From the NCBI GenBank assembly GCA_024222295.1, contig JAAEPF010000034.1, positions 248,001 through 312,000 on the forward strand: a stretch of DNA of 64,000 nt, read 5' to 3'. The notes beneath the pieces were generated by a model. That model ran no database searches. It worked only from the letters and a program-made list of their open reading frames with translations, and was not told where the DNA came from. Both the position numbers and the translations under genes were made by a program. Of the stretch, positions 1 through 64,000 are shown in pieces. How positions within the stretch are numbered: position 1 is the first letter of the stretch; each line of letters opens with the position of its first letter. This DNA comes from Actinomycetes bacterium. Its GTDB lineage: Bacteria > Actinomycetota > Acidimicrobiia > Acidimicrobiales > Microtrichaceae.

Positions 1-1
1 G

Positions 2-748
2 TCCAACTACTCGATGTACGGCCCCGGCTATGGAGAGGGCAGCGACAAGTGCAGCCCTTCGGATGACACTGCTCCCAGCTACCTGTACCGGATAGGCACC
101 GACGACTGGCAGATCGACCAGGTGATCGCAGCGGGTGCGGTCCCGAAGTACGTGGCGGTCACCCCCGATGGCGAGAAGGTCATGGCCACCAACTGGTGCA
201 CATATGACATGACCATCGCGGACACCGAGACGGGGGAAGTCCTCCAGACGCTGGACATCGGCCGCTATCCACGTGGCATCGCGGTGTCGCCCGACTCGTC
301 AAGGGCATACGTGGCCATCATGGGAGGCTCCGAGATCGCAGTCGTCAACCTCGATGACGGTTCACTCAGCTCGTTCAGTGGCGTCGGCCAGGGTCCGCGC
401 CACCTCGTGTTGAGCCCCGATGGTCAGTATCTCTACGCCACCCTCAATGCCGAGGGAAAGGTCGCCAAGATCGACGCCAACACGGGTGAGGTGATCGCCA
501 AGGTCTCAACCGGCAGCCAGCCTCGCTCCATGGACATTTCGAGTGATGGCACTTCGTTGTACGTCGTCAACTACGAGAGTGACAACGTCACGAAGCTGGC
601 AACCGACGACATGTCGACACTGCAGACCGTGCCGGCCGGTCACCACCCGATCGGGATCAGCTACGACCGCTCGACCGGGCGCGTGTGGGTCGCCAACTAC
701 TCGGGTTCGATCGACGTGTGGGACGAAGTCGAGACCCCGGCGGGCTGA
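2..748 (+). CDS. YVTN-type beta-propeller repeat protein, 5'-truncated
   Basis: The reading frame is open from the window edge and ends at a TGA, so only the C-terminal ~248 residues are present. They form repeated ~42-residue blades with the pattern 'P.gi..spDg..vyvan..s..v.viD..tg', for example VSPDSSRAYVAIMGG, LSPDGQYLYATLNAEG and ISSDGTSLYVVNYESD. This is the signature of YVTN/lactonase-like seven-bladed propellers. Such proteins are usually secreted or periplasmic binding or lactonase-like proteins, and the repeat alone does not fix a function. The missing N-terminus would show whether there is a signal peptide or a fused enzymatic domain. It is transcribed towards the acetoacetate-decarboxylase-like gene but separated by ~250 bp. 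Confidence 0.8.
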   Translation, partial: SNYSMYGPGYGEGSDKCSPSDDTAPSYLYRIGTDDWQIDQVIAAGAVPKYVAVTPDGEKVMATNWCTYDMTIADTETGEVLQTLDIGRYPRGIAVSPDSSRAYVAIMGGSEIAVVNLDDGSLSSFSGVGQGPRHLVLSPDGQYLYATLNAEGKVAKIDANTGEVIAKVSTGSQPRSMDISSDGTSLYVVNYESDNVTKLATDDMSTLQTVPAGHHPIGISYDRSTGRVWVANYSGSIDVWDEVETPAG

Positions 749-784
749 CAGGGTCCGTCCCTCACGCTTCGAGCGGGCCTGTCA
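746..784 (+). terminator. Dyad at the end of the beta-propeller gene, possible terminator
   Basis: TGACAGG (746-752, including the stop codon) pairs with CCTGTCA (778-784). The enclosed sequence contains a small CGCT-TCG-AGCG hairpin. There is no T-tract, so intrinsic termination is only a suggestion from position and pairing. Confidence 0.3.
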
Positions 785-997
785 CCATGAACCAGATCGG
801 CGCCCCTTTGCTTGCGGGGTGTCACCGCGGTCGCCGACCACGAGCATTGGCTGGGGTTGCATCCGCACTCCGATCAGCTGGCCGGTCAGCTGGATTGTGC
901 CCTGCGCGTCCACCGTGCTCGCCCGCCGATGGCAGCTCCGCGATACTTGCAGCACAACCGCTGCGCAGGCCCGATGCGCCGGCCGAAGGGGGACAGG
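785..997. other. Intergenic region with no supported gene
   Basis: About 210 bp between the propeller gene and the next ORF. Open frames run through it on both strands, but none has a family-like sequence or a convincing start. It presumably holds the promoter of the acetoacetate-decarboxylase-like gene. I could not pick out clear -10/-35 elements. Confidence 0.4.
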
Positions 998-1702
998 ATG
1001 TCGATGACCGAGAGCAAGCACTGGGGCGAGATCGACGGGGTGTCCATCGACTTCCCGATGGAGGTGACCGACATGAACTCGGCCACGCTCACCTGGTCGG
1101 TTCCCATCGAACCCGCTCGTGCACTCATCCCCGGTGACGGCTTCGAGGTGGCCGACGTGGGCGAAGGCACCGCCATGCTGGTGCTGGCGCTGGTCGACTA
1201 CCGCGAGAACCCTTGGGGCGACTACGACGAGGTCAATTTCGGCATGCTCGTGCACCCCACCGGGCGGCCGGAGGAAATCGGAGCGTTCCAGTGGCGCATG
1301 CCGGTCAACCAGCAGATGACCACGACGGCGGGGCGCGAGGTGCTCGGCCTTCCCAAGACGGTTGAGGAGCTCTCGTTCTCCTACACGGATGACACGGTCA
1401 CGGTTGAGCTGGCGATGGGAGGCGAGCCCACGCTGACCGCCACGTTCCCGCGGCCGGAACCGCTTGGCGAACCCAGCGCCGAAGGCACCCTCACCTACTC
1501 ATACCTCGACGGGGTGCCCACCCTCGTGCCGCTCACCATCGAGCTGCCGACCGGCATGATCGACCCCGCCGATGTCCGCCTCGAGCTGGGGTCGTCGCCG
1601 GCAGCCGACGAATTGCGGAGCCTCGGGTTGCCTAAGTCACCCGACATCGCGATGTGGGGCGAAGGCCTCAAGGGCACCTTTGAGTGGCCCACGCCGGTTT
1701 GA
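998..1702 (+). CDS. Acetoacetate decarboxylase-family protein
   Basis: The 234-residue protein has the length and layout of the acetoacetate decarboxylase (ADC) superfamily. These are beta-rich, lipocalin-like cone folds that decarboxylate or hydrate beta-keto acids in the cytosol. Visible features are an N-terminal strand region ([18 protein letters not shown]), a central '[16 protein letters not shown]' segment typical of ADC-like proteins (G..e..G.PK.....), and a C-terminal strand block. The Schiff-base lysine could be the K of GLPK, but I cannot prove the activity. The start was chosen at ATG 998 because AAGGGGGACAGG precedes it; a longer frame from 812 lacks homologous sequence. ATG 1004 is an alternative. 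The gene ends 13 bp before the ion-channel gene and may be co-transcribed with it. Confidence 0.7.
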
Positions 1703-1715
1703 TCCGGAGCCGCTG

Positions 1716-2699
1716 ATGTCGGCGGAGAAGGCCTGGCAGCAGTCCCGGGCCGTGATCGACGACCCCGAAGCCGGCGAACAGCTGTCGCACAAGGAACAAC
1801 TGCTCGCGACCTGGGAATCGCGCACGACCCCGTTGATCGTGTTGGCAGCCGTGCTGCCGCTGGTCGGCCAGTTCGCCGAGACACCCACAAAGGACGTCTC
1901 ACCGGTAGTCGAGTGGGCTTGCTGGGCGGTGTTCGCGGTCGACCTGGTGGTGCACGTGGTCCTTCGGCGCCGCTACCTGCTGTCGCGAGACGGGGTCTTC
2001 GACCTGGCGATCGTGGTCATCACGTTCCCCTGGTACCTGGTGACCGGCAACAACGGTTCTGCGGTGCTGGTGGTCGCAAGGCTCGCCCGCCTGGCGAGGA
2101 TCTTCGTGGTGGCCCGCCGGGGTGCCTCGAACCTGAAGAAGCTGATGGAGCGCCTCGGGCGCGTGGCGCTCTACGCCGCGGTGACCGTGGTGGCCGCGGC
2201 GTTCCTGATCGAGCGCATCGAGGGGCCGCCCCAGTTCGGCACCTTCGGTGACTCGTTGTGGTGGGCGATCGTGACGATGACAACTGTGGGCTACGGCGAC
2301 CAGGTGCCAGAGACTGCAGCCGGGCGATTCGTCGGCGCGATCACCATGATCGGCGGCATCGCCGTGCTCGGTGCCCTGGCTGCGAGCCTCACGTCGTTCC
2401 TCGGGCTCGACAGGACGAAGCGAGCGAACGGCAGCGGGTCGGCCTCGGGCAAGCAGGCGGTGCTTGGTGCGGACGGTCCTGTTGCACCATCTGCGCAGGC
2501 CACCGTCGCCCCGCCTGCCGCTGTGACGTCCCATGTGCTCGCCAGGAAGCACGCAGGGCAACAGCAGGGGGCGCCGGCTGACCCGGATGCGGACGCCGCA
2601 ACGGTGGATCTGCGCCGCGAGATGGCCGAGCTTCGCCGTGAAATGGCCGCCCTGCGCCGGGTAATCGAGTCGAATGAGGGTTTTCCGCCAGAAACCTGA
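1716..2699 (+). CDS. Voltage-gated-type potassium channel
   Basis: A 327-residue membrane protein with the K+ selectivity filter TVGYGD near residue 190, preceded by a pore helix ([11 protein letters not shown]) and followed by the S6 helix. Upstream are four hydrophobic segments, and an arginine-rich S4-like stretch ([14 protein letters not shown]) fits the six-TM Kv/KvAP layout. The C-terminal ~90 residues are cytoplasmic, low-complexity, and end in a heptad-rich segment ([16 protein letters not shown]) likely to form a coiled coil and drive tetramerisation. Start ATG 1716 lies 13 bp after the preceding gene; the longer frame from 1572 overlaps that gene and is ignored. The role is K+ flux at the plasma membrane. 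The stop codon lies inside operator 1. Confidence 0.9.
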
Positions 2700-2716
2700 C
2701 ACGCGTGTCATAAACT
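2696..2716 (+). promoter_or_regulatory. Operator 1 of the CTGACRCNNGYGTCAG family with -10, P450 promoter
   Basis: A perfect 14-bp palindrome TGACACGCGTGTCA (2697-2710), with a C before it, overlaps the stop codon of the channel gene. A -10-like TAAACT (2711-2716) follows immediately, ~25 bp before the P450 start, so a bound repressor would cover the -35/-10 spacer. One of ten copies in this window. Confidence 0.75.
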
Positions 2717-2741
2717 GAGGGTCTCACGGTGGAGGTGACCG

Positions 2742-3953
2742 GTGGACCCAACGGGCGCTGTCAACACAGACACGGGCGAGGCAAACCCTTACCTGCCCGA
2801 GGTAGCCGCAGATCCGCGGTCGTTCTACGAGGCTCTGCGCACCGGCTGCCCCGTTGCCTCCTTCGAAGGTTTCGGCAAGGGCACGTGGATCGTGAGCCGA
2901 TTCGAAGACGTCCGCTACGTGCTTCGTCACCCTGAGATCTTCAGCAGTGACATCGTGGCGGTCGACATCGGCCAGGACCGCCCGCTGATTCCGCTGCAGG
3001 TGGACCCGCCGCACCACGCCAAGTACCGCAGGGTCATCGACCCCACCCTTGGTCCGAACGAGATCTCGCCGCTCGAGACCGAGGTCCGCAAGCTGGTCAA
3101 CGAACTGATCGACGAGTTCATAGACCGCGGTGAGGTCGACGCGCACGCCGACTTCACCGTGCCGCTTCCCTGCACCGTGTTCCTGCAGCTCTGCGGGCTC
3201 CCACTCGAGCACCTCGAGCAGTTCCTGCAGTGGAAGGATGGCATCATCCGTCCTGGCACCGACGACGTGGAAGAGGCTGCCCGCATCCGCAAGGAGACCG
3301 GCGCCGCCATGTATGCCTACTTCGAGCAGGCGCTCGACGAGCGCGAGGGCCAGGAGGGCGATGATCTGCTCAGCCGGTTCTTCACGTCCGAGGTGGATGG
3401 TCGCAGGATGTCCCGCGAGGAGATGCTCGACATCTGCTACCTGTTCATCCTCGGTGGACTCGACACGGTCACTTCCACCCTCGACTGCTCACTCGCCTAC
3501 CTGGCCGAGTACCCCGAGCACCGCCAGGCGTTGTCCGATGACCCCACCCTCGTGCCCGCCGCGGTGGAGGAGCTGCTACGCCTCCACACACCGGTGATGC
3601 AGGTGTTGCGTGCCGTCGCCCAGCCGACCGAACTGCACGGAGTGAAGATGGAGCCGGGCGACACAGTGATGGTGATGCTCGGCGCAGCCGACACCGACCC
3701 CGGCGAGTTCGGCCTCGAGGCAGATGAGTACGACGTATACCGCGAGGCCAACCGTCACCTGGCGTTCGGCGGTGGCCCGCACCGCTGCCTCGGGTCACAC
3801 CTCGCGCGTTTCGAGTTGCGAATAGCCCTCGAGGAGTGGCATCGCAGGATCGCCGACTACTCGGTGAAGCCGGGCGCCACCCTTGACTACTCGCCGGGCA
3901 TCCGGGAGATCGCCGAGTTCCCGCTCGTGTTCACGGCGTCGGGGCAGGGCTGA
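2742..3953 (+). CDS. Cytochrome P450
   Basis: A 403-residue class I bacterial P450 (heme-thiolate monooxygenase, soluble). Hallmarks are all present: the I-helix [11 protein letters not shown] with the acid-alcohol pair, the K-helix EELLR (ExxR), and the heme-ligand loop [15 protein letters not shown] with the cysteine ligand near residue 350. The GTG start at 2742 follows GGAGG at 2731. Seven bases downstream lies a [3Fe-4S] ferredoxin, the usual electron donor, so the two form an operon. The operator just upstream ties it to the acyl-CoA catabolic genes; hydroxylation of a terpenoid, steroid or alkyl substrate to start degradation is a reasonable inference. No ferredoxin reductase is nearby. 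Confidence 0.95.
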
Positions 3954-3960
3954 CGCGGGC

Positions 3961-4152
3961 ATGAGGATCGTGCTCGACGTCGAATCCTGCACGGGTCACG
4001 GCCGTTGTTACGCACTGGCGCCCGCGGTGTTCGCTCCCGACGACATGGGCCACTGCGAAGTGGTGACCCCAGAGCCCACTTCGGAGCAGGAAGAGCTCGC
4101 GAGGGCAGCAGTCGCGACGTGTCCGGAGGATGCGCTCGGCATCGAGGAGTAG
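3961..4152 (+). CDS. [3Fe-4S]-type ferredoxin for the P450
   Basis: A 63-residue ferredoxin with the CTGHGRC...ATCPEDAL arrangement. The first loop has only C-x5-C spacing with GHG between the cysteines, and the last cysteine is followed by Pro. This is the motif of 3Fe-4S (or P450-partner) ferredoxins of actinobacteria, where the second cluster cysteine is replaced. It would pass electrons to the P450 encoded 7 bp upstream. ATG 3961 was chosen because it directly follows the P450 stop and yields the normal size; the longer frame from 3883 is an artefact overlapping the P450. Confidence 0.92.
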   Translation: MRIVLDVESCTGHGRCYALAPAVFAPDDMGHCEVVTPEPTSEQEELARAAVATCPEDALGIEE

Positions 4153-4159
4153 CGGCGGA

Positions 4160-4957
4160 TCAGCGGCCGCGGAACTCGGGCGGTCGTTTCTCGCGGAACG
4201 CGGTCATGCCCTCCACGAGGTCGGATGACGCCGTTGCCAAGGCCTGGAAGTGCCCTTCCAACTCGAGGCTGTGCGCAAGGTCGGTCTCCATGGACCGGTT
4301 GAGCAACGACTTCGACATCCCGAGTGACCGGGTGGGCCCACCCGCGAGCTCGCTCGCCAGTTGTCCAGCCTCGGCTGCCATCTCCACCGGGTCGGCCACA
4401 TGGCGGTACGCGATGCCTTCGTGCACGGCATCAGGCCCGACGATCCCGTCGCCGAGCATCACGAGCTGCTTCGCTCGCACGAGACCGACGAGGCGCGGCA
4501 GCAGGTAGGCGCCACCGGCGTCGACCACGAGTCCCCACCGGGCGAAGCTCCAGCGGAACTCCGCGGCGTCGCACACGAACACGAAGTCACACGCCAGCGC
4601 GAGGTGGGCACCCGGACCGATTGCCGGGCCCTGGACCGCTGCAACCGTTGGCTTGTCGAGTTCCCACAGGCCGCGGATGAAGGCCTGCACGCCCGCATGC
4701 AGGGTCTGCGAGGTGGACCGGGGATCGAAGTCGGCGTTGCCCGCCTGGGCGACGGTGGAATCGCGCAGGTCCATGCCCGAGCAGAACGCGTCGCCGGTAG
4801 CAGTCACCAGCACGCAGCGAACCGCATCGTCGGCCCGGCTGGCCCGTACCGCATCGAGAAGGTCGTCGCGCATCTCCGGCGTGAGGGCGTTGGCCGCGTC
4901 GGGCCGGTCGAGTGTGATGTGGCCGACGCCGTCGTCGGTGACCTCGAAGCGGAGCAT
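4160..4957 (-). CDS. Enoyl-CoA hydratase/isomerase family protein
   Basis: A 265-residue crotonase-fold protein. Motifs: N-terminal ITLDRPDAANALTPEM, the first oxyanion-hole loop AFCSGMDL, and the second loop QGPAIGPGAHLALACD, followed by GLVVDAGGAYLLPRLVG. Crotonases hydrate or isomerise enoyl-CoA thioesters in beta-oxidation. The acidic residues at the usual Glu positions are not both evident, so isomerase or another crotonase chemistry is possible. It is the last gene of a minus-strand operon (fusion protein, thiolase, this gene) transcribed from operator 2, 31 bp behind the thiolase gene. Confidence 0.88.
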   Translation of the reverse strand: MLRFEVTDDGVGHITLDRPDAANALTPEMRDDLLDAVRASRADDAVRCVLVTATGDAFCSGMDLRDSTVAQAGNADFDPRSTSQTLHAGVQAFIRGLWELDKPTVAAVQGPAIGPGAHLALACDFVFVCDAAEFRWSFARWGLVVDAGGAYLLPRLVGLVRAKQLVMLGDGIVGPDAVHEGIAYRHVADPVEMAAEAGQLASELAGGPTRSLGMSKSLLNRSMETDLAHSLELEGHFQALATASSDLVEGMTAFREKRPPEFRGR

Positions 4958-4988
4958 TTGGTCCTGCCTGTGAGTGGGTGATCTGTTG

Positions 4989-6164
4989 CTACTCGTTGGT
5001 GGTGAGGACGTTCACGACCGATACGCCGCTTCCGCGGCCGCCCACGTTGTGCTGCAGGGCGAAACCGTTGTGCACCTTCACCTGTCGCTCGTCGGCCTGT
5101 CCGCGTAGTTGCCACCAGCACTCGGTGAGCTGGGCGATCCCCGTTGCGCCGATCGGATGGCCCTTGGCGAGCAGGCCGCCCGACGGGTTCACTGGGATCC
5201 TTCCGGTGAGCGATGTTTCGCCCTCGGCCGATGCGATGCCGCCCTTGCCCTTCTCGAAGAAGCCGAGGTCCTCGATGTCGAGGATCTCGGTGATCGTGAA
5301 GCAGTCATGCACCTCGGCCACGTCGATGTCGGCCGGGCCGATACCGGCCATCTCATAAGCGCGCCCCGACGCCTCGACCGTGGCAGTCAGCCCGACGTAG
5401 CCGGACTTCTCATGCAGGTAGGGGTGGTCGGTGGCCACGCCGAATCCGGCGACGTGCACCGGAGCGGCGGTGTGGTCGCGGGCCTTCTCGGGCGTGGTGA
5501 GGATCACAGCCGCGGCCCCGTCGGTCTGCGGGCAGCAGTCGAGCAGGCCGAGCGGGCTGCACACCGGCGCAGCTTCGACCACCTGCTCCACGGTCACCTC
5601 GTACTGGAAGTGGGCGTAGGGATCGAGGCATCCGTTGTGGTGGTTCTTGACCGCCACCGACGCCAGCATCTCCTTGGTGGTGCCGAAGTCGTGCATGTGG
5701 CGGGTGGCGAACGGCGCGAACAGCACAGGTGCCGACTCACCGCGCGTGTACACAGGGTGGCCACCGGCAGCGCGGGCGAGCAGCCCCTCTTCGGAGGACT
5801 TGTCGCGCATCTTCTCCACACCGATGACCAATACCGTGTCGTAGGCGCCGGACGCCACGGCCATCGCGCCCACCCGGAAGGCGTCGCTTCCCGAAGGACA
5901 CGCGTTCTCGATGCGCGTACACGCCACGCCGTTGAGCCCGATCGCGCTGGGCACGGTGTTGCCACCGATACCCTCCTGGCCCCAGAGCGTGCCCCGCTGC
6001 GTTGCCACGAATACGGCGTCGATGTCGGAGGTGTCGAACCCGTTGTCCACCGACGCCACTGCGGCGTCGAAGGCGCCGCGGGCCATCTGCTCGTAGGATT
6101 GGTCGAACAGTTCGCCCATCTTGATGAGCCCGGCTCCCACGATGGATGCACGGTTCCAGGTCAT
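4989..6164 (-). CDS. SCP2-type thiolase (acetyl-CoA C-acyltransferase)
   Basis: A 391-residue thiolase of the sterol-carrier-protein-x class with a full catalytic set: nucleophile Cys in IENACPSGSDAF, HDCF, and GHPIGATG with the catalytic His. It should cleave 3-ketoacyl-CoA or condense two acyl-CoAs. The start was set at ATG 6164, whose ATGA overlaps the stop of the upstream fusion gene and is preceded by GGAAGGTGG; a start 15 bp further upstream would only add residues inside that gene. The 4-bp overlap suggests translational coupling and a physical complex with the OB-fold fusion protein. See the findings for the resemblance to the archaeal thiolase/HMG-CoA synthase/DUF35 complex. Confidence 0.92.
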   Translation of the reverse strand: MTWNRASIVGAGLIKMGELFDQSYEQMARGAFDAAVASVDNGFDTSDIDAVFVATQRGTLWGQEGIGGNTVPSAIGLNGVACTRIENACPSGSDAFRVGAMAVASGAYDTVLVIGVEKMRDKSSEEGLLARAAGGHPVYTRGESAPVLFAPFATRHMHDFGTTKEMLASVAVKNHHNGCLDPYAHFQYEVTVEQVVEAAPVCSPLGLLDCCPQTDGAAAVILTTPEKARDHTAAPVHVAGFGVATDHPYLHEKSGYVGLTATVEASGRAYEMAGIGPADIDVAEVHDCFTITEILDIEDLGFFEKGKGGIASAEGETSLTGRIPVNPSGGLLAKGHPIGATGIAQLTECWWQLRGQADERQVKVHNGFALQHNVGGRGSGVSVVNVLTTNE

Positions 6165-7576
6165 GTCGCCACCTTCCATCCGTAGACGGGCACGCCGCGC
6201 TCGATCGTGTAGCGCCGTAGAACCAGCTCAACGGGCATTCCCACCTCGAGAGCCGAGCCGTCGTCCGACCCCTGCAGTTGCACCCGCGATCCGTCGTCGA
6301 GGTCGACGACGACGAGTGGCAGCGGAGCCTCGAAGGGTGCGGGCATCGTCTGGTTGACCACAAAGGTCTGGACCGTACCGTGGTGGGGCAGCTCTGCCAC
6401 GTCGAACTTGTCGCCGCCACAGCCCGGACAGCTCGGATGAGCCGAGGGCGGCAAGTTGACAACGCCGCAGTTCACGCAGCGCGCGCCGAGGAGCCCCAGC
6501 ACCTCGCGCAGGTCACGCACGAACATCGCGGAGCCCGGCGGGATCGCCATCTCGACCGACTCCCCAGTCGCCTCGAGCTGACCGCGGGACCTGAGCACCC
6601 TGGCGTAGTCGGCCGGCATGCCCTCCGCGAGCAGGTCGCCGAGCGCTTCCGGGGCGCCCGGGACGGGCTCGTCCACGGCCAGGCCCAGTGCGGTGGCTCG
6701 TCCACCACCCCAGGCCAGAAGTGCCGCCGGGCCCGATTCCCCCAGCGCGGCAACCAGTCCGGCCAGGGGAGCGGCGGCGCCGAGGTCCCCGAGGTGGGTG
6801 CGGACTGCGGCCGACACCGGGTCGCCCAGCTTGAGCTTGCGAGACAGCCCCTTGGCGAGGCGACCGTCGGGGTCGGCGAGCGACCACCGAGTGTCGGGAT
6901 GCATGCCGAGCGCCCCGATCACGTCGGCGGCGAGCGGCATGAAGGCTTCTTCGCGTACGAGGCGGCTGTCGTAGGTATCGCGCGTCTCGGTCTCGTCGTC
7001 GCCGCGGTAGCGGTCGAGCAGCGGCTCGAAGCGTGACGCGACTGAGTCAAGTCGTGCGCCTGCACCGTCACGCCTCAGTACGAGGGCGACCGCGCCGGCA
7101 CCTGCTGCCGTCTCGTGGCCTGAACCGAGCGCGGGGCGCAGGGCCTCGGAAGCCACGACGAGTGCCGTACGGACGCGGCCTGCAGCCACTGCGTCGGCTG
7201 CCGCCAGGAGGGCGTCGACCCCAGAGTGTGGAGAGCCGGCGATCGCTGTGCCGTCGGTGGATGTGTCGAGTCGCAGTGACGCAGCAAGAGTGGACCAACT
7301 CGGCCCCTCTGCGAACGGCAGTCGCGAGGTGCCCCACCAGAGGCCGTCTATCGATCCGGGTCCCACACCGGCTGCGCCCAGTGCCCGAGAAGCCGCGGAC
7401 GCAGCCAGAGTGAGCGTGTCCTCGTCGGACCTGCATGCCGCAACCTGGCCACGGCCGCCAGTGCGGCCCCATGCCGAGTTGATGGCGGACACGGCGAGGC
7501 GAAGTGCCGGTGCGGCCGCACCGACTGACACCAATTCCGCGTCGAGTCCCCTGGGAGTCAGGATTCTGTCAGCCAT
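6161..7576 (-). CDS. HMG-CoA synthase/KAS III-like domain fused to a C-terminal Zn-ribbon OB-fold (DUF35)
   Basis: This 471-residue protein joins two modules. Residues ~1-345 look like a degenerate HMG-CoA synthase or 3-ketoacyl-ACP synthase III fold (ASRALGAAGVGPGSIDGLWWG; GVDALLAAADAVAAGRVRTALVVASE). Residues ~365-471 are a DUF35 module with a zinc ribbon (CVNCG...CPGCGG) and an OB-fold. Where HMG-CoA synthases carry the nucleophilic Cys before 'xAGTxAL', this protein reads SPHSGVDAL, with no cysteine. The condensing activity is therefore probably lost and the module may be a scaffold or CoA-binding partner of the overlapping thiolase. ATG 7576 is supported by a -10 six bases upstream. Confidence 0.8.
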   Translation of the reverse strand: MADRILTPRGLDAELVSVGAAAPALRLAVSAINSAWGRTGGRGQVAACRSDEDTLTLAASAASRALGAAGVGPGSIDGLWWGTSRLPFAEGPSWSTLAASLRLDTSTDGTAIAGSPHSGVDALLAAADAVAAGRVRTALVVASEALRPALGSGHETAAGAGAVALVLRRDGAGARLDSVASRFEPLLDRYRGDDETETRDTYDSRLVREEAFMPLAADVIGALGMHPDTRWSLADPDGRLAKGLSRKLKLGDPVSAAVRTHLGDLGAAAPLAGLVAALGESGPAALLAWGGGRATALGLAVDEPVPGAPEALGDLLAEGMPADYARVLRSRGQLEATGESVEMAIPPGSAMFVRDLREVLGLLGARCVNCGVVNLPPSAHPSCPGCGGDKFDVAELPHHGTVQTFVVNQTMPAPFEAPLPLVVVDLDDGSRVQLQGSDDGSALEVGMPVELVLRRYTIERGVPVYGWKVAT

Positions 7577-7582
7577 GGCCGC

Positions 7583-7605
7583 ACCATAGCTGACACGCGT
7601 GTCAG
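7583..7605 (-). promoter_or_regulatory. Operator 2 with leaderless promoter of the fusion/thiolase operon
   Basis: Perfect palindrome CTGACACGCGTGTCAG (7590-7605). One base further on, the minus strand reads TATGGT (7588-7583), a -10-like hexamer 6 nt before the ATG at 7576. The operator therefore lies just upstream of the -10, and the mRNA is predicted to begin at or next to the start codon. Confidence 0.75.
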
Positions 7606-7636
7606 TTGACCCGGCTGGCGTGCACCGGGCGCGTGG

Positions 7637-8308
7637 TCAGCAGTCGGGGTCCTGCCAGATCCGGTCTTCGTTGCAGATTCCGTCCACGGGATCCGAGTTG
7701 TATTCGTCGGACAGCGAGTCGCCGAGGATGAACACCGAGACGACGACCACGGCCCCCGCCAAGACTCCCAGGGCTCCTGTGATGATGCCTGCCAGTGCCA
7801 TGCCGGCCCCGTTGCCGGCCATCTCGTTGGCCTTGTTGCGACCGATGAAGCCGAGGACCACGGCGACGATGCCGAACACCATCCCGACGAAGCATGCCCA
7901 GAACAGCAACACGCTCAGGATGCCGCAGACGAGCGCGCCCACGGCCAGCCCGTTGGTCTGCGAGCCCTGCACCGGGGCGGCGCCATACGCAGCGGCACCA
8001 GGCATCCCCGGCGGCGCAGCTGGTGGTGGCACGGAACCAGGTTGCTGGTAGCCCCCCGGCGGCGGCGGTTGGGCACCGGGAGGAGGTGGTGGTGCTCCCG
8101 GGGGCGGTGGCGGTGCTCCCGGGGGTGGTGGTCCTCCCGGGGGTGGTGGTCCTCCCGGGGGTGGTGGTGCTCCCGGGGGTGGTGGTGCTCCCGGGGGTGG
8201 TGGTGCTCCCGGGGGTGGTGGTGCTCCCGGGGGCGGGCCGACCGGCGGCTGTGAGGGGGTGGTCGGTTCCCCTGGCGGATCGCTGTCGGGAGGTGGGAAG
8301 TCGGACAT
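7637..8308 (-). CDS. DUF4190-like membrane protein with proline-rich N-terminal repeats
   Basis: A 223-residue protein. Residues ~1-105 are Pro/Gly-rich, with about eight copies of a six-residue unit PPPPGA/PPPPGG. Then come two strongly hydrophobic segments (AVGALVCGILSVLLFWACFVG; MALAGIITGALGVLAGAVVVVS) separated by GFIGRNKANEM, the layout of DUF4190 proteins common in actinobacteria. A short tail contains cysteines (GICNEDRIWQDPDC). The function is unknown. The Pro-rich part probably sits on the cytoplasmic face as a flexible or interaction region. GGGGAC before the ATG is a fair ribosome-binding site. It is not evidently part of either flanking thiolase operon. Confidence 0.8.
   Translation of the reverse strand: MSDFPPPDSDPPGEPTTPSQPPVGPPPGAPPPPGAPPPPGAPPPPGAPPPPGGPPPPGGPPPPGAPPPPPGAPPPPPGAQPPPPGGYQQPGSVPPPAAPPGMPGAAAYGAAPVQGSQTNGLAVGALVCGILSVLLFWACFVGMVFGIVAVVLGFIGRNKANEMAGNGAGMALAGIITGALGVLAGAVVVVSVFILGDSLSDEYNSDPVDGICNEDRIWQDPDC
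8083..8240. repeat. 18-bp tandem repeat inside the DUF4190-like gene
   Basis: About eight imperfect copies of TCCCGGGGGTGGTGGTGC (plus strand) encode the PPPPGA/PPPPGG repeats. The inner copies are almost identical, while the outer ones carry silent or single-base differences. Such arrays change copy number by slippage, so length polymorphism between strains is expected. It is coding sequence, not a CRISPR. Confidence 0.85.
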
Positions 8309-8366
8309 GGCTGTCCCCGGTTCGTCGGTTGGACACGGACTCTGTCCGCGCCGTCACCGCGAAACG

Positions 8367-9521
8367 CTAACCAGCAGCCACCGCCGTGCCGAGGATGGTG
8401 ACCGACGCGTTGGCGCCCCGGCCGATGGTGTGCGCCAGTCCCACGCGGGCGCCCTTGACCTGGCGGTGGCCGCCCTCACCGCGCAGCTGGAGGGCGAGCT
8501 CCACCACCTGGCCGAGACCGGACGCGCCCAAGGGTTCTCCCTTGGACAGCAGGCCGCCCGACTGGTTCACCGGAAGCCTGCCCCCCGGTCCGAAAGTGCC
8601 CTCGGCCAATATCCGCGCCTGCTCCCCACGGTCGCAGAGGCCGAGCTCGTGCCACACGAGCAACTCGCGGGCCGCGTCGGTGTCCTGGCACTCGACCAGG
8701 TCGAGATCGTCGGGGCCGACTCCGGCCGACTCCCAGGCGTCCTGGGCCGCCAGCGTCGATGGTGGGGTGATCCCGGTGTCGTCGATTCCGGCCAGCGGCG
8801 TCGATTCATCGAGTACGGAGCCGGGGAGGTGGCTTCGCAGCTCTGCTGCGAGCAGCCTCGGCGTGCCGGGTCCGGCCAGGTCGGCCCTGCGCAGCACCAC
8901 TGCCGCGGCCCCTTCGTTGGGTGCGCAGAGCATGAGCAACCGCAGCGGGTCACACACCATTTTCGATGTGAGCACCTCGTCGGCCGTCACGACGGTGTTG
9001 AACATTGCGTCGGGGTTGTGCACTCCGGCGGAGCGGTTCTTGACCACGAGCTCGGCCAGATGGCCGGCGCCGAGGCCGTGTTCATCCATGAGGCGCCGGG
9101 CCCGCAGGGCAAAGTACGCGGGTCCGGCGGACAGGCCTGCAGCCTCCATCCACGGCTCGAAGAACGAGCTGCGGATCATCCCCGAGCCCATCTTCTCGAT
9201 ACCGACTACCAGCACCGTGTCGTACTGGCCGGCGGCGATCGCGCCCGCTGCGAGCGAGAGGGCGGCACCACCGGACGCGCAGCCCGCCTCCACATCCACG
9301 ATCGGCACCCCCGTCAGCCCCAGGGCTCCGAGCACCCGGTGCCCCGATGCCACGCCCCCGTAGGCGGTGGCACAGAACGCCGCCTGGAAGTCACCCCGTG
9401 CGATGGACGCGTCGTTCATGGCGTCGTGTAGTGCGGTCGCGCCCATCGCGTGGGCCGAGGTGCCTTCGAAGCGGCCGAACGGGTGCAGGCCGATCCCGGC
9501 CACCGCCACATCGGCGGTCAC
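8367..9521 (-). CDS. Thiolase-family protein paired with an OB-fold partner
   Basis: A 384-residue SCP2-thiolase-like protein. The nucleophile region VDVEAGCASGGAALSLAAG keeps the cysteine, but the usual HDCF reads VECQDTD and the GHPxG motif reads SKGEPLGASG, replacing the catalytic His with Glu. Normal thiolysis may therefore be altered; carbon-carbon lyase or a non-catalytic role are alternatives. The GTG start at 9521 overlaps the stop of the upstream DUF35 gene by 4 bp (GTGA), so the two are co-translated and likely form one complex. The longer frame starting at 9545 would overlap the partner gene further and lacks homology. Confidence 0.85.
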   Translation of the reverse strand: MTADVAVAGIGLHPFGRFEGTSAHAMGATALHDAMNDASIARGDFQAAFCATAYGGVASGHRVLGALGLTGVPIVDVEAGCASGGAALSLAAGAIAAGQYDTVLVVGIEKMGSGMIRSSFFEPWMEAAGLSAGPAYFALRARRLMDEHGLGAGHLAELVVKNRSAGVHNPDAMFNTVVTADEVLTSKMVCDPLRLLMLCAPNEGAAAVVLRRADLAGPGTPRLLAAELRSHLPGSVLDESTPLAGIDDTGITPPSTLAAQDAWESAGVGPDDLDLVECQDTDAARELLVWHELGLCDRGEQARILAEGTFGPGGRLPVNQSGGLLSKGEPLGASGLGQVVELALQLRGEGGHRQVKGARVGLAHTIGRGANASVTILGTAVAAG

Positions 9522-9928
9522 GGCGCCACCTCGGCAAAGGCCCATACCGTGCAGTCGTTGCCGTGTGCGTCGGTGACCGTTTCGGCGACCACGGTCATCG
9601 GCGTGCCTCCGGCCAGCTCAGCGGGGGAGTCGGCCTTGACCCGGCCGACCACCCGCAGGCCGTCGTCGAGTTCGACCACGCCCAACCCATACGGGACAGG
9701 ACCCGAGTAGCCCGGCGGCGCAGCTCTGACCTCGGTGCACTGCCAAAGCTCACCTGTGCGGGGCAGGTCGATCGGTTCCACGTCGTCGGCGCCCGTGTAG
9801 GGGCATACCGGCTGCAACGGGAAGTGGGTCAGGCCACTCGACTGCGACCTGCCGCCGAGAAGGGTCAGGCCGTCCGAGTCGACGCGGAACAGCCCTCCGA
9901 CGATGGGAGGTGGTGTGCCGCTGCTCAC
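9518..9928 (-). CDS. OB-fold/DUF35 protein, thiolase partner
   Basis: A 136-residue protein of the DUF35 (ChsH2 C-terminal-like) family. An N-terminal segment with a degenerate zinc ribbon (only one Cys pair position, VCPYTG) is followed by an OB-fold: LWQCTEVRAAPPGYSGPVPYGLGVVELDDGLRVVGRV. In steroid degradation, DUF35 proteins bind the thiolase-like aldolase Ltp2 and help bind the acyl-CoA. The GTG start at 9928 is backed by TAGTGT seven bases upstream. First gene of a two-gene operon with the thiolase-like gene 8367-9521. No palindromic operator is seen in front of it. Confidence 0.82.
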   Translation of the reverse strand: MSSGTPPPIVGGLFRVDSDGLTLLGGRSQSSGLTHFPLQPVCPYTGADDVEPIDLPRTGELWQCTEVRAAPPGYSGPVPYGLGVVELDDGLRVVGRVKADSPAELAGGTPMTVVAETVTDAHGNDCTVWAFAEVAP

Positions 9929-9935
9929 GCCGCGG

Positions 9936-9941
9936 ACACTA
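9936..9941 (-). promoter_or_regulatory. -10-like TAGTGT, leaderless promoter of the DUF35/thiolase pair
   Basis: The minus strand reads TAGTGT, then 7 nt, then the GTG start at 9928. The same spacing recurs at many genes in this window, so transcription probably begins at the start codon. Confidence 0.5.
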
Positions 9942-9964
9942 GACGGCGCCGCCGGCGGCGACGC

Positions 9965-10525
9965 TCAGGTGAGGCGCTTGAAGTCCATCCCGACACCGAT
10001 CGTGCCGAGGGCGACCACCAGCAGCCTGATACCGAACAGCAGGGCAATCACCCGCACCGTGGCTTCGGGCCATGCGATCGCGGCGATGCCGATTCCGATC
10101 GTGACCAGGCCGAAAACCGACACCCATGCCCAGTGCCGGAGTTCGTCGCGGCTCATGAGCCCGATGGCGGTCTGGAAAACGCCCACGACGATCAACACGA
10201 TGCCGATCACCACGGCCAGCGCGCTCAGTCCTGTGCCGGGCCGCAGGATCACGATCACCCCACCCACGATGAACAGGGCACCCATCAGGTAGCCGATCCA
10301 TGGCTTGGAGCGATCGGATGCCCACGCCAGCTCACTCAGGCCATTCAGGAACAGGCCGATGGCGAGCAGCACGGCGATGACACCCAGCGAGAAGTTGGTG
10401 CCGACGATCGAGCTGATGATCAGCCATGCACCGAGCCCGAGGGTCAGTACTCCGATGATGACGAGCGGAAGCCACGGGTTGGGACCGCGGACCTCCACAT
10501 TCACTGGTTCCGAGGCGGTGGACAT
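9965..10525 (-). CDS. HdeD-family small membrane protein
   Basis: A 186-residue integral membrane protein with about six hydrophobic segments grouped in two triplets (for example WLPLVIIGVLTLGLGAWLII, VIAVLLAIGLFLNGL, MGALFIVGGVIVIL). This is the pattern of the HdeD/DUF308 family. Family members are implicated in acid or general stress, but the biochemical role is not established. The start at ATG 10525 is favoured by the upstream TACAGT at 7 nt; the longer frame begins inside the divergent CoA-transferase gene. It stands alone between the DUF35 gene and that gene. Confidence 0.8.
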   Translation of the reverse strand: MSTASEPVNVEVRGPNPWLPLVIIGVLTLGLGAWLIISSIVGTNFSLGVIAVLLAIGLFLNGLSELAWASDRSKPWIGYLMGALFIVGGVIVILRPGTGLSALAVVIGIVLIVVGVFQTAIGLMSRDELRHWAWVSVFGLVTIGIGIAAIAWPEATVRVIALLFGIRLLVVALGTIGVGMDFKRLT

Positions 10526-10532
10526 GCCCGCG

Positions 10533-10538
10533 ACTGTA
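10533..10538 (-). promoter_or_regulatory. -10-like TACAGT, leaderless promoter of the HdeD-like gene
   Basis: TACAGT on the minus strand, 7 nt before ATG 10525. Matches the leaderless pattern seen across the window. Confidence 0.5.
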
Positions 10539-10572
10539 ATGTCGCCGCCGTGCGGGCCGAGGGACACTGACC

Positions 10573-12333
10573 ATGACAACCGGGTCCGGGGCAGTCGTGC
10601 ACGGGGTACCCCGAGACGTGGTCGTGGGCCTCGACGAGGCGGTTTCGCACGTACAGGCGGGCGATGCAGTGCACGTGATGTGTTCCCACACCCGGTTCTC
10701 CGCGGTTGCGAGGGCACTGGTACGGCGCTGGTGGGGCCGGGATCCGCAGTGGACGCTGGTGATGCTGTCGCTATCGAGCCTTGGGGCGCTGTTCTTCCCA
10801 CCCGGCGAGGGCCGGCGCGGCCTCGTGCGCAGGGTCGTCACCGGCTACTCGGGCGACGTGTTTCCCAACTTCACCCCCAACCCACGGTTCTCCCTGGCCT
10901 ACATGTCCGGCGAGGTGGAGGTGGAGCACTGGTCGTTCCTGGCCTTCGCGCAGCGGATGGAGGCAGCCGCCCGGGGCCTGCCCGCTGTGGCCACCGACTC
11001 GATCGCCGGTTCGTCGATGGAGCACAACGACGGATTCGCAGTCGTGGACACGCCCTTTGGCGGGCTCGGGTTGCTCGAGGCCTACGCACCCGACATCGCG
11101 TTGGTGCACGCAGCGGTGGCGGACCGGTCGGGAAATCTGGCGTTCCACCCCCCGTTGCTCGAAGGCGCCTGGGGAGCGCTGGCGGCCCGACGGGGAGTGG
11201 TGGCTAGCGTCGAGCGGGTCGTCGATGACATCACTCCGTGGGCACACCTCGTGCGGGTGCCGTCCCACCGGGTGCTCGCAGTGGCCGAGGCTCCGATGGG
11301 GGCCCACCCGGGTGGCCTGTACGGCACGTTCACACCAGCAGAGCCGTATGCCGAGGACCTTGACCACTGGGTGGCTGCCCGAGACGCCACCCGGGGCACA
11401 GATGAAGAATGGTCCGAGTTCGTGCGCCACTGGGTGCTCGAACCTGAGACACAACAGGACTACCTCGACCGGCTCGGGGTCGAGCGGGTCGAGAGGCTCA
11501 GGGCGCGGTCGGACCGCCAGTCATGGCGGGAGGACGCGCAGGAGAACCCGCCTAACCTGTCGGCACCGCCCAACGACTGGGAGCTGGCGGCCGTGCACGG
11601 CGCCCGTGCCCTTGCCGACCGGCTCGTCGATTCCTGTGCGGATGCCGTGCTCGCCGGCGCGGGCGTGGCCAATCTGGCCACGTGGTTGGGGGTGGAGCTG
11701 GCCCGCGAACGAGGGGCGACCACGGTCCTCACCGCCGAGCTCGGCCTGCTCGGCTACGAGCCCACGCCCGCGGACCCGTTCGTGTTCAACCACCGCGCAT
11801 TTCCCTCCTCCATGATGCTGGCGGATTCCGACGTGGTGCTCGGGTGTCTGGTGCCGGGCTCCGCAACGACAACCCTTGCGTGTCTGGGTGCCGCCCAGAT
11901 CGATGCCCTCGGCAACATCAACTCCACGATGATCCCAGCGGCGCAGCACGATGATGGCTCCACCAGCCGGGGGGTGTTCCTGGTGGGGTCCGGGGGTGGC
12001 AACGACGTCGCGTCGACCGCGGACGATGTGGTGGTGGTCACGACGCTCACACCGAGGCGGACGGTGCAGCGGGTGCCCTACGTGACCTCTCCGGGTGCAC
12101 GGGTATCGGTGATCGCAACGGAGCTGGGCGTGTTCGAGCGGCGTGCAGGTGGTTTCGAACTGGTGGGTATCCCGGCCGGGGTGGATCGCGAGGAGCACTT
12201 CGGACTCATTGCCGACAGTCTCGCCTGGCCATTGAAGGTGGCGGATGAGTGTGCAGAACTGGCGCCACCCGGGGCCGGTGAGATCGAGCGACTCCGCACC
12301 TGGGATCCGAAGGGCCTCTTCCTGCGCGCCTGA
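10573..12333 (+). CDS. Fused family-I CoA-transferase (glutaconate CoA-transferase/IpdAB-like)
   Basis: A 586-residue single chain covering what is normally two subunits. Residues ~15-300 resemble the alpha subunit (VGLDEAVSHVQAGDAVHVMCSHTRFS; DIALVHAAVADRSGNLAF). Residues ~345-586 resemble the beta subunit (ADAVLAGAGVANLATWLGVELA; TAELGLLGYEP; FLVGSGGGNDVAS). Family-I CoA-transferases move CoA between acids through a glutamyl-CoA thioester. The related IpdAB of steroid degradation hydrolyses a ring-opened CoA ester instead. I cannot tell transferase from hydrolase without knowing whether the catalytic Glu is kept; the E of TAELG is the candidate. ATG 10573 is the first start. Confidence 0.82.
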   Translation: MTTGSGAVVHGVPRDVVVGLDEAVSHVQAGDAVHVMCSHTRFSAVARALVRRWWGRDPQWTLVMLSLSSLGALFFPPGEGRRGLVRRVVTGYSGDVFPNFTPNPRFSLAYMSGEVEVEHWSFLAFAQRMEAAARGLPAVATDSIAGSSMEHNDGFAVVDTPFGGLGLLEAYAPDIALVHAAVADRSGNLAFHPPLLEGAWGALAARRGVVASVERVVDDITPWAHLVRVPSHRVLAVAEAPMGAHPGGLYGTFTPAEPYAEDLDHWVAARDATRGTDEEWSEFVRHWVLEPETQQDYLDRLGVERVERLRARSDRQSWREDAQENPPNLSAPPNDWELAAVHGARALADRLVDSCADAVLAGAGVANLATWLGVELARERGATTVLTAELGLLGYEPTPADPFVFNHRAFPSSMMLADSDVVLGCLVPGSATTTLACLGAAQIDALGNINSTMIPAAQHDDGSTSRGVFLVGSGGGNDVASTADDVVVVTTLTPRRTVQRVPYVTSPGARVSVIATELGVFERRAGGFELVGIPAGVDREEHFGLIADSLAWPLKVADECAELAPPGAGEIERLRTWDPKGLFLRA

Positions 12334-12435
12334 GGTCGGGTCGGTTTGGGCCGGGGCGTCGCTACCCTCGATCCATAGCGGAGAGACGAACCTGTGGAGC
12401 CGCACCGTCGGCATCCTCGATCGGAGGCAGGAGCA

Positions 12436-13278
12436 ATGGGACGAGTCAGGCGCTCGTGGGAGTTGGCCAGGAGTTCGTGGAGTGTGATCCGTACCCGGCC
12501 CAGTCTGACCCTGTTGCCCGTGGTGTCGTTCGTCGTCACCCTTGTCGTTGCCGCGAGCTTCGCCGTGCCGGTGCTCCTCACCGCCGACACCTCCGGCGAG
12601 CAATGGTCGATGTCGGCCGTCGGGTGGGTGATCGCTGCAGTCGGCTACCTCGTGTCCGCATACGTCGTGATGTTCTTCAATACAGGGCTTGTATGTGCGG
12701 CCAATGACCACTTCGAAGGTGGGTCGCCGACCCTCGGGACCGCCATGTCAGCTGCAGGCAAGCGCGCCGGCTCGATCCTTCCGTGGGCGGTCGTGAGCGC
12801 CACGGTCTCGTTCGCCTTGCGGGCCATTCAGGAACGCCTCGGCTTCGTCGGACGGATCGTGATCGGCCTGATCGGACTGGCGTGGGCACTCGTCACGTTC
12901 CTGGTGTTGCCGATCGTGGCGCTCGAGGGCCTCAGCGTCGGCAAGGCGATCAAGCGATCGGCTGAGTTGTTCAAGCACACATGGGGTGAGAACGTGATCG
13001 CGAATGCCGGAATCGGCATCGTTTCGCTTCTCGCCGTCCTGTGCGGCCTGCCATTGCTGCTGCTCGTCCTCACCGGCTCCGCGATCCTCATGGGGGTCGG
13101 CATCGGACTCTTCGTGGTCTGGGTGGCGGTCGTTTCGGTGTTGACGAGTGCGATGACGGTCGTGCTGCAGACCGCGCTGTACCGCTATGCGAGCGGACTC
13201 GGAGTCCCTGAGGACTTCGGCCAGGTCGACTTCGCCGCTGCCTTCACTCCCAGGAAGGGTGCCGCGGCCGCCCTGTGA
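12436..13278 (+). CDS. DUF6159-like integral membrane protein
   Basis: A 280-residue membrane protein with about six hydrophobic helices (TLLPVVSFVVTLVVAASFAVPVLL, WVIAAVGYLVSAYVVMFFNTG, IVIGLIGLAWALVTFLVLPIVAL, and a long Leu/Val-rich C-terminal pair). The N-terminal 'GRVRRSWELARSSWSVIRTRPSL' and the central 'VLPIVALEGLSVGKAIKRSAELFKHTWGEN' are typical of a conserved, uncharacterised family often annotated DUF6159. The start was set at ATG 12436, preceded by GGAGGCAGGAGC. No functional prediction. The gene is monocistronic and convergent with the acyl-CoA ligase gene. Confidence 0.75.
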   Translation: MGRVRRSWELARSSWSVIRTRPSLTLLPVVSFVVTLVVAASFAVPVLLTADTSGEQWSMSAVGWVIAAVGYLVSAYVVMFFNTGLVCAANDHFEGGSPTLGTAMSAAGKRAGSILPWAVVSATVSFALRAIQERLGFVGRIVIGLIGLAWALVTFLVLPIVALEGLSVGKAIKRSAELFKHTWGENVIANAGIGIVSLLAVLCGLPLLLLVLTGSAILMGVGIGLFVVWVAVVSVLTSAMTVVLQTALYRYASGLGVPEDFGQVDFAAAFTPRKGAAAAL

Positions 13279-13295
13279 CCCAGCGACCGCATGAC

Positions 13296-14825
13296 CTATC
13301 CGGCCAGGCCGACCCGCCGGGCAACACCGATGCGGTCGGCCTTTCCTGACCCCAGCAGAGGCATCGAGTCGACAACGACGATTCGCTCGGGTGTCATGAA
13401 CCGGGTCGCACCGCGCCTGGTGAACCAGTCGGCGCAGGTCGCGACGCTGAACTCGGGGTCATCGTCGGATGCGGAGAGCTCCACGACAGCCAGTACCCGT
13501 TCGCCCAGCCGTTCGTCGGGCTCGCCGAGCACCACGGCGTTCAGTACGGCCGGGTGTGCGACCAGGTGTGCCTCGACCTCTGCGGCGTCGATGTTCTCCC
13601 CGCCGCGGATGATCACGTTGCCCAGCCGCCCCGTGATCGTGAGCCGACCCTTGTCGTCGATCAACCCGATGTCCCCGGTGCGGAACCAGTCGCCCGTCGA
13701 GTCCGATGTGGTCGCGGCATCGTTGAGGGTGGCGTCGGTGTAGCCGCTGAACAGTTCCGGGCCACACAGCTGCACCTCTCCCGGCTCCCCGGCTGCGGTG
13801 GAGGAACCCGAGGTGGGTTCGGCGGTGCGGATCGCGACCACTCCGGTGGGTCGCCCGTCGGTGTGCGCGCGCGTCCAGGCGTCGTCGTCGGGCCGCGCAG
13901 AGGTCACCGTTGGGGCTTCGCTCGAGCCGTAGCTGCGCTTCACCTCGGCGCCGAACACTTCGGAGGTGTGTTCCACGAACTCCGGTGTGACACCGGCGCC
14001 CCCGATTGACAGCAGCCGCAGGGACCGCACGCGCTCCGCGCTGAACCCGTCGGCGTGTTCCAGCCCGATGAAGAACGTGGGCGGTCCTACCATGAAGGTG
14101 ATCCGGTGGGCCGCGATCAGGTCGAGCGCCCTCGCCGGATCCCATTTCTGCATCAGGACCGTCGTCATCGAGGCCGCCGAGGGCACGAGGATGCCGTTGA
14201 GCAGCCCCGACACGTGAGCCAGAGGTGCGGGCATCAGCACTGCGTCGGCACTGGTGAGGCCGTGGACCCCGACCATCGAGCGGGCCTTGTACGCGAGCGA
14301 GCCATGGGTGTGCATCACTCCCTTCGGCTTGCCGCTGAAGCCCGATGTATGGATCACCACGGCCACGTCCGAGGCAGAAGGCTGACCTTTGCTGCCGACC
14401 CCCGGCCCTGGCCGCTCGAAGGTCTCCTCCCCATCGGCCGTCAGCAGAATCCGGGGTGCGAGATCATCGACCGCAGCGCTGATGGCAGCTTCGCCGGCCA
14501 GCGGGTGAAGGGGGGCAGCGACTGCGCCCAGTCTCCAGCACGCCCGGTACAGCAACACCGAGTCCGCGACATTGGGCAACTGCCATGCCACGACGTCGCC
14601 GACGGTTGCTCCGGCCTGCTCGAGGTGTTGCGCCCATCGTCGGACGTCCCGACCCTGGGCCGCACCGTCGAGTTCGTGTTGGTCGTCCACCAGGGCCCGG
14701 AGGCCACCGGGGCTGTTGGCACGGTCGGGCGGGTCGCACAGCTCGTCGAGTGTGCCCGTGCCGTGAAGCGGCCCCCCGGGCTCGGTCCACCGCTCGAGCG
14801 CACGTGGCTGCCAGGTCGGTTCCAT
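13296..14825 (-). CDS. AMP-dependent acyl-CoA synthetase
   Basis: A 509-residue ANL-superfamily ligase: acid + ATP gives acyl-AMP, then acyl-CoA. The P-loop is present as HTSGFSGKPKGVMHTHG (one Thr of the usual TSGTTG changed to Phe). The hinge region reads GDWFRTGDIGLIDDKGRL...GRLGNVIIRGGENI, and the C-terminal catalytic lysine lies in LLGSGKADR. The gene is third in a minus-strand operon (FAS1-like dehydratase, acyl-CoA dehydrogenase, ligase) with 7-bp gaps, downstream of operator 3. The substrate is presumably a carboxylic acid entering the same pathway. Confidence 0.9.
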   Translation of the reverse strand: MEPTWQPRALERWTEPGGPLHGTGTLDELCDPPDRANSPGGLRALVDDQHELDGAAQGRDVRRWAQHLEQAGATVGDVVAWQLPNVADSVLLYRACWRLGAVAAPLHPLAGEAAISAAVDDLAPRILLTADGEETFERPGPGVGSKGQPSASDVAVVIHTSGFSGKPKGVMHTHGSLAYKARSMVGVHGLTSADAVLMPAPLAHVSGLLNGILVPSAASMTTVLMQKWDPARALDLIAAHRITFMVGPPTFFIGLEHADGFSAERVRSLRLLSIGGAGVTPEFVEHTSEVFGAEVKRSYGSSEAPTVTSARPDDDAWTRAHTDGRPTGVVAIRTAEPTSGSSTAAGEPGEVQLCGPELFSGYTDATLNDAATTSDSTGDWFRTGDIGLIDDKGRLTITGRLGNVIIRGGENIDAAEVEAHLVAHPAVLNAVVLGEPDERLGERVLAVVELSASDDDPEFSVATCADWFTRRGATRFMTPERIVVVDSMPLLGSGKADRIGVARRVGLAG

Positions 14826-14832
14826 CAGCCGC

Positions 14833-16059
14833 TCAGTCGAAGCGCTGTGCGATCCAGCCGGGCGATGACGTCGTTCGGCCGCGCGCGACGTTGGACCCCA
14901 CGAAGTTCAGCTGAGCCTCGATAGTGCCCGCACCGATGCACAGGCCCCGGATGTCGCGGTAGGCGCGTTCGAGCGGGTACTCGGCGCTGTACCCGTAGCC
15001 GCCCAGGAGCTGCATCGATTCGTCGCATACGGACTTGGCTGCCCGATTGGCGGCGGCCTTTGCCATGGCGGTCTCGAGTGCCGGTGGAGTCCCGCCATCG
15101 CCGGCCAGGTGCACGGCGCGGCGCAGCAGCAGGCGTGCGGATTCGAGTTCGATCGACATGTCGGCCAGCTTCCACTGCAGCCCCTGGCGCGATGCGAGTG
15201 CCTCGCCGCCGATCACGCGGTCGTTGAGGTGCCGGGTGGCGTACTCGAGCGCGCCCTGGGCGGCACCCACGCACATCGAGGCGTTGCCACAGCGCTCGTG
15301 GTTGAGGTGGCCGAGCAAGACCTTGAATGCCTCGGCGTCGTCAGGGTTGCCCTCGATCAACACGTCGTCGGCGCTGATGGCCACGTCGTCGAAGGCGATC
15401 TCGGCCTCCGTCGCGGCGTGGACCCCCATCGACGAGTGCACGCCGGCTAGCGCAACACCCTCTCGGTCCATGGGCACGATCACTGCGCCGATGCCCTTTG
15501 CTCCCGAGCCCCCGGGCCAACGGCACCAAACGAGCACTCCGTGGGCCACATGGCCGAGTGTCGAGTAGTTCTTGTAGCCGTTGAGCCTCCAGCCGCCGGA
15601 TGCCAGGTCCTCGACGAGGTTCGTCCGCATCTCCTGTACGGCCGACCCGGCGTCGGGTTCGGTGATGCCGATGGAGATCAGTGCCTCGCCGGCGGCGACC
15701 TTCGGCAGCCAGCGATCCTTGAGCGCCTCCGAACCGAGGTGCGAGATGCCTCGCGGCGGTCCGTTGTAGGTGAGTTGGCACCAGATGGCGGTGGACACAT
15801 CGGCCCGGGCGATCTCCTCGAGCACTATCGAGGCCTCGACGTCGCCGTAGCCGAACCCGCCATGGGCCTCACCGACGGTGACCCTCAGGAGGTCGGCTGC
15901 GGCGAGCGCCTTGGCTGCCTCGTGCGGCGGATCACCGGTGCGGTCTCCCGCCGCTGCCCGGGGTGCGACCTCGCGCTCGGCCAGATCGCGGGCGAGCTGG
16001 CGCAAAGAGGACTGGTCCTCGGTCTCCTCGAACGGGTCGCGACCCAGCGCTGCACCCAC
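14833..16059 (-). CDS. Acyl-CoA dehydrogenase
   Basis: A 408-residue FAD-dependent acyl-CoA dehydrogenase. The FAD/substrate-binding motif appears as ISIGITEPDAGSAVQEM. The middle beta-domain runs to about residue 240, and the C-terminal helical domain ends with the conserved QLLGGYGYSAEYPLERAYRD and GTIEAQL. Members oxidise acyl-CoA to 2-enoyl-CoA and pass electrons to ETF. The GTG start at 16059 sits 7 bp after the upstream gene and has a weak ribosome-binding site. Alternative starts within the first ~40 residues cannot be excluded. Second gene of the operon behind operator 3. Confidence 0.92.
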   Translation of the reverse strand: MGAALGRDPFEETEDQSSLRQLARDLAEREVAPRAAAGDRTGDPPHEAAKALAAADLLRVTVGEAHGGFGYGDVEASIVLEEIARADVSTAIWCQLTYNGPPRGISHLGSEALKDRWLPKVAAGEALISIGITEPDAGSAVQEMRTNLVEDLASGGWRLNGYKNYSTLGHVAHGVLVWCRWPGGSGAKGIGAVIVPMDREGVALAGVHSSMGVHAATEAEIAFDDVAISADDVLIEGNPDDAEAFKVLLGHLNHERCGNASMCVGAAQGALEYATRHLNDRVIGGEALASRQGLQWKLADMSIELESARLLLRRAVHLAGDGGTPPALETAMAKAAANRAAKSVCDESMQLLGGYGYSAEYPLERAYRDIRGLCIGAGTIEAQLNFVGSNVARGRTTSSPGWIAQRFD

Positions 16060-16066
16060 GTCGGTG

Positions 16067-16525
16067 CTACTCCGAACCCTCGGCGTCGGGCTTGCGGCGA
16101 ACGATGAGGGTGAAGCGGTCGGTCACGACCGGTTCGCCGTCGTCGTCGCGCCAGTCGGTCTCGCGCACGTAGAACTCCATGACCGCCGAGGAGGTCGCCT
16201 TCTCGTACACCTCGGAGATTCGGCCCGTGCCGGTGAGAGTTTCGCCGACCCTCGGTGGCCGGGTGATGTCGAAGGCCTGTTCGCCGTGCAGGATCATCCG
16301 CCCCTTGCCGCGGAGCTTGTCCATCGGCAGGCCCGCTGCTCCACCGGTTCCCATCGAACCCCAGTAGCTCATCACGAACGGCCAGGTCGGTGGGGTGGGG
16401 GCGCCGTTGCCGGTGTAGGTGTCCGGATCGTCGAGAACCGCCTCGGCAAAGGCCCGCACCGGACCCTGCTCGATCGTGATCGTCTGACTCCCCAGGTCGG
16501 TGCCCTCGAGTTCGGTCAACGCCAT
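16067..16525 (-). CDS. FAS1-like/MaoC N-terminal dehydratase-domain protein
   Basis: A 152-residue single hot-dog domain of the 'FAS1-like dehydratase' (MaoC_dehydrat_N) type, with ITIEQGPVRAFAEAVLDDPDTY, PTPPTWPFVMSYWG and HGEQAFDITRPPRVGETLTGTGRI. Such domains usually pair with a MaoC domain to make an enoyl-CoA hydratase heterodimer (as in ChsH1/ChsH2); the N-type domain lacks the catalytic Asp/His. ATG 16525 was chosen because GGGAGC precedes it; the track's longer start at 16552 has no ribosome-binding site. First gene of the dehydratase/dehydrogenase/ligase operon. A MaoC partner is encoded at 25966-26388. Confidence 0.8.
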   Translation of the reverse strand: MALTELEGTDLGSQTITIEQGPVRAFAEAVLDDPDTYTGNGAPTPPTWPFVMSYWGSMGTGGAAGLPMDKLRGKGRMILHGEQAFDITRPPRVGETLTGTGRISEVYEKATSSAVMEFYVRETDWRDDDGEPVVTDRFTLIVRRKPDAEGSE

Positions 16526-16564
16526 TGGATGCTCCCGCGCGCCACGTGTCACCGGGTGGCGGCA

Positions 16565-16584
16565 CTGACACGGCCGTCAGGTTA
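16565..16584. promoter_or_regulatory. Operator 3, shared between the dehydratase operon and the dehalogenase
   Basis: CTGACACGGCCGTCAG at 16565-16580 matches the ten-copy consensus. On the minus strand TAACCT (16584-16579) overlaps the operator edge and could be the -10 for the dehydratase operon, placing the operator over the start of transcription. The dehalogenase promoter is about 65 bp away, so control of that gene by this site is less certain. Confidence 0.7.
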
Positions 16585-16643
16585 GACGACCGACGCAACA
16601 CCCGAGTGGCCGCTCCCGTCGTTGCAGAGAGCCCCCTCGGGGC

Positions 16644-16649
16644 TACCGT
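16644..16649 (+). promoter_or_regulatory. -10-like TACCGT, leaderless promoter of the dehalogenase
   Basis: TACCGT followed by 7 nt and ATG 16657. Fits the recurring leaderless pattern. Confidence 0.5.
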
Positions 16650-16656
16650 GCGGCGC

Positions 16657-17562
16657 ATGGAAAAGGCGCGCACCCCAGACGAGCGATTCGAGAACCTGCC
16701 GGGCTACGACTACGAGCCCAACTACCTCGAGATCCCCGACGGCGACGGCGGCGAGCTGCGGGTTCACTACCTGGACGAAGGCCTGCGCTCGGGTGAAGTG
16801 GTTCTGCTCATGCACGGCGAACCGAGCTGGTCCTACCTGTACCGCACCATGATTCCGATCCTGGTCGAGGCGGGCTACAGGGTCGTCGTGCCCGACCTCG
16901 TCGGATTCGGTCGCTCCGACAAGCCGACCGATCAGTCCGACTACACCTATGCCCGCCATGTGGCCTGGATGCGATCGGTGCTCTTCGACCACCTCAACCT
17001 GGAGGGCATCTCGATGTTCTGCCAGGACTGGGGTGGGCTGATCGGCCTGCGATTGGTGGCGGAGTCGCCCGATCGGTTCGACCGTGTGTGCGTCGCCAAC
17101 ACGGGGATGCCCATTGGCGAGGGGGCCACGGATGCCTTCGTCATGTGGCGCGATTTCGCCACCACGACACCGGACTTCGATGCGGGCGGCATCCTGCAGA
17201 TGGCCACGGTCAACGAGATGCCCGACGACGTGGTCGCGGCCTACAACGCCCCCTTCCCGGACGAGTCCTACAAGGCAGGGGCGAGGATCTTCCCGGCGCT
17301 CGTTCCCGCTGAAGAGGACAATCCAGCGGTACCCGACACGGTTGCCGCATGGGAAGTGCTGAAGAAGTTCGACAAGCCGTTTCTCGTTGCGTTCAGTGAC
17401 TCCGACCCCATTACGGGCGGAGGCGACAGGGTGTTCCACAACCTCGTGCCGGGCACGAAGGGACAACCTCACACCACCATCGAGGGCGGAGGCCACTTCC
17501 TGCAGGAGGACCAGGGCGCCACGATCGCCCGCAAGCTCGTGGAGTGGTTCGGCACCACCTGA
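16657..17562 (+). CDS. Haloalkane dehalogenase-like alpha/beta-hydrolase
   Basis: A 301-residue cytosolic alpha/beta hydrolase with the dehalogenase (HLD-I, DhlA-like) motif set: HGEPSW near residue 50 (Glu-Trp halide-side pair), nucleophile Asp followed by Trp in FCQDWGG near residue 125, an acid in FSDSDPIT, and the catalytic His in GGGHFLQED. Known members hydrolyse carbon-halogen bonds, giving alcohol plus halide. Some close relatives act on epoxides or esters, so the natural substrate is open. ATG 16657 agrees with the -10 spacing. It stands alone, divergent from the dehydratase operon across operator 3. Confidence 0.85.
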   Translation: MEKARTPDERFENLPGYDYEPNYLEIPDGDGGELRVHYLDEGLRSGEVVLLMHGEPSWSYLYRTMIPILVEAGYRVVVPDLVGFGRSDKPTDQSDYTYARHVAWMRSVLFDHLNLEGISMFCQDWGGLIGLRLVAESPDRFDRVCVANTGMPIGEGATDAFVMWRDFATTTPDFDAGGILQMATVNEMPDDVVAAYNAPFPDESYKAGARIFPALVPAEEDNPAVPDTVAAWEVLKKFDKPFLVAFSDSDPITGGGDRVFHNLVPGTKGQPHTTIEGGGHFLQEDQGATIARKLVEWFGTT

Positions 17563-17575
17563 GCCCCGCGATGAC

Positions 17576-17607
17576 CTGACACACATGTCAGCAAACGCGG
17601 GTAAAGT
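17576..17607 (+). promoter_or_regulatory. Operator 4 and leaderless promoter of the SDR/CMD/DUF35/thiolase operon
   Basis: CTGACACACATGTCAG (17576-17591) lies 10 bp upstream of a -10-like TAAAGT (17602-17607), which is itself 8 nt before ATG 17616. A repressor here would cover the -35 region. Confidence 0.75.
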
Positions 17608-17615
17608 CGCCCGCC

Positions 17616-18524
17616 ATGGGCATCCTGGATGGACGTGTGGCGGTCGTGACGGGCTCCGGGCGCGGGTTGGGGCGCGAGTTCGCGCTCGCCCTCGCGCGGG
17701 AGGGCGCGGCGGTGGTGGTCAACGACGTCGGAGTCTCACTCGGCGGTGACGACACCGGCGAGGACCCAGCGGCGAAGGTGGTCGCCGAGATCGAGGAAAT
17801 CGGTTCGCGTGCCGTGGCCGCACGGGATTCGGTGGCCGACTTCGACGGTGCCGAGCGGATAGTCGCCGCCGCCACCGACGCGTTCGGCCAGATCGACATC
17901 GTTGTCAACAACGCGGGCATCGTGCGCGACCGCACGCTGGTCAAGATGGCCGAGGAGGACTTCGATGCCGTCGTGGGTACGCACATGAAGGGCACCTTCA
18001 ATATGGCCCGCCACGCCGCGCCCATCATGAAGGAGGCCGGCCACGGACGCATCATCAACATCACGTCGTCGGCCGGCCTGAGGGGCAACTTCGGCCAGAC
18101 CAACTACGGCGCGGCGAAGGCCGGGATCATGGGGATGACCTTCGTGTGGGCGCTGGAGTTGGCGAAGTACGGCGTCACGGTCAACGCGCTGGCGCCCGCC
18201 GGAATCACCCGCATGACATCGAAGCTGTCCGAGGACGGCGAGCCCGAGGAGGTGCCACCGACCCTCGATCCCTCGCTGAACGCTCCGCTCGTCGCCTACC
18301 TCGCATCCGACCGGGCGGCCGGGGTGAACGGCCAGGTGTTCGGACGTACCGACTTCAGCTACACGTTGTTCCAGCACCCCAAGCCGATTGCGTGGATGCA
18401 CCGCGACGGCGGCTGGGACGTGGAGTCGGTGGCGGAGCAGTTCGACACGATGCTCGGCCAGCACATGCAGCAGGTCGGAATGGTGATGCCCAAGGGGCTC
18501 AGCCAGGACACGGCGCGCGGCTGA
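17616..18524 (+). CDS. MFE-2-type short-chain dehydrogenase (3-hydroxyacyl-CoA dehydrogenase)
   Basis: A 302-residue classical SDR with the NAD(P) motif TGSGRGLGRE, the long 'VVVNDVGVSLGGDDTGEDPAAKV' insertion of peroxisomal multifunctional-enzyme type 2, NNAGIV, the catalytic Ser region NITSSAG, and NYGAAKAG with Tyr and Lys. MFE-2 SDRs oxidise (3R)-3-hydroxyacyl-CoA in side-chain beta-oxidation of sterols and branched acids. The C-terminal ~40 residues extend beyond the catalytic core, as in this group. It leads an operon running through the CMD, DUF35 and thiolase-like genes. A paralogue lies at 24946-25857. Confidence 0.9.
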   Translation: MGILDGRVAVVTGSGRGLGREFALALAREGAAVVVNDVGVSLGGDDTGEDPAAKVVAEIEEIGSRAVAARDSVADFDGAERIVAAATDAFGQIDIVVNNAGIVRDRTLVKMAEEDFDAVVGTHMKGTFNMARHAAPIMKEAGHGRIINITSSAGLRGNFGQTNYGAAKAGIMGMTFVWALELAKYGVTVNALAPAGITRMTSKLSEDGEPEEVPPTLDPSLNAPLVAYLASDRAAGVNGQVFGRTDFSYTLFQHPKPIAWMHRDGGWDVESVAEQFDTMLGQHMQQVGMVMPKGLSQDTARG

Positions 18525-18609
18525 TGCGCGGGGGAGTGCCTGGCCCGCGCACGGTGCCGGCGACGGTCTGTAGTGTGCCGCTCATCGGCACCGCAGGTGA
18601 GGTGGAGCA

Positions 18610-18939
18610 ATGACCGACGACTTCCGCGACGAGTTCCCGAGCATGAGCGAGGCATTCCCGGCAGCCACCGACTCGCTGTCCGGCTACCTGGCAGACCTGG
18701 AGGACCTTCCGGCGCTCGACAACAAGACCAAGGAACTGGTGCGCCTGGCGTGCACGACGAGCCTCCGGCACGGGCCGGGCGTGCGGCGCCACGCGATGCT
18801 CGCCGCCGAGTTCGGCGCGAGATGGGAAGAGGTACTCGGCGTGCTGATGCTCACGCAGCCGAGCTTCGGACTGGTGCCCGCCCGCGAGATGCTGCCGTTT
18901 GCCCGCGAGGGTTACGAGGCGGGCGGAACCGGGTCCTGA
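18610..18939 (+). CDS. Carboxymuconolactone decarboxylase (AhpD-like) family protein
   Basis: A 109-residue CMD-family protein. The helical core has KTKELVRLACTTSLRHGPGVRRHAMLAAEFGARWEEVLGVLML, matching the CMD pattern 'K..eLi.la......c...C..H...A...Ga...Ei.e', but with only one cysteine, so thiol-peroxidase (AhpD) activity is unlikely. The role is unknown; similar small CMD proteins occur in acyl-CoA catabolic operons. ATG 18610 follows GAGGTGGAGC. A TAGTGT about 35 bp upstream could be an internal promoter. The gene lies between the SDR and the DUF35 gene in the same orientation. Confidence 0.78.
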   Translation: MTDDFRDEFPSMSEAFPAATDSLSGYLADLEDLPALDNKTKELVRLACTTSLRHGPGVRRHAMLAAEFGARWEEVLGVLMLTQPSFGLVPAREMLPFAREGYEAGGTGS

Positions 18940-18960
18940 CCACGTCATGTCGGAGCGACG

Positions 18961-19434
18961 ATGAACGCTGACGCCACAGCGGACGCCGGCGACGAGACCC
19001 CGTTCCGCGTGATGCCTGCGGTCACGGTCGACAACGAGCACTTCTGGCGTGGCGGTGCGGAGGGTGAGCTTCGGATCCTGCGCTGTGCGCGTTGCGCCTA
19101 CTGGATCCATCCGCCTGCGCCCATCTGCCCTGAGTGCCTCGGCCGGGACGTGTCACCCGAGGCGGTGTCCGGGGAGGCCACCGTGCTCAGCTACACGGTC
19201 AACCACCAGCTCTGGTACCCCAACCTCGATCCGCCGTACGCGGTTGCGATCGTGCAGCTGCCCGAACAGGCGGACCTGCGGCTCACCACGAACATCGTGA
19301 ACTGCGAGCCCTCCGAGGTGGACTTCGACATGACGGTGAAGGTCACCTTCCTCGAGTACCCCGACAGCCGCGGCAACGTGTGGCTGCCGATGTTCGAACC
19401 CGCAGGCGAGAAAGACGAAGGCCCCGGGTCATGA
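18961..19434 (+). CDS. OB-fold/DUF35 protein with zinc ribbon, partner of the Ltp2-like protein
   Basis: A 157-residue DUF35 protein: N-terminal helix 'VDNEHFWRGGAEGELRILRC', a rubredoxin-like zinc ribbon CARC...CPEC (first cysteine about residue 41), then the OB-fold (TVLSYTVNHQLWYPNLDPPYAVAIVQL). This is the arrangement of the C-terminal half of ChsH2, which binds Ltp2. Its stop overlaps the ATG of the next thiolase-like gene by 4 bp (ATGA), giving strong evidence for a two-protein complex. Confidence 0.88.
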   Translation: MNADATADAGDETPFRVMPAVTVDNEHFWRGGAEGELRILRCARCAYWIHPPAPICPECLGRDVSPEAVSGEATVLSYTVNHQLWYPNLDPPYAVAIVQLPEQADLRLTTNIVNCEPSEVDFDMTVKVTFLEYPDSRGNVWLPMFEPAGEKDEGPGS

Positions 19435-20666
19435 ACGCCACCCCACCGCCAGAGGTAGGTGAGCGCAGGGCTGTCATCACCGGCGTGGGGCAGTCCAACG
19501 TGGGGCGCCGCATCTACGAAGACCCGCTCGCCATGACCATCGACGCAACCCTCGAGGCAGTGGAACATGCGGGTCTCTCGCTCGCCGACATCGACGGCAT
19601 CTCGACATACCCGGGCAACATGAACACGCCGCCCGGGTTCTCCGGCGTCGGAGTCGTGGAGCTCCAGGACGCACTTCGTCTCGAACTCGACTGGTTCAGC
19701 GGCGGGCTGGAACTCCCGGGCCAGCTCGGAGCCGTTGCCAACGCTGTCGCAGCCGTGTCGACCGGGCTGGCCAACAATGTCGTGTGCTTCCGCACGGTGT
19801 GGGAGGCATCAGCGCAGGGTGACAAGGGTCGGGCGTCGGTGACCATGGGTGGAGGTGGCGGTACGTACCGCGCCCAGGGGTTCCTGCAGTGGACGCTGCC
19901 CTTCGGCGCCGCGTCGGCTGCCAACTGGATCGCCATGATGGCCAACCTGCACTTCCACAACCACGGCACCACCCGCGAACAGCTGGCCTGGATCGCACTC
20001 AACGCCCGACGCAACGCGCAGCTCAACCCCAAGGCCATCTACACAGACGAGATGACCCTCGATGACTACATGTCGGTGCGGATGATCTCGGAGCCGTTGT
20101 GTCTCTATGACTGTGACGTTCCGGCCGACGGTTCGACGGCAATCGTGGTGTCACGCGCCGAGTCGGCCGAGGGTCGATCGAGGGCACCGGTGCGCATCGA
20201 AGCGGTGGGCACGGCGCTGCGTGGCCGGCCGAGTTGGGACCAGTTCGACGACCTCACCACGATGGCCTTGCGCGACGCCTCGGCCATGATGTGGGAGCGC
20301 ACCGACCTCACGCCTGGCGACGTCGACGTGGCGGAGCTGTACGACGGGTTCAGCTTCATCACACTTGCCTGGTTGGAGGCCCTCGGGTTCTGTGCGCACG
20401 GCGAGGGAGGTCAGTTCATCGACGGTGGGGAACGCATCGCCCGCGAGGCCTGCGGCTCCTCTGGTGGGGTGGCTCTCAACACCCACGGCGGCCAGCTCTC
20501 GGCAGGCCGGCTGCACGGATTCGGATTCCTGCACGAGGCATGCCTGCAGCTCTGGGGCGAGGCGGGCGAGCGCCAGTGCCGCCGCCCGGATGGGGGCACC
20601 CCCGAGGTGGGCATCGCCGCGGCCGGCGGTGGTCCGCTGGCATCCTCGTTCCTGCTCACCAGCTGA
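19431..20666 (+). CDS. Ltp2-like thiolase-fold protein (probable acyl-CoA aldolase)
   Basis: A 411-residue SCP2-thiolase-fold protein lacking the nucleophilic cysteine: the corresponding stretch reads LPGQLGAVANAVAAVSTG. The GHP motif is replaced too (SAGRLHGFG), but a Tyr-Asp remains at the HDCF position (AELYDGFSF). Loss of Cys/His with retained tyrosines is the signature of Ltp2, which cleaves a beta-hydroxyacyl-CoA by retro-aldol reaction in steroid side-chain removal. Together with the overlapping DUF35 gene this predicts an Ltp2-ChsH2-type aldolase. The exact substrate is unknown. Start ATG 19431. Confidence 0.82.
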   Translation: MNATPPPEVGERRAVITGVGQSNVGRRIYEDPLAMTIDATLEAVEHAGLSLADIDGISTYPGNMNTPPGFSGVGVVELQDALRLELDWFSGGLELPGQLGAVANAVAAVSTGLANNVVCFRTVWEASAQGDKGRASVTMGGGGGTYRAQGFLQWTLPFGAASAANWIAMMANLHFHNHGTTREQLAWIALNARRNAQLNPKAIYTDEMTLDDYMSVRMISEPLCLYDCDVPADGSTAIVVSRAESAEGRSRAPVRIEAVGTALRGRPSWDQFDDLTTMALRDASAMMWERTDLTPGDVDVAELYDGFSFITLAWLEALGFCAHGEGGQFIDGGERIAREACGSSGGVALNTHGGQLSAGRLHGFGFLHEACLQLWGEAGERQCRRPDGGTPEVGIAAAGGGPLASSFLLTS

Positions 20667-20684
20667 CTGCCCGCGGCCCGCTCC

Positions 20685-21485
20685 TCAGGTGAGGTCCCAG
20701 ACCATCTGGCCTTCGGTTTCGCCACACAGGACCTGGTCGGCGGTCTGCTTCTCGATGTGGCCGACGAGCCCCATGTAGGTCCCGTAGCCCACGAGTTCCC
20801 GGAGGCGCGGCTCGAAGGTGCGTACGAGGTCGATTGGGAGGCCGAGTTGCTGGTTCTCCTGCTGGCGTACCCAGCCTGCGCAGTAGTTCATCGCGATGCC
20901 GATGCGGTCGGCCCCGGTGTCGTTGGCTCCGCCGCCATGCCACATCCGGCCATGCCAGACCAGCACGTCGCCCTTGGACATCTCGGCCGGCACCGTGTCG
21001 TACGACTGGCCGAACTCGGGCTTGTCGCCCTTGTGCGACCCGGGCACGATCCGGGTCGCACCGTTGGCGTCGGTGAACTCGGTCAGCGCCCACATGGAGT
21101 TGCACACGACCGGCGGTTCCGGCTGCGCAACCGGAAGCACCTGGTCGTCGGAGTGGATCGGCTGCGCCGTCTGGCCGGGCTGGATGCGGATCGAAGACAG
21201 GCTCGAGAGGAGGCATCCGGGGCCGAGTACGCCGTCGACCACCTCGAGCAGCCGGGGCTGCACGGGCACGCGCTGCCACATCTCGCCGTGGCGAAGCAGG
21301 TTGTAGACGCGAAGCGTGTGTGTGCCCTCGAAGTCGTTGGTGGCGGCCGCCGTGGCGAGCTCGGCCTCCACGCGGGCCAGGTCAGCTGCGTACTCGTCGG
21401 CCTGGGCGGCAGTGAGCACGCCTCGAAGCACGGTGTAGCCAACGTCGCGGATCTCCTCGAGGTGCTGCTCTGCGGTCTCAGTCAT
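20685..21485 (-). CDS. Phytanoyl-CoA dioxygenase (PhyH) family protein
   Basis: A 266-residue Fe(II)/2-oxoglutarate dioxygenase fold. The His-Asp pair of the facial triad is in HSDDQ, the distal His in WHGRMWHGGGAND, and a 2OG-binding Arg follows (DRIGIAM). PhyH enzymes hydroxylate phytanoyl-CoA or other hydrophobic substrates, including natural products. The ATG at 21485 overlaps the end of the upstream oxidoreductase gene by 8 bp, so translation is coupled. Second gene of a minus-strand operon behind operator 5. Confidence 0.88.
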   Translation of the reverse strand: MTETAEQHLEEIRDVGYTVLRGVLTAAQADEYAADLARVEAELATAAATNDFEGTHTLRVYNLLRHGEMWQRVPVQPRLLEVVDGVLGPGCLLSSLSSIRIQPGQTAQPIHSDDQVLPVAQPEPPVVCNSMWALTEFTDANGATRIVPGSHKGDKPEFGQSYDTVPAEMSKGDVLVWHGRMWHGGGANDTGADRIGIAMNYCAGWVRQQENQQLGLPIDLVRTFEPRLRELVGYGTYMGLVGHIEKQTADQVLCGETEGQMVWDLT

Positions 21486-22536
21486 GCGCTCGGTCGTCTC
21501 CGTCGTGTGGGACCGTGATCACGATCTTGCCGGTGTTGGCACCGGTGAACATGGCGTTGAGCGCCTCGACGCCCCGTTCGAGACCCTCGAACCGCTCGGT
21601 GCGCACCACGATCTGGCCGGACTCGTGCCAGGCCCTCAGCTCCTCGCCGATCTCGGGAAACCTGGGCACCTCGTCGAAGGCCAGGAAGCCTTTCATCGTG
21701 GCTCGTTGCTGGATCAGTTTCACGTAGTTGGACGGCCCGGGCGGAAGGTCGCTGTCGTCGTAGCTGGAGATGTGGCCGCAGAGAACGACCCGGGCATGCA
21801 TCGCCAGTCGGGCCATCACCGCGTCGAGTACGTCGCCTCCGACGTTGTCGAAGAACACGTCGACGCGCTGCGGCGCCAGTTCCTTGAGCTTCGCGACGAT
21901 GTCGTCGGTGCGGTGGTTGATTGCACCGTCGAGGCCCAGATCGTCGGTCAACCAGCCGCATTTCTCGTCGGTGCCGGCGATGCCGATGACCCGTGCACCC
22001 TTCAGCTTGGCGATCTGCGCCGCGGCTGCTCCAGTAGCGCCGGCGGCGGCGGAGACGACGACCGTTTCACCCTCGGCGACTTCGGCCACCTCGAGCATTC
22101 CGATGTACGCGGTGCACCCGGTCGAGCCGTAGAGGCCGAGGAAGGCTTCGAGGTCGTACCCGGGGTCGGGGGCGGAAACGAATGTCGAGAAGAAGTCGTC
22201 GCGGATGACGCTGTGGTCCTCCCACCCGCCCAGCGTGGTGATGATGTCGCCAATGGCGTACCGGTCACACTTGGTGGCCACGACCCGGCCGATCGTGGAG
22301 CAGCGAACCACGTCACCCAACTCCACCGGTGGCAGGTACCCGGATCCCTCACCCAGCCACGAGCGAACCGACGCATCGATGCCGATCACCTCGTTGCGCA
22401 GCAGCGCCTCGCCGTCAGCCAGCTCCGGCATCGGCTCGGTCACGAGCTCAACGTCGTCTTCGGCCACCAAGCCGTCGGGCCGTTTGCGCAGCAGTACCCG
22501 TTGCGTGGTCGAAGGCACGGTGGGTGGTTCGCTCAT
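21478..22536 (-). CDS. Zinc-independent medium-chain quinone oxidoreductase (MDR)
   Basis: A 352-residue MDR-superfamily enzyme without the catalytic-zinc ligands. The nucleotide-binding motif is VSAAAGATGAAAAQIAKLKGARVIG, followed by DVFFDNVGGDVLDAVM. These match the leukotriene-B4 12-hydroxydehydrogenase/2-alkenal reductase subgroup (NADPH-dependent reduction of enones). The start was set at ATG 22536; the much longer open frame to 23910 is antisense to the acyl-CoA dehydrogenase gene and is rejected. First gene of a two-gene operon with PhyH. Its promoter region contains operator 5. Confidence 0.9.
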   Translation of the reverse strand: MSEPPTVPSTTQRVLLRKRPDGLVAEDDVELVTEPMPELADGEALLRNEVIGIDASVRSWLGEGSGYLPPVELGDVVRCSTIGRVVATKCDRYAIGDIITTLGGWEDHSVIRDDFFSTFVSAPDPGYDLEAFLGLYGSTGCTAYIGMLEVAEVAEGETVVVSAAAGATGAAAAQIAKLKGARVIGIAGTDEKCGWLTDDLGLDGAINHRTDDIVAKLKELAPQRVDVFFDNVGGDVLDAVMARLAMHARVVLCGHISSYDDSDLPPGPSNYVKLIQQRATMKGFLAFDEVPRFPEIGEELRAWHESGQIVVRTERFEGLERGVEALNAMFTGANTGKIVITVPHDGDDRAHD

Positions 22537-22623
22537 GGACGGATCCTTGCTCGTTGCGCACTGCTTCGCCGCACACCGTTGCACATCAGCGGCGGTCCCT
22601 GAGCACGGTTCTGTCGCACGGTC

Positions 22624-22643
22624 TAACCTGACGCCCGTGTCAG
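22624..22643. promoter_or_regulatory. Operator 5 in the MDR/acyl-CoA dehydrogenase divergent promoter
   Basis: CTGACGCCCGTGTCAG at 22628-22643. On the plus strand TAACCT (22624-22629) overlaps the left edge and may be the -10 for the dehydrogenase operon, so a bound protein would block transcription start. It is 92 bp from the MDR start and 47 bp from the dehydrogenase start. Confidence 0.72.
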
Positions 22644-22689
22644 TTCCAGATCGGCGGGTCAGCACCCCTGGCATGCCTGGCCTCGGCCC

Positions 22690-23859
22690 ATGAAGCTCAC
22701 CTGGGATGCCGAGGTGGAGCGGTTCCGCTCCGAACTGCTCGCCTTCCTCGATTCGCACGCGCCACCCGAAGCAGCCGGCGGCAGGGACTGGATCGGTACT
22801 GAGGCCGGCGACCTCCCCCAGTGGGCGGTGGACTGGCAGGCCACGTTGTTCGACAACGGCTGGATGATCCCGCCCTACCCGCCGGAGCATGGCGGACGAA
22901 ACGCCACACCGCTTCAGACACTCGTGTTCCAGGAGGAGATGGGCCGCCGCGGGATCCCGCGATCTGTGCACTTCGGCGGATATGCGATCGTCGGGCCTTC
23001 GCTGCTCGAGTTCGGCAACGACGCGCAGAAGGCGCTCGCGCCCGCCGCGATCCGCGGCGACACGGTCTGGTGCGTGGGCATGTCCGAGCCCAATGCGGGC
23101 AGTGACCTCGCAGCCTTGTCCACCCGGGCCGTGGCCGATGGCGACACGTTCGTCGTGAGCGGTCAGAAGGTGTGGACCAGCTACGCGTCCATCGCTTCCA
23201 AGTGCTTCTGCTACGTGCGCACCGACCCCGAGGCCCGAAAGCACAAGGGCATATCGGTGCTCATCATCGACATGGACACGCCCGGCATCGAGGTGCGCCC
23301 GCTGCGCCACATCACGGGATCTGCCGAGTTCGCCGAAGTGTTCTTCGACGATGTCGTCGTGCCGGCGGAGAACCTCGTCGGAGAGCTCAACGGGGGCTGG
23401 CGCATAACCATGGGCTCGCTCGCTCACGAACGGGGCGGATTGTGGGTGGAGGGGGTCACTTCCGCCCAACGAGGCATCGATGACCTCGTGGCGATGTCCA
23501 AGCGGCTGGGGCGTGATTCCGACCCGGTCATCCGGCGCCGCATAGCCGAGCTGCACGAGGAGGTCCGCTCGTTGCGGGCGATGGGCTACAAGGGCTTCGC
23601 GAGCTTCGCCCAGGGGTCCTCGGCCCCGGAGCACAGCTTCATGAAGCTCGCCAGCTCCGAACTGCGCCAGCGCATCTACGAGTTGGGCATGGACCTGCAG
23701 GGCCCGTACGCAACCGTGACCGATCCGGCGTTCTCCGAGGAAAAGGGCCGCTGGCAGCATTCGTGGCAGATCAGCCTCGCCGCCACGATCGGCGGAGGCA
23801 CCTCCGAGATCCAGCGCAACATCGTCGCCGGGCAGGTCCTTGGCCTGCCCAGGGGATAG
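22690..23859 (+). CDS. Acyl-CoA dehydrogenase, catalytic-type subunit
   Basis: A 389-residue acyl-CoA dehydrogenase with the FAD motif MSEPNAGSDLAAL, the QKVWTSYA strand, the beta-domain RHITGSAEFAEVFFDDVVVP, and a C-terminal helical domain ending GGGTSEIQRNIVAGQVLGL. This is the usual full-length form that oxidises acyl-CoA to enoyl-CoA with ETF as acceptor. Immediately downstream (7-bp gap) is a shorter, more divergent homologue, the arrangement of heterotetrameric sterol ACADs such as ChsE1-ChsE2. Start ATG 22690. Confidence 0.92.
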   Translation: MKLTWDAEVERFRSELLAFLDSHAPPEAAGGRDWIGTEAGDLPQWAVDWQATLFDNGWMIPPYPPEHGGRNATPLQTLVFQEEMGRRGIPRSVHFGGYAIVGPSLLEFGNDAQKALAPAAIRGDTVWCVGMSEPNAGSDLAALSTRAVADGDTFVVSGQKVWTSYASIASKCFCYVRTDPEARKHKGISVLIIDMDTPGIEVRPLRHITGSAEFAEVFFDDVVVPAENLVGELNGGWRITMGSLAHERGGLWVEGVTSAQRGIDDLVAMSKRLGRDSDPVIRRRIAELHEEVRSLRAMGYKGFASFAQGSSAPEHSFMKLASSELRQRIYELGMDLQGPYATVTDPAFSEEKGRWQHSWQISLAATIGGGTSEIQRNIVAGQVLGLPRG

Positions 23860-23866
23860 CGGCGCC

Positions 23867-24904
23867 GTGGACTTCAGCCTCACCGACGAACAGCAGCTGC
23901 TCGCCGACACCGCCCGCTCGCTGTTCGAAGCCGAGTTCCCGTCGTCGTTGCTGCGCGAAGCCGTCTATGACCCCACCCCAGATGGCCCGCATGCGATGGC
24001 GAAGGCGTTCGACGCCCACCTGCGCGGCTGGTTCGCCCTGGGCGACGAGTCGGTGGTCGACCAGTGCCTGTTCATCACAGAGGCCGGTGCGGCCGTGCTC
24101 GGCGGGCCGCTGTGGTCCTCCAGCGCCCTGGCGCTGCCGGTGCTTCGCGCAGTGGAAGCCGGCGGTGCAAGCGGCGAAACGGCGGATGCGGTCGCGGCGG
24201 GGGAGCTGACCGCGACGGTCGCAATCGCAGGGCGTGACGGTGTATGGGCCCCGAATGCAGAGCCGGTCAAGTGCCTCGTGCCCGACGCAGGTGTGGTCGA
24301 CCGCATCGTGGTGGTCCGATCGGGTCACGGGGGTGAAGTACGCGTAGCCGTGGTGGGTGCCGGCGAGGTGCAGGCGGTTCCTGTGGCGGCGCTCGACCGT
24401 TCGAGGCCGTTGTTCGACGTGGCCGTCGGCGAAGGGCCCCCAGGAGAGGTCGTCGACCAGGGTGCCCTGGCCGGTGCGCTGGAGCGCTCCACGGTCACAC
24501 TGGCCGCAGAGCTGGTTGGCGTGGCGCGCTGGCTGCGCGAGGCCACTGTGTCCTACGTGTCCGAGCGCGAGCAGTTCGGTGTGCCGGTCGGTTCGTTCCA
24601 GGGCCTGCAGTGGAAGCTGGTGGACGCTGCGCTGGCGCACGAACGGGCTGCCGCAGCAGTCGCCTATGCGGCCATGTGCATCGACGCGGACGACCCGGAC
24701 CGTCACGACGCGGTCCACGTGGCCAAGGCCTCGGCGGGGTCCGCAGCGCGGGCCTGGTCAACCGAGGGGCTGCAGGCCCATGGCGGAATCGGCTACACGT
24801 GGGAGCACGACCTGCACCTACGACTTCGCCGGGCCTACGGCTCGGACCACATTCTCGGCGACGCCGACTGGCACCGTGACAGGATCGCGGACCTGATCTT
24901 CTAG
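23867..24904 (+). CDS. Acyl-CoA dehydrogenase, second (divergent) subunit
   Basis: A 345-residue homologue. It starts DFSLTDEQQLLADTARSLFEAEFP, has a weak central region without the canonical FAD motif, and keeps the C-terminal helical domain (SEREQFGVPVGSFQGLQWKL; LQAHGGIGYTWEHDLHLRLRRA). The short, degenerate middle suggests it needs the partner encoded 7 bp upstream to form the active FAD site, as in alpha2beta2 ChsE-type enzymes for bulky steroid CoA esters. The GTG start at 23867 is inferred from homology-like sequence; no strong ribosome-binding site is present. Confidence 0.88.
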   Translation: MDFSLTDEQQLLADTARSLFEAEFPSSLLREAVYDPTPDGPHAMAKAFDAHLRGWFALGDESVVDQCLFITEAGAAVLGGPLWSSSALALPVLRAVEAGGASGETADAVAAGELTATVAIAGRDGVWAPNAEPVKCLVPDAGVVDRIVVVRSGHGGEVRVAVVGAGEVQAVPVAALDRSRPLFDVAVGEGPPGEVVDQGALAGALERSTVTLAAELVGVARWLREATVSYVSEREQFGVPVGSFQGLQWKLVDAALAHERAAAAVAYAAMCIDADDPDRHDAVHVAKASAGSAARAWSTEGLQAHGGIGYTWEHDLHLRLRRAYGSDHILGDADWHRDRIADLIF

Positions 24905-24945
24905 CGCCGACGAAACAACCCACAAGGCAAGGACAAGACAGAGCA

Positions 24946-25857
24946 ATGGCTGAAACAGACCCGGTCTCACTCGACAACAAGGTGGTCATCATCACCGGTG
25001 CCGGTGGGGGCCTCGGCCGCTGCCACGCGCTGCTCATGGCACAGCGCGGGGCGCGCATCGTCGTCAACGACCTTGGCGGCACGGCCGACGGGCAGGGCTC
25101 CGATGAGAGCGCTGCCAACAAGGTCGTGGCCGAGATCGAGTCAGCTGGCGGCGTGGCCGTGGCCAACCACGATTCCGTCGCCACAGCCGATGGCGGCGAG
25201 GCGATCGTGCAGGCGGCCCTCGACGCATACGGCCAGGTCGACGTGGTCGTCAACAACGCAGGGATCCTGCGTGACATGTCATTCGCGAAGATGACGCCCG
25301 AGGCGATCGACGGCGTTGTCGACGTGCACCTCAAGGGGGCCTTCTTCGTGAGCCGCCCCGCCTACGCGGCCATGAAGGAGCAGGGATACGGCCGGTTCAT
25401 ACACACCACCTCCGCGGCCGGGCTGTTCGGGAACTTCGGCCAGACCAACTACGCGGCAGCCAAGATGGGCCTCGTGGGGCTGTCCAACGTCATCGCGGTC
25501 GAGGGCAAGAAGTACAACATCAACTCCAACGTGATCGCCCCGTTGGCCAAGACCCGCATGACCGAGGAACTGATGGGGCCCATGGCGGATTCGGTGCAAC
25601 CCGAGCAGGTGTCGGGCCTGGTCACCTACCTGGCGTCGGAGCAGTGTGAGCTCAGCCACGAGGTGTTCAGCGTCGGTGGCGGCCGCATTGCCAGGGTATT
25701 CGTGGGCCTGGGCCCCGGCTGGTTCGGTGGCAAGGGGCACGTGCCCACGCCGGAGGACGTCGTGGATAACCTCGACGCGATCAGGGCCACCGAGCCCTGC
25801 GTCATCCCCGATGACGCTTCCGGCGAGATGATGGCTGCCCGCGAGATCTTCTCGTGA
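24946..25857 (+). CDS. MFE-2-type short-chain dehydrogenase (second copy)
   Basis: A 303-residue SDR with the cofactor motif TGAGGGLGRCHALL, 'VVNDLGGTADGQGSDESAANKVV' (MFE-2 insertion), NNAGILRDMSF, the Ser site TTSAAG and NYAAAKMG. It is a paralogue of the 17616-18524 product; the characteristic 'FGQTNY' is shared. It probably oxidises 3-hydroxyacyl-CoA made by the hydratases encoded next door. Third gene of the operon starting at operator 5, with a 41-bp gap from the dehydrogenase subunit. AAGGACAAGACAGAGCA precedes the ATG. Confidence 0.9.
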   Translation: MAETDPVSLDNKVVIITGAGGGLGRCHALLMAQRGARIVVNDLGGTADGQGSDESAANKVVAEIESAGGVAVANHDSVATADGGEAIVQAALDAYGQVDVVVNNAGILRDMSFAKMTPEAIDGVVDVHLKGAFFVSRPAYAAMKEQGYGRFIHTTSAAGLFGNFGQTNYAAAKMGLVGLSNVIAVEGKKYNINSNVIAPLAKTRMTEELMGPMADSVQPEQVSGLVTYLASEQCELSHEVFSVGGGRIARVFVGLGPGWFGGKGHVPTPEDVVDNLDAIRATEPCVIPDDASGEMMAAREIFS

Positions 25858-25910
25858 ACCTGCCGGTTGAGCCACAGTTCACACCGCCAGGCACGACAGA
25901 CCGATTCAGA

Positions 25911-25933
25911 CTGACGCACGTGTCAACTACAGT
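25911..25933 (+). promoter_or_regulatory. Operator 6 with -10, MaoC/hydratase/thiolase operon
   Basis: CTGACGCACGTGTCAA (25911-25926), a match with one terminal mismatch, is followed by -10-like TACAGT (25928-25933). The next start codon is ATG 25966, with AGGGGG as ribosome-binding site, so here the leader is about 25-30 nt. Confidence 0.72.
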
Positions 25934-25965
25934 GCGGAATTCGAAGTGACCCAGGGGGTACCGCC

Positions 25966-26388
25966 ATGGCCGAGCAGGCACTCAAGTTCGACGATGTGAG
26001 CGAGGGCGACGAGGCGCCCGAGTTCAGCCACAAGCTGGACCGTACCGACCTCGTGAAGTACGCCGGCGCCTCCGGTGACTTCAACCCCATGCACCACGAT
26101 GACACCAAGGCCGAGGCAGCGGGCCTTCCGAGCGTGTTCGGTCACGGCATGTTCTCCATGGGCATCCTCGGAAAGGCGCTCACCGACTACGTGGGTGTGG
26201 GCAACCTGCGCAGCTACTCGGTGCGGTTCACCAAGCAGACCTGGCCCGACGAGGTGCTCACGACCAAGGTCGTCGTCACCGCCAAGCGCGAGGACGGCGG
26301 CGAGAAGCTCGTCGACTTCGACTGCTCCCTCGCCAACGCCGACGGCGAGGTGAAGGTGCAGGGCACCGCCACCGCCGCAGCCGACTGA
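25966..26388 (+). CDS. MaoC-like (R)-enoyl-CoA hydratase
   Basis: A 140-residue hot-dog-fold hydratase with the MaoC catalytic motif YAGASGDFNPMHHDDTKAEAAGLPSVFGHGMFSMG. The Asp and His of the D-x4-H segment (DFNPMH) are the catalytic residues. This family adds water to 2-enoyl-CoA to give (3R)-hydroxyacyl-CoA. The FAS1-like protein of 16067-16525 lacks those residues and could be its heterodimer partner, although the genes are separated. First gene of an operon continuing into a crotonase and a thiolase-like gene. Confidence 0.9.
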   Translation: MAEQALKFDDVSEGDEAPEFSHKLDRTDLVKYAGASGDFNPMHHDDTKAEAAGLPSVFGHGMFSMGILGKALTDYVGVGNLRSYSVRFTKQTWPDEVLTTKVVVTAKREDGGEKLVDFDCSLANADGEVKVQGTATAAAD

Positions 26389-26413
26389 CGACACCGCCTG
26401 GGCGGGGGACTCC

Positions 26414-27244
26414 ATGACGATCCACGTCGACAAGAACCCGGAGATCGACGGCGAGGTGATCGAGCACGCGATGCTCATCACGATCGACCGCCCCGAGACG
26501 CGCAACGCCCTCGACATGTTCCACTTCCGCGACCTTGCCGGCGCGTGGAAGGAACTCCGCTACGACGACGACATCTGGCTCGCCATCGTGACGGGCGTTC
26601 CGGGCAACTTCATGTCGGGTGCGGACCTCAAGACTTACATTCCCCAGGTCACCGAGCTGGCCCAGGAGATCGGCAAGGGCGAAGTCACCGAGATCGACGG
26701 CTGCCGGCTGAGCGATGGCACGCGCGCCGTGTTGCGCGACACCAGGATCTACAAGCCGATCATCGCCGCGGTCGACGGCCCGTGTGTGGCCGGTGGGATG
26801 GAGATGCTCGGCGGAGTCGACATCAGGGTCGCCACACCCAACGCGAGCTTCGGGGTGATGGAGCCCAAGCGCGGCCTGTTCGCCGGCGGCGGCACCACCG
26901 CCCGGCTCCCACGCCAGATCCCGTTCCCCGCCGCCATGGAGTTCCTCCTCACCGCGGAGGCCTTCCCGGCGGAGCGTGCACTCGAGTTGGGGCTCATCAA
27001 CGAGATCGTGGACGCCGTGCACCTGATGCCGACCGCTGCCGGCTGGGCACGACGGATCCTCGCCAACGGCCCGCTCGCCGTACAGGCCACCAAGGAGTCC
27101 GTCATCCGTGGGTCGGCCACCACCCTCGAGGAGGCCTACGAGATCGAGGCCGACCTGTCCAAGGTGGTGTTCGCCTCCGAGGACGCAAAGGAAGGCCCGG
27201 CCGCCTTCAAGGACAAGCGCGACCCGGTCTGGAAGGCGAAGTAG
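26414..27244 (+). CDS. Enoyl-CoA hydratase/isomerase family protein (crotonase)
   Basis: A 276-residue crotonase with ITIDRPETRNALDMFHF, the first oxyanion loop NFMSGADLKTY, and the second DGPCVAGGMEMLGGVDIRVA, then FGVMEPKRGLFAGGGTTARLPRQI. A Glu follows the second loop (MEPKRG), in line with hydratase or hydrolase/retro-aldol crotonases. It sits 25 bp behind the MaoC gene and 8 bp before the thiolase-like gene, so all three are co-transcribed from operator 6. Substrate unknown. Confidence 0.9.
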   Translation: MTIHVDKNPEIDGEVIEHAMLITIDRPETRNALDMFHFRDLAGAWKELRYDDDIWLAIVTGVPGNFMSGADLKTYIPQVTELAQEIGKGEVTEIDGCRLSDGTRAVLRDTRIYKPIIAAVDGPCVAGGMEMLGGVDIRVATPNASFGVMEPKRGLFAGGGTTARLPRQIPFPAAMEFLLTAEAFPAERALELGLINEIVDAVHLMPTAAGWARRILANGPLAVQATKESVIRGSATTLEEAYEIEADLSKVVFASEDAKEGPAAFKDKRDPVWKAK

Positions 27245-27252
27245 CCGCAGCG

Positions 27253-28746
27253 ATGGCAGTCGACCCCAGGGTTCCCTGCATCATCGGGGTCGCTCAGCGC
27301 ACATGGCACCTCGACGGCGAGGAGCAGGCTCCGGAGCCGCTGGCGATGCAGGCCGAGGTCGTGTCTGCCGCGATGGCAGACGCGCAGGCCACCGGCGACC
27401 TGGCCGCCGCCGTGGACGGCCTCGACGTAGTGCACTGCATGACCTGGCCCTACGACGATCCCGCTGGCCGGCTGGCCGATACGGTCGGCATCAACCCGGC
27501 CAGGCTCAACAACGCCGGCATGGGTGGCACCATGGGTCAGCAACTCCTAGGCGCTGCCGCGGACCGCATCTCGACGGGGGAGTCGGAGCTACAGGTCGTG
27601 GCGGGGGCCGAGGCGCTCGACACCAAGCGGCGCCTGAAGAAGGCGGGCGAGCGCCCGTCGTGGTCACACCGGCACCCCGAGCCGCCGGGCATGCCCTTCG
27701 AAGCGCCGTTTCACCCCACCGAGATCGCACACGAGGTGTTCCAGGCCTGGCTCACCTTCGCCGTTCGCGACATCGCCCGCAGGGCTGCACTGGGCACGCC
27801 GCCCCGGGATCACCGACAGGCGCTGGGCGAGCTGCTGGCTCCCATGACCGAGGTGGCAGCTGCCAACCCGTATGCCTGGTTCCCCCGGGAGCGAAGCGCC
27901 TCCGAGTTGATCACCCCCACCGCTGGCAACCGCATGGTCGGCTACCCCTACACCAAGACGATGGTTGCGGTGATGGACGTCGACATGGCGGCGGCAGCTG
28001 TCATTTCATCGTGGCAGGAGGCGGACCGCCTCGGCGTGCCACTGGATCGCCGGGTGCCGCTGCGCGGCTGGTGCCACGCGACCGATTCCACCTACGTGGC
28101 CGAGCATCCCGACCTTGCCCGGTCACCGGCGATGGCGGCGGCATCCGCCGAGGCGCTGCGAGTGGCCGACTGTGCTGTCGATGACCTCGCGTACCTCGAC
28201 CTCTACTCATGCTTCGCTTCATCGGTCGACTTCGCCCGTGACGCGCTGGGACTGGCCGCTGACGACCCACGGGGGTTCACCGTGACCGGCGGCCTTCCCT
28301 ATTGCGGTGGCCCGGCATCGAACTACATGTCCCATGCGGTTTGCACCATGGTCGACCGACTCCGGAACGATCCCGGGTCACTCGGTCTGGTCAGCGGTGT
28401 CGGAATGCACATGACCAAGCACACTTGGGCGGTCTATGGAGGCGATCCGTGCAGCGCGGGTGCCCCCGGTGCCGATGACGTGCAGCCGCGCCTGGATGCT
28501 GCCAATCCCGACCTCACGATCGCCGACACGGCTCAGGGCGCTGCCACCCTGGCCGCATACTCGGTGGTGCACGGCCGCGACGGCGAGGCTGCCTGGGGAC
28601 TGGGCGTCGTAGACCTGCCCGACGGGTCACGCGCGTATGCCCGCACGGAGGACGCATCGCTGATGGCCGACTGGGAGGCCCGCGAGTGCGTGGGTGACGA
28701 ACTGGAGCTGCGTGCCGACGGATCGGTCAACAGGATCGCTACCTGA
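27253..28746 (+). CDS. Thiolase-like protein with additional C-terminal domain
   Basis: A 497-residue protein of the 'acetyl-CoA acetyltransferase/thiolase-like type 1' group. The N-terminal half carries a thiolase fold start (CIIGVAQRTWHL), and an HDCF-like YLDLYSCFASSVDFA occurs about residue 315. GGLPYCGGPASNYMSHA replaces the usual NPSGG/GHP region. Residues ~410-497 form an extra beta-rich C-terminal domain that may play the role of the separate DUF35 partners. A nucleophile cysteine in the standard place is not evident (LNNAGMGGTMGQQLL). ATG 27253 follows the crotonase closely. A homologue is encoded at 54049-55551. Confidence 0.82.
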   Translation: MAVDPRVPCIIGVAQRTWHLDGEEQAPEPLAMQAEVVSAAMADAQATGDLAAAVDGLDVVHCMTWPYDDPAGRLADTVGINPARLNNAGMGGTMGQQLLGAAADRISTGESELQVVAGAEALDTKRRLKKAGERPSWSHRHPEPPGMPFEAPFHPTEIAHEVFQAWLTFAVRDIARRAALGTPPRDHRQALGELLAPMTEVAAANPYAWFPRERSASELITPTAGNRMVGYPYTKTMVAVMDVDMAAAAVISSWQEADRLGVPLDRRVPLRGWCHATDSTYVAEHPDLARSPAMAAASAEALRVADCAVDDLAYLDLYSCFASSVDFARDALGLAADDPRGFTVTGGLPYCGGPASNYMSHAVCTMVDRLRNDPGSLGLVSGVGMHMTKHTWAVYGGDPCSAGAPGADDVQPRLDAANPDLTIADTAQGAATLAAYSVVHGRDGEAAWGLGVVDLPDGSRAYARTEDASLMADWEARECVGDELELRADGSVNRIAT

Positions 28747-28824
28747 GCAGGGTGCGGGGGTTCGGCGCGTGCCTGCGGCCGTGCGGCGATACTGGGTCGA
28801 CAGACCCGGACGGAGCGGAGGCAA

Positions 28825-30198
28825 GTGACCACAACGCGGACGAGGGCAGTCGTGGCTGCAGCCACCGTCGCCGCAATGTTGGTGCTGGGCGCACTACTGG
28901 CGGTCGGCATCGCACGCAGCAGTGGCAGCGACGGATCCGCGAACCCCCCGGCTGCCAGCACCGGTGCAGCGGGCCTTGTCGAGGTGCAGCCCCGGTTCGA
29001 ACCCGGGGGAATCGATGGCGGCTACGCGGCCAGCGCGATCGGGACCGTGGCCGGGTCGGAATGCTCGGTGTTTCCCGCCGACAACGTGTGGCATTCGGTG
29101 ATCGACGGGCCCGACGTGCCGACCGTGCCTGCCGACGATCCCGCAGCGGTCCTGTTGGCCGGAGCCACAGGTCCGGCCCGCGCGACGTTCCGACCGGACA
29201 GGGGCGAAGGCCTCAACCTGGTGCCCGCGGCCAACAGTTCGGTGCAACCGATTTCGGTGGCGTCCAACTGGCTGCTGTCATCCAACCTCGGCAGCGCACG
29301 GGCCTCGGACGCGAACCGGGTCACGATGGGCCCGGCCGCGACACCCCAGCTGTGGCTGGACCTGGAAGCGCCGGCGCCCGGGGAGCTGCAGTGGACGAAC
29401 CAGTCACTCGATCCACGCACGGACAACCGGCTGTACGTGCTCGACACCGAAGCGTGTGTGGCATCGGAGTTCATCGGCTTCAGCGGATTGCTTCTGCGCT
29501 CCGGCGGCGGGATGACGGCCAACCGTTCGAGCCAGTTCGACCTGCGCAGCAACAACCGCCGCGCCAGTCGCTGGTGGGGCGAGGGACCCTGCCCTGACAT
29601 CCCGCTCAACCCCCACTTCGATCCCGGTTGCGATGGTTCGACCGAGAAGCGTGGCTCGGCGCGTGGCGGCTCGGGGCTCTCGGGAGTCGGCGGTCTCGTG
29701 CGGTTCGAGGAGATCGAGAGTGCCGCCGGAATCGACCACGCGATCGGCGTCGTGCTGCCGCGCAACGTGATCGGAGCGGAACCGGTGTGGCCGGCAACGG
29801 AGAGCGATGGCCTCGGTGAGCCGGGCACCTTCGCCGAGGCCCCTGAGGGTGCCGGTCCGATCCCGATGGGGGCCCGACTCCGTCTGCGTTCGGACTTCGC
29901 CCTCGACTGCCCGGAACAGGAGTGTCCGCAGGCCACGGAGGTGGTGCGGGCCCTGAAGCGGCACGGGATGATCGTGGTGGACTCGATGGGCCCGGTGGAC
30001 ACCCTGGCGCAGGCCGGAGTTCACATCCTCGGTGAGATGTCGCCCGGTTGGGACGGCGTCGACCTGCGCCGCATCGAGTGGCGAGCCGACGGCACCGAGG
30101 CGATGCGCCTGTCGGACTTCGAGCTCATCGATGCCCGGGACATGCGGGCACGGCCCGAGGCCGGGCCCCAGGATGACGGCTGGCTCCAGGTCCGCTGA
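28825..30198 (+). CDS. Secreted or membrane-anchored protein of unknown function
   Basis: A 457-residue protein with one N-terminal hydrophobic segment (VVAAATVAAMLVLGALLAVGIA), either signal peptide or membrane anchor, then Ser/Ala/Pro-rich linker and a large extracellular domain. That domain contains 'CSVFPADNVWHSVIDGPDVPTVP' and paired cysteines (SECSVF, EACVAS, GPCPDIP, DPGCDG, LDCPEQECP) that could form disulphides. 'RALKRHGMIVVDSMG' near residue 375 recalls uncharacterised actinobacterial surface proteins of similar length. The GTG start at 28825 follows GGAGCGGAGG. I do not recognise the family. It is convergent with the DUF35 gene. Confidence 0.7.
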   Translation: MTTTRTRAVVAAATVAAMLVLGALLAVGIARSSGSDGSANPPAASTGAAGLVEVQPRFEPGGIDGGYAASAIGTVAGSECSVFPADNVWHSVIDGPDVPTVPADDPAAVLLAGATGPARATFRPDRGEGLNLVPAANSSVQPISVASNWLLSSNLGSARASDANRVTMGPAATPQLWLDLEAPAPGELQWTNQSLDPRTDNRLYVLDTEACVASEFIGFSGLLLRSGGGMTANRSSQFDLRSNNRRASRWWGEGPCPDIPLNPHFDPGCDGSTEKRGSARGGSGLSGVGGLVRFEEIESAAGIDHAIGVVLPRNVIGAEPVWPATESDGLGEPGTFAEAPEGAGPIPMGARLRLRSDFALDCPEQECPQATEVVRALKRHGMIVVDSMGPVDTLAQAGVHILGEMSPGWDGVDLRRIEWRADGTEAMRLSDFELIDARDMRARPEAGPQDDGWLQVR

Positions 30199-30204
30199 GA
30201 GCTG

Positions 30205-30615
30205 TCAGGCCGGACGAAACGCAGCGATCGTCAGGTCCTCGTCGAGGTCTACGAACTCGACCTCGAGCGGCATCCCGATGCTGAGTTCGTCGCCCTCCGC
30301 ACCGACGATGTGGGTCATCATCCGGGGTCCCTCCGCGAGTTCGACGACGCCGGCGACGTAGGGCACGCGGGAGGGCCAGGGAGGCAGGTCGTTGGTGTGG
30401 ATGACCGACCAGGTGTAAAGCGTCGCCTGACCGCAGGCCGGCACCCACTCGACGTCGTCGGACCAGCAATGCGGGCAGTGTGGCCGCGGGTAGTAGTGGT
30501 GCCGCTCACAGGATCCACACCGCCCCACGAGCAGTCGCCCGTCCTCGAGCGCCTGGAAGAAGGGCTCGTTTTCGTTCTCGACCAATGGGAGGTCGAACCG
30601 GGGCGAAGCTGACAC
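30205..30615 (-). CDS. OB-fold/DUF35 protein with zinc ribbon
   Basis: A 136-residue DUF35 protein with N-terminal helix NENEPFFQALEDGRLLVGRC, zinc ribbon CGSC...CPHC, then the OB-fold TLYTWSVIHTNDLPPWPSRVPYVAGVVEL. It is expected to pair with a thiolase-fold protein; the nearest, 31975-33132, is on the same strand but separated by a GGDEF gene, and each has its own operator. The only plausible start, GTG 30615, lies inside operator 7, which implies a leaderless mRNA. Confidence 0.88.
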   Translation of the reverse strand: MSASPRFDLPLVENENEPFFQALEDGRLLVGRCGSCERHHYYPRPHCPHCWSDDVEWVPACGQATLYTWSVIHTNDLPPWPSRVPYVAGVVELAEGPRMMTHIVGAEGDELSIGMPLEVEFVDLDEDLTIAAFRPA

Positions 30616-30628
30616 GAGCGTCAGGTTA
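30609..30628 (-). promoter_or_regulatory. Operator 7 overlapping -10 and start codon of the DUF35 gene
   Basis: CTGACACGAGCGTCAG (30609-30624). On the minus strand TAACCT (30628-30623) precedes by 7 nt the GTG start (30615), which itself lies within the palindrome. Repressor binding would cover -10, transcription start and initiation codon. Confidence 0.72.
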
Positions 30629-30649
30629 GCACCGGGTCCTGCCCGCTGA

Positions 30650-31900
30650 TCAGGCCCGCTCCTTCGCCTCGTACATCGCCGTGTCGGCTGAGCGGATCAG
30701 CATCTCGGGATCATCGTGATCGGAGCTGTGAGCGAACCCGAAGCTGCAACCCGGGTGCCAGACGTCGTCGCCGACCGAGATCGGGTCGGCGAACGTCTCC
30801 CTTATCGTCCTGCGAAAGAGGTCCTCGCAGTCGCCGGGTCCGATCATGGCGAACTCGTCTCCACCCCATCGGCCGACGATGGCGCCCTCGGCGCGGGTGA
30901 TAGGAGGGAGGCGGCTTGCGAGTCGCCCGGCGATCGCCTGCAGCACCTCATCGCCGCGCTGGTGGCCCAGGCGGTCGTTGACCTCCTTGAACCGGTCGAG
31001 GTCGATGAACGCGACCGTTGCGGGGCCGGAGTCGAACATCGTGCTGAGGGCGTCGTCGAGTGCGGCACGGTTGGGCAGTCCGGTGAGCGGGTCGGTCGAG
31101 GCGCGCAGGGCGAGATCGCGCTCACGGGTGCGTCTTTCGGTGATGTCGTGGGACACCGACAGCACCACCCCGGCGCCGCCGACCTCCAGGCGGTTCATCA
31201 CCGTGGACTCGATCCACCTGACCGTGCTGTCGGGTCGCACGATTCGTTGTCGAATGGACCGGCTGCTGCCCGGCTCCTCGAGCAGGGCGGACCACATCTC
31301 GACGCCGGCGGGGTGGTCGTCGGGGTGGATGAAACGCAGCACGGTGTTGCCGACGAGATCGTCGGCGGTGCGTCCGAAGACTTCCTCCACATCGCCCTCG
31401 GTGGCGAGCACCCGGCCGATGCCATCGAGTTCCTGGAGGATCCACACGGGGCGTTCGAAGCGGGCCACATCGAGCTCTGCGAAGCCGCCCGGACCGGCCA
31501 AGGTGCTGGACCGCGACCCGGTTGACTCGGGTGGATCCGCCGCGCCCCGGTCCGTGGTGGCGACCAGCACCACACCGACACCATTTTGGTGGCGAAGGTC
31601 GAGCACCTTGGTCTCGCGGCTTCGCCACACCCCGTCGACCAACTGACGAAGGCGACCGGATCGGACGGTGCCCGGGTTGTCGAGCGCATCCCACCACAGA
31701 CGGGCCAGTTCGGCGCGGTCCGGTTCGCAGACTGTCTGGATGTGCGACTCCCAGCCTGTGTCGGCCACCTCGGGTTCCGGCAGGTCGAGTGCCTCGGGCA
31801 GTTCCTGTACGCGAGCGGAGTCGTCGCGGGCGTAGATGGCCGCGTTGCCCATCTCGGCCAGCACCTCGCCGCGGGTCCATATCGGTGGCTCCTCGGTCAT
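30650..31900 (-). CDS. PAS-GGDEF diguanylate cyclase
   Basis: A 416-residue signalling protein. Residues ~150-255 form a PAS domain (FIHPDDHPAGVEMW, VRWIESTVMNRLEVGGAG, ending SHDITERR). Residues ~265-416 form a GGDEF domain with the intact active motif RWGGDEFAMIG and the start DPLTGLPNRAALDDAL. Diguanylate cyclases make c-di-GMP from two GTP. No RxxD inhibitory site precedes GGDEF, so feedback inhibition is unlikely. No transmembrane helix is visible, hence cytosolic. The gene interrupts a DUF35/thiolase arrangement and lacks the operator. A leaderless-type TACATT precedes ATG 31900. Confidence 0.92.
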   Translation of the reverse strand: MTEEPPIWTRGEVLAEMGNAAIYARDDSARVQELPEALDLPEPEVADTGWESHIQTVCEPDRAELARLWWDALDNPGTVRSGRLRQLVDGVWRSRETKVLDLRHQNGVGVVLVATTDRGAADPPESTGSRSSTLAGPGGFAELDVARFERPVWILQELDGIGRVLATEGDVEEVFGRTADDLVGNTVLRFIHPDDHPAGVEMWSALLEEPGSSRSIRQRIVRPDSTVRWIESTVMNRLEVGGAGVVLSVSHDITERRTRERDLALRASTDPLTGLPNRAALDDALSTMFDSGPATVAFIDLDRFKEVNDRLGHQRGDEVLQAIAGRLASRLPPITRAEGAIVGRWGGDEFAMIGPGDCEDLFRRTIRETFADPISVGDDVWHPGCSFGFAHSSDHDDPEMLIRSADTAMYEAKERA

Positions 31901-31906
31901 GGATTC

Positions 31907-31912
31907 AATGTA
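31907..31912 (-). promoter_or_regulatory. -10-like TACATT, leaderless promoter of the GGDEF gene
   Basis: TACATT on the minus strand, 6 nt before ATG 31900. The surrounding 31907-31970 stretch is clearly richer in A/T than its neighbours. Confidence 0.5.
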
Positions 31913-31974
31913 GAGGGGTGCCTTGGAAGATGTTGTTTCAGATGGTTTGCAGTTATTTCATACCAAGAGCGGAT

Positions 31975-33132
31975 TCAGGTTCCAAGGATCAGGGTGCCGT
32001 TGGAGCAGAACCACCCTCCGGTGCCGGACACCGCGGCGAGCTTCGCGTCGGCCACCTGCCGATCGGGTGCATCCGCGGCCTCGTAGTCCCCCCGCAACTG
32101 GCGCGTCGCCTCCACGATCAGGAACAGCCCCCTCATTCCCGGATGGCATGCCGAAAGGCCACCCCCGTCGGGATTGACCGGCAGTTCTCCGCCGAGGCGG
32201 GTCGCTCCCGACGCGAAGAACGGTCCGCCCTCGCCCTTCTTGATGAAACCGAGGTCTTCGATGGTGACCATTGCCATGTATGTGAAGGCGTCATACACGC
32301 AGGCGAGGTCGATGTCCTCGGGTGACACATCGGCTCGCTCGAATGCGATCGGGCCTGCCACCGAGGCCGGTCCCGCGGTGAAGTCGGTCCATTCGGACAT
32401 GGTCGTATGGCTCGCGTGATGGCCGTGGCCGAGAACCCAGACCGGGTCCGAAACGGAGTCGGGGATGCGGTCCTCCGCCGCGAGCACCACCGCGCAGCCG
32501 CCGTCGGAGCGGATGCAGCAGTGCAGCTTCGTGAAAGGGTCCGCGATCATCCGGCTGCCGAGCACCTCGTCGACGGTGATGGGATCGCGGTAATAGGCAT
32601 CGGGGTTGAACCCCGCGTTGTAGCGGGTGGACACGGCCACCTCGGCGAGTTGCTCCAGGGTGGTGCCGTACTCGTGCATGTGCCTGCGTGCCGCCATCGC
32701 GTACTTGCCGATGATGGTGTGGCCATAGGGCACCTCGTAGCCGACCGGCCCGCGGGCGCCGAAGTTCAGGTTTGCGAGGCGCCGCCTGTTCTTCAGATCC
32801 GCCCTGGTGGTCGAGCCGTAGGAGAGAACCACAACATCCGCATGGCCCATGGCGATTGCATCGGCCGCGTGGCCTGCCATCACTTCCCAGGTGCCTCCTC
32901 CCACACCCGTGGAGTCGACCCACGTGGGCTTGAGCCCGATGTACTCGGCCACCTCGATCGGATTGAGGGCACCGGTGCCGTTTGATGCGAAGCCGTCCAC
33001 GTCGTCGCGGGTGAGCCCGGCATCCGCGACGGCGCGCCGCGTGGCCTGTGCGTGCAGGGCGAACGGCGACTTGGTGTCCACCCTGCCCACATCGGAAAGG
33101 GCGGCACCGATCACAGCAACTCGTCGAGGCAT
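31975..33132 (-). CDS. Thiolase-fold protein lacking the nucleophile Cys (Ltp2/Ltp4-like)
   Basis: A 385-residue SCP2-thiolase-fold protein. The nucleophile position reads WVDSTGVGGGTWEVMAG with no Cys. The HDCF position reads CVYDAFTYM, retaining Tyr, and a modified NPDGGGLSACHPGMRG keeps the His. As with the 19431-20666 product this points to a retro-aldol or lyase role rather than normal thiolysis, with a DUF35 partner expected (30205-30615 is a candidate). ATG 33132 is supported by TAATGT six bases upstream. Operator 8 precedes it. Confidence 0.85.
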   Translation of the reverse strand: MPRRVAVIGAALSDVGRVDTKSPFALHAQATRRAVADAGLTRDDVDGFASNGTGALNPIEVAEYIGLKPTWVDSTGVGGGTWEVMAGHAADAIAMGHADVVVLSYGSTTRADLKNRRRLANLNFGARGPVGYEVPYGHTIIGKYAMAARRHMHEYGTTLEQLAEVAVSTRYNAGFNPDAYYRDPITVDEVLGSRMIADPFTKLHCCIRSDGGCAVVLAAEDRIPDSVSDPVWVLGHGHHASHTTMSEWTDFTAGPASVAGPIAFERADVSPEDIDLACVYDAFTYMAMVTIEDLGFIKKGEGGPFFASGATRLGGELPVNPDGGGLSACHPGMRGLFLIVEATRQLRGDYEAADAPDRQVADAKLAAVSGTGGWFCSNGTLILGT

Positions 33133-33138
33133 GGACGC

Positions 33139-33176
33139 ACATTACCCGAGGCCACCGAACCTGACACGGGCGTCAG
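33139..33176 (-). promoter_or_regulatory. Operator 8 and leaderless promoter of the thiolase-fold gene
   Basis: CTGACACGGGCGTCAG (33161-33176) lies 16 bp upstream of TAATGT (33144-33139, minus strand), a -10 located 6 nt before ATG 33132. The operator covers the expected -35 region. Confidence 0.72.
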
Positions 33177-33213
33177 GTGGCTCGGCACTGGACAGCACAG
33201 CGGGAGCCGGGTC

Positions 33214-33219
33214 TAGTGT
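33214..33219 (+). promoter_or_regulatory. -10-like TAGTGT, leaderless promoter of the small membrane protein
   Basis: TAGTGT, then 6 nt, then GTG 33226. This spacing favours GTG 33226 over the internal ATG 33244. Operator 8 is 38 bp away and might influence this promoter too. Confidence 0.45.
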
Positions 33220-33225
33220 CGTGCG

Positions 33226-33825
33226 GTGCGCGCAGCTGCATCGATGCGACGCCAGTGGTCCGACACCCCGGCCGGTTCGGGGACACCTCCGCCACCCGGG
33301 CCAGAGGCGCAGACCCGGTCTGCTACCCCCGCGCGCCCAAGCGAAGCGCCCCCTGTGTGGTCCGTCGCCCGCGATGCGGAACTACCGGGAAGGGCGGACT
33401 CCGCCTCACCCTGGATCGAAAGGCCCGTTGCACCGCCACGGTCACGCGCCGGCGTGCTTGCGGTTGGGCTCGCAACGGCCCTGCTCGCGTTCTACGTGCT
33501 CCAGCTCGGCGCGGCTCTGCTGTCCTGGTACGACTCGGAGATCCGCACGCCTGGCCAGAGCGACGCGATCGCCGCCTATTCGGTGTGTTCCCTGCTGCTG
33601 GTGCCGGTGTACCTGTTCCGTGGCCGGTGGCGGGTCGTACCGATACTGGCGGCGACCGCCGCGGGTGTGGCGACGCCGGTGCTTCTGTCGCGTGACCTGC
33701 TGGGCATGCTCGGGGTTCCCGACGTGTGGATCGGCCAGTCGCTGACCCTTCATGTGCTGTTCCCGTTGGTGGTCGGGCTCGTGGCCGCCACGGCCGTGCT
33801 CGTGCGCGGCTCGAGGCGCAGCTGA
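33226..33825 (+). CDS. Small integral membrane protein of unknown function
   Basis: A 199-residue protein with a ~70-residue Pro/Ala-rich cytoplasmic N-terminus followed by four hydrophobic helices (VLAVGLATALLAFYVLQLGAAL, AIAAYSVCSLLLVPVYLF, ILAATAAGVATPVLL, LHVLFPLVVGLVAATAVLV). No recognised domain. GTG 33226 is supported by a -10 six bases upstream; ATG 33244 would remove only a few residues. It is on the same strand as, and 70 bp before, the oxygenase-like gene. Confidence 0.6.
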   Translation: MRAAASMRRQWSDTPAGSGTPPPPGPEAQTRSATPARPSEAPPVWSVARDAELPGRADSASPWIERPVAPPRSRAGVLAVGLATALLAFYVLQLGAALLSWYDSEIRTPGQSDAIAAYSVCSLLLVPVYLFRGRWRVVPILAATAAGVATPVLLSRDLLGMLGVPDVWIGQSLTLHVLFPLVVGLVAATAVLVRGSRRS

Positions 33826-33895
33826 GGCGTTGACTGCGCAGCCCCGGTCGGCAAGGCTGAAGCTGAACGACATTCGAGAATCCACGGGGGGTTAC

Positions 33896-34795
33896 GTGAG
33901 CGATGTCGACAGGGGCTACTTCCCCAAGGGCGAGTCCGTACTGCGGATGGTGATGGAGGAGCGGCTGGTCGGCACGCTCTACGGATCACGGGCGCTCGTG
34001 GTGGGCGCACTGGAACCCATGGCCTTCACCGGCACCTACCTGCGCAGCCGGGCGACCCGCAGCGGCGACTACTACGGCCGCCTGCTCGACACCCAGGCTG
34101 CATTCGAGGACGTGTTCTTCGAAACGCGCGCCGAGGCTGACAAGACCCTCCGGCGCGTGGCACGAATGCATGCCGGAGTGAGTGGACAGGTCAACGAGGG
34201 CATCGGTCCCGACTACCCCGAAGGGTCCACCTACAGCGCCGGCGACCCCTGGCTGGCGTTCTGGACCATGGCAGTGCTCTGCGAATCGGCCTATGCGATC
34301 TACCGGGCCTACGTACGTGACCTGACCGAAGAGGAGAAGGCCCTCTACTGGGCCGACTGGCGGCGATTCGGCGAGATGTTCGGCATGCCTGCCGACGCGG
34401 CACCCGAAACCTGGCAGGAGTTCCGCCAGAAGTACCTCGGTTACATCCACTCCGACCGCCCACACGTGCTGCAGATGGCCAACCGTGCGGCAATCGCGGT
34501 TGTGAACCTGCCCGGCGGAGCACCGGTGTCGCCCGCACGCCGGGTGATGTACCTGCTGATGGTCGGCACGTTGCCCGACCGCGTACGCAAGCTCCACGGC
34601 CTTTCATGGGGTACCGCAGAGCAGCTCGCCTGGGTGCCGGTGCGCGAGGCGGCCCGGGTCGGCGGGCACGTGATACCCGCGCCGGTGAGGCAGGGCCCGG
34701 TGGGTGGGCGTGCCCGACGAATCCTCGATCCGCTGCGCGACCGCGAAGTCGAACTGATCCGCGACCTCCAGTCGCGGCTGCCCATGCCCACCTGA
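33896..34795 (+). CDS. MpaB-like oxygenase/DUF2236 family protein
   Basis: A 299-residue helical protein of the DUF2236 family (relatives: fungal MpaB, latex-clearing protein Lcp). Seen: VARMHAGVSG (the conserved R..HA.V.G segment), YSAGDPWLAFWTMAVLCESAYAIYRAYV, and a C-terminal half with the conserved 'RRVMYLLMVGTLPDRVR'. Known members are heme b oxygenases cleaving C=C bonds or oxidising acyl compounds; many are unassigned. GTG 33896, preceded by GGGGGG, was chosen because the longer frame overlaps the upstream gene. 67 bp upstream of a carboxylesterase gene and probably co-transcribed. Confidence 0.82.
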   Translation: MSDVDRGYFPKGESVLRMVMEERLVGTLYGSRALVVGALEPMAFTGTYLRSRATRSGDYYGRLLDTQAAFEDVFFETRAEADKTLRRVARMHAGVSGQVNEGIGPDYPEGSTYSAGDPWLAFWTMAVLCESAYAIYRAYVRDLTEEEKALYWADWRRFGEMFGMPADAAPETWQEFRQKYLGYIHSDRPHVLQMANRAAIAVVNLPGGAPVSPARRVMYLLMVGTLPDRVRKLHGLSWGTAEQLAWVPVREAARVGGHVIPAPVRQGPVGGRARRILDPLRDREVELIRDLQSRLPMPT

Positions 34796-34862
34796 GCTGT
34801 CCGACGCCGCTGAAGCCCGCACCGGGCAACACGGCAACACCAACGAGACCAAGAGAGTCGAG

Positions 34863-36404
34863 ATGACCGACAACGCTGCAGCAGACATCGCGGATGACAC
34901 CGAGGTGGTGATCGAGGCCCCGTGTGGCGACCTGCTCGGACGATGGGGGTCCGGCGTGGCCCGCTTCGCCGGGATCCCATTCGCTGCTCCGCCCACCGGG
35001 CAACGCCGCTTCCGCCCGCCGGAGCCGGCCGCCAAGTGGGACGGGGTGCGCAACGCCCTGCACTTCGCCCCCATCTGCCCACAGAACCCCTCGATGATGG
35101 ACGCCCTCTTCGGGGGTGAGGCAGAGCAGTGGGACGAGGACTGCCTGCATCTCAACGTATGGTCGCCGAAGCCCGAAGGCGACGCCGATCTACCTGTGAT
35201 GGTGTGGATCCACGGCGGCGGATTCGAGATGGGGTCGGGGTCATCCCCGCTGTACCACGGCGAGTCGTTCGCCCGTGACGGCGTGGTGTACGTGAGCATC
35301 AACTACCGCCTCGGCAGCTTGGGCTTCCTCGAACTGGGTCACCTCGACCCTGAGCTGGCCGGCTCGGGCAACGTCGGTCTGCTCGATCAGGTCGCAGCTT
35401 TGCGTTGGGTGCGCGACAACATCTCCTCGTTCGGAGGCGACCCGGGCAACGTCACGATCTTCGGCGAGTCGGCAGGAGCGATGAGCGTGTCGCTGTTGCT
35501 CGCGATGCCCGAGGCCGAAGGCCTGTTCTCGAAAGTGATCTCGCAGTCGGGCGCCCTTGCAACTGCCAAGGCTCCCGCCCAGGCGGCGGCCGATACCGAG
35601 GAGTTCATGGCACACGCGGCAGTCGACTCGGTCGATGCGCTCCGCGACCTGCCGATCGAGCAGTTGCTGGCCGCCCACGCTGCCATGTCGGCTGCACGGA
35701 TGGCGGAGCCCGAAGAGGTGATACGGCGCTTCGGTAGCCCGCTCGCCTTCCTGGCGTTCCGCCCGGTGGCAGATGGTGCAGCCGTGCCCACCGACGCGAT
35801 CGCGAAGGTGGCCGCAGGCGAGGTACCCCGGGTCCCGCTGTTGATCGGCAGCAACCTCGAGGAGTGGAAGCTGTTCGCAATGATGGCGCCGGGCTCGCAG
35901 AGCACTGACGACCTCCGCGAACGCCTCAAGATGCTCACGCCTTCGCCCGACGAGGCACTGGCCGTCTACGAGTCCGAGCATCCCGGCGCCAGCCCCGCCG
36001 ACCTCGAGTCGGCTGCGCTCACCGACGTGGTGTTTCGCATCCCTGCCACCCAGATGGCTGAAGCCCACGCTGCCCACAGCGATGTGTGGCAGTACCGCTT
36101 CGACTGGCGCAGTCCTGCGCTGGGGGGCTTGCTGGGCGCGGCGCACGCCATCGAGATCCCCTTCGTGTTCGACATGGTCGAAGACCACCGCCTGCATGTG
36201 CTGGTGGGTGCGGAGGCGCCCGTGGCACTGTCCCGTGGCGTCCACGCCGCATGGGTCGCCTTCGCACGAACCGGCTCGCCAGAGCTCGACGGGGTCGGGT
36301 GGCCATCGCGCAGTGGCGGTTCCAGGCCCGTTCTGGTCCTCGACAACGAGGTCACGCTCGTGGACGACCCACAGTCGGCTACCCGGGAGTTCTGGGCCCG
36401 CTGA
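34863..36404 (+). CDS. Type-B carboxylesterase
   Basis: A 513-residue alpha/beta-hydrolase of the carboxylesterase type-B family: GIPFAAPPTGQRRF near the N-terminus, the DEDCLHLNVW signature, HGGGFEMGS oxyanion loop, nucleophile Ser in FGESAGAMS (~residue 202), and His in GAAHAIEIPFVFDM. Such enzymes hydrolyse carboxylic esters; in this context it might act on an ester formed by the neighbouring MpaB-like oxygenase, which is inference only. No signal peptide is visible, so cytosolic. ATG 34863 directly follows a purine-rich AAGAGAGTCGAG. Confidence 0.93.
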   Translation: MTDNAAADIADDTEVVIEAPCGDLLGRWGSGVARFAGIPFAAPPTGQRRFRPPEPAAKWDGVRNALHFAPICPQNPSMMDALFGGEAEQWDEDCLHLNVWSPKPEGDADLPVMVWIHGGGFEMGSGSSPLYHGESFARDGVVYVSINYRLGSLGFLELGHLDPELAGSGNVGLLDQVAALRWVRDNISSFGGDPGNVTIFGESAGAMSVSLLLAMPEAEGLFSKVISQSGALATAKAPAQAAADTEEFMAHAAVDSVDALRDLPIEQLLAAHAAMSAARMAEPEEVIRRFGSPLAFLAFRPVADGAAVPTDAIAKVAAGEVPRVPLLIGSNLEEWKLFAMMAPGSQSTDDLRERLKMLTPSPDEALAVYESEHPGASPADLESAALTDVVFRIPATQMAEAHAAHSDVWQYRFDWRSPALGGLLGAAHAIEIPFVFDMVEDHRLHVLVGAEAPVALSRGVHAAWVAFARTGSPELDGVGWPSRSGGSRPVLVLDNEVTLVDDPQSATREFWAR

Positions 36405-36431
36405 GAGCAGCGTCCGGCGCCTGCAGCCGCG

Positions 36432-36881
36432 TTAGCGGAAGTCCCAGAACTGCACCTCCACCATCAGCGGGAGTCTGAAGCGCACGTAGAAGGCGTGAAG
36501 GTCCAGCACCTCGAAGTCGTCGGAGTCGGGCTCGATCACATCGACCCGGTCGTCCTGGTCCGCCCGAGCGCGAACCCGCTCCCAGCAGGCATCGAAGTCA
36601 CTCTTGGACCGCACAGACACCCCGAAGTGGTCGAGGCGCACAGTGGTCATGGGCGTGTCGTGCGCGTGCAGGAACACGAACTGGTCCCAGTGCCCGACGG
36701 TCATGACTGCGATCTTGCCCTCCTCGCCCTGGTCGGCCAGCTCCTCCCACCCGAAGCAGTCCGAGTAGAACCCGAGCAGCTCCGCGCGGTCCGATCCGTG
36801 CAGCAGCTCGGCGGGCACCGACATCGCCACGTGGTTGAGCCTCGGGATGCCGGCCGGGAACAACTCGGACGTGCGTGTCAT
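36432..36881 (-). CDS. VOC (glyoxalase/dioxygenase) family protein
   Basis: A 149-residue vicinal-oxygen-chelate protein. It begins PRLNHVAMSVPAELLHG, with the first metal-ligand His in LNHV, has MTTVRLDHFGVSVRS in the second half with the second His, and ends VQFWDF. VOC proteins include glyoxalases, extradiol dioxygenases and methylmalonyl-CoA epimerases; a function cannot be assigned. GGAAG lies before the ATG. Last gene of the importer/alcohol-dehydrogenase operon, 28 bp behind the latter, so it may act in the same pathway. Confidence 0.8.
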   Translation of the reverse strand: MTRTSELFPAGIPRLNHVAMSVPAELLHGSDRAELLGFYSDCFGWEELADQGEEGKIAVMTVGHWDQFVFLHAHDTPMTTVRLDHFGVSVRSKSDFDACWERVRARADQDDRVDVIEPDSDDFEVLDLHAFYVRFRLPLMVEVQFWDFR

Positions 36882-36909
36882 GTCTGCTTCCTTCCCAAGG
36901 CCGGTCCGA

Positions 36910-37965
36910 TCATGGCTGTGTCGCCCTGCCGGGTCTGATCATTACCTTGCCCGCGTGCTCGCCGGCGGCCAGCTTCGCGGCCGCCTCCGCAACGCCGTCG
37001 AGGCCGTACTCGACCGGGTCGACCAGCTGCGGCGCGGGAAAGGCTGGATCGGACAGCAGGTCCACAGCCTTGTCGAACCCGTGCTTGTCGTAGACGAAGC
37101 AGCCGCGCACGCCCAGTTCCATCACGATCATCCGGTTGGGGTCGAACGACGGTCGCTGCAGGCCGGTTCCCACCATCACCAGCGTGCCGCCGCGGCGGAG
37201 CTGCTGGAAGCCGACCTCGACGGCTTGGGCCTTGCCCGACGTGTCGATCACGGCGTGGTAGGCAGGATCGGCGACGGTGTCCACCTGCGACATGTCGAAG
37301 GTGCCGAGCTTGTCGGGATGCACGACCTCCAGTCCGACACTGCGTGCCAGCTCGGCGCGCGATTCCGCGGGCTCACTCACCCGCACTCCGTGGCCGTCAT
37401 GTGCAAGCGCCGCTGCGGCGAGAATCCCGATCGGGCCCGCCCCCTGCACGAGCACATCCGACGACGGCTCCAGTTCCGCGCGGGTGATCGCGTGCAGCGA
37501 CACCGCAAGCGGTTCGGCCAGCGCGGCAGTGCGCATGTCGAGGCCGTCCGGGACGGCCATCAGTCCGTCAGCCGCCGACAACACATGTGTTGCGAACGCG
37601 CCGTCGAACTCTCCGGTCATCGGATCCTGGTTCTCGCACTGCGCCGGCTTGCCGGCGAGGCAGGCTTCGCAACTGCCGCACTTCGGGTCGTCGGCCGACA
37701 GCACCGGCTGGCCCACCGTGAACTGCTCGACGCCGTCGCCGAGCTCGACCACCCTGCCGCTCCACTCGTGGCCGAGCACGTCACCAGGGGTGCCCCATCC
37801 CTCCACGATCAGGTGCAGGTCCGAGCCGCACACACCGCAGTAGTCGACCTCCACGAGCACTTCGCCGGGCGCCGGAGCGCGGATCGGCCGGTCCTCGACC
37901 TCGACCACTCCGCGGGATCGGTATACCGCCGAGGCGACCGCGCGCACCGACGCCGGATCGCTCAC
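36910..37965 (-). CDS. Zinc-dependent alcohol dehydrogenase (MDR)
   Basis: A 351-residue MDR with catalytic-Zn ligands CGVCGSDLHL and GHEWSGRVVELGD, a structural-Zn lobe of four cysteines (CGSCEACLAGKPAQCEN), and the Rossmann motif VQGAGPIGILAAAAL. The layout matches threonine/butanediol/sorbitol dehydrogenases (NAD+-dependent secondary alcohol oxidation). The GTG start at 37965 overlaps the stop of the ATPase gene by 4 bp, so the enzyme is translated with the importer. It probably oxidises the transported substrate or an intermediate derived from it. Confidence 0.9.
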   Translation of the reverse strand: MSDPASVRAVASAVYRSRGVVEVEDRPIRAPAPGEVLVEVDYCGVCGSDLHLIVEGWGTPGDVLGHEWSGRVVELGDGVEQFTVGQPVLSADDPKCGSCEACLAGKPAQCENQDPMTGEFDGAFATHVLSAADGLMAVPDGLDMRTAALAEPLAVSLHAITRAELEPSSDVLVQGAGPIGILAAAALAHDGHGVRVSEPAESRAELARSVGLEVVHPDKLGTFDMSQVDTVADPAYHAVIDTSGKAQAVEVGFQQLRRGGTLVMVGTGLQRPSFDPNRMIVMELGVRGCFVYDKHGFDKAVDLLSDPAFPAPQLVDPVEYGLDGVAEAAAKLAAGEHAGKVMIRPGRATQP

Positions 37966-38765
37966 GGTGCATCCCCATCGTCGTCGGAGGCACCGGCCGA
38001 CGGGTTGCCCGCCGGCAGCAAGATCTCACCGTCGAGTGAACGGGCCTCCGACGGCGTGCCGCGGAACGTGACCTCGCCCTTCTGGATCACCACGACCTCG
38101 TCGGCGAGTTGGAGGGCGTGGTCGAGGTGCTGTTCGACCACGAGAAGGGCGCATCCGGTCTCGCGGACTCGCTCCAGGGTCCTGTAAACCTCAGCGGTGA
38201 CCAGTGGTGCAAGTCCCAATGACAACTCGTCGGCGACCAGGAGCCGCGGGTGCACCACGAGCACCCGTGCGAGCGTGAGCATTCGCTGTTCGCCACCTGA
38301 CAGGGTGCCGGCCAACTGGTTGCTTCGGTCCTTCAGCCGGGGGAACATGTCGAGCGCCTCGCCGAGTGCCGCCTCGGCGTCCGAAACGCCCGGTGAGTTG
38401 CGAAAGGCCACGCGCAGGTTGTCCTGCACGCTGAGCGTGGCGAACACTCCGCGGCCTTCAGGTGCTGTCGCGATCCCCGCCCTCGCGAACCGGTGCACCG
38501 GGGCGCCCGTGAAGTCGTCGCCATCGACGAGCACCCTGCCCGCGGTGGGCTCGACGAGTCCGGTGGCCACCCTCGCCACCGTGGACTTGCCGGCGCCGTT
38601 GGCTCCCACGAGGGCCACGGCAGAGCCGGCGTCGACCTCGAGTGACAGGTCGAACAGTGCCCGGAACGCGCCATAGCCGGCGTCTACTCCGTCGAGGCGC
38701 AAGGCCGGGGCGGGCGAGGTGGCCACGGCCGGGCCATCGGCGGTGCCATCGGGTCGGGGTGTCAT
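37962..38765 (-). CDS. livF: ABC importer ATPase, LivF type
   Basis: A 267-residue nucleotide-binding protein: Walker A GANGAGKST, Q-loop in the APEGRGVF region, signature LSGGEQRM (one Leu variation), Walker B RLLVADELSLGLAP, and the H-loop VVEQHLDHAL. The APEGR-x-VF stretch is characteristic of LivF of the hydrophobic-amino-acid/branched-chain (HAAT) importers. It begins with ~15 extra residues before the core. Overlaps livG by 4 bp. In HAAT systems LivF and LivG form the ATPase heterodimer under the LivHM permease. Confidence 0.95.
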   Translation of the reverse strand: MTPRPDGTADGPAVATSPAPALRLDGVDAGYGAFRALFDLSLEVDAGSAVALVGANGAGKSTVARVATGLVEPTAGRVLVDGDDFTGAPVHRFARAGIATAPEGRGVFATLSVQDNLRVAFRNSPGVSDAEAALGEALDMFPRLKDRSNQLAGTLSGGEQRMLTLARVLVVHPRLLVADELSLGLAPLVTAEVYRTLERVRETGCALLVVEQHLDHALQLADEVVVIQKGEVTFRGTPSEARSLDGEILLPAGNPSAGASDDDGDAP

Positions 38766-39556
38766 GTGGACACACCCAGGTAGGCGGCGCGGACCTTGTC
38801 ATCGGCAAACACGGTCTCGGTGGGGCCGGAGGCAATGAGTTGGCCGTAGTCGAGCACCCAGACCGTCTCAGCCAGTTCGGCCACCATCGCCACGTCGTGC
38901 TCGATCAAGACCACTGCGGTGCCGGAGTCGTCACACACGGCCCTCAGTACGGCTGCCATGTCGGCGGTCTCGCCACGGTCGAGCCCGGAGGAGGGCTCGT
39001 CGAGGAAGAGCAGCTTGGGTTCGGTCATCAGTGCCCGCGCGAGTTCGACGAGGCGCGCCCGCCCGAGGGGCAGCGACTCGGCGGGGGAGTCGGCCAGGTC
39101 CTCTATGCCGAGGACGCCCATGACATCGTGCGCCCGCTCCATCTCCGCCGTAGTCGGCCGCGACGAGCGGAACAGGTCCGACAGCAGCGCTCCTCGTAGG
39201 TGCCGGGCGCGTTCCGCCACCACGAGGTGGTCGAGCACCGTCATCCCCCCGAACAGCTCGATTCGCTGGAAGGTGCGCCCGATACCCATCCTCGCCCGGG
39301 AGGAAGCGGACTGCCCCTGCAACGTCGTGCCGTCGAAGGTGACCGTGCCGGCGTCGGGGGTGAGCACACCGGTCAGACAGTTGAACAGCGTTGACTTCCC
39401 TGCACCGTTGGGCCCGATCACGGCGCTGAACTCGCCGGCCTCGACGCGCAGGTCCACGTCGTTGAGCGCCACGATCCCGGCGAACCGCTTCTGGATGCCG
39501 GACACCTCGAGCAACGCCCGGCCCGGCACGGCGCTGGATCCGTCAGGGCTGCTCAT
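38762..39556 (-). CDS. livG: ABC importer ATPase, LivG type
   Basis: A 264-residue nucleotide-binding protein with Walker A GPNGAGKST, the LivG hallmark 'GIGRTFQRIELFGGMTVLDHL', a weak signature SLPLGRARLVELARAL (P and R instead of the usual SGG), Walker B LLFLDEPSSGLD and H-loop IEHDVAMV. The C-terminal 'GQLIASGPTETVFADDKVRAAYLG' is typical of LivG. Four-base overlaps with the permease and livF genes. The family's usual role is import of branched amino acids or, in catabolic clusters, of aromatic or carboxylic acids and amides. Confidence 0.95.
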   Translation of the reverse strand: MSSPDGSSAVPGRALLEVSGIQKRFAGIVALNDVDLRVEAGEFSAVIGPNGAGKSTLFNCLTGVLTPDAGTVTFDGTTLQGQSASSRARMGIGRTFQRIELFGGMTVLDHLVVAERARHLRGALLSDLFRSSRPTTAEMERAHDVMGVLGIEDLADSPAESLPLGRARLVELARALMTEPKLLFLDEPSSGLDRGETADMAAVLRAVCDDSGTAVVLIEHDVAMVAELAETVWVLDYGQLIASGPTETVFADDKVRAAYLGVST

Positions 39557-41601
39557 GTGGTCGCCTCCCGCTCAAGGGCCGGCCCGTCGCCGCGGTCCTT
39601 GCCCACTCTCCTGACGATCGCGTTGACCGCCTTGGCGGTCTGTGCCTCGATACTTCCCTCTGGATGGCGCGCATAGGTGATGGCGCCGAAGCCGAACAGG
39701 ATGAACGCAACCGGGACCGCCCAGCTTGGCGACACCCAGCCGAGCGCCGTGGCGAGCGGCTCGGGCAGGTCCGGGTTGGAGTCGGCCAGATTGCCGGGCC
39801 ACGAGAAGAGCTTCTCGAGCAGGGCCGGCACGAGGAAGAAGAACAGCCCGGCCATCACTGCCGCCTGCACGCTGCGCGAACCGGCCGACACGACCAGGGC
39901 CACCCAGACGAGGCCGAACAGGTAGCCGAAGCTGGCCTGGAAGTTGGCCTGTTCCAAGTAGGTGGCCATGAGGCCACCGCCGAATCCGGCAACCCCTGCA
40001 GCCACCGAGAACGCGACGACCCTCGAGCGGGTGGCAGAGATGCCGATCGAAGCGGCTGCGGTCGGGCTCATGTGAAGGGCCTGCAGGTACCGACCGGTCG
40101 TGCCCTCCCGCAAGCGGATCACACCGATGCCCACGATGGCCAGGCACACCGCGGCGAATACCAGGAACCAGCGATCGTCGGCCATGTCGACGGGGCCGAT
40201 CAGGGGTCGCGGCACGGTGAGCGGCACCGCGCCGCCGCTCACCCACCCGAGCGGCACCAGCACCGCCTCGAACATGAGGGCGAATGCCAGGGTTGCGAGA
40301 GCCAGGTAGACCGCGTCGAGGCGCACGATCGGCACCGCGAGCACGGCGCCCACCACTGCTGCAACCAGCGCCCCCAGGAGCATCCCGACCACGACGGACA
40401 TGCCGGTGGCGGCGACGATCTGCGCGCAGGCGAACGCCCCGATTGCGGCAAACGCCGCCGGAGACAGGGACAACATCCCGCCGAGCCCGGTGGTCACGGT
40501 GATCGACAGCATGATCACGCTGAGCACGACCCCGCTGATCACGAGCCCGAGCCAGAACGCGTCGAGCACGAACAACGACACCCAGAGCCCCACGGCGATG
40601 ATCGCCACACCGAGACCGCGGGTGCCGATGGTCATCCACTCGGGACGGGTCTGCGAAACCGGTGCCGGTGGGGGTGGGTCGACCGAGGCGAGTGGATCCG
40701 TTGACTCACGGTTGCGGAGGCCCGGGCGGAACACCAGCAGTGCGAACAGCACGACGAAGGGGAGGGCCGGGCGGAGGCCCGAGGCGAGCACACTGTCGGT
40801 GGGCAGGGTGCCGGCCAGCACCGCCTGGAGCACGCCGAGGCCGATGCCGCCGGCAAACGTGAGCGGGATGCTCGTCAGTCCACCAACGACCGTGGCCGCC
40901 AGTGCGGCGACCAGCAGCGTGAACAGGTCGATCGGATTGAGCGAGGCGAACAAGGGCGCCACGAGCACTCCGGCGAGCCCCGCGAGCAGCGACGAAAGCG
41001 CCCAGGAGGCCATCGACACCCGCTCTGAGTTGACGCCGTGCAGTTCAGCCATGCGGGCGCTCTCCACCACGGCCCGCATCCGCAAACCGAGGTCGGTACG
41101 GGAGAACAACAAGACGAGCCCGATCACCACGACGATCGTCGACGCGATCGTGGCCACCTGCCCGGCATCGAGCACGAACCTCGCGCCCTCGGGCCAGAGC
41201 CACTCGTCGGTACGCCGCACCCACCACAACGGTGGCGGGTTCTGCTTGGCGTCCTGGCCGATGAGGAGTCGCACGATCTCGGGTATTGCGATGAGAAGGC
41301 CCAGCGAGGTGACCAGCTTCGCCATGGCCCCGGAGCCGCGCAGGTAGCGGAACAGGGTCCGTTCCAGCAGCAGCCCGATCGCGGGCCCCACGATCACTAT
41401 CGACAGCAGTGCAGCAGCCCACAAGGGCCACTCGTGCTCTCCTCGTACCACGAAGAAGCAGGCTGCGCTGGCAAATGCCTGCGCGCCGTAGGCCAGATTG
41501 AATACTCCAGAGGTCTTGTAGGTGAGAACGAGCCCAACCGCGAGGAGGGCGAACACGCAGCCGGTCGGGATGCCCCTGAGTGCGTACTCGAGGATCTCCA
41601 C
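39553..41601 (-). CDS. Fused LivH-LivM-type ABC importer permease
   Basis: A 682-residue membrane protein joining the two permeases normally made by livH and livM. Residues ~1-290 are LivH-like (ILEYALRGIPTGCVFALLAVGLVLTYKTSGVFNLAYGAQAF). Residues ~330-640 are LivM-like (GLGGMLSLSPAAFAAIGAFACA; the EAA-like loop RGTTGRYLQALHMSPTAAASIGISATRSR). A ~45-residue Pro/Ser linker separates them. About 16-18 hydrophobic helices are visible. Fusion makes a single permease chain with fixed stoichiometry. It lies 12 bp behind the solute-binding protein gene. Confidence 0.93.
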   Translation of the reverse strand: MEILEYALRGIPTGCVFALLAVGLVLTYKTSGVFNLAYGAQAFASAACFFVVRGEHEWPLWAAALLSIVIVGPAIGLLLERTLFRYLRGSGAMAKLVTSLGLLIAIPEIVRLLIGQDAKQNPPPLWWVRRTDEWLWPEGARFVLDAGQVATIASTIVVVIGLVLLFSRTDLGLRMRAVVESARMAELHGVNSERVSMASWALSSLLAGLAGVLVAPLFASLNPIDLFTLLVAALAATVVGGLTSIPLTFAGGIGLGVLQAVLAGTLPTDSVLASGLRPALPFVVLFALLVFRPGLRNRESTDPLASVDPPPPAPVSQTRPEWMTIGTRGLGVAIIAVGLWVSLFVLDAFWLGLVISGVVLSVIMLSITVTTGLGGMLSLSPAAFAAIGAFACAQIVAATGMSVVVGMLLGALVAAVVGAVLAVPIVRLDAVYLALATLAFALMFEAVLVPLGWVSGGAVPLTVPRPLIGPVDMADDRWFLVFAAVCLAIVGIGVIRLREGTTGRYLQALHMSPTAAASIGISATRSRVVAFSVAAGVAGFGGGLMATYLEQANFQASFGYLFGLVWVALVVSAGSRSVQAAVMAGLFFFLVPALLEKLFSWPGNLADSNPDLPEPLATALGWVSPSWAVPVAFILFGFGAITYARHPEGSIEAQTAKAVNAIVRRVGKDRGDGPALEREATT

Positions 41602-41613
41602 TGCCGCGACCGC

Positions 41614-42936
41614 CTACTGGGTGTCGACCTGCTCGAGCTCGTCACCGCTGACGTCGAAACAGGTGAAGATCGAATCCTGTTCCGTGGGCGTCATCTTGCC
41701 GTCGACGATCTCGAGGTAGGTGGAGCAGTTGATCGGGTTGCGTTGCCAGTGGCCGTACTCCGCCCAGTTCGTGCCCGGCAGCATCCCCTCGGCGTTCTGG
41801 TCCTCGAGTGAGTTGATGGCGTCGATGACCTTCTGGCGAGTGAATTCGGGCCCTGCCTCGCGTAGCCCCTCGACGAAGGCGGCGGCGTTGAGCCAGCCCA
41901 CCATCGAGTTCTCCGTTCGCTCGCCCCCCGTCGAGTCGATCCACTCCTCATAGAGGTCGAGGCCTTCGGGGCGAAGGTCATCCGGAGCCTCCAGGGGCGA
42001 GAAGCCGATGATCACGTATGACCCCTCGAACAGGTCGCCGAACTCCTCGAAGAACTCCTGGTTGTAGGCGTTGGGCAGCAGCTGGATCGCGTCGAGGCCC
42101 TGCTTCTTCATCTCCTTGGCGAGCGTGACGATGGCGTTGTTGTCCATGCACGTCGCCACCATGTCGACGCCGGCTTCGGCCATCTTCTGCACCTGCACCG
42201 ACAGGTCGGTGGTGCCATACGCCAACGAGGCGTCGCTGAACACCACTTCGGCGCCCGCCGGGGCGCCCCACTTCTCGATCGACTTGCCCCATCCGTCGAG
42301 GCAGGTTGACGACTGGGGCACGTTGTAGGCGAGGAGCCCGACCTTGCTGCGGTCGGCCCGCTCCGCGATGTAGGGCGGGTACGGCTGGGCGCAGCCGAGG
42401 CACAGGAATGACCCCGCCTGGCCGAACAGATTGAGCTTCTGGTCGTCCTGCGTGCCCTGCCACTCAGGGTTGATGGTCCAGCCGAAGGTGGGGATCCCGG
42501 CCTCGACGAGGGTGTCGGCGCCCGTGAAGAGCAAGGTGGCCACCGGGATCACCGCGAAGGCCTCGTCGGAGTCCACCACCCCCTTGGCCTCCGCGGTGTT
42601 GTTCGCGACCTTGTCGTCGCGAACGTCGGCCAGCACGAGCTGTCGGCCGTGCACTCCGCCGGCGTCGTTGACCATCGCGAAGTAGGCGTTGACGCCGTCG
42701 GCCGCGCTCGCGTAGTTGGCGCCGAGCGGATTGGTGGCCGACACGATGCCGGTCACGCGGATCTCCTCGTCGCTGACTCCGGGTGCGTTCACCGCGACGT
42801 TCCCGGTGCCGGAATCGGTCGTCGACCCGGAGTTGCCCGATGTCGTGCCATTGCCGGCGCCGCTGCCCTCGGAGTTGCCGCATGCGGCTGCCAGCAATGT
42901 GGTGGCTGCCAGGGTCACGATCCAGCGAGCTCTCAT
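41614..42936 (-). CDS. HAAT-type solute-binding lipoprotein
   Basis: A 440-residue LivK-like periplasmic-binding protein. Lipobox LLAAACGN at residue ~19 predicts lipid anchoring, followed by a Gly/Ser/Thr-rich linker. The mature domain starts APGVSDEEIRVTGIVSATNPLGANYASAADGVNAYFAMVNDAGGVHGRQL, typical of type I (Leu/Ile/Val) binding proteins. The bound molecule cannot be deduced; in this setting a carboxylate or ketone precursor is plausible. Upstream on the same strand is a 16-bp-stem hairpin and operator 9, so expression is under the TetR regulator. GGGGGAAAG precedes the ATG. Confidence 0.95.
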   Translation of the reverse strand: MRARWIVTLAATTLLAAACGNSEGSGAGNGTTSGNSGSTTDSGTGNVAVNAPGVSDEEIRVTGIVSATNPLGANYASAADGVNAYFAMVNDAGGVHGRQLVLADVRDDKVANNTAEAKGVVDSDEAFAVIPVATLLFTGADTLVEAGIPTFGWTINPEWQGTQDDQKLNLFGQAGSFLCLGCAQPYPPYIAERADRSKVGLLAYNVPQSSTCLDGWGKSIEKWGAPAGAEVVFSDASLAYGTTDLSVQVQKMAEAGVDMVATCMDNNAIVTLAKEMKKQGLDAIQLLPNAYNQEFFEEFGDLFEGSYVIIGFSPLEAPDDLRPEGLDLYEEWIDSTGGERTENSMVGWLNAAAFVEGLREAGPEFTRQKVIDAINSLEDQNAEGMLPGTNWAEYGHWQRNPINCSTYLEIVDGKMTPTEQDSIFTCFDVSGDELEQVDTQ

Positions 42937-42953
42937 CTTTCCCCCGTATTGAC

Positions 42954-42987
42954 CGGACGGGTGCGCAGGAGCCTGCGCACCCGTCCG
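42954..42987 (-). promoter_or_regulatory. Perfect 16-bp-stem hairpin in the 5' leader of the importer operon
   Basis: CGGACGGGTGCGCAGG (42954-42969) and CCTGCGCACCCGTCCG (42972-42987) are exact reverse complements around a 2-nt AG centre. It ends 17 bp before the binding-protein ATG, between operator 9 and the ribosome-binding site. In RNA this is a very stable stem. No U-tract follows, so a leader or stability element is more likely than a TetR-gene terminator, though both directions are possible. Confidence 0.7.
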
Positions 42988-43000
42988 CCCCCGATTGCCT

Positions 43001-43020
43001 AACTGACACTAGCGTCAGTT
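43001..43020 (-). promoter_or_regulatory. Operator 9 in front of the importer operon
   Basis: AACTGACACTAGCGTCAGTT is a 20-bp near-perfect dyad (18 of 20 positions symmetric), the longest of the ten copies. It lies between the 3' end of the TetR gene (43064) and the hairpin, about 65 bp upstream of the binding-protein start. A -10 is expected just 3' of it on the minus strand (TTAGGCAAT), but the match is imperfect. Confidence 0.72.
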
Positions 43021-43063
43021 CGGCGGCCGGGTGGAGGAAAGGCTGTGCCCCTTCCGGGTGTCG

Positions 43064-43720
43064 TCAGTGTCCGGGACCGAAGTAGGCATCGAGAGCGATC
43101 GAGGCGAGCACCTGCACCAGTCGCTCGCTGTCGTCACGGAGCTGGTCGGTGGCCAGGAAGTAGTTGACGCGTTCGACCATGGCGACCACGACCAGCGACG
43201 CGACCTCCGGGTCGAGCTTTCGGCTCTTGCGGACCTTCACCTTGGTCGACAGCTCGCTTGCGATCCGGCCGAGCAGGTCGGGTACTCCGGGGCCATCTGC
43301 ATCACTCGGTGCCTCTGCATCTGTCCAGGACCGGATAAGCGGCCCGTACCCGCGGTACAGCTCCACGAACGACACGAGCCAGGCCTCCAGCGCGGCCCTG
43401 CCCTCGGCATCGTCGCGGATCGTAGGCAGGCCGTCCGTGAGTTGGTGGAACTCCTCGGCGACCTCTGCCACCAACTCGTCGAACAGCTCCTCCTTGGAGG
43501 AGAAGTACAGGTAGAAGGTGCCGTGCGAGGTCTTTGCCCGCTTCACGATGTCGTCGACCCGCGTGGCGTGGAATCCCCGCTTGGAGAACGACCTGACTCC
43601 TGCAGCCATCAACCGGGCCCGCGTGGCACGGCCGCGTGCGCGCCGCGGCTCGCCCTGCGCGTCGTCGCCGGATCCGCCGGATTTCGTCCGTGCGGCGGTG
43701 CCGCTGGTGCTGGTGGCCAT
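43064..43720 (-). CDS. TetR-family transcriptional regulator, proposed master repressor
   Basis: A 218-residue TetR protein. After a ~28-residue low-complexity N-terminus, the HTH runs from RARLMAAGVRSFSKRGFHATRVDDIVKRAKTSHGTFYLYFSSKEELFDELV (recognition helix around SHGTFYLYF), followed by an all-helical ligand domain (RDDAEGRAALEAWLVSFVELYRGYGP). TetR repressors commonly respond to acyl-CoA or small hydrophobic ligands. The gene is flanked by operators 9 and 10, divergent from an acyl-CoA ligase and upstream of the importer operon; operators of the same sequence precede eight more catabolic units. Autoregulation and regulon control are inferred. Confidence 0.88.
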   Translation of the reverse strand: MATSTSGTAARTKSGGSGDDAQGEPRRARGRATRARLMAAGVRSFSKRGFHATRVDDIVKRAKTSHGTFYLYFSSKEELFDELVAEVAEEFHQLTDGLPTIRDDAEGRAALEAWLVSFVELYRGYGPLIRSWTDAEAPSDADGPGVPDLLGRIASELSTKVKVRKSRKLDPEVASLVVVAMVERVNYFLATDQLRDDSERLVQVLASIALDAYFGPGH

Positions 43721-43730
43721 GGCTGGCCCG

Positions 43731-43773
43731 AGGCTAGCTGCCCGGGTCGGCTGACGCTGGTGTCAGTTAGGAT
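43731..43773. promoter_or_regulatory. Operator 10 in the TetR/acyl-CoA ligase divergent promoter
   Basis: CTGACGCTGGTGTCAG (43751-43766). Rightward, TAGGAT (43768-43773) lies one base beyond and 7 nt before GTG 43781. Leftward, TAGCCT (43736-43731, minus strand) lies 10 nt before the TetR ATG. One operator could thus repress both directions. Confidence 0.72.
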
Positions 43774-43780
43774 GCGCGCC

Positions 43781-45625
43781 GTGGCGACCACGAGTGCAGG
43801 ACAGGCCGACGCGCAGCAGGGTGGTTCCGCCTCTGCGCCTCCACCCGGCCGCGCCCCCATGCCTGCCGATGATGCGGCGGATCTGCTCCGGCGCAACGCT
43901 GCTGACCCCCAGCTGTCCTCGCGGGCAGCGATCCGTTTCGGGGACCTGCGCTGGACACATGCCGAGTACTTCGAGCAGTGCTGCCGGGTGGCATCCCTGC
44001 TGGCCGCAACACCGAGGATCGAGCGCGGTGTGCATGAAGTTCCCGAGGCGGAGCGCCCGGTCCATGTCGGCGTGCTGCTGGATAACACACCGGAGTACCT
44101 GTTCCTGCTGGGTGGGGCCGCCCTCGCCGGTGCAACCGTCGTGGGCCTGAACCACACACGCTCGGGGTCTCAGCTGTGGAGGGACCTGACCCATACCGAT
44201 GTCGACCTGCTCGTCACCGAGACGCGGCACGCGTCGCGGTTGGCCGGGGCCGTGGCAACCCGCGACGAAGCAGACCCGGTGCCTCCCGTGCTGGTGAGCA
44301 CGACCTACGACGAGGGGCCGTCACCCGAACCGGGCGTGTCGGTCACAGCGGGCGCAGCGGACCTGGGTGAAGCGCTGGCAGCACACCCGGCCACCGACCC
44401 GGGTCTGCGGCCCGGTGCCGACACCAGATGGGCGCTCGTGTTCACCTCCGGCACCTCCTCTGACCCCAAGGCCGTGATCTGTTCGCAGCGGAGACTGCTG
44501 GTCACCGGCAACCGCATGCGGATGATGCTGGAGCTCGGTGCCGACGACGTCGGGTACGTCTGCATGCCTCTGTTTCACTCCAACGCCCTGATGGTCGGCT
44601 GGGCGCCATCGCTGGTCGCGGGCGCGTCCGTGGCCCTGGCCCGGCGGTTCTCCGCCTCCGGTTGGTTGGCAGACGTGAGGCGCTACGGAGCCACGTGGTT
44701 CAACTACACGGGCAAGCCGCTCAGCTACCTGCTCGCGACACCCGAGAAGCCCGACGACACCGACAACACTCTGCGGGTGGCGTTCGGCAACGAGGGGTCG
44801 CCGCGGGTACTGGAGGAATTCGCCCGGCGCTTCGACATCAGGATCATCGATGCATTCGGGTCTACCGAGGGCGCAATAGCGGTCAGTCGCGACGCGCCAC
44901 AGCGCCGTGGTGCCATGGGGGTGGCGGGTGACACCGTGTTGGTGGTGGATGAGGATGGCGTGCCCTGTCCACCAGCCGAGTACGACCGCGACGGGCACCT
45001 CTCGAATGCCGACAGGTGCGTGGGTGAGATCGTCAACACCGCAGGTGCCGGACCGTTCGAGGGCTACTACAACAACCCGGAGGCGACGTCCTCGGCCCTC
45101 CGCAACGGTTGGTACTGGTCCGGCGACCTCGGCTACCTGGATGCCGACCGCTACCTGTTCTTCGCGGGTCGCACCGCCGACTGGATCCGGGTGGACGGTG
45201 AGAACTTCCCGGCCGGGCCCATCGATGAGGCGCTCCTGGCCCACCCGGACGTCGTGGCCGCTGCTGCATACGGGGTGCCCGACGCCGATGCCGGCGACCA
45301 GGTGATGGCGGCGCTGGTGATGCGCGAGGGTTGCCGACTCGACCCGGCCGCGTTCGCTGACTGGCTGGACGCTCAGCCGGACCTGCCTCCGAAGTGGAGG
45401 CCGCGCTACCTGCGGGTCGCTGCCGAGCTGCCGAACACAGGCACCAACAAGGTGGTGAAGCGAACGCTCGTGCACCAGAAGTACCGTCCCGACCGGTGCG
45501 ACGACGACCCGTTGTTCGTGCGCGAGCGGGGCGAAGCCGTCTTCTCGCCACTGTCGGAGCAGCGCGTCGCCGCCATCGCGGAAGCGCTCATCGATGCCGG
45601 GCGAGAGCGGTTCTGGGACCTGTGA
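43781..45625 (+). CDS. AMP-dependent acyl-CoA synthetase
   Basis: A 614-residue FadD-like ligase. The P-loop appears as VFTSGTSSDPKAVICSQ (Gly after PK replaced by Ala). Other motifs are AFGSTEGAIAVSRD, the hinge WYWSGDLGYLDADRYLFFAGRTADWIRVDGE and the C-terminal catalytic Lys in NTGTNKVVKRTL. It activates a carboxylate to its CoA ester. The start is either GTG 43781, supported by TAGGAT 7 nt upstream (leaderless), or ATG 43772, three codons earlier. Divergent from the TetR gene across operator 10 and followed 37 bp later by an acyl-CoA dehydrogenase. Confidence 0.9.
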   Translation: MATTSAGQADAQQGGSASAPPPGRAPMPADDAADLLRRNAADPQLSSRAAIRFGDLRWTHAEYFEQCCRVASLLAATPRIERGVHEVPEAERPVHVGVLLDNTPEYLFLLGGAALAGATVVGLNHTRSGSQLWRDLTHTDVDLLVTETRHASRLAGAVATRDEADPVPPVLVSTTYDEGPSPEPGVSVTAGAADLGEALAAHPATDPGLRPGADTRWALVFTSGTSSDPKAVICSQRRLLVTGNRMRMMLELGADDVGYVCMPLFHSNALMVGWAPSLVAGASVALARRFSASGWLADVRRYGATWFNYTGKPLSYLLATPEKPDDTDNTLRVAFGNEGSPRVLEEFARRFDIRIIDAFGSTEGAIAVSRDAPQRRGAMGVAGDTVLVVDEDGVPCPPAEYDRDGHLSNADRCVGEIVNTAGAGPFEGYYNNPEATSSALRNGWYWSGDLGYLDADRYLFFAGRTADWIRVDGENFPAGPIDEALLAHPDVVAAAAYGVPDADAGDQVMAALVMREGCRLDPAAFADWLDAQPDLPPKWRPRYLRVAAELPNTGTNKVVKRTLVHQKYRPDRCDDDPLFVRERGEAVFSPLSEQRVAAIAEALIDAGRERFWDL

Positions 45626-45662
45626 TGCCCGCTGCCCCCAGCCGACACTCCCCGGGGCACCG

Positions 45663-46811
45663 GTGGACCTGAGCTTCAGCGACGACGAGAAGGCCTTCGC
45701 TGCGACCGCGCGCGAGTGGTTGGCCGCCAACCTCGGTGATGTCCCTGCCTTTTCGGACCTCGAGGAGGAAATCAGCTGGGGTCGCGACTGGCAGGCGCGG
45801 ATGGCCGCGGACCATTGGGTCGGGATCTATTGGCCCGAGGCCTACGGCGGCCGCGGTGCGTCGCCTGTGCAGGTTGCCCTGTTCAATATGGAGTACGCCC
45901 GTGCCGGAGCACCGCAGCCCGTGAACCGGGTGGGGATCAATCTCGCGGGCCCCACGCTCCTGGCGCACGGCACCGAGGAGCAGAAGCAGCGCTGGCTGCC
46001 GAGCATCCTCGACGCGTCGGAGATCTGGTGCCAGCTGTTCTCCGAACCGGATGCCGGCTCCGACCTGGCGTCGCTGCGCACGCGTGCCGAGCCCGCAACC
46101 GACTCCGAGGGCAATCCGGGGTGGCTGCTTTCGGGCCAGAAGGTGTGGACCAGCTATGCGACCTTCTCGCGTTGGGGCATCTGTCTCGCGAGGACGGACG
46201 CGGAGGCGCCCAAGCACCGGGGAATCTCGTACCTGGTTGTGGACATGGATGCGCCGGGCGTGGAGATCCGGCCACTGCGCCAGATCACCGGCGAGTCGGA
46301 GTTCAACGAGGTGTTCCTCGACGAGGTGTGGGTTCCCGCCGCCAGCCTCGTGGGTGGGCTCAACGATGGCTGGGCGGTGGCGAACACCACCCTGGCGCAT
46401 GAGCGCGGCACCAACTTCCCTTTCAAGGAGCAGGTTGTCCACGAGGTGTTCCTGTCACGTCTGCTGGCCGAAGCAGATGCCAATGGCCTCCTGGACGCCC
46501 CCGAGGTGACCGACCGACTGGTCGATGCCCGCGTTGAGCTGTCCCTGTTGCGACTGCACAACTGGCGCACGCTGACCGCGCTCTCGAAGGGGGCCGAGCC
46601 CGGCCCGGAGTCCAGCTGGATCAAGCTCACGTGGACCGACATGACCCAGAACCTCTCTGCAGCGGCGCTGGAGGTTCTCGGTGACGACTCGTCGCTGTGG
46701 GGAGAGTGGCAGCGCCAGTGGCTGTGGTCCAGGGCGGCACCGATCGCGGGGGGAACCTCTGAGATCCAGCGCACCATCATCGGTGAGCGGATACTCGGAC
46801 TGCCGCGCTGA
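45663..46811 (+). CDS. Acyl-CoA dehydrogenase
   Basis: A 382-residue acyl-CoA dehydrogenase starting DLSFSDDEKAFAATAREWLAANLG. The FAD motif reads LFSEPDAGSDLASLRT, the strand QKVWTSYATFSRW, the beta-domain RQITGESEFNEVFLDEVWVP, and the C-terminal helices end GGTSEIQRTIIGERILGLPR. Closest in style to the FadE-type enzymes paired with ligases in sterol and branched-acid catabolism. GTG 45663 is inferred from the family's usual N-terminus; the longer frame from 45594 overlaps the ligase stop. Second gene of the operon from operator 10. Confidence 0.92.
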   Translation: MDLSFSDDEKAFAATAREWLAANLGDVPAFSDLEEEISWGRDWQARMAADHWVGIYWPEAYGGRGASPVQVALFNMEYARAGAPQPVNRVGINLAGPTLLAHGTEEQKQRWLPSILDASEIWCQLFSEPDAGSDLASLRTRAEPATDSEGNPGWLLSGQKVWTSYATFSRWGICLARTDAEAPKHRGISYLVVDMDAPGVEIRPLRQITGESEFNEVFLDEVWVPAASLVGGLNDGWAVANTTLAHERGTNFPFKEQVVHEVFLSRLLAEADANGLLDAPEVTDRLVDARVELSLLRLHNWRTLTALSKGAEPGPESSWIKLTWTDMTQNLSAAALEVLGDDSSLWGEWQRQWLWSRAAPIAGGTSEIQRTIIGERILGLPR

Positions 46812-46851
46812 CGGTGGGTCCGCTACCTGATGGTGTGGGCCGCGGGCCGGG

Positions 46852-46857
46852 TATGGT
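46852..46857 (+). promoter_or_regulatory. -10-like TATGGT, leaderless promoter
   Basis: TATGGT, then 8 nt, then GTG 46866. The spacing supports GTG 46866 rather than ATG 46830 as the start of the following gene. Confidence 0.45.
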
Positions 46858-46865
46858 CGCGCGCC

Positions 46866-47756
46866 GTGCCGGCCGCCATCCTCGCCCAGGACGACTTGAC
46901 GAACCACGTCGCCGTCGACGTGGTTCTGGCGATCACAGTCGGATTCGTGATCGCGGCCCTTGCCCGGGTGCTGGTGCCCCGGGTGCGGTCCATCAGCTGG
47001 CCCACCTCGGCGCTGCTGGGGGCCCTCGCCGGATCAGTGTCGTTCGGCCTTGCCAGCTTCCTCGGCAGGGATCCGACGTGGCCGGCGATGGTCCTTGCGC
47101 TGGCCCTCACGATCGTCCTGCTGCTCGCGGCCACGATGGTCGAGTCGCGGATGCGGCCCGCGGTGGCCGTGCACACGACGCCCACGGTGGAACTGCTGCG
47201 GCTGGGCGAGTCGGGGGTGGTCGAATTCAAGTCGACCGCGCGCCGGAACCTGCACTCCATGGAACGTGACCCGAAGATCGAGGGCGCGATCGCCAAGACG
47301 GTCTGCGGCTTTCTCAATGGCCGTGGCGGCACCCTGGTCGTGGGCGTCGATGACCACGGGGTTCCCCTCGGCCTCGACGCAGACATGGAGCTGATGAAGA
47401 CGCCTGACATCGACAGCTACCAGCTGTTCCTGCGGGACCTGCTCTCCGCCACGCTCGGTGTCCCTGCGGCGTCCGGAGTGCGTGTGCGATTCGACGAGGT
47501 CGGGTCCGGTGAAGGCGACGCGCCACAGACCGCCGGCGTTGCGGGCAGCGACCCCACACGCCTGGTGTGTCGTGTGGACGTCGTCCCGTCACCCGACCCG
47601 GTGTTCCTCACTCCTGCCAAACAAAAGGGCGAGGGCCAGCGGGAACCCGAGTTCTGGGTTCGGGCCGGCAACGGCACCCGGCGGCTGCGAATCGATGAAC
47701 TGCTCGACTACAACCGTCGCCGCTGGGGGACCTGGACTTCGCGATTCGGCAACTGA
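46866..47756 (+). CDS. Membrane-anchored AlbA_2/Schlafen-domain protein
   Basis: A 296-residue protein with two N-terminal transmembrane helices (VDVVLAITVGFVIAALARVLV; SALLGALAGSVSFGLASFLG, then VLALALTIVLLLAATM). They are followed by an AlbA_2 (Schlafen/DNA-binding) domain: GESGVVEFKSTARRN...EGAIAKTVCGFLNGRGGTLVVGVDDHGVPLGL. This domain is known in Schlafen-like proteins and in prokaryotic putative transcription regulators or nucleases. Coupling it to a membrane anchor is unusual. GTG 46866 follows a -10-like TATGGT, so the ATG at 46830 is less likely. It is a single gene between two operons. Confidence 0.72.
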   Translation: MPAAILAQDDLTNHVAVDVVLAITVGFVIAALARVLVPRVRSISWPTSALLGALAGSVSFGLASFLGRDPTWPAMVLALALTIVLLLAATMVESRMRPAVAVHTTPTVELLRLGESGVVEFKSTARRNLHSMERDPKIEGAIAKTVCGFLNGRGGTLVVGVDDHGVPLGLDADMELMKTPDIDSYQLFLRDLLSATLGVPAASGVRVRFDEVGSGEGDAPQTAGVAGSDPTRLVCRVDVVPSPDPVFLTPAKQKGEGQREPEFWVRAGNGTRRLRIDELLDYNRRRWGTWTSRFGN

Positions 47757-47771
47757 GGGGCCTGCCGCGTG

Positions 47772-48674
47772 TCAGTCGCCGATGTGCTTCCAGATGAACC
47801 GGGCCATCGCCTCGATGCTGGCATCTGACTCCGGCACGACCTCGGGCGGGAAGATCTGGAAGTCGTGTGTGAGCTCGGGCCAGACGGTCAGCGACACGTC
47901 GATCCGGCTGCGCCGGGCCAGAGCCGCGAGTGCCGTTGAATCGTCCAACAGCACCTCCTGGTCGCCGACCTCGATGCACAGTGGTGGCAGTCCCGCGAGG
48001 TCGTCGGCGAAGACCGGTGAGACCCGTGGGTCGCGCGGATCACAGCCCGCCAGGTAGGCATCCGCCATCTGGTCGAGGTCTTCCCTCACGAGGAGTGGGT
48101 CGAGCCCGTCGAGCCGGTCGTGGCTGTCGGCGCTCTGGGTCAGGTCCGCCCACGGGGAGATCAGGGCGGCCGCCGCCGGCACGGGCCCTCCGGCATCACG
48201 CAGCGCCATCAACGTGGCCACAGCAAGGCCTCCACCCGCTGAGTCGCCCGTCAGCGCAGTGTGCTCCGGACCGGGCCGCATTGACAGCAACTCAGAGGTC
48301 GCTGCGAGCGCGTCATCCAGGGCTGCGGGAAAGGGATGCTCCGGCGCCAGGCGGTAGTCGGGGACCGCGACGCGGGCCTGGGCTGCGATGGCGAGCCGGC
48401 CTGCGAAGCCGCGGTGGGTGTCATGGCCACCCATGCAGTACCCGCCGCCGTGGAGATGCAGCACGGTGGGTGCGTCATCGCCGAGGCCGACGGGTGCAAC
48501 CCACTCGGTCGGTCGTCCACCCAGCTCACCGGTCGTCACCGTGGTGCCCTCGGGCGCAGGGGAGTTCGCGGCCGAGGCATCCATTGCGGCACGCCGTTCC
48601 AGGATGGTGCCGCCGGTCAGGCCCGAATCGGCGAGCATCTCCCTCAAGAGCTTCACACCCGGGTGTTGCGACAC
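47772..48674 (-). CDS. Alpha/beta-hydrolase (hormone-sensitive-lipase family esterase)
   Basis: A 300-residue HSL-type esterase with the oxyanion motif LHLHGGGYCMGG, nucleophile Ser in TGDSAGGGLAV (near residue 155), acid in EVGDQEVLLDD, and His in LTHDFQIF. It hydrolyses short to medium acyl esters. It is divergent from a Baeyer-Villiger monooxygenase and shares a 17-bp-arm dyad. Oxidation of a ketone to an ester followed by hydrolysis is therefore the obvious functional link. GTG 48674 is preceded by AGGAGGG. No signal peptide visible, so cytosolic. Confidence 0.9.
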   Translation of the reverse strand: MSQHPGVKLLREMLADSGLTGGTILERRAAMDASAANSPAPEGTTVTTGELGGRPTEWVAPVGLGDDAPTVLHLHGGGYCMGGHDTHRGFAGRLAIAAQARVAVPDYRLAPEHPFPAALDDALAATSELLSMRPGPEHTALTGDSAGGGLAVATLMALRDAGGPVPAAAALISPWADLTQSADSHDRLDGLDPLLVREDLDQMADAYLAGCDPRDPRVSPVFADDLAGLPPLCIEVGDQEVLLDDSTALAALARRSRIDVSLTVWPELTHDFQIFPPEVVPESDASIEAMARFIWKHIGD

Positions 48675-48698
48675 GTTGTCCCTCCTGTCGAGCCGTTA

Positions 48699-48739
48699 TG
48701 TTCGAGCTGAATCACACTATCGGTGATCCAGCTCGAACA
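48699..48739. promoter_or_regulatory. 17-bp-arm inverted repeat between esterase and BVMO genes
   Basis: TGTTCGAGCTGAATCAC (48699-48715) and GTGATCCAGCTCGAACA (48723-48739) are reverse complements with one mismatch, separated by 7 bp (ACTATCG). The symmetric placement between divergent genes points to an operator for a dimeric regulator. It does not resemble the CTGACRCNNGYGTCAG sites. Confidence 0.7.
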
Positions 48740-48755
48740 TTCCGGGGGCGAAGCA

Positions 48756-50705
48756 GTGTCAGAACGAAGCCGATACGCAGGCAAGGTCATTGGCGACGAC
48801 GATGCGGCAATCGCCGCCGCGCTCGAGGACGTCAGCATCCCGGCGCTGATCATGTCGATGGTCCATATCACCGGCGATCCCGCGTGGATCCGGGGCGAGG
48901 ACGTGCCAGCCGGCAACTACCTCAACGAGGTCCAGGGATTCATGGACCCCGAGTCCCAACAGCGCGTACGCGACGCCGCCTGCACTGCCATCGCCGAATG
49001 GCGTGACGCCGGCTGCCCGTTGCCTGAGCAGCCCGGCCCCGAGCTGCTGCACGAGATGATGAACACGCTGGTCGGCGAAGAGGTCCCTTCCGAGTACGTG
49101 CCCCTCCTGCTGGAGGAGCTCGAGCTCGACGGGCATGACGCGCGCGAGGTCGACCTGTCCGGAGTCGATGCCGACTCCCGCCGCTCATTTCACGTCGTGG
49201 TCATCGGCGCCGGGATGTCCGGCATCCTTGCCGGAATCCAGCTGGCTGAAGCCGGGATCTCCTACACCGTCGTCGAGAAGAACCCGGCAGTCGGAGGCAC
49301 CTGGTACGAGAACCAGTACCCCGGATGCCGCGTGGACGTGGGCAACCACTTCTACTGCTACTCCTTTGAGCCCTCGGAGCACTGGAGCGAGTTCTTCTCA
49401 CAGCAGCCTGAACTCCAGCGGTACTTCGAGGACACGGCGCGCCGCCATGACGTGCTGCGGCACATCCGCTTCGACACCGAGGTCACCGCGGCGACGTTCA
49501 ACGAGGACGAAGGCAAATGGACGGTGGATCTGACCGGGCCCGAGGGTGCCGAGCAGCTCGTGGCCGATGCGGTGATCAGCGCGGTCGGTCAACTCAACCG
49601 CCCCAAGCTGCCTGACATCGAGGGAGTCGACTCGTTCGGTGGCGAGTGGATGCACAGCGCCCAGTGGCGCCACGACGTCGATATCGACGACAAGCGGGTC
49701 GCAGTCATCGGTACGGGCGCGAGCGCGTTCCAGCTCGTGCCCTCAATCGCCGAGCGGGTCGGTCACCTGAGTGTGTTCCAGCGCAGCGCGCCGTGGATGT
49801 TCGAGAACCCGAACTACCACGAGAAGGTCGGGCCCGGAGTCAGGTGGGCGCTCGAACACCTGCCCTGGTACGGACGCTGGTTCAGGTTCCTCATCTTCTG
49901 GCCCGCATGTGACGGCGGCATGATCGCAATGCGCATCGACCCCGACTACCCCCACCAGGACAGGGCAATCAGCGAAGCCAATGACGGTGCCAGAGAGTTC
50001 TTCTCGATGTGGATCCGCTCGCAGTGTGGCGACGACGAAGAGCTCGCGGCGAAGGTCGTGCCCGACTACGTCTGCCTGGGCACGCGCACACTGCAGGACA
50101 ACGGTTCGTGGATCGGTGCCCTGCGGCGCGACGACGTGGACCTCGTCACGGACTCGATCGCCCGCATCGAACACGACGCCGTCGTGACGGTCGACGGAGA
50201 GGGCAACGAAGAGCGTCACGAGGTGGACGTGATCGTGTACGCCACCGGCTTCGCGGCCAACAAGTACCTGTGGCCGATGCGGATCGAGGGCCGCGGCGGC
50301 GCCGTGCTCTCCGAACAGTGGGGGGAGGAGCCGACCGCGCTCTATGGCGTTTCGGTGCCCAACTTCCCGAACCTGTTCTGCATCTACGGCCCGGGAACGA
50401 ACCTCGCCAGCGGAGGCAGCCTGATCTTCCACTCCGAGTGCGAGATGCGCTACATCATGGGCTGCCTGAAGCTCCTGCTCTCGGACCCGGAAGCGGGCGC
50501 GATCGAAGTGACCCCAGAGGCGCACGACGAGTACAACGCCCGGCTCCAGGAGGAGATGAGCCACATGGTGTGGTCACACCCGAGCGTGAAGCACTCGTGG
50601 TACCGCAACGAGGCCGGCGACATCTACATCCTGTCGCCGTGGCGGCTGGTGGACTTCTGGAACTGGACGCGCGAGCCGGACCCGGCGCACTACGTGCTCA
50701 GCTGA
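48756..50705 (+). CDS. Baeyer-Villiger monooxygenase, HAPMO-like
   Basis: A 649-residue flavin monooxygenase. A ~135-residue N-terminal extension of unknown fold precedes the first Rossmann motif VVIGAGMSGILAGIQLAEAG (~residue 148). The Baeyer-Villiger fingerprint FxGxxxHxxxW is present as FGGEWMHSAQW, and a second NADPH-binding motif is VIGTGASAFQL. Length and long N-terminus resemble 4-hydroxyacetophenone monooxygenase, which turns ketones into esters. The GTG at 48756, after GGGGGCGAAG, was chosen over GTG 48723, which lies inside the dyad. Pairing with the divergent esterase suggests ketone degradation. Confidence 0.9.
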   Translation: MSERSRYAGKVIGDDDAAIAAALEDVSIPALIMSMVHITGDPAWIRGEDVPAGNYLNEVQGFMDPESQQRVRDAACTAIAEWRDAGCPLPEQPGPELLHEMMNTLVGEEVPSEYVPLLLEELELDGHDAREVDLSGVDADSRRSFHVVVIGAGMSGILAGIQLAEAGISYTVVEKNPAVGGTWYENQYPGCRVDVGNHFYCYSFEPSEHWSEFFSQQPELQRYFEDTARRHDVLRHIRFDTEVTAATFNEDEGKWTVDLTGPEGAEQLVADAVISAVGQLNRPKLPDIEGVDSFGGEWMHSAQWRHDVDIDDKRVAVIGTGASAFQLVPSIAERVGHLSVFQRSAPWMFENPNYHEKVGPGVRWALEHLPWYGRWFRFLIFWPACDGGMIAMRIDPDYPHQDRAISEANDGAREFFSMWIRSQCGDDEELAAKVVPDYVCLGTRTLQDNGSWIGALRRDDVDLVTDSIARIEHDAVVTVDGEGNEERHEVDVIVYATGFAANKYLWPMRIEGRGGAVLSEQWGEEPTALYGVSVPNFPNLFCIYGPGTNLASGGSLIFHSECEMRYIMGCLKLLLSDPEAGAIEVTPEAHDEYNARLQEEMSHMVWSHPSVKHSWYRNEAGDIYILSPWRLVDFWNWTREPDPAHYVLS

Positions 50706-50836
50706 GCCGCGCGGCCCGCGGGGTGTCCGGGCGGATTGGTGCGCCGGGCCCAGGCGCTCAACTCGGGGGAAGCGATGTGGGTAGGAACGGAACCGGCGGG
50801 GTGTGGCTGACGAGCCGACCTTCGAGTCGTCGGCAG

Positions 50837-51955
50837 TCAGAGTCCGAACTCCGCGAGTTCGACGGGGCGGCGTTCGTCGATCGAAAGGTGCGCTGCGGCC
50901 CCGGTGGCCACGGCCCACATGCCCTCGGTGACTGTCACGTCCGCGGGTCCGCCCTTGCGGATCGCCTGTTCCAGGGCGACGTGCTCCATGTAGCTCGCAC
51001 CCTGGTGGAACTCCGGGTACGGCACTCGTGGGTCCATCGGAGCCGGCACCTCACGCGGCGGCTCTCCGTGTGCGGACCCGAAAGGCGACTTCGCGCGCTC
51101 GCCCACCCAGACGACGTCGCCCGGAACAGTCGCCTCGAGCTTCGCGGCATCGCCGGTGATCGAGAGTTCCTGCTCGAATCGCCCACCCTCGGCGAACATG
51201 CACAAGTCGAGTGACCCGCGCACCCCGTTGGCGTATTCGACGATCACGAACGCGTTGTCGATGATGTCGGGTACCTCGCCCTCGTACGACTCGTTGAGGT
51301 GGTTGACGTCCTGGGCGCCGCTTGCCATCACCCGAACGGGCCGGGAGTCGGCCACGAGGTTCATCAGGTCGAAGAAGTGGCAGCACTTCTCCACGAGCGT
51401 GCCGCCGGTGTTTCGGTTGAAGCGGTTCCAGTTGCCGACCTTGTCGAGGAACGGGAAGCGGTGCTCGCGGATGGACACCATCCGAGTGGTGCCGCAAACC
51501 CCGGTGGCCAACTGCTCGAGCATCACTGCCGGCGTCGGCATGAAGCGGTACTGGAGGCCCATCCATGTGATCGCGTCGCGCCCTGAGGCTGCCTCCACGA
51601 TCGCCTTTGCGTCGTCAACCGTCGTGCACAGCGGCTTCTCGATGAGTACGTGCTTGTCCGTGGCCAGAGCTGCCCCCGCGATTGACCCATGGGTGTGGTT
51701 GGGGGATGTGATCACGACCACGTCCACCTCGGGGTCCGCGAGGAGTGCATCGTGGTGGTCGTACACGCGTACCTGCGAGCGTGCGTTCTCGCCCTGTGGG
51801 CCTGCCTCCACGCAGCCGAGTCCGAACTCGATGGAGTCAGGAACGGGGTCTGCGAGGGCGACCACTTCCGCGCCCTCGATGTGGCCGAGGTCGAGGATGT
51901 GCTCCGCACCCATCATCCCGGTGCCGATGACCCCATAGCGGATCGGATCGTTCAT
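50837..51955 (-). CDS. Gfo/Idh/MocA-family oxidoreductase
   Basis: A 372-residue dehydrogenase-fold protein with an N-terminal Rossmann motif YGVIGTGMMGAEHI, the EKP motif HVLIEKPLCT (~residue 97), and the C-terminal Gfo/Idh/MocA alpha/beta domain (GGTLVEKCCHFFDLMNLVADS with the conserved H). Family members oxidise or reduce sugars, inositols and similar alcohols with NAD(P). ATG 51955 agrees with TAGGTT at 7 nt upstream; the longer frame extends into the divergent gene. Divergent from the aldo/keto reductase gene. Confidence 0.9.
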   Translation of the reverse strand: MNDPIRYGVIGTGMMGAEHILDLGHIEGAEVVALADPVPDSIEFGLGCVEAGPQGENARSQVRVYDHHDALLADPEVDVVVITSPNHTHGSIAGAALATDKHVLIEKPLCTTVDDAKAIVEAASGRDAITWMGLQYRFMPTPAVMLEQLATGVCGTTRMVSIREHRFPFLDKVGNWNRFNRNTGGTLVEKCCHFFDLMNLVADSRPVRVMASGAQDVNHLNESYEGEVPDIIDNAFVIVEYANGVRGSLDLCMFAEGGRFEQELSITGDAAKLEATVPGDVVWVGERAKSPFGSAHGEPPREVPAPMDPRVPYPEFHQGASYMEHVALEQAIRKGGPADVTVTEGMWAVATGAAAHLSIDERRPVELAEFGL

Positions 51956-51962
51956 CGCGTGG

Positions 51963-51968
51963 AACCTA
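51963..51968 (-). promoter_or_regulatory. -10-like TAGGTT, leaderless promoter of the Gfo/Idh/MocA gene
   Basis: TAGGTT on the minus strand, 7 nt before ATG 51955. Confidence 0.5.
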
Positions 51969-52010
51969 CAGCGGGCACTGCACCTGGGGCGCCTTGTGCT
52001 CCGCAACCGG

Positions 52011-52016
52011 TACGGT
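52011..52016 (+). promoter_or_regulatory. -10-like TACGGT, leaderless promoter of the aldo/keto reductase operon
   Basis: TACGGT, then 7 nt, then GTG 52024. The two divergent promoters are only ~40 bp apart, so they may interfere or share control. Confidence 0.5.
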
Positions 52017-52023
52017 GACCGCC

Positions 52024-52959
52024 GTGGCAGTCCCCGAATCGCACGCCCCCCAGTCCGATGGCCCTGGTGGGTTGCTCCCCTTCGGCCCGATCGCGTACGG
52101 GTGCTGGCGCTTCGGTGGTACGAGTACGAGCGAGGCCTCTGTGAAGGTCAACACCGCCATCGAGTGCGGCATGACACTCATCGATACCGCAGCGATCTAC
52201 GGCTACACCGGCGACGTGCCTGCGGCTGACGAGAGCAGTGGGTTCGGTGCAGCCGAGTCGCTGCTGGGTCGGGTGCTGGCCGAGTCCCCGGGATTGCGGG
52301 ACCAGATCACACTCGCAACCAAGGGTGGCATCTTCCCGCCGGTGCCGTATGACTCCTCACCGACGTACCTGCGCGCCTCGGTGGATGAGTCGCTGAGGCG
52401 CCTCCAGGTCGACCGGATCGACCTGTTCCAGGTCCACCGGCCCGACCTGCTCGTGCACCCGGAGTCGCTTGCTGCGGTGCTGGGGGAGCTGGTGGCAGCC
52501 GGCAAGGTCCGTGCGGTCGGAGTCTCGAACTACAGCGTGGCCCAGACGCGTGCGCTCACCTCGTATCTGGAGGTGCCGCTCGTGTCGACCCAGCCGGAGT
52601 TCTCGCCGCTCGAGCTGGCACCGCTGATGGATGGCACGCTCGACCACGCGATGCAGCACGGCGTCGTGCCACTCGCATGGAGCCCACTCGGCGGCGGGCG
52701 ACTCGGCTTGCCGCCGACCAACGACGAACGTGCTGAAGCGGTGGCCCGGATTTGTGACCGGATCGCGTCAGAACAGGGTGTGACCCGCACCGCCGTCGTG
52801 CTGGCATGGGTGATGCGGCATCCCGCAGGATGCGTTCCGATCGTGGGCACCCAACGCCCGGAGCGCATCAGGGAATGCGCCCGTGCCGTCGAGGTGATCC
52901 TGTCCCGCGACGAGTGGTACGAGATCCTCGTCGCCGGGCGCGGCGAGCCGATGCCATGA
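52024..52959 (+). CDS. Aldo/keto reductase
   Basis: A 311-residue AKR with the catalytic Asp and Tyr in LIDTAAIYGYTG, Lys in TLATKGG and the conserved His in FQVHRPDLL. It ends in VPIVGTQRPERIRE, typical of NADPH-binding C-termini. AKRs reduce aldehydes or ketones, or oxidise the corresponding alcohols. GTG 52024 is supported by TACGGT 7 nt upstream. The stop overlaps the next ATG by 4 bp (ATGA), so it is co-translated with the LLM monooxygenase. Confidence 0.92.
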   Translation: MAVPESHAPQSDGPGGLLPFGPIAYGCWRFGGTSTSEASVKVNTAIECGMTLIDTAAIYGYTGDVPAADESSGFGAAESLLGRVLAESPGLRDQITLATKGGIFPPVPYDSSPTYLRASVDESLRRLQVDRIDLFQVHRPDLLVHPESLAAVLGELVAAGKVRAVGVSNYSVAQTRALTSYLEVPLVSTQPEFSPLELAPLMDGTLDHAMQHGVVPLAWSPLGGGRLGLPPTNDERAEAVARICDRIASEQGVTRTAVVLAWVMRHPAGCVPIVGTQRPERIRECARAVEVILSRDEWYEILVAGRGEPMP

Positions 52960-54041
52960 GCACCGACGCCCCCGAGGTCGCCTGGTTCTCGGCGCTGTGC
53001 GACGACGACTACGAGTTCCTGGGCGTTCCCGACGCGGAGCTGCGTTCGTCCTGGGACCACTGCCGCGACATCGTCACCGCGGCAGAGTCCGCCGGCTATG
53101 ACAACGTGTTGTTGCCCTCGGGCTTTGCGCTCGGCATCGACGGGGTCCCGTTCGCCGGGGGAATCGCTGCGCTGACCGACCGGATCCGCTTGCTGTTGGC
53201 CGTGCGGTGCGGCGAGATGTGGCCGCCCCAGCTAGCACGACAGCTGGCCGGACTCGACGAGATGCTCGCCGGTCGGCTGACAGTCAACATCATCAGCTCG
53301 AACCTGCCCGGCGATGAACTGGACAGCGAGCCTCGCTACGCCCGCACGCTCGAGGTCATGACCATCCTGCGAACCCTGCTCGAGGGGCAACCCCTGGAGC
53401 ACCATGGCGACTTCTACGACCTGGAGCTCGAGGCGCCGCGGATCGCATCCGACCGCGCGGCCGCCCGGCGTGCCGCAGGCCTGCCCGCAGCACCACCGCT
53501 GTACTTCGGCGGGCTGTCCGAGCCCGCCCGCGACGTCGCAGCCCGTGCGGCCGACACCTACCTGATGTGGCCGGACACGATCGACGTCGTCGAGGCCACC
53601 CTGTCGGACATGCGCAGGCGCGCCGGCGAACATGGACGCACCCTGCGTTTCGGCTACCGGGTCCATGTCGTGGTGCGCGAGACCGAATCCGAGGCCCGCG
53701 AGGCTGCCGCGGGACTCCTGTCGCAACTCGACGCTGACGAGGGAGAGCGGATCCGCCGCAGGTCCCTGGACACCGCGTCGGCGGGCGTGTCCAGGCAGGC
53801 CGAGTTGCGCGACAGCGCCGGCGGCGACGGATTCGTGGAGGACAACCTCTGGACCGGCATCTCCCGCGCCCGCTCGGGTTGCGGAGCCGCTCTGGTCGGC
53901 GATCCCGACCAGGTGCTGGCGAAACTGCGGACCTACATGGACCTCGGCATCGACGCGTTCATCCTGTCGGGCTACCCGCACCGCCGCGAATGTGACCTCT
54001 TCGCAGAGCACGTACTGCCCGCACTGCGCGGGACGCGCTGA
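52956..54041 (+). CDS. LLM-class flavin monooxygenase (SsuD/NtaA-like)
   Basis: A 361-residue bacterial-luciferase-fold protein: WFSALCDDDYEFLGVP at the N-terminus, ESAGYDNVLLPSGF, LDEMLAGRLTVNIISSNLPGDE in the barrel, PPLYFGGLSEPARDVAARAADTYLMW, and VGDPDQVLAKLRTYMDLGIDAFILSGYPH. The end resembles alkanesulfonate monooxygenase SsuD, which uses FMNH2 to cleave C-S bonds. A sulphonate substrate is possible but unproven. It needs a partner reductase, which is not evident nearby. Co-translated with the upstream AKR. Confidence 0.9.
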   Translation: MSTDAPEVAWFSALCDDDYEFLGVPDAELRSSWDHCRDIVTAAESAGYDNVLLPSGFALGIDGVPFAGGIAALTDRIRLLLAVRCGEMWPPQLARQLAGLDEMLAGRLTVNIISSNLPGDELDSEPRYARTLEVMTILRTLLEGQPLEHHGDFYDLELEAPRIASDRAAARRAAGLPAAPPLYFGGLSEPARDVAARAADTYLMWPDTIDVVEATLSDMRRRAGEHGRTLRFGYRVHVVVRETESEAREAAAGLLSQLDADEGERIRRRSLDTASAGVSRQAELRDSAGGDGFVEDNLWTGISRARSGCGAALVGDPDQVLAKLRTYMDLGIDAFILSGYPHRRECDLFAEHVLPALRGTR

Positions 54042-54048
54042 TCAGGGC

Positions 54049-55551
54049 TCACAGGTCGGCGAGCGTGGCCGCAGGGTCGCCGTCGGGCACCGGCTCCGCA
54101 ACCAGTCGGCGGACGCGGTCGCGGTCCTCGGTGAGCGCGAACAGCTTGGGGTCGAACCCGCCGGTGATGGTGGCGGCGAGCACGTCGCCTGCCGAATCCA
54201 GGTCGACAGACTCGTCGAACGAAGCCACGTCCCTGGTGCCGGTCGCCTGCTGCACGTCGGCCGCCAGGTCGGCCACCATTGCGCCGCCGGGGACCGGATC
54301 GCGGCCCCAGACGGTCAGTCCGGCCTTGGTCAGCAGGCCCGACACCGTGGTGACGAGTCCCTGGGCACCGTGCCCCGCACGAAGCCTGCGGGCGACCTCC
54401 GCTGTCGCCATGTAGGTGAAGTGGTTGAACGGTCCGCCGGCAAACGGCATGCCACCAAGGAGCGTCGGCGTGCCGTCGAGCGGGAAGCCGAGCTCTCGCT
54501 GCTGGAGCCTGACCGAAGCCGGGAAGCAGGAGTAGAGCTCGACCAGGTCGATCTCTGACACCGGGTGGCCGAGATGCTCGGCCGCTGCATCGCCCATGAC
54601 GCCGATGGCGGGCCAACGGTGCGGCTCGGCCCGGCGCGACAGCGTGAGGCCGAACGAGGAGTCGAGCGCGACATGCGGGTGAAGCAGGTGGTCGCGGTCA
54701 GCGCCGTTGGCCCGGGCCACCTCCTCGGTGGATACGAGCAGGGCGGCGGCGTGATCAAGGGCCCACTGGGTGGAGTGCCACTTGTTGTACGGGAACGCGA
54801 GCAGGCGGTTGTCGTCGCTCGAGGTCGCCAGTGACTCCGCCGTGTGCGGCGGCCCGCTGAAGCAGGCTTCGGGATTCGACGCCGCGACCGAATCGAAACG
54901 CGCCCACAACTCCGACACATCGGTGCTGAGCTGGGTCGGGGAGTCGCCTTCGTGGCGGGCCAGCGCGGAGTCGATCATGGCGTATTGCACGACCGGGTCC
55001 CAGAGCATGGCGGCCACCTCGGCATCGGCCATGAACTCGCCGCTCGGCGCCAGGGGAAACGTGGCACCGGGACCGTTGGACACGCCGGGAGGTACCTGTC
55101 CGGCTCGCTTGGCGGCGAGGGCGCTCGCCTTTGCCTCGCTGCCGACCACCAGCACCGCATCGGCTGCGCCCGTCTCAACGGCGAGGATGGCATTGCTGAC
55201 CAGCCGCTGCTGGGGTACGCCGATGGCCGCGACCATGGTCGCGGTGTTGTCGAGGCCGAGCGCCTCGGTGAGCGCGCCTGCAGGATCCGGCGCGTCGTCG
55301 GAGCCGACGGGCATCGCGACGATGCCCACCGAATCGAGGATCCCGGCGGAGCCGGCATCGACCGCTGCGGCCGCGACCGCGCGCGCCGCGAGCGCGGTGG
55401 CGTCAGTGAGCGGGTCGCCGTCGCCAGGATGGTTCCGGGCTTCACCGACGCCGGCGAGCACGGCCCGTCGCGTGCGCCGGCGATCGCCGGCCGGTGTGCC
55501 GGCTGTGCGGTCGAGCGGCTCAGGGGGGTTCCCGGTGGTCTGGGAGTTCAT
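54049..55551 (-). CDS. Thiolase-like protein with additional C-terminal domain (second copy)
   Basis: A 500-residue homologue of the 27253-28746 product. Seen are the thiolase start AVLAGVGEARNHPG, VGIPQQ-type middle (AIGVPQQRLVSNAILAVETGAADAVLVVGSE), the ELYSCFPASVRLQQ segment at the HDCF position, GGMPFAGGPFNHFTYMA and a ~90-residue C-terminal domain. There is no Cys in the classical nucleophile place. ATG 55551 is favoured by TATTGT seven bases upstream; the longer start at 55590 runs into the divergent gene. Unlike the other copy it has no operator of the palindromic family and belongs to the neighbouring oxidoreductase group. Confidence 0.8.
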   Translation of the reverse strand: MNSQTTGNPPEPLDRTAGTPAGDRRRTRRAVLAGVGEARNHPGDGDPLTDATALAARAVAAAAVDAGSAGILDSVGIVAMPVGSDDAPDPAGALTEALGLDNTATMVAAIGVPQQRLVSNAILAVETGAADAVLVVGSEAKASALAAKRAGQVPPGVSNGPGATFPLAPSGEFMADAEVAAMLWDPVVQYAMIDSALARHEGDSPTQLSTDVSELWARFDSVAASNPEACFSGPPHTAESLATSSDDNRLLAFPYNKWHSTQWALDHAAALLVSTEEVARANGADRDHLLHPHVALDSSFGLTLSRRAEPHRWPAIGVMGDAAAEHLGHPVSEIDLVELYSCFPASVRLQQRELGFPLDGTPTLLGGMPFAGGPFNHFTYMATAEVARRLRAGHGAQGLVTTVSGLLTKAGLTVWGRDPVPGGAMVADLAADVQQATGTRDVASFDESVDLDSAGDVLAATITGGFDPKLFALTEDRDRVRRLVAEPVPDGDPAATLADL

Positions 55552-55558
55552 CCGGGTG

Positions 55559-55564
55559 ACAATA
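55559..55564 (-). promoter_or_regulatory. -10-like TATTGT, leaderless promoter of the second thiolase-like gene
   Basis: TATTGT on the minus strand, 7 nt before ATG 55551. It decides the start codon against the ATG at 55590. Confidence 0.5.
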
Positions 55565-55606
55565 CGGTGACGACCGGCTTCAGCCGTCATGCGCGATGAT
55601 CAAACC

Positions 55607-55927
55607 ATGAGCGATTCGGACAAGCGTGAAGTTCTCTCCGCAGATGATGTGCGGACCTGGGCCGCCGAGCACCACCCCTGGGCGGTGGGTACCGGCGGTG
55701 ACCGGCTGCTTCGCACGTTCATCTTCGAGGACTTCGGAGAGGCCATGAAGTTCATGGCGAAGGTGGAGCCGGTGGCGGAGCAGCTCAACCACCATCCTGA
55801 GTGGCGCAACGTCTACAACAAGGTGTGGATCGAACTCACCACCCACGACTCCGGGGGCATAACGGCGCTCGACCTCGAGCTGGGCGAAGCCATGAACGCG
55901 GCCGCCCACCAACTCGGCGCGGACTGA
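55607..55927 (+). CDS. 4a-hydroxytetrahydrobiopterin dehydratase (pterin-4a-carbinolamine dehydratase)
   Basis: A 106-residue PCD-family protein with the catalytic histidines in the conserved LNHHPEWRNVYNKVWIELTTHDSGGIT. It dehydrates 4a-hydroxytetrahydropterin and so recycles the cofactor of aromatic amino acid hydroxylases; in bacteria without them the role is often unclear. ATG 55607 was chosen, giving the usual size; the frame begins 18 nt earlier at 55589. It is divergent from the thiolase-like gene and convergent with a membrane protein gene. Confidence 0.93.
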   Translation: MSDSDKREVLSADDVRTWAAEHHPWAVGTGGDRLLRTFIFEDFGEAMKFMAKVEPVAEQLNHHPEWRNVYNKVWIELTTHDSGGITALDLELGEAMNAAAHQLGAD

Positions 55928-55933
55928 CAGCTG

Positions 55934-56413
55934 TCACCTACGTTCTGGGAGCTTGCCCAGGACTCGCCGGCCAATCAACGCGGCAACTGCCAGCGCCGGA
56001 AGAGCGACCAGGTCCGTGGGGTCCTCGATGACGCCAACCTGCGCGACCGCCGGCCAGCCATCTCCGGCGGCGATGCTGATCGCCGCACGCCCTGGCCACA
56101 CGACGTAGCCGACGTAGCTGCGCCAGAGGTCAGCGAAAGGCCTCGAGACCTTGATGAGCGTGAAGACCACGCCGACGGCCGCCACAGCGATCCCAACCGA
56201 CCGCTCGGTCAACTGCCAGGGCCGGCGACGCAGGGCCCAGCGCCCGGCTTCCACCACGGCCACCGCGAAGAGCGGGAAGTACAGAAGCGCCCCGAAGTCC
56301 GACAGTTTTCCGCTGAAGAACCCGGGGTGCTCGACCTTCAGATAGAGGTCGTTCGCTGCGACCGTGAGCAGGGCGATCACCACGAGCGGATGCAGCAGCA
56401 CATCGCCGGGCAC
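55934..56413 (-). CDS. Small integral membrane protein of unknown function
   Basis: A 159-residue protein with about four hydrophobic stretches (LLHPLVVIALLTVAANDLYL, GALLYFPLFAVAVVEAG, VGIAVAAVGVVFTLI, ALPALAVAALIG). No family recognised. GTG 56413 was chosen because starting at 56560 would give a low-complexity tail read out of frame through the end of the neighbouring gene. Same strand as, and 58 bp behind, the secreted protein gene. Confidence 0.55.
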   Translation of the reverse strand: MPGDVLLHPLVVIALLTVAANDLYLKVEHPGFFSGKLSDFGALLYFPLFAVAVVEAGRWALRRRPWQLTERSVGIAVAAVGVVFTLIKVSRPFADLWRSYVGYVVWPGRAAISIAAGDGWPAVAQVGVIEDPTDLVALPALAVAALIGRRVLGKLPERR

Positions 56414-56471
56414 GCGTCCGGAGGACGACTCCTTTGTACGCGTGGTCAGGCCCGCGGGCCGCGCCGCTGTG

Positions 56472-57068
56472 CTACTGGAGTGCAAAGAACTTCTGGTCCT
56501 TGACCTCGTCGAGGGTGAACTGGGACTGACCCAGGAGAACACTTCCGGGGATTTGGTCAACCGGCACCTCGAACACCATGTTGCCGGTCATGGTCGCACC
56601 CGGCTGCAGCTGCGCCAGCTGGTCGATCTCTTCGGGGACCTCCGCCACGAATGCCGGGTCGATGCCCACTCCCGAAGGGGGCAGAAGCGAGAGCTTCATC
56701 TCGAACATCGGTTCCGCCGGGGCGTCGGAGTTGTTGGTGATGGACATATTGACCATCACGTACTGGGATCCATCCGCCGGAGTGTTGAACTGATTGGCAG
56801 CGGCCATCGCGGCGTTTGCATCGAGTTCAGCGGAGTTGACAGTGAGGTTCCAGCCCTTTGCCACCTCCACGTTTGTTCCGATCGGAATGGGTGAGTCGGT
56901 CGAAGAGGCAGGTGCGTCAGAACTCCCACCCGACTCGGATGACGCCTCGCTGCTGGAGGAGTCACCGGAGGACGAATCATCACCGCTTGAGTCGGCCTCG
57001 GCCAGGGTGACGAATGCAGCGAGAAGCAGTGCCGCGGCCGCCGTTGCCGACTTGATCCAGGTCTTCAT
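56472..57068 (-). CDS. Secreted DUF4352-like protein
   Basis: A 198-residue protein with a Sec signal peptide (hydrophobic core ATAAAALLLAAFVTL, likely cleavage after AEA). There is no lipobox cysteine, so it is probably released or wall-associated. Next comes a ~40-residue acidic Ser/Asp/Glu-rich linker, then a beta-sandwich-like domain resembling DUF4352 (telokin-like) with NSAELDANAAMAAANQFNTPADGSQYVMVNMSITNNSDAPAEP. Function unknown. AGGAG lies before the ATG. Downstream on the same strand lies the small membrane protein gene. Confidence 0.78.
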   Translation of the reverse strand: MKTWIKSATAAAALLLAAFVTLAEADSSGDDSSSGDSSSSEASSESGGSSDAPASSTDSPIPIGTNVEVAKGWNLTVNSAELDANAAMAAANQFNTPADGSQYVMVNMSITNNSDAPAEPMFEMKLSLLPPSGVGIDPAFVAEVPEEIDQLAQLQPGATMTGNMVFEVPVDQIPGSVLLGQSQFTLDEVKDQKFFALQ

Positions 57069-57227
57069 TTCATCTCCTGTTGTTGCATCAGTGGCCTCCC
57101 GTTCGGGATGAGCCGCGAAACGTACCTAGTTCGTGAGTGAATCAACGGGAGCGTTGCACGTACGGGTGCAGGTGGGTTGTGGGTGGCGTTCCGCTCACGC
57201 AGTGCGCGATGGGGATGGACCGTCTGC

Positions 57228-58013
57228 TCAGGTGAACTTCGTGATCCAGCCGAGCCGACGGAACCGACGCATCTGCCAGTCGAGGAAGACAACGCCGAGC
57301 GCGAGCGCGATGGCAGTGCCGAGAGCCGCCCATCCGAGTTCGCCCCAGGCGATCGAACCGGTCTCGAGTCCATACTGCACGGACTGGAAGATCGAGGTAA
57401 GCGGGATCACCTCCGCTATTGGCTGCAGTACCGGCGGAAGCGACTCGACCGGGTAGAAGACTCCCGACAGCGGCAGTAGCAGCACGAGCGTGCCCCAAGA
57501 GAAGACCTCAGCGGAATCTCCGTACTGAAGCGTGAGCCCGATCACGAACAACGCAATCGCCCACCCGAAGAGCAGCAGCAGTGCAGCGCTCGGGATCAAC
57601 ACCCAGCCCGCGGAGTCGGGGGCGACCGCGTAGAAGACCAGGCCCACGAGCGCGATCACCGTGACCGAGATTGCGGTGCGTATGAGCCCGACGACACCGA
57701 TGCCGCCGAGGAACTCCCGCTCGGTGAGGGGCGTGGTCATGAGGTTCAGCAGGTTGCGTGACCACACCTCCTCGAGCAGCCCGAACGAACCCGCCAGCGT
57801 GAGCTGCCAGATGAGGTGGAACATCATGATCCCGGTGACCAGCAACCTCACCGGGGCTTCGCCTTCGCCGAACGCAACGCCGATCGACCCGAACAGCAAG
57901 CCGTCCACCAGCGGCAGGATCAGCAACAGGAACCAGTGGCCTGGATCCCTGCTCTGAACCAGCAGGTTGCGCCTGGACATCGCCCAGACCCGTGAGCGTG
58001 CGCGGGTGCTCAC
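57228..58013 (-). CDS. ABC-2-type exporter permease
   Basis: A 261-residue membrane protein with six hydrophobic helices in the ABC-2 layout (GHWFLLLILPLVDGLLFGSIGVAF, LVTGIMMFHLIWQLTLAGSFG, LLLFGWAIALFVIGL, and the EVFSWGTLVLLLPLSGVFYPVESLPPVLQPIAEVIPLT segment typical of ABC2_membrane). Overlaps the ATPase gene by 4 bp (GTGA), so the two form one exporter. Cargo unknown; drug or lipid/polysaccharide export are the usual roles. Confidence 0.9.
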   Translation of the reverse strand: MSTRARSRVWAMSRRNLLVQSRDPGHWFLLLILPLVDGLLFGSIGVAFGEGEAPVRLLVTGIMMFHLIWQLTLAGSFGLLEEVWSRNLLNLMTTPLTEREFLGGIGVVGLIRTAISVTVIALVGLVFYAVAPDSAGWVLIPSAALLLLFGWAIALFVIGLTLQYGDSAEVFSWGTLVLLLPLSGVFYPVESLPPVLQPIAEVIPLTSIFQSVQYGLETGSIAWGELGWAALGTAIALALGVVFLDWQMRRFRRLGWITKFT

Positions 58014-58807
58014 ACTGCCTCCCCCCGCAGTCGGGCCGCTTCGGCGAGGAACATCGTCTCGAGGTCGGGGTAGCCCGCGTCGGCAACGACCTTCTCGGCG
58101 GGACCCTCGGCAAACACCTGCCCCTCGCGCAGGAAGACCACCCGCGTAGTCAGCCGTTCCACTTCGCGCATGTCGTGGCTGGTCAGAAGGAGGGTCGAGT
58201 GATGCTCCGCGTTCATGGCTTCGAGCCGGTCCCGCACACGCATCGCCACGTCAGGGTCGAGTGAAGCGGTCGGCTCGTCGAGCACGATGAGCCGGGGTTG
58301 GTGGATGACGGCCTTGGCGAATCCGACGAGTGTGCCCTGCCCCGAGGACAGCGAGTCCGTGCGCTGGCCGGCGAGGTGCGAGATGCCCAGTTCACCGAGC
58401 ACGACCTCCGCCGCGGCTCGCGCGTCGGCAAGGCCGTAGAGCGTGCCGAACAACTCCAGGGTCTCGATGACCGTGAGCTTCGTGGGCAGGGGGATGTAGC
58501 CGGCAGCGAAGCCCACGTGCGCCATAGCGTCGGCCCTGCCCTCGGGCAGCTTCTCGCCGACGATCTCGATGCTCCCGCTGTCGGGCTCGATGGCGCCCAG
58601 CAGTATCAGCAGCGTCGTGGTCTTGCCGGCGCCGTTGGGTCCCACGATTCCGATGCGTTCGCCGCGTTGGATCTCGATGCTCACGCCGTCGACCGCGGGC
58701 TTGCCGTCGAAGCTCTTGTGGAGTCCCGATGCGCGCAGCACCGTCTCCGCGTGGGCGGGGGGCGTGCTGGCCTGGTCGCGCCCGGGACCGGGCGAGGGCG
58801 GTGGCAT
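58010..58807 (-). CDS. ABC-2-type exporter ATPase
   Basis: A 265-residue ATPase with Walker A GPNGAGKTT, a Q-loop ...FAAGYIPLPTKLTV, signature DSLSSGQGTLVGFAKA (a variant of LSGGQ), Walker B LIVLDEPTASLDPD, and the H-loop LLTSHDMREVERL. It powers the downstream permease. ATG 58807 was used; no strong -10 or ribosome-binding site is evident. Divergent from the PLP-enzyme gene. Confidence 0.93.
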   Translation of the reverse strand: MPPPSPGPGRDQASTPPAHAETVLRASGLHKSFDGKPAVDGVSIEIQRGERIGIVGPNGAGKTTTLLILLGAIEPDSGSIEIVGEKLPEGRADAMAHVGFAAGYIPLPTKLTVIETLELFGTLYGLADARAAAEVVLGELGISHLAGQRTDSLSSGQGTLVGFAKAVIHQPRLIVLDEPTASLDPDVAMRVRDRLEAMNAEHHSTLLLTSHDMREVERLTTRVVFLREGQVFAEGPAEKVVADAGYPDLETMFLAEAARLRGEAV

Positions 58808-58945
58808 CCGGACATTGTCACCGCTACGACCCGCAACGTCATCCCGTTTAGGCCGCGCGGCCGTTCTCCGCGGGATCGTGTCGGCCCGAGGGGGTTACCC
58901 TCGCTTCGTCTGGCAACACATCCACGATTCCGACCAGGGGGAACA

Positions 58946-60211
58946 ATGGGCGACTCAGGACAGGGCGAACGACGAGGTCTCCCACAGCACGGCAAGCCGA
59001 CCGACGAACTGATCCAGGACCTGCTCGAGGAGCGCAACCACGATCTCGACTGGAGAGGCGGGCGCGCCTTCAGCCTCGTCTACAACAGCGACGACGCCGA
59101 TCTCGAACGACTGCAGCACGAGGTGTCGCAGATGTTCCTGCACGAGAACGCGCTCAACCCCTTCCGCTACCGCACGCTGTTGCGGATGGAGGGTGAGGTA
59201 GTCGACATCGCCACCTCGCTGTTCGGCGCCGGCGCGGGGTCGCTCAGCTCGGGCGGGACCGAGTCGATCTTCCTCGCGGTGCAGACAGCCCGCGACGAGG
59301 CCAGGGCCAAGGGGATCATGGAGCCGGAGCTGCTGTGCGCCGAAACCGCACACCCGGCATTTGCCAAGGCATGCAAGTACCTCGACGTCCGCCAGGTGCG
59401 CACGCCGGTCTCCGAGGACGGGCGAGCCGACCCCGACGCGTTCGCAGCGGCCATGGGCGAGCGGACCGCACTCGTGGTTGTGTCGGCGCCGTGCTACCCC
59501 TACGGCGTGATCGACCCGGTGCAGGACATAGCGGCGTTGGCCGCCAGCCACGGCACCCTCTGTCATGTGGATGCCTGCCTGGGTGGCTGGTTGCTGCCGT
59601 TCTGGGAGGCGCTGGGCGAGGACGTGCCCCCCTGGGACTTCCGTGTCGAGGGTGTCACGTCGCTGTCGGCCGACATCCACAAGTACGGCTATTGCTTCAA
59701 GGGCGTGTCCACGATCAACTACCGCGACCGGGACCTCTACAAGCGCCAGGTCTTCATGTATGACGACTGGCCCGGTGGCCTCTACGCATCGGCATCCGCT
59801 GCAGGTACCCGCCCCGGCGGACCCATTGCCGCCGCGTGGGCCACCATCACCCACCTCGGCCACGATGGCTACATGCGCCTCGGAGCGCGGGTGCAGGCGG
59901 CCACGAGCGGATTCCTCGCCGCGGTCGACGCCGTCGACGGTGTGCGCGCACATCCGGCACCGGACATGTCCGTGTTCCAGTTCCAGGCCGACCCCGACGC
60001 CCCGGTCGACGTCGACATCGAGGCGGTGGGAGACCGAATGGACGAGCGGGGTTGGGCCATTGACCGCCAACAGGGCGGGCTCCACGTGATGCTGTCGCCG
60101 GGCCACGACCAGGTGGTCGACCAATTCGGCGCAGACCTGGCGGCTTCGGTTCTCGACCAAGGGTCCGCGTCAGGGGCCGAGCACACCTACGGTGGGGTGG
60201 TCGGCAACTGA
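58946..60211 (+). CDS. PLP-dependent decarboxylase/lyase (group II, sphingosine-1-phosphate lyase-like)
   Basis: A 421-residue fold-type I PLP enzyme: GSLSSGGTESIFLAVQTAR (PLP phosphate binding), CAETAHPAFAKACKYL, HVDACLGGWLLPFW with the Asp contacting PLP nitrogen, and the Schiff-base Lys in LSADIHKYGYCFKG. The pattern suits the glutamate/tyrosine decarboxylase and sphinganine-1-phosphate aldolase group. I favour the S1P-lyase-like branch because of the overall spacing, but the substrate is open. ATG 58946 follows AGGGGG; the long frame upstream is antisense to the exporter ATPase. Confidence 0.88.
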   Translation: MGDSGQGERRGLPQHGKPTDELIQDLLEERNHDLDWRGGRAFSLVYNSDDADLERLQHEVSQMFLHENALNPFRYRTLLRMEGEVVDIATSLFGAGAGSLSSGGTESIFLAVQTARDEARAKGIMEPELLCAETAHPAFAKACKYLDVRQVRTPVSEDGRADPDAFAAAMGERTALVVVSAPCYPYGVIDPVQDIAALAASHGTLCHVDACLGGWLLPFWEALGEDVPPWDFRVEGVTSLSADIHKYGYCFKGVSTINYRDRDLYKRQVFMYDDWPGGLYASASAAGTRPGGPIAAAWATITHLGHDGYMRLGARVQAATSGFLAAVDAVDGVRAHPAPDMSVFQFQADPDAPVDVDIEAVGDRMDERGWAIDRQQGGLHVMLSPGHDQVVDQFGADLAASVLDQGSASGAEHTYGGVVGN

Positions 60212-60259
60212 GCCCGGTTTCCCGGCTGGTTGCCGCACAGCGCACCAGATCGGGGAGTC

Positions 60260-61030
60260 ATGGCCACCAACACGTCATCGGACTGGTCCTTCGGCGGCCC
60301 AACCGCCCCCTTTTTCGACGCCCACGGCAACGACCCGGCGAAGTTCGTGTTCGAGCAGGTGCGCGACGACAGCTTCACACTCGATGAGATTGTCACCTAC
60401 GACGATGGGGACACCCGGGTGCATGTGCCGGACCGCACCCTGATCACCGACCTGGCATCGATCCCGCTGTTCATGGCCTGGTTCGTGCCGGTCAACGGCC
60501 GCCACACCCCCGCCGCAGTGGTGCATGACAAGCTGGTGCACGACGCCACGGCTGACTCGGACGGTGGCGCCGGGCGACTTGCCGCATCGCAGCGCCGGTC
60601 CGAGGCCGACGACCTGTTCCTGGCGGCGATGGCAGCAACCGGAGTGCCACTGCTGAGGTGGCGGATCATGCACTCTGCGGTTGTGCTCGCGACACGCTGG
60701 CAACGCTCCCTTCCGGCGCGCGTCGGCGTCCTGGCGTGGGTCCTGGCCTCGGTGCTCGGAAGTGCGGGCCTCGTGTGGGCGGTGGCGTCCGGCGAGTGGC
60801 TCGTCGCGGCGCTGGCAGCCGTCGCCCCGGTGGTCGGCGGCCTGCTGTGGGGTCTGCGGAGTTGGGGGCCGGCCGTGCTGGCGGGCTACGTGGCCTGGGT
60901 GATCGGCCTCCCGGCGCTGGCCACGGCCCTGGGATATGGCGCGTACTGGATTGCCGAGAAGCTGCTCGTTGTGTTGCCGGCCGCTCGCCCGCGGACCGGA
61001 GCGCGGCCCAAGCCTGCGCCCTACCGCTGA
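60260..61030 (+). CDS. DUF1353 protein with C-terminal membrane helices
   Basis: A 256-residue protein. Residues ~60-130 hold the DUF1353 motif TLITDLASIPLFMAWFVPVNGRHTPAAVVHDKLVHDA, known from phage-tail-associated and other proteins of uncertain function. Residues ~145-245 contain three to four hydrophobic helices. The combination of DUF1353 with a membrane tail is less common. ATG 60260 is preceded by GGGGAG; the frame begins 30 nt earlier. Same strand as the PLP enzyme, 48 bp downstream. Confidence 0.75.
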   Translation: MATNTSSDWSFGGPTAPFFDAHGNDPAKFVFEQVRDDSFTLDEIVTYDDGDTRVHVPDRTLITDLASIPLFMAWFVPVNGRHTPAAVVHDKLVHDATADSDGGAGRLAASQRRSEADDLFLAAMAATGVPLLRWRIMHSAVVLATRWQRSLPARVGVLAWVLASVLGSAGLVWAVASGEWLVAALAAVAPVVGGLLWGLRSWGPAVLAGYVAWVIGLPALATALGYGAYWIAEKLLVVLPAARPRTGARPKPAPYR

Positions 61031-61072
61031 GCCGGGCGCTGCCGCTGGGCCGGCGCCCTTGCGCTGGAGTTC

Positions 61073-61330
61073 CTAGCCGGCCCCGCGCGCCGCGATTCGC
61101 CGTAGCGGAGGCTCGGTCTTCGGTGGGGCCTGGCGCTCGGGCAACTCGGCGAGGAGTTCCACGGTGGCTTCGGCGATTCGCTCGACCGCCCGGTCGACGG
61201 CGGCCTGGTTGGCGGCTGACACCGATGACAGCGAGCCCACCTTGCGCACGTACTGCAGGGCTGCGGCCTCGACTTCCTCGCTGGTCGCAGGCGGTGCGAG
61301 ACCGCGAAGGGGTGTGATGTTGCGGCACAT
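61073..61330 (-). CDS. DUF2277 family small protein
   Basis: An 85-residue protein with the conserved start MCRNITPLRGLAPPATSEEVEAAALQYVRKVGSLSS-like sequence of DUF2277, a small actinobacterial and proteobacterial family of unknown function. The N-terminal Cys-Arg-Asn and the central RKVGSLS are its most conserved parts. ATG 61330 is supported by TAACGT seven bases upstream. Divergent from the LLM oxidoreductase gene; the two promoters almost touch. Confidence 0.85.
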   Translation of the reverse strand: MCRNITPLRGLAPPATSEEVEAAALQYVRKVGSLSSVSAANQAAVDRAVERIAEATVELLAELPERQAPPKTEPPLRRIAARGAG

Positions 61331-61337
61331 GGCGGCG

Positions 61338-61343
61338 ACGTTA
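61338..61343 (-). promoter_or_regulatory. -10-like TAACGT, leaderless promoter of the DUF2277 gene
   Basis: TAACGT on the minus strand, 7 nt before ATG 61330. Confidence 0.5.
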
Positions 61344-61370
61344 CGCCGGTGTGGACACTGCCGCCTCGGG

Positions 61371-61376
61371 TAGGTT
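61371..61376 (+). promoter_or_regulatory. -10-like TAGGTT, leaderless promoter of the LLM gene
   Basis: TAGGTT, then 6 nt, then ATG 61383. Confidence 0.5.
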
Positions 61377-61382
61377 CGCCCG

Positions 61383-62330
61383 ATGGCTTCACCATTCCGG
61401 TTCGCGGTCCAGATGGATGGTCCGCTCGAGGGTCGCAGCTGGGTCGACAGCTGCCGTGAGATGGAGGACCTCGGTTACGACACGATCATGGTCCCCGACC
61501 ACTTCGACGAGGGTCTCGGCCCGATTTCGGCAATGGCCGCCGCAGCGGCGGTCACGTCCACCATCAAGGTCGCCCCACTCGTGCTGGATTGCGACTTCAG
61601 GCACCCGGCTCCGCTTGCACGCGAGCTGGCCACGATCGACGCGATGTCCGAAGGGCGTCTCGAGGTGGGTGTTGGAGCAGGCTGGAAGCGCACCGACTAC
61701 GTCCGGTCCGGCATCTCCATGGATCGGCCGGGCGTTCGCGTGTCGCGCATGATCGAGCACGCCACGATCCTGCGCCAGTTGTTCACCAGCGAATCGGTGA
61801 GCTTCGAGGGAGAGCACTACAGCATCACGGACCTGCCGGGGGAGCCGGCGACACACGCACCCGGCGGGCCCCCCTTCCTCGTCGGCGGTGGTGCTCCACG
61901 CGTCCTGCGCTTCGCGGGCGGCTTTGCGGACATCGTCGGGATCAACCCGTCGATCCACTCCGGTGAGATCGACACCAGTGCCGCACAGGACGGCTTGCCG
62001 GACCGCATCGACGAGAAAGTCGGCTGGGTGGGCGAGGGCGCGTCGGCCCGCGCGGATGGCAAGTCTGCCGAGGACCTCGAGATCAACGCATGGCTGGCCG
62101 CCGCTGAGATCACCGAGGACCGCGCCGGGGTGGGCGAGATGCTGGGCGCGATGTTCGGAGTGGAACCCGCGGTAGGGCTCGAGGCACCGGTGGTGTTGGT
62201 CGGCACCGAGTCACAGGTCACCGAGGACCTGCATGCCCGGCGCGACCGGTGGGGCTATTCGTACACAGTCATTCCGGGTGACAAGGCACGTGAGTTCGCC
62301 CCGGTGGTTGGTGGGCTCACGGGCTCCTGA
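61383..62330 (+). CDS. F420-type LLM-class oxidoreductase (MSMEG_2516-like)
   Basis: A 315-residue luciferase-like barrel protein with DLGYDTIMVPDHFDEGLGPISAMAAAAAVTSTIKVAPLV, ATIDAMSEGRLEVGVGAGW, and PFLVGGGAPRVLRFAGGFADIVGINP. This arrangement is that of the TIGR03621 'F420-dependent, MSMEG_2516 family'. Such enzymes use F420 or FMN to reduce or oxidise small substrates; the actual reaction is unknown. Followed by the nested inverted repeat at 62347-62437 and convergent with the hypothetical gene after it. Confidence 0.88.
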   Translation: MASPFRFAVQMDGPLEGRSWVDSCREMEDLGYDTIMVPDHFDEGLGPISAMAAAAAVTSTIKVAPLVLDCDFRHPAPLARELATIDAMSEGRLEVGVGAGWKRTDYVRSGISMDRPGVRVSRMIEHATILRQLFTSESVSFEGEHYSITDLPGEPATHAPGGPPFLVGGGAPRVLRFAGGFADIVGINPSIHSGEIDTSAAQDGLPDRIDEKVGWVGEGASARADGKSAEDLEINAWLAAAEITEDRAGVGEMLGAMFGVEPAVGLEAPVVLVGTESQVTEDLHARRDRWGYSYTVIPGDKAREFAPVVGGLTGS

Positions 62331-62346
62331 GCGTCGCGGCGCCGTC

Positions 62347-62437
62347 TGTGCTGGGCCACTCAGCCTGCCTTCTCGAGGACCTGAGCGTCGTGGTGACGCT
62401 CAGTCACTCCAAAAACGAGGCTGAGTGATTCAGCACA
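62347..62437. repeat. Nested inverted repeat in the convergent intergenic region
   Basis: The outer arms (62347-62366 and 62418-62437, 20 bp each) match at 17 of 20 positions. Inside lies TGAGCGTC-GTGGT-GACGCTCA (62382-62402), a perfect 8-bp stem with 5-nt loop. Together they can fold into a two-level cruciform or mRNA structure. It lies between convergent genes, so a bidirectional terminator, REP-like element or small mobile palindromic repeat are all possible. GGTGCG repeats (62444-62467) follow. Confidence 0.65.
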
Positions 62438-62480
62438 GGGCGTGGTGCGGGTGCGGGTGCGGGTGGGGAGCGCAGTCGGG

Positions 62481-63449
62481 TCAGGGGCGGAGGCCGACTT
62501 CGGCGTGGGCGGTGCCGTCCAGGCGCCACGTACGCTCCGTGCCTGACTGGCTGCGCACGCTGAGCGCGAGGTCGGCACGCTCGGTGTTGGTGCAGGTGGC
62601 CGTTGACCCGTCGGGGTCGGTGTACTCGATCTCGACGCAGCGGTCAGCGGGCTGCGTCACCTCGATGGAGACCTCGAAGCCCTGGGTGCGGCCCTTTACC
62701 GACCATTGCGGCAGCCCCAGCGTGGTGCGCAGTCCCCACGATGCGATTCGGGTCGCAGGCCAGTCGTAGCCGTCCACCCTCATGCGAAGGAACGTGATCG
62801 GTGCCAGCTTCGACAACCCGCTGCGGCGCGACACGGCTGTGACGACTTCCACCAGGTCGCCGTTGCCGAGGTCCGCGTGCAACCACGCCCACCTCTGCGC
62901 GCTGCCGTGGCCGTAGATCCGGGCCACGGCCCCGGTGCCGTTGATTCTGTGGCGCTGCCCGTCATGGTCGACCCAGCCCGACACGGGCATCGAGGGTGCG
63001 GGAAGCACCTGTGCGCCGGGAAGCAACTCGCGCTCCCATGCCCAGCGCGGAAAGGTGGCTAGAGGTTGCTGGTCGGACGCGTCCCAGTCGATCTCCCACG
63101 ACAGGTCGGCAGTGTGCCCCTCGGTTCCGGTCGGGTCGATCCTCAGGTCATCGGCGCAGAAACCAGGTTCTCCCTCGGCGGCGGTCTGCGTCGTCGCCTC
63201 GGGAACCGACTCCGTGCGTTGCCAGACAGGCCCTGCGTCGGGGGGGAACAGTGCGACCCAGCCATGCGAGGCGACGCCGGAGCCGTCGTCGGTCCCCGCG
63301 ACGGTCTCGCCGTGCACCCACAGCCCGGTGCCGGTCTCGTCATCGGTGGCCGTCGCGTACCAGACCTCGAGGCGACCTTTCTGGCCCTTCCACCGGGGAG
63401 CCCACCACTCCGAGGCCGCCGCTGCCGGTTCCCGCTCTTCATCTGCCAT
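62481..63449 (-). CDS. Hypothetical protein, possibly AttH/CrtC-like
   Basis: A 322-residue, Trp- and Asp/Glu-rich, beta-strand-rich protein without signal peptide or TM segment. Repeated patterns (VASHGWVALFPPD, ARIYGHGSAQRWAWLHADLGNGDLVEVVTA) recall the double-lipocalin AttH/carotenoid-hydratase-like fold, but I am not certain. Start ATG 63449 was chosen because TACGGT lies 6 nt upstream; the frame runs to 63551. Function unknown. Confidence 0.6.
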   Translation of the reverse strand: MADEEREPAAAASEWWAPRWKGQKGRLEVWYATATDDETGTGLWVHGETVAGTDDGSGVASHGWVALFPPDAGPVWQRTESVPEATTQTAAEGEPGFCADDLRIDPTGTEGHTADLSWEIDWDASDQQPLATFPRWAWERELLPGAQVLPAPSMPVSGWVDHDGQRHRINGTGAVARIYGHGSAQRWAWLHADLGNGDLVEVVTAVSRRSGLSKLAPITFLRMRVDGYDWPATRIASWGLRTTLGLPQWSVKGRTQGFEVSIEVTQPADRCVEIEYTDPDGSTATCTNTERADLALSVRSQSGTERTWRLDGTAHAEVGLRP

Positions 63450-63455
63450 GCGGTG

Positions 63456-63461
63456 ACCGTA
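63456..63461 (-). promoter_or_regulatory. -10-like TACGGT, leaderless promoter of the hypothetical gene
   Basis: TACGGT on the minus strand, 6 nt before ATG 63449. It argues for this start. Confidence 0.5.
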
Positions 63462-63581
63462 CATGGGTACCGACCGATGAGTCAGTAGGCGCTGTTCGAT
63501 CGCCTGGCCCGCTGCCTGAACCGGACGGCAGGATCCTTCGGAAATCGGCAATTGTTCGCACGCGGACGATCTTTCGCGTCG

Positions 63582-63587
63582 TAGATT
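63582..63587 (+). promoter_or_regulatory. -10-like TAGATT, leaderless promoter of the iron-sulphur protein gene
   Basis: TAGATT, then 7 nt, then GTG 63595. A TTGTTC about 25-30 bp further upstream could be the -35. Confidence 0.5.
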
Positions 63588-63594
63588 GTCGGCC

Positions 63595-64000
63595 GTGGTT
63601 GAGGCGCTCGCACCGACTCACGTTCTTGATGACTCCTCCTTTCGGTCGCTGGTGCAGGCGATCGTGGACGGTCACCGAACGATCGGGCCCCGCCTGAGGG
63701 ACTCTTCGATCGTGCTCGCCGAGATCAGCGGACCCGAGGACCTGGCCTCGGGCGTCGGCCTCGAGCAGGCACCCGGAGTGTGCCGGGTGGTCGACCTCGA
63801 CCCTGCCGACTCACGTCGGTTCGCCTGGGCGGTCGGCCCCCACTCGGCCAAGGCCGTGCAGCATCCGGCCGAACAGATCCTGTTCGAGGCCACAGTGGAC
63901 CAGTCAGGTGTGCACGTGGAGCCGGTGCCCCCCACAGCCGACGACCCCCGGCCCGTCGCGGTGATCGGCCTGCGTCCGTGCGACCTCGCGGCGGTCGGTG
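63595..64000 (+). CDS. Iron-sulphur/hydrogenase-beta-like protein, 3'-truncated
   Basis: An open frame from GTG 63595 to the window end with no stop (first ~135 residues). It reads LDDSSFRSLVQAIVDGHRTIGPRLRDSSIVLAEISGPEDL and later PVAVIGLRPCDLAAVG. The 'xIGLRPCDLAA' motif is characteristic of the N-terminal half of 4Fe-4S dicluster proteins related to sulphhydrogenase beta subunit, anaerobic sulphite reductase A and similar electron-transfer subunits. The 4Fe-4S cysteines would come later, outside the window. A TAGATT 7 nt upstream supports the start. Confidence 0.7.
   Translation, partial: MVEALAPTHVLDDSSFRSLVQAIVDGHRTIGPRLRDSSIVLAEISGPEDLASGVGLEQAPGVCRVVDLDPADSRRFAWAVGPHSAKAVQHPAEQILFEATVDQSGVHVEPVPPTADDPRPVAVIGLRPCDLAAVG

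Follow-up and report, generated by a model that had tools for sequence, protein, structure and literature searches.

An HMG-CoA synthase-like/DUF35 fusion protein lacking the synthase catalytic residues is a probable non-catalytic partner of a thiolase

Introduction

What can be the function of a protein that resembles HMG-CoA synthase (HMGCS) but carries no Cys where the nucleophile should be, and that is fused to a DUF35 domain and encoded next to a thiolase? This question is raised by a locus of an Actinomycetes bacterium of the family Microtrichaceae (contig JAAEPF010000034.1), located in the 64,000-nucleotide stretch of DNA that we analysed as a whole (hereafter, the window).

A comparable protein is the PhlA subunit of PpATase (PhlACB; PDB 5M3K/5MG5), which was named as an inactive member of the thiolase superfamily already in 2010 (PMC2954200). 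The key HMGCS residues, Cys114 and Glu82, are both missing from PhlA, and this subunit has been described as non-catalytic; acyl transfer is performed by the thiolase subunit PhlC only, and the proposal for PhlA and PhlB is that the complex requires them to assemble (PMC6392133).

Results

Domain composition and predicted fold of the fusion protein

The fusion protein, of 471 amino acids, is encoded in one ORF on the minus strand (6161..7576). Alignment to M. thermolithotrophicus HMGCS, together with structure, places the HMGS-like domain at about residues 11-336 (6569..7546, minus strand); the DUF35 part, consisting of a zinc ribbon and an OB fold, covers about residues 355-470 (6167..6514, minus strand). 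The latter is matched by the Pfam families zf-ChsH2 (26.9 bits against a cut-off of 23.2) and OB_ChsH2_C (35.7 against 27.1), and the zinc ribbon residues Cys367, Cys370, Cys383 and Cys386 are kept in 35/35 orthologues. The N-terminal domain aligns with the NCBIfam archaeal HMG-CoA synthase model over its whole length, with scores far below the curated cut-offs of the archaeal-type models TIGR00748 (81.5 versus 244 bits) and NF003274 (43.3 versus 353 bits).

An AlphaFold2 model of the fusion protein, built with its relatives, reached a pLDDT of 91. The predicted HMGS-like domain superimposes on 6ET9_I with a VIA-align Z of 42.6 and an rmsd of 1.8 over 322 residues, on PhlA with Z of 42.0 (9SKH_A) and 40.6 (5M3K_A), and on the MucABC subunit 9VBO_A with Z of 39.4; as modelled, its fold is of the HMGCS/PhlA type. 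A preliminary description of this DNA had recognized a synthase-like domain and DUF35 in one protein and had likened the three parts to the archaeal thiolase/HMGCS/DUF35 complex; the Pfam and NCBIfam matches bear out the former, and the domain matches with the similarity to 6ESQ/6ET9 bear out the latter.

Loss of the catalytic residues

Catalysis in the HMG-CoA synthase family also involves a His residue. When a profile of 49 relatives was searched against PDB sequences, the best match was 6ESQ chain I (M. thermolithotrophicus HMGCS; E 2e-50), followed by PhlA proteins and one MucABC subunit. The preliminary description had noted that the nucleophile region, SPHSGVDAL (residues 115-123), contains no Cys, and the alignment to 6ESQ chain I agrees, with Pro116 aligned to the catalytic Cys114. 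The former nucleophile elbow (residues 116-121, PHSGVD; 7214..7231, minus strand) lies within a conserved GSxHxG motif. The catalytic Glu and His, which went unmentioned in that description, are replaced as well: Glu82, Cys114, His238 and Asn270 of the M. thermolithotrophicus enzyme correspond to Ser84, Pro116, Ala234 and Asp264, respectively.

These replacements are general. Among 133 fusion proteins from class, phylum and GTDB contigs, comprising 56 members of the window's own group and 77 further ones, not one retains Cys, Glu or His in the corresponding column (0/133), so that aligning the residue across genomes, a check suggested beforehand, gave the same answer throughout. The Cys column is occupied by P, T, A, V, S, Q or I in the 56 and by L, V, I, A, T, P, H or S (with one gap) in the 77; because it is free of Cys in all 56 + 77 proteins, the loss is not a matter of chance or local decay. 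Just after the lost Cys, 126 of the 133 fusions have a basic residue (His, Arg or Lys).

A conserved Cys elsewhere, which the preliminary description had named as a result that would count against it, does exist: Cys48 (7433-7435, minus strand), in a CxxDED motif, is kept in 35/35 orthologues. It is not at the nucleophile position, however, and is Ala in 18/18 of the distant relatives first sampled; for the latter reason, we judge it unlikely to be a substitute nucleophile.

In a FastTree tree, the window's orthologues group together (support 0.81) and PhlA groups with the MucABC subunit (0.99); support is low for the position of 6ESQ_I (0.21) and for the clade of all fusions, unfused relatives included (0.37).

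The adjacent thiolase

The neighbouring gene (4989..6164, minus strand, starting with the ATG at 6164) encodes an SCP2/archaeal-type thiolase of 391 amino acids with Cys89 in ENACPSG, His286 in HDCF and His336 in GHP. The TGA stop of the fusion gene (6163-6161) and the ATG of the thiolase gene (6164-6162) share 4 bp (ATGA), which is the overlap previously reported for this pair. In the window's own group, 41/56 members have ATGA, GTGA or TTGA at the end of the fusion gene, which fits translational coupling.

Of the 139 sampled relatives with enough sequence, 134 have a thiolase gene as the next one downstream on the same strand; the five exceptions comprise three fusions whose ORFs are over-long or at a contig end, an unfused relative and a FabH-like protein. 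This adjacency could partly come from a shared pathway rather than from contact. The nucleophilic Cys89 is present in all 135 aligned partner thiolases, and the GHP His (His336) in all 129 that are readable at this position. For the partner thiolase of the window, the best match is the archaeal acetoacetyl-CoA thiolase 6ESQ_A (E 8e-78, compared with 3e-29 for 6OK1_A, Ltp2, and 3e-24 for 5M3K_C, PhlC). Given the lack of the catalytic residues in all 133 fusions, the adjacency and the retention of Cys89, we are dealing with a stable family of fused pseudo-synthases accompanied by active-looking thiolases.

Conservation of the three parts and of the pocket

Mean pairwise identity within the orthologue group decreases from the thiolase (82%) to DUF35 (68%) to the HMGS-like domain (57%), the order expected if the thiolase alone is catalytic. 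Near-invariant positions are enriched around the former active site, amounting to 16/44 at no more than 5 residues from the four aligned active-site columns versus 55/282 in the rest of the domain (p 0.018). This modest enrichment is a hint of a pocket retained for binding; a second test, on motif loops chosen by eye (p 2e-7), is circular and was set aside, so that only the aligned-column test counts. Taking this enrichment with the basic residue in 126/133 fusions, the pocket, judged from sequence, is not simply decaying.

Operon and genome context

The third gene of the conserved unit encodes an enoyl-CoA hydratase/isomerase (crotonase; 4160..4957, minus strand). In an ORF-based count over 20 long-flanked orthologous loci, a crotonase gene was found downstream in 18/20, an SDR dehydrogenase in 10/20 and an acyl-CoA dehydrogenase in 8/20, and the module looks like a beta-oxidation-type cassette. 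Other genes near it in the window encode a P450, an acyl-CoA ligase, a fused CoA-transferase-like protein and more thiolase-like and DUF35 proteins, which likewise point to degradation of complex CoA esters. No steroid-pathway NCBIfam equivalog scored above cut-off in the window, and no polyketide genes were seen next to the module. HMG-CoA reductase (PF00368) was not found in the genome, an incomplete assembly, and IspG was; accordingly, the module does not appear to be a mevalonate complex.

Several neighbours deserve mention in their own right. Just upstream of the module is a second thiolase-fold/DUF35 pair (8367-9928, minus strand), kept in the five nearest orthologous loci, in which the thiolase-like protein keeps its Cys (EAGCASG) and has GEP instead of GHP and ECQD instead of HDCF; its partner is a 136-aa OB-fold protein with no zinc ribbon by Pfam. 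Between the two pairs, a membrane-protein-like ORF (7637-8308, minus strand) contains a long PPPPGAPPPPGG-like repeat run. The CoA-transferase-like protein (10573-12333, plus strand; 586 aa) has regions like both subunits (scoA/pcaI-like and scoB/pcaJ-like), and its gene adjoins the module in the five nearest relatives too.

Phyletic distribution

Close relatives of the fusion protein (about 41-64% identity) come mainly from Acidimicrobiia, other Actinomycetota MAGs, Mycobacterium nebraskense and M. pinniadriaticum, and distant fusions (about 26-31%) from Chloroflexi, Binataceae, Deltaproteobacteria, Proteobacteria and Frankia; overall, fusions span Actinomycetota, Chloroflexi, Binataceae, Pseudomonadota and haloarchaea. 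The window's genome itself has a second copy, 30% identical, with its own thiolase. Some fusions are plasmid-borne (Rhodococcus, Novosphingobium, a haloarchaeon), and a thiolase and beta-oxidation genes adjoin them in the four records examined. Two orthologues of 54-55% identity (L093 and L095) are on contigs titled as a 'Bifidobacterium breve' MAG; such orthologues are otherwise found in Acidimicrobiia-type MAGs, and the title is probably a mislabel. In other Actinomycetota (L190-L195 and L197), there are also HMGS-like proteins, mostly unfused, of about 330 aa and likewise without the Cys; the gene that comes next encodes a thiolase-like protein, in most cases with the motif EAACGTG.

A counterpart in oestrogen degradation

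In the oestradiol degrader Novosphingobium sp. ES2-1, plasmid p3 carries, in this order, genes for an acyl-CoA dehydrogenase, an SDR, the fusion, a thiolase, two enoyl-CoA hydratases, a hypothetical protein, a lipid-transfer protein, an OB-fold protein and a P450. This order agrees with the N. tardaugens OpA gene list of PMC7793797; there EGO55_13555, an 'HMG-CoA synthase' encoded in that oestrogen edc operon, is reported as unassignable. In the ES2-1 fusion protein, the Cys column is occupied by Leu, the Glu column by Thr and the His column by Ser. By analogy, and with the residues read from this ES2-1 counterpart, a non-catalytic thiolase partner would account for EGO55_13555. That the window might itself be an oestrogen cluster was considered and rejected, because it contains no match to homologues of the EdcB dioxygenase or the EdcC oxidoreductase; furthermore, the shared parts are only 26-43% identical.

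Discussion

We consider it probable that the fusion protein is a non-catalytic pseudo-synthase/clamp subunit of a thiolase complex, in which the thiolase does the chemistry on 3-ketoacyl-CoA. By analogy with the archaeal complex and PhlACB, DUF35 would bind the thiolase and the pseudo-synthase side by side; the pseudo-synthase would contribute part of a shared CoA/substrate cavity and stabilise the assembly, and catalysis would be left to Cys89 and His336 of the thiolase. Homology, the adjacency of the genes and the presence of DUF35 are our grounds for inferring that the two proteins make contact, and the pair would presumably be thiolytic. The probable role of the thiolase is to cleave a 3-ketoacyl-CoA that is bulky or branched, as the last step of a beta-oxidation-type cassette of acyl-CoA dehydrogenase, enoyl-CoA hydratase, SDR dehydrogenase and thiolase. 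The role of scaffold or CoA-binding module that the preliminary description had suggested for the synthase module is the best reading.

If the HMGS-like domain were instead an active synthase, or another enzyme working through Cys48, His117 or Ser115, the invariance of these three residues in the 35 orthologues would be readily understood. We find this very improbable: Cys48 is Ala in the 18 distant relatives first sampled, most other fusions carry Arg or Lys in place of His117, Glu and His of the synthase active site are missing too, and the genome appears to have no mevalonate pathway. The domain being the least conserved of the three parts might suggest a functionless relic, retained through its fusion to the DUF35 clamp, but such a relic would hardly be expected to be full length in all sampled groups of several phyla and to keep invariant motifs near the former active site, and we think this scarcely likely. 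A mevalonate-pathway thiolase/HMG-CoA synthase complex of the archaeal kind, with which the module shares all three parts, has a negligible chance of being correct and is rejected on the loss of catalytic Cys, Glu and His and on the presence of IspG without HMG-CoA reductase in the (incomplete) assembly.

More plausible, though still unlikely, is that the fusion protein is a non-catalytic partner of an enzyme other than a thiolase, namely, an aldolase such as Ltp2 or Sal, or a C-acyltransferase such as PhlC. Known DUF35 partners do include the aldolases Ltp2 and Sal (PMC12329534) and the acyltransferase PhlC; the partner in the window, however, is far closer to 6ESQ_A, keeps the ENACPSG, HDCF and GHP motifs, and has no polyketide genes beside it. 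We therefore retain the pseudo-synthase/clamp subunit of a thiolase as the preferred reading. Its extension to the family is tentative, and here we are slightly more doubtful than convinced: the large fused pseudo-synthase/DUF35 family might make up a non-catalytic half that is indispensable to thiolases of peripheral catabolism (of oestrogen, aromatics and other compounds) and provides one wall of the CoA/substrate cavity for bulky 3-ketoacyl-CoAs, with PhlA-like inactivation having occurred separately in biosynthetic and catabolic lines.

The preliminary description held that such a complex would be new, and this does not stand: an inactive synthase subunit in a thiolase complex already has a precedent, with PhlA of PhlACB devoid of Cys and Glu (PMC6392133) and the MucABC subunit (9VBO) similar in this respect. 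What looks new is the HMGS-like/DUF35 fusion, on which we found no papers in the open-access literature, the uniform loss of three residues across a broad family and the occurrence in beta-oxidation-type catabolic operons. Family members currently bear the annotation HMG-CoA synthase or 'OB-fold domain-containing protein' and cannot easily be assigned a place in catabolic pathways; recognizing them as catalytically dead thiolase partners would correct annotation over several phyla and would offer a testable answer for the unassigned HMG-CoA synthase gene in oestrogen degradation. The family also lends itself, as a natural series, to the question of what a thiolase requires an adjoining dead synthase for.

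Among known systems, the archaeal acetoacetyl-CoA thiolase/HMGCS/DUF35 complex (6ESQ, 6ET9) is the best match for both the fold and the partner thiolase, but its synthase is active (Cys114, Glu82), it belongs to the mevalonate pathway and it consists of three separate chains. PhlACB/PpATase and CsATase (5M3K, 5MG5, 9SKH), the Friedel-Crafts acylase of DAPG biosynthesis, share with the window a thiolase, an HMGS-like subunit without Cys, Glu and His, and DUF35, and their chemistry is confined to the thiolase subunit (PMC6392133, PMC12955522). PhlACB, an assembly of the (A2C2)2B4 type, is however encoded by three separate genes of antibiotic biosynthesis, whereas in the window the HMGS-like domain, about 24% identical to PhlA, is joined to DUF35 in one ORF and the clusters are those of CoA-ester catabolism. 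The aligned columns are free of Cys, Glu and His also in the HMGS-like subunit of the MucABC acyltransferase complex of Streptococcus macacae (9VBO, 9VBT), but this complex is unfused and its proposed activity is tetramate C-acetylation (PMC10161427). In the ChsH2-Ltp2, Shy-Sal and BbsAB pairs, a thiolase-fold enzyme is likewise clamped by DUF35, but there is no HMGS-like domain, and in ChsH2 and Shy, DUF35 is joined to a hydratase part. Similar in gene arrangement are the oestrogen edc OpA operon and ES2-1 p3, where the fusion, about 29% identical to that of the window, is likewise followed by a thiolase and enoyl-CoA hydratases.

Follow-up and report, generated by a model that had tools for sequence, protein, structure and literature searches.

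A perfect 16-bp hairpin between a tetR-family gene and an importer gene, possibly a lineage-specific U-less gene-junction hairpin

In the 64,000-nt stretch of DNA analysed here (the window), from an Actinomycetes bacterium of the Microtrichaceae (Acidimicrobiales), a perfect hairpin occupies the gap between a tetR-family regulator gene and an importer gene lying on the same strand. It looks like an ordinary stable gene-junction hairpin devoid of a U-tract, a kind common at gene ends in this genome. We tentatively propose that this RNA hairpin, which is GC-rich, U-less and lineage-specific, marks or protects the 3' end of the tetR mRNA. We infer from the sequence both a promoter in the neighbouring operator and whatever effect the stem may have on termination, protection or expression. 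The features of the locus are as follows.

41614-42936, minus strand: importer substrate-binding lipoprotein gene (Peripla_BP_6), with its ATG at 42936
42933-42980, minus strand: possible 15-codon leader ORF, GTG to TGA, spanning the 3' part of both hairpin arms; likely a chance occurrence
42941-42945, minus strand: Shine-Dalgarno GGGGG of the importer binding-protein gene, a G-rich stretch also found in the leaders of relatives
42954-42987, minus strand: hairpin with 16-nt perfect arms and a 2-nt centre, in the same sense as the importer and tetR transcripts
43003-43018, no strand assigned: TetR-type palindromic operator CTGACGCTAGTGTCAG (operator 9), presumably bound by TetR
43006-43011, minus strand: putative, weak -10 element TAGTGT within the operator, read by eye
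43064-43720, minus strand: tetR-family regulator gene, upstream of the importer gene and on the same strand

Using a combination of methods (inverted-repeat listing, RNA folding and Markov nulls), we confirmed the perfect 16-bp stem with a 2-nt centre that the first-pass annotation had described. The arms (42954-42969 and 42972-42987) are 100% complementary and 2 nt apart, and the next perfect inverted repeat, among the 25 listed of 33 found, has arms of only 12 nt. The RNA fold of the hairpin (plus strand) comprises 15 bp and a 4-nt loop, at −32.9 kcal/mol, and none of 200 dinucleotide shuffles folded as well (z −8.0). No arm exceeded 12 nt in five order-2 Markov copies of contig C34 (341,677 bases), whereas the real contig holds six perfect hairpins with arms of at least 13 nt.

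Within the tetR-to-importer gap of 127 bp, the tetR stop is 76 nt upstream of the hairpin and the importer ATG 17 nt downstream; the rest of the importer operon follows the binding-protein gene. Read on the minus strand, the gap consists of the operator CTGACGCTAGTGTCAG (43018-43003), TTAGGCAATCGGGGG, the hairpin (42987-42954), GTCAATAC, the Shine-Dalgarno GGGGG (42945-42941) and the ATG (42936), and the hairpin takes up 34 of the 66 nt of the operator-to-ATG spacer. These coordinates bear out the annotated position between the operator (43003-43018) and the ribosome-binding site (GGGGG, 42941-42945) of this minus-strand gene.

A search of positions 41500-44200 for a stem followed by a U-tract returned none, where shuffles led us to expect 1.0, and the gene-strand sequence just after the stem, GTCAATAC, has two T in eight bases. 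An intrinsic terminator with a U-tract was thus rejected, in agreement with the annotation, which had seen no U-tract to support a terminator. The hairpin does have the kind of stem seen in I-shaped (U-less) 3' ends, strong, GC-rich and followed by fewer than three U in the next eight bases. In Streptomyces clavuligerus, a U-tract is missing from 353 of the 535 RNA 3' ends that are highly structured (PMC8269248), and in mycobacteria U-less I-shaped hairpins are described in a review as the main kind among intrinsic terminators (PMC12288462). We propose that RNA running out of tetR would form the stem, which may help the polymerase to release or may block 3'-to-5' exonucleases, whereby the 3' end of the tetR mRNA would be set or guarded and read-through into the importer gene limited. 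Since the hairpin lies past the operator, RNA starting at the operator would also carry it, in the importer leader, with the ribosome site free and probably with a modest effect.

Several points count against this junction reading. First, Rho-dependent ends dominate termination in mycobacteria, according to the same review (PMC12288462), and in its reference list the titles of Ahmad et al. 2020 and Czyz et al. 2014 disagree on the need for a U-tract. Second, a real terminator placed past the importer's own promoter would harm importer expression, which speaks against terminator action. Third, the mycobacterial polymerase is said, in the title of Czyz et al. 2014, to require a U-tract, which counts against U-less termination. 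The importer hairpin shares with the I-shaped, or "highly structured U-lack", 3'-end hairpins of high-GC Actinobacteria a stable GC-rich stem, fewer than three U in eight bases, a tandem gap and a position after a stop codon, but differs from them in lying past the operator of the next gene, 17 nt from its start. The stop-to-stem distance is 76 nt, versus at most 50 bp in a review's definition of I-shaped hairpins, and the stem is nearer to the next start.

To place the hairpin within its genome, we counted the perfect hairpins (arms of at least 12 nt, loops of at most 10 nt) located in intergenic gaps of at least 20 nt, in a sample of 1,061,677 bases (the whole of contig C34, positions 1-400,000 of the 498,736 of C2 and positions 1-320,000 of the 527,196 of C17). 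The genes were taken from a simple codon-usage caller, with tetR and a neighbouring ligase gene set by hand, and the gap types and distances carry the corresponding errors. Tandem gaps (49.0 kb) contained 22 such hairpins, convergent gaps (13.4 kb) 14 and divergent gaps (27.3 kb) one, while gaps shuffled with only their base composition preserved yielded about 0.1 or none. Copies of a dispersed palindrome family (see below) account for 17 of the 37 (nine tandem, seven convergent, one divergent); the remaining 20 comprise 13 tandem, seven convergent and no divergent hairpins, and removing the copies left the odds of the various readings the same. This tandem and convergent bias indicates that long perfect hairpins sit where the 3' end of a gene is near. 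On average they have no U-tract: the T fraction is 0.23 in the eight bases after the stem and 0.25 before it for the 33 tandem hairpins with arms of at least 10 nt, and 0.16 after the stem for 15 convergent ones. In this high-GC lineage, which has been little studied, long perfect hairpins without a U-tract thus clearly form a class tied to the 3' side of genes, and RNA-end mapping there would bear on whether U-less hairpins end transcription.

The importer hairpin is not a typical member of this class. Among the 33 tandem hairpins (arms of at least 10 nt), 26 are closer to the stop than to the next start, and the importer hairpin belongs to the other seven; its distances (76 nt from the stop, 17 nt from the start) are evidence against a simple 3'-end reading and provide context for an operator. 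Six more of the tandem hairpins lie at most 30 nt from a start: two resembling TetR operators, one LexA-like box, one dispersed-family copy, one terminator-like hairpin (C17:71963, followed by TAGTTTTG) and one unclassified. That three of these six are operator-like suggests that the importer hairpin might itself be a DNA operator, used once, for a second regulator. We regard this as quite improbable: the genome holds no second site, tetR is the only regulator gene adjoining, and a perfect palindrome of 34 bp is long for an operator.

Indeed, the 34-mer occurs only once in the 3.76 Mb of the genome (both strands, up to three mismatches), as do its outer arms with a gap of 8-20 nt. A single arm, with up to two mismatches, matched eight times forward and seven times in reverse, counting the two arms of the hairpin itself, compared with four and four for a reversed-pattern control, and the hairpin core, with up to three mismatches, was found at 15 places including itself versus seven for the control. 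These searches point to neither a repeat family nor a regulon, and a mobile palindrome was ruled out by the absence of a second copy at up to three mismatches. The statement in the annotation that no similar element precedes the other operons is right only in part: an inverted repeat (23-nt arms, 87% complementary) occurs at 48693-48745, between two divergent genes, and belongs to the different, dispersed palindrome family.

To compare the locus with its relatives, we searched for the importer protein in three sets of genomes. Of 298 from the order, 52 gave a match at 1e-60, and 30 loci were taken; of 33 from the family, 13 (our own included) gave one at 1e-100; and the GTDB species genomes supplied 10 loci. 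Three loci whose gene start is off the contig (L013, L014 and L040) and those at 28-41% identity (L018-L031 and L041) were left out of leader folding; after identical spacers were dropped, some loci of both collections being the same record, 27 relative loci gave 19 distinct spacers. The leaders were compared at 39-65% protein identity, all outside the genus of our organism, within which the stem may still be conserved. An operator-like palindrome precedes the gene in 14 of the 19 distinct leaders and is absent from five, and the two closest relatives (L003 and L004, 63% identity) lack an operator of this type in front of the gene. None of the 19 contains structure that beats its own shuffles (lowest p 0.16), whereas by the same leader test none of 300 shuffles was as good as the present locus (z −5.6). 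The annotation had named a lack of conserved pairing in relatives as a result that would refute it; the 19 leaders contain no conserved pairing, and the best reading of these sequences is that the hairpin is lineage-specific at the distances compared. In L007 an imperfect stem, with 11 of 12 positions paired, opens the spacer immediately after the operator, but it folds no better than shuffles (p 0.41).

One genus of this family (L006, L043, L044 and L045, with matching records L033, L035, L036 and L037) retains the operator and a G-rich ribosome site, with 28 nt from operator to ATG and no stem; its upstream frame, inspected by eye, looks like the tail of a tetR gene. Relatives with tetR, operator and importer thus do without the hairpin, which counts against the junction reading. 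Among the upstream stretches listed for the loci left out of folding, for which the choice of start is rough, L028 shows a perfect palindrome of 11 bp without a loop, 53-74 nt upstream of the chosen start, and L030 a stem of 8 bp around a loop of 11 nt. No match to the importer protein was found in viral contigs.

The single copy, the perfect pairing and the lack of a counterpart in relatives would also be expected of a recent palindrome of little or no function, which could have arisen from a small insertion or from template switching at a near-palindrome. In E. coli, such switching reportedly takes place at quasipalindromes. The flanks of the hairpin carry near repeats, CAATCGGGGG and CAATACGGGGG (42988-42992 and 42941-42950), a gapped match seen by eye that would suit such an origin, but the flanking repeat is not significant in an ungapped comparison (p 0.13), and a target-site duplication was rejected on that figure. 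Over the 47 hairpins tested for flanking direct repeats, two reach p 0.05, which is the chance level. Likewise, the contrast between 28 nt in the above genus and 66 nt here favours an insertion, but the spacers of the other operator-bearing relatives range from 20 to 75 nt, which weakens this reading, so that an insertion is suggested at most. Other single-copy hairpins of this sort are found repeatedly on the 3' side of genes, an argument for the class having a function, and we consider a neutral palindrome unlikely.

The leader position of the hairpin depends on where transcription starts. No sigma-70-type promoter consensus was found. By eye, a TANNNT hexamer directly follows the operators at 25911 (plus strand), 7590 (minus strand) and 43751 (plus strand), and the TAGTGT in the centre of the present operator recurs in five distinct leaders (L005, L006, L043, L045 and L046), as well as in L011 and L016, whose palindrome is gone; it is missing from the other nine operator-bearing leaders, including L047 of the same family. 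We thus take TAGTGT (43006-43011) as the likeliest, putative -10, which would place the RNA start near 42997-43000, some 10-13 bases ahead of the stem, and make the leader about 60 nt long. With an alternative -10 at TAGGCA (42996-43001), the stem would be almost 5'-terminal. Situated past the operator and before the Shine-Dalgarno, the hairpin would be part of the leader provided that the RNA begins within the operator or immediately beyond it. The annotation, which put the stem at the very 5' end of the importer mRNA on condition of a start just past the operator, is right as to the placement past the operator, but the likeliest start would leave 10-13 bases ahead of the stem. The operator-to-start spacers of L005 and L046 have two G-runs each, like the GGGGG at 42988-42992 and 42941-42945 here, the first of which might be a former ribosome site.

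On the strength of this position, between operator and ribosome site, the annotation had read the hairpin as a leader stem near the 5' end, with a role in shielding the importer mRNA from decay or in tuning how it is translated. The predicted stem is stable and does not hide the Shine-Dalgarno in the fold, the mean unpaired probability of which is 0.42-0.53 with the stem (eight folds, four start sites) versus 0.47 without it, and by analogy 5' stem-loops stabilise some mRNAs in other bacteria (PMC7509114). Against this reading stand the following lines of evidence. First, the Shine-Dalgarno is equally open with and without the stem. Second, none of the 19 distinct relative leaders has significant structure. 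Third, long hairpins are nearly absent from divergent, purely 5', gaps. Fourth, in a Mycobacterium smegmatis study (PMC11728522), the pair of hairpins in the esxB 5' UTR gave a reporter no gain in stability, deleting both raised the transcript level, and 5'-UTR hairpins showed no transcriptome-wide link to stability; and in Bacillus subtilis, placing a stem too close to the Shine-Dalgarno made the mRNA less stable (PMC7509114). Similarly to the ompA-type 5'-terminal stabilising stem-loops, the importer hairpin is a stable stem upstream of a free ribosome site and probably near the RNA 5' end, but unlike them it is not conserved, likely has 10-13 unpaired bases before the stem and gives no sign of function. 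The role as stabiliser or translation tuner is thus unsupported; it is possible, if rather doubtful in our view, and the annotated interpretation is partly supported, in position only.

The leader ORF (42933-42980) brings in a conditional attenuator, in which the stem would halt RNA from the operator promoter unless ribosomes translate this Arg- and Leu-rich ORF through the stem to the importer ATG, so that a check on translation would supplement control by the repressor. A G-run stands 7 nt ahead of the GTG of this ORF, whose stop overlaps the importer ATG (an ATGA overlap). An upstream ORF of at least eight codons with a Shine-Dalgarno-like stretch and an end at the start codon occurs in nine of 458 genes (upstream gap of at least 80), but this 2% base rate is weak because the ORF was noticed after the fact, and without the ribosome-site condition such ORFs are common (89 of 458). 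With no U-tract after the stem and no ATGA overlap in the leaders of the IMCC26207 group (L006, L043 and L045), we hold an attenuator to be highly improbable.

Back to the U-less junction hairpin that we favour, it matters little taken alone; it is a useful case of a striking one-sequence hairpin failing a conservation test at the available distances.

It did not correspond to a known RNA family: Rfam gave no match at the gathering score in the whole window, and the eight sub-threshold matches at the locus (five animal or plant microRNA families in six rows, one aspS and one viral stem), rejected as candidates, have a best E of 0.023, none near the cut-off. A literature search on intergenic palindromes in Acidimicrobiales found none.

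The dispersed palindrome family mentioned above has a fixed 27-nt core, GCTSRATCAC-N7-GTGATYSAGC, at 35 sites of the genome (contigs C2, C17, C23, C24, C25, C33, C34, C51, C55 and C91; in the window, 48693-48745 with the core at 48706-48732), mostly in tandem and convergent gaps. Its outer arms are often GTTGGTGC or GTTCGAGC, with the paired arm variants GG/CC, GA/TC and CA/TG. The core was absent from the 32 other genomes of the family, and the REP-associated Y1 transposase (PF01797) was not found in our genome by a search that was positive in five of 14 control genomes. Membership of the importer hairpin was rejected, as 42954-42987 is not among the 35 sites: like dispersed REP-like palindromes, of which this genome has such a family, it is an intergenic palindrome, but it is single-copy and unlike the family in sequence.

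Three other palindromes were observed. A perfect 22-bp hairpin at C34:226053-226101, one of the 47 tested, has the same 8 bp, CGGAAGAT, directly repeated without a mismatch on either side (p <0.01, 100 shuffles), and, judged on sequence, might resemble an inserted element. In the window, 44-nt arms at 62346-62438 (75% complementary, 5 nt apart) lie just after the called gene 61383-62330 and loosely resemble the dispersed family. Finally, a 30-bp palindrome at C2:273762-273791, just before a called gene start, has at its centre TCGAACAAGTGTTCGA, which resembles the actinobacterial LexA box.
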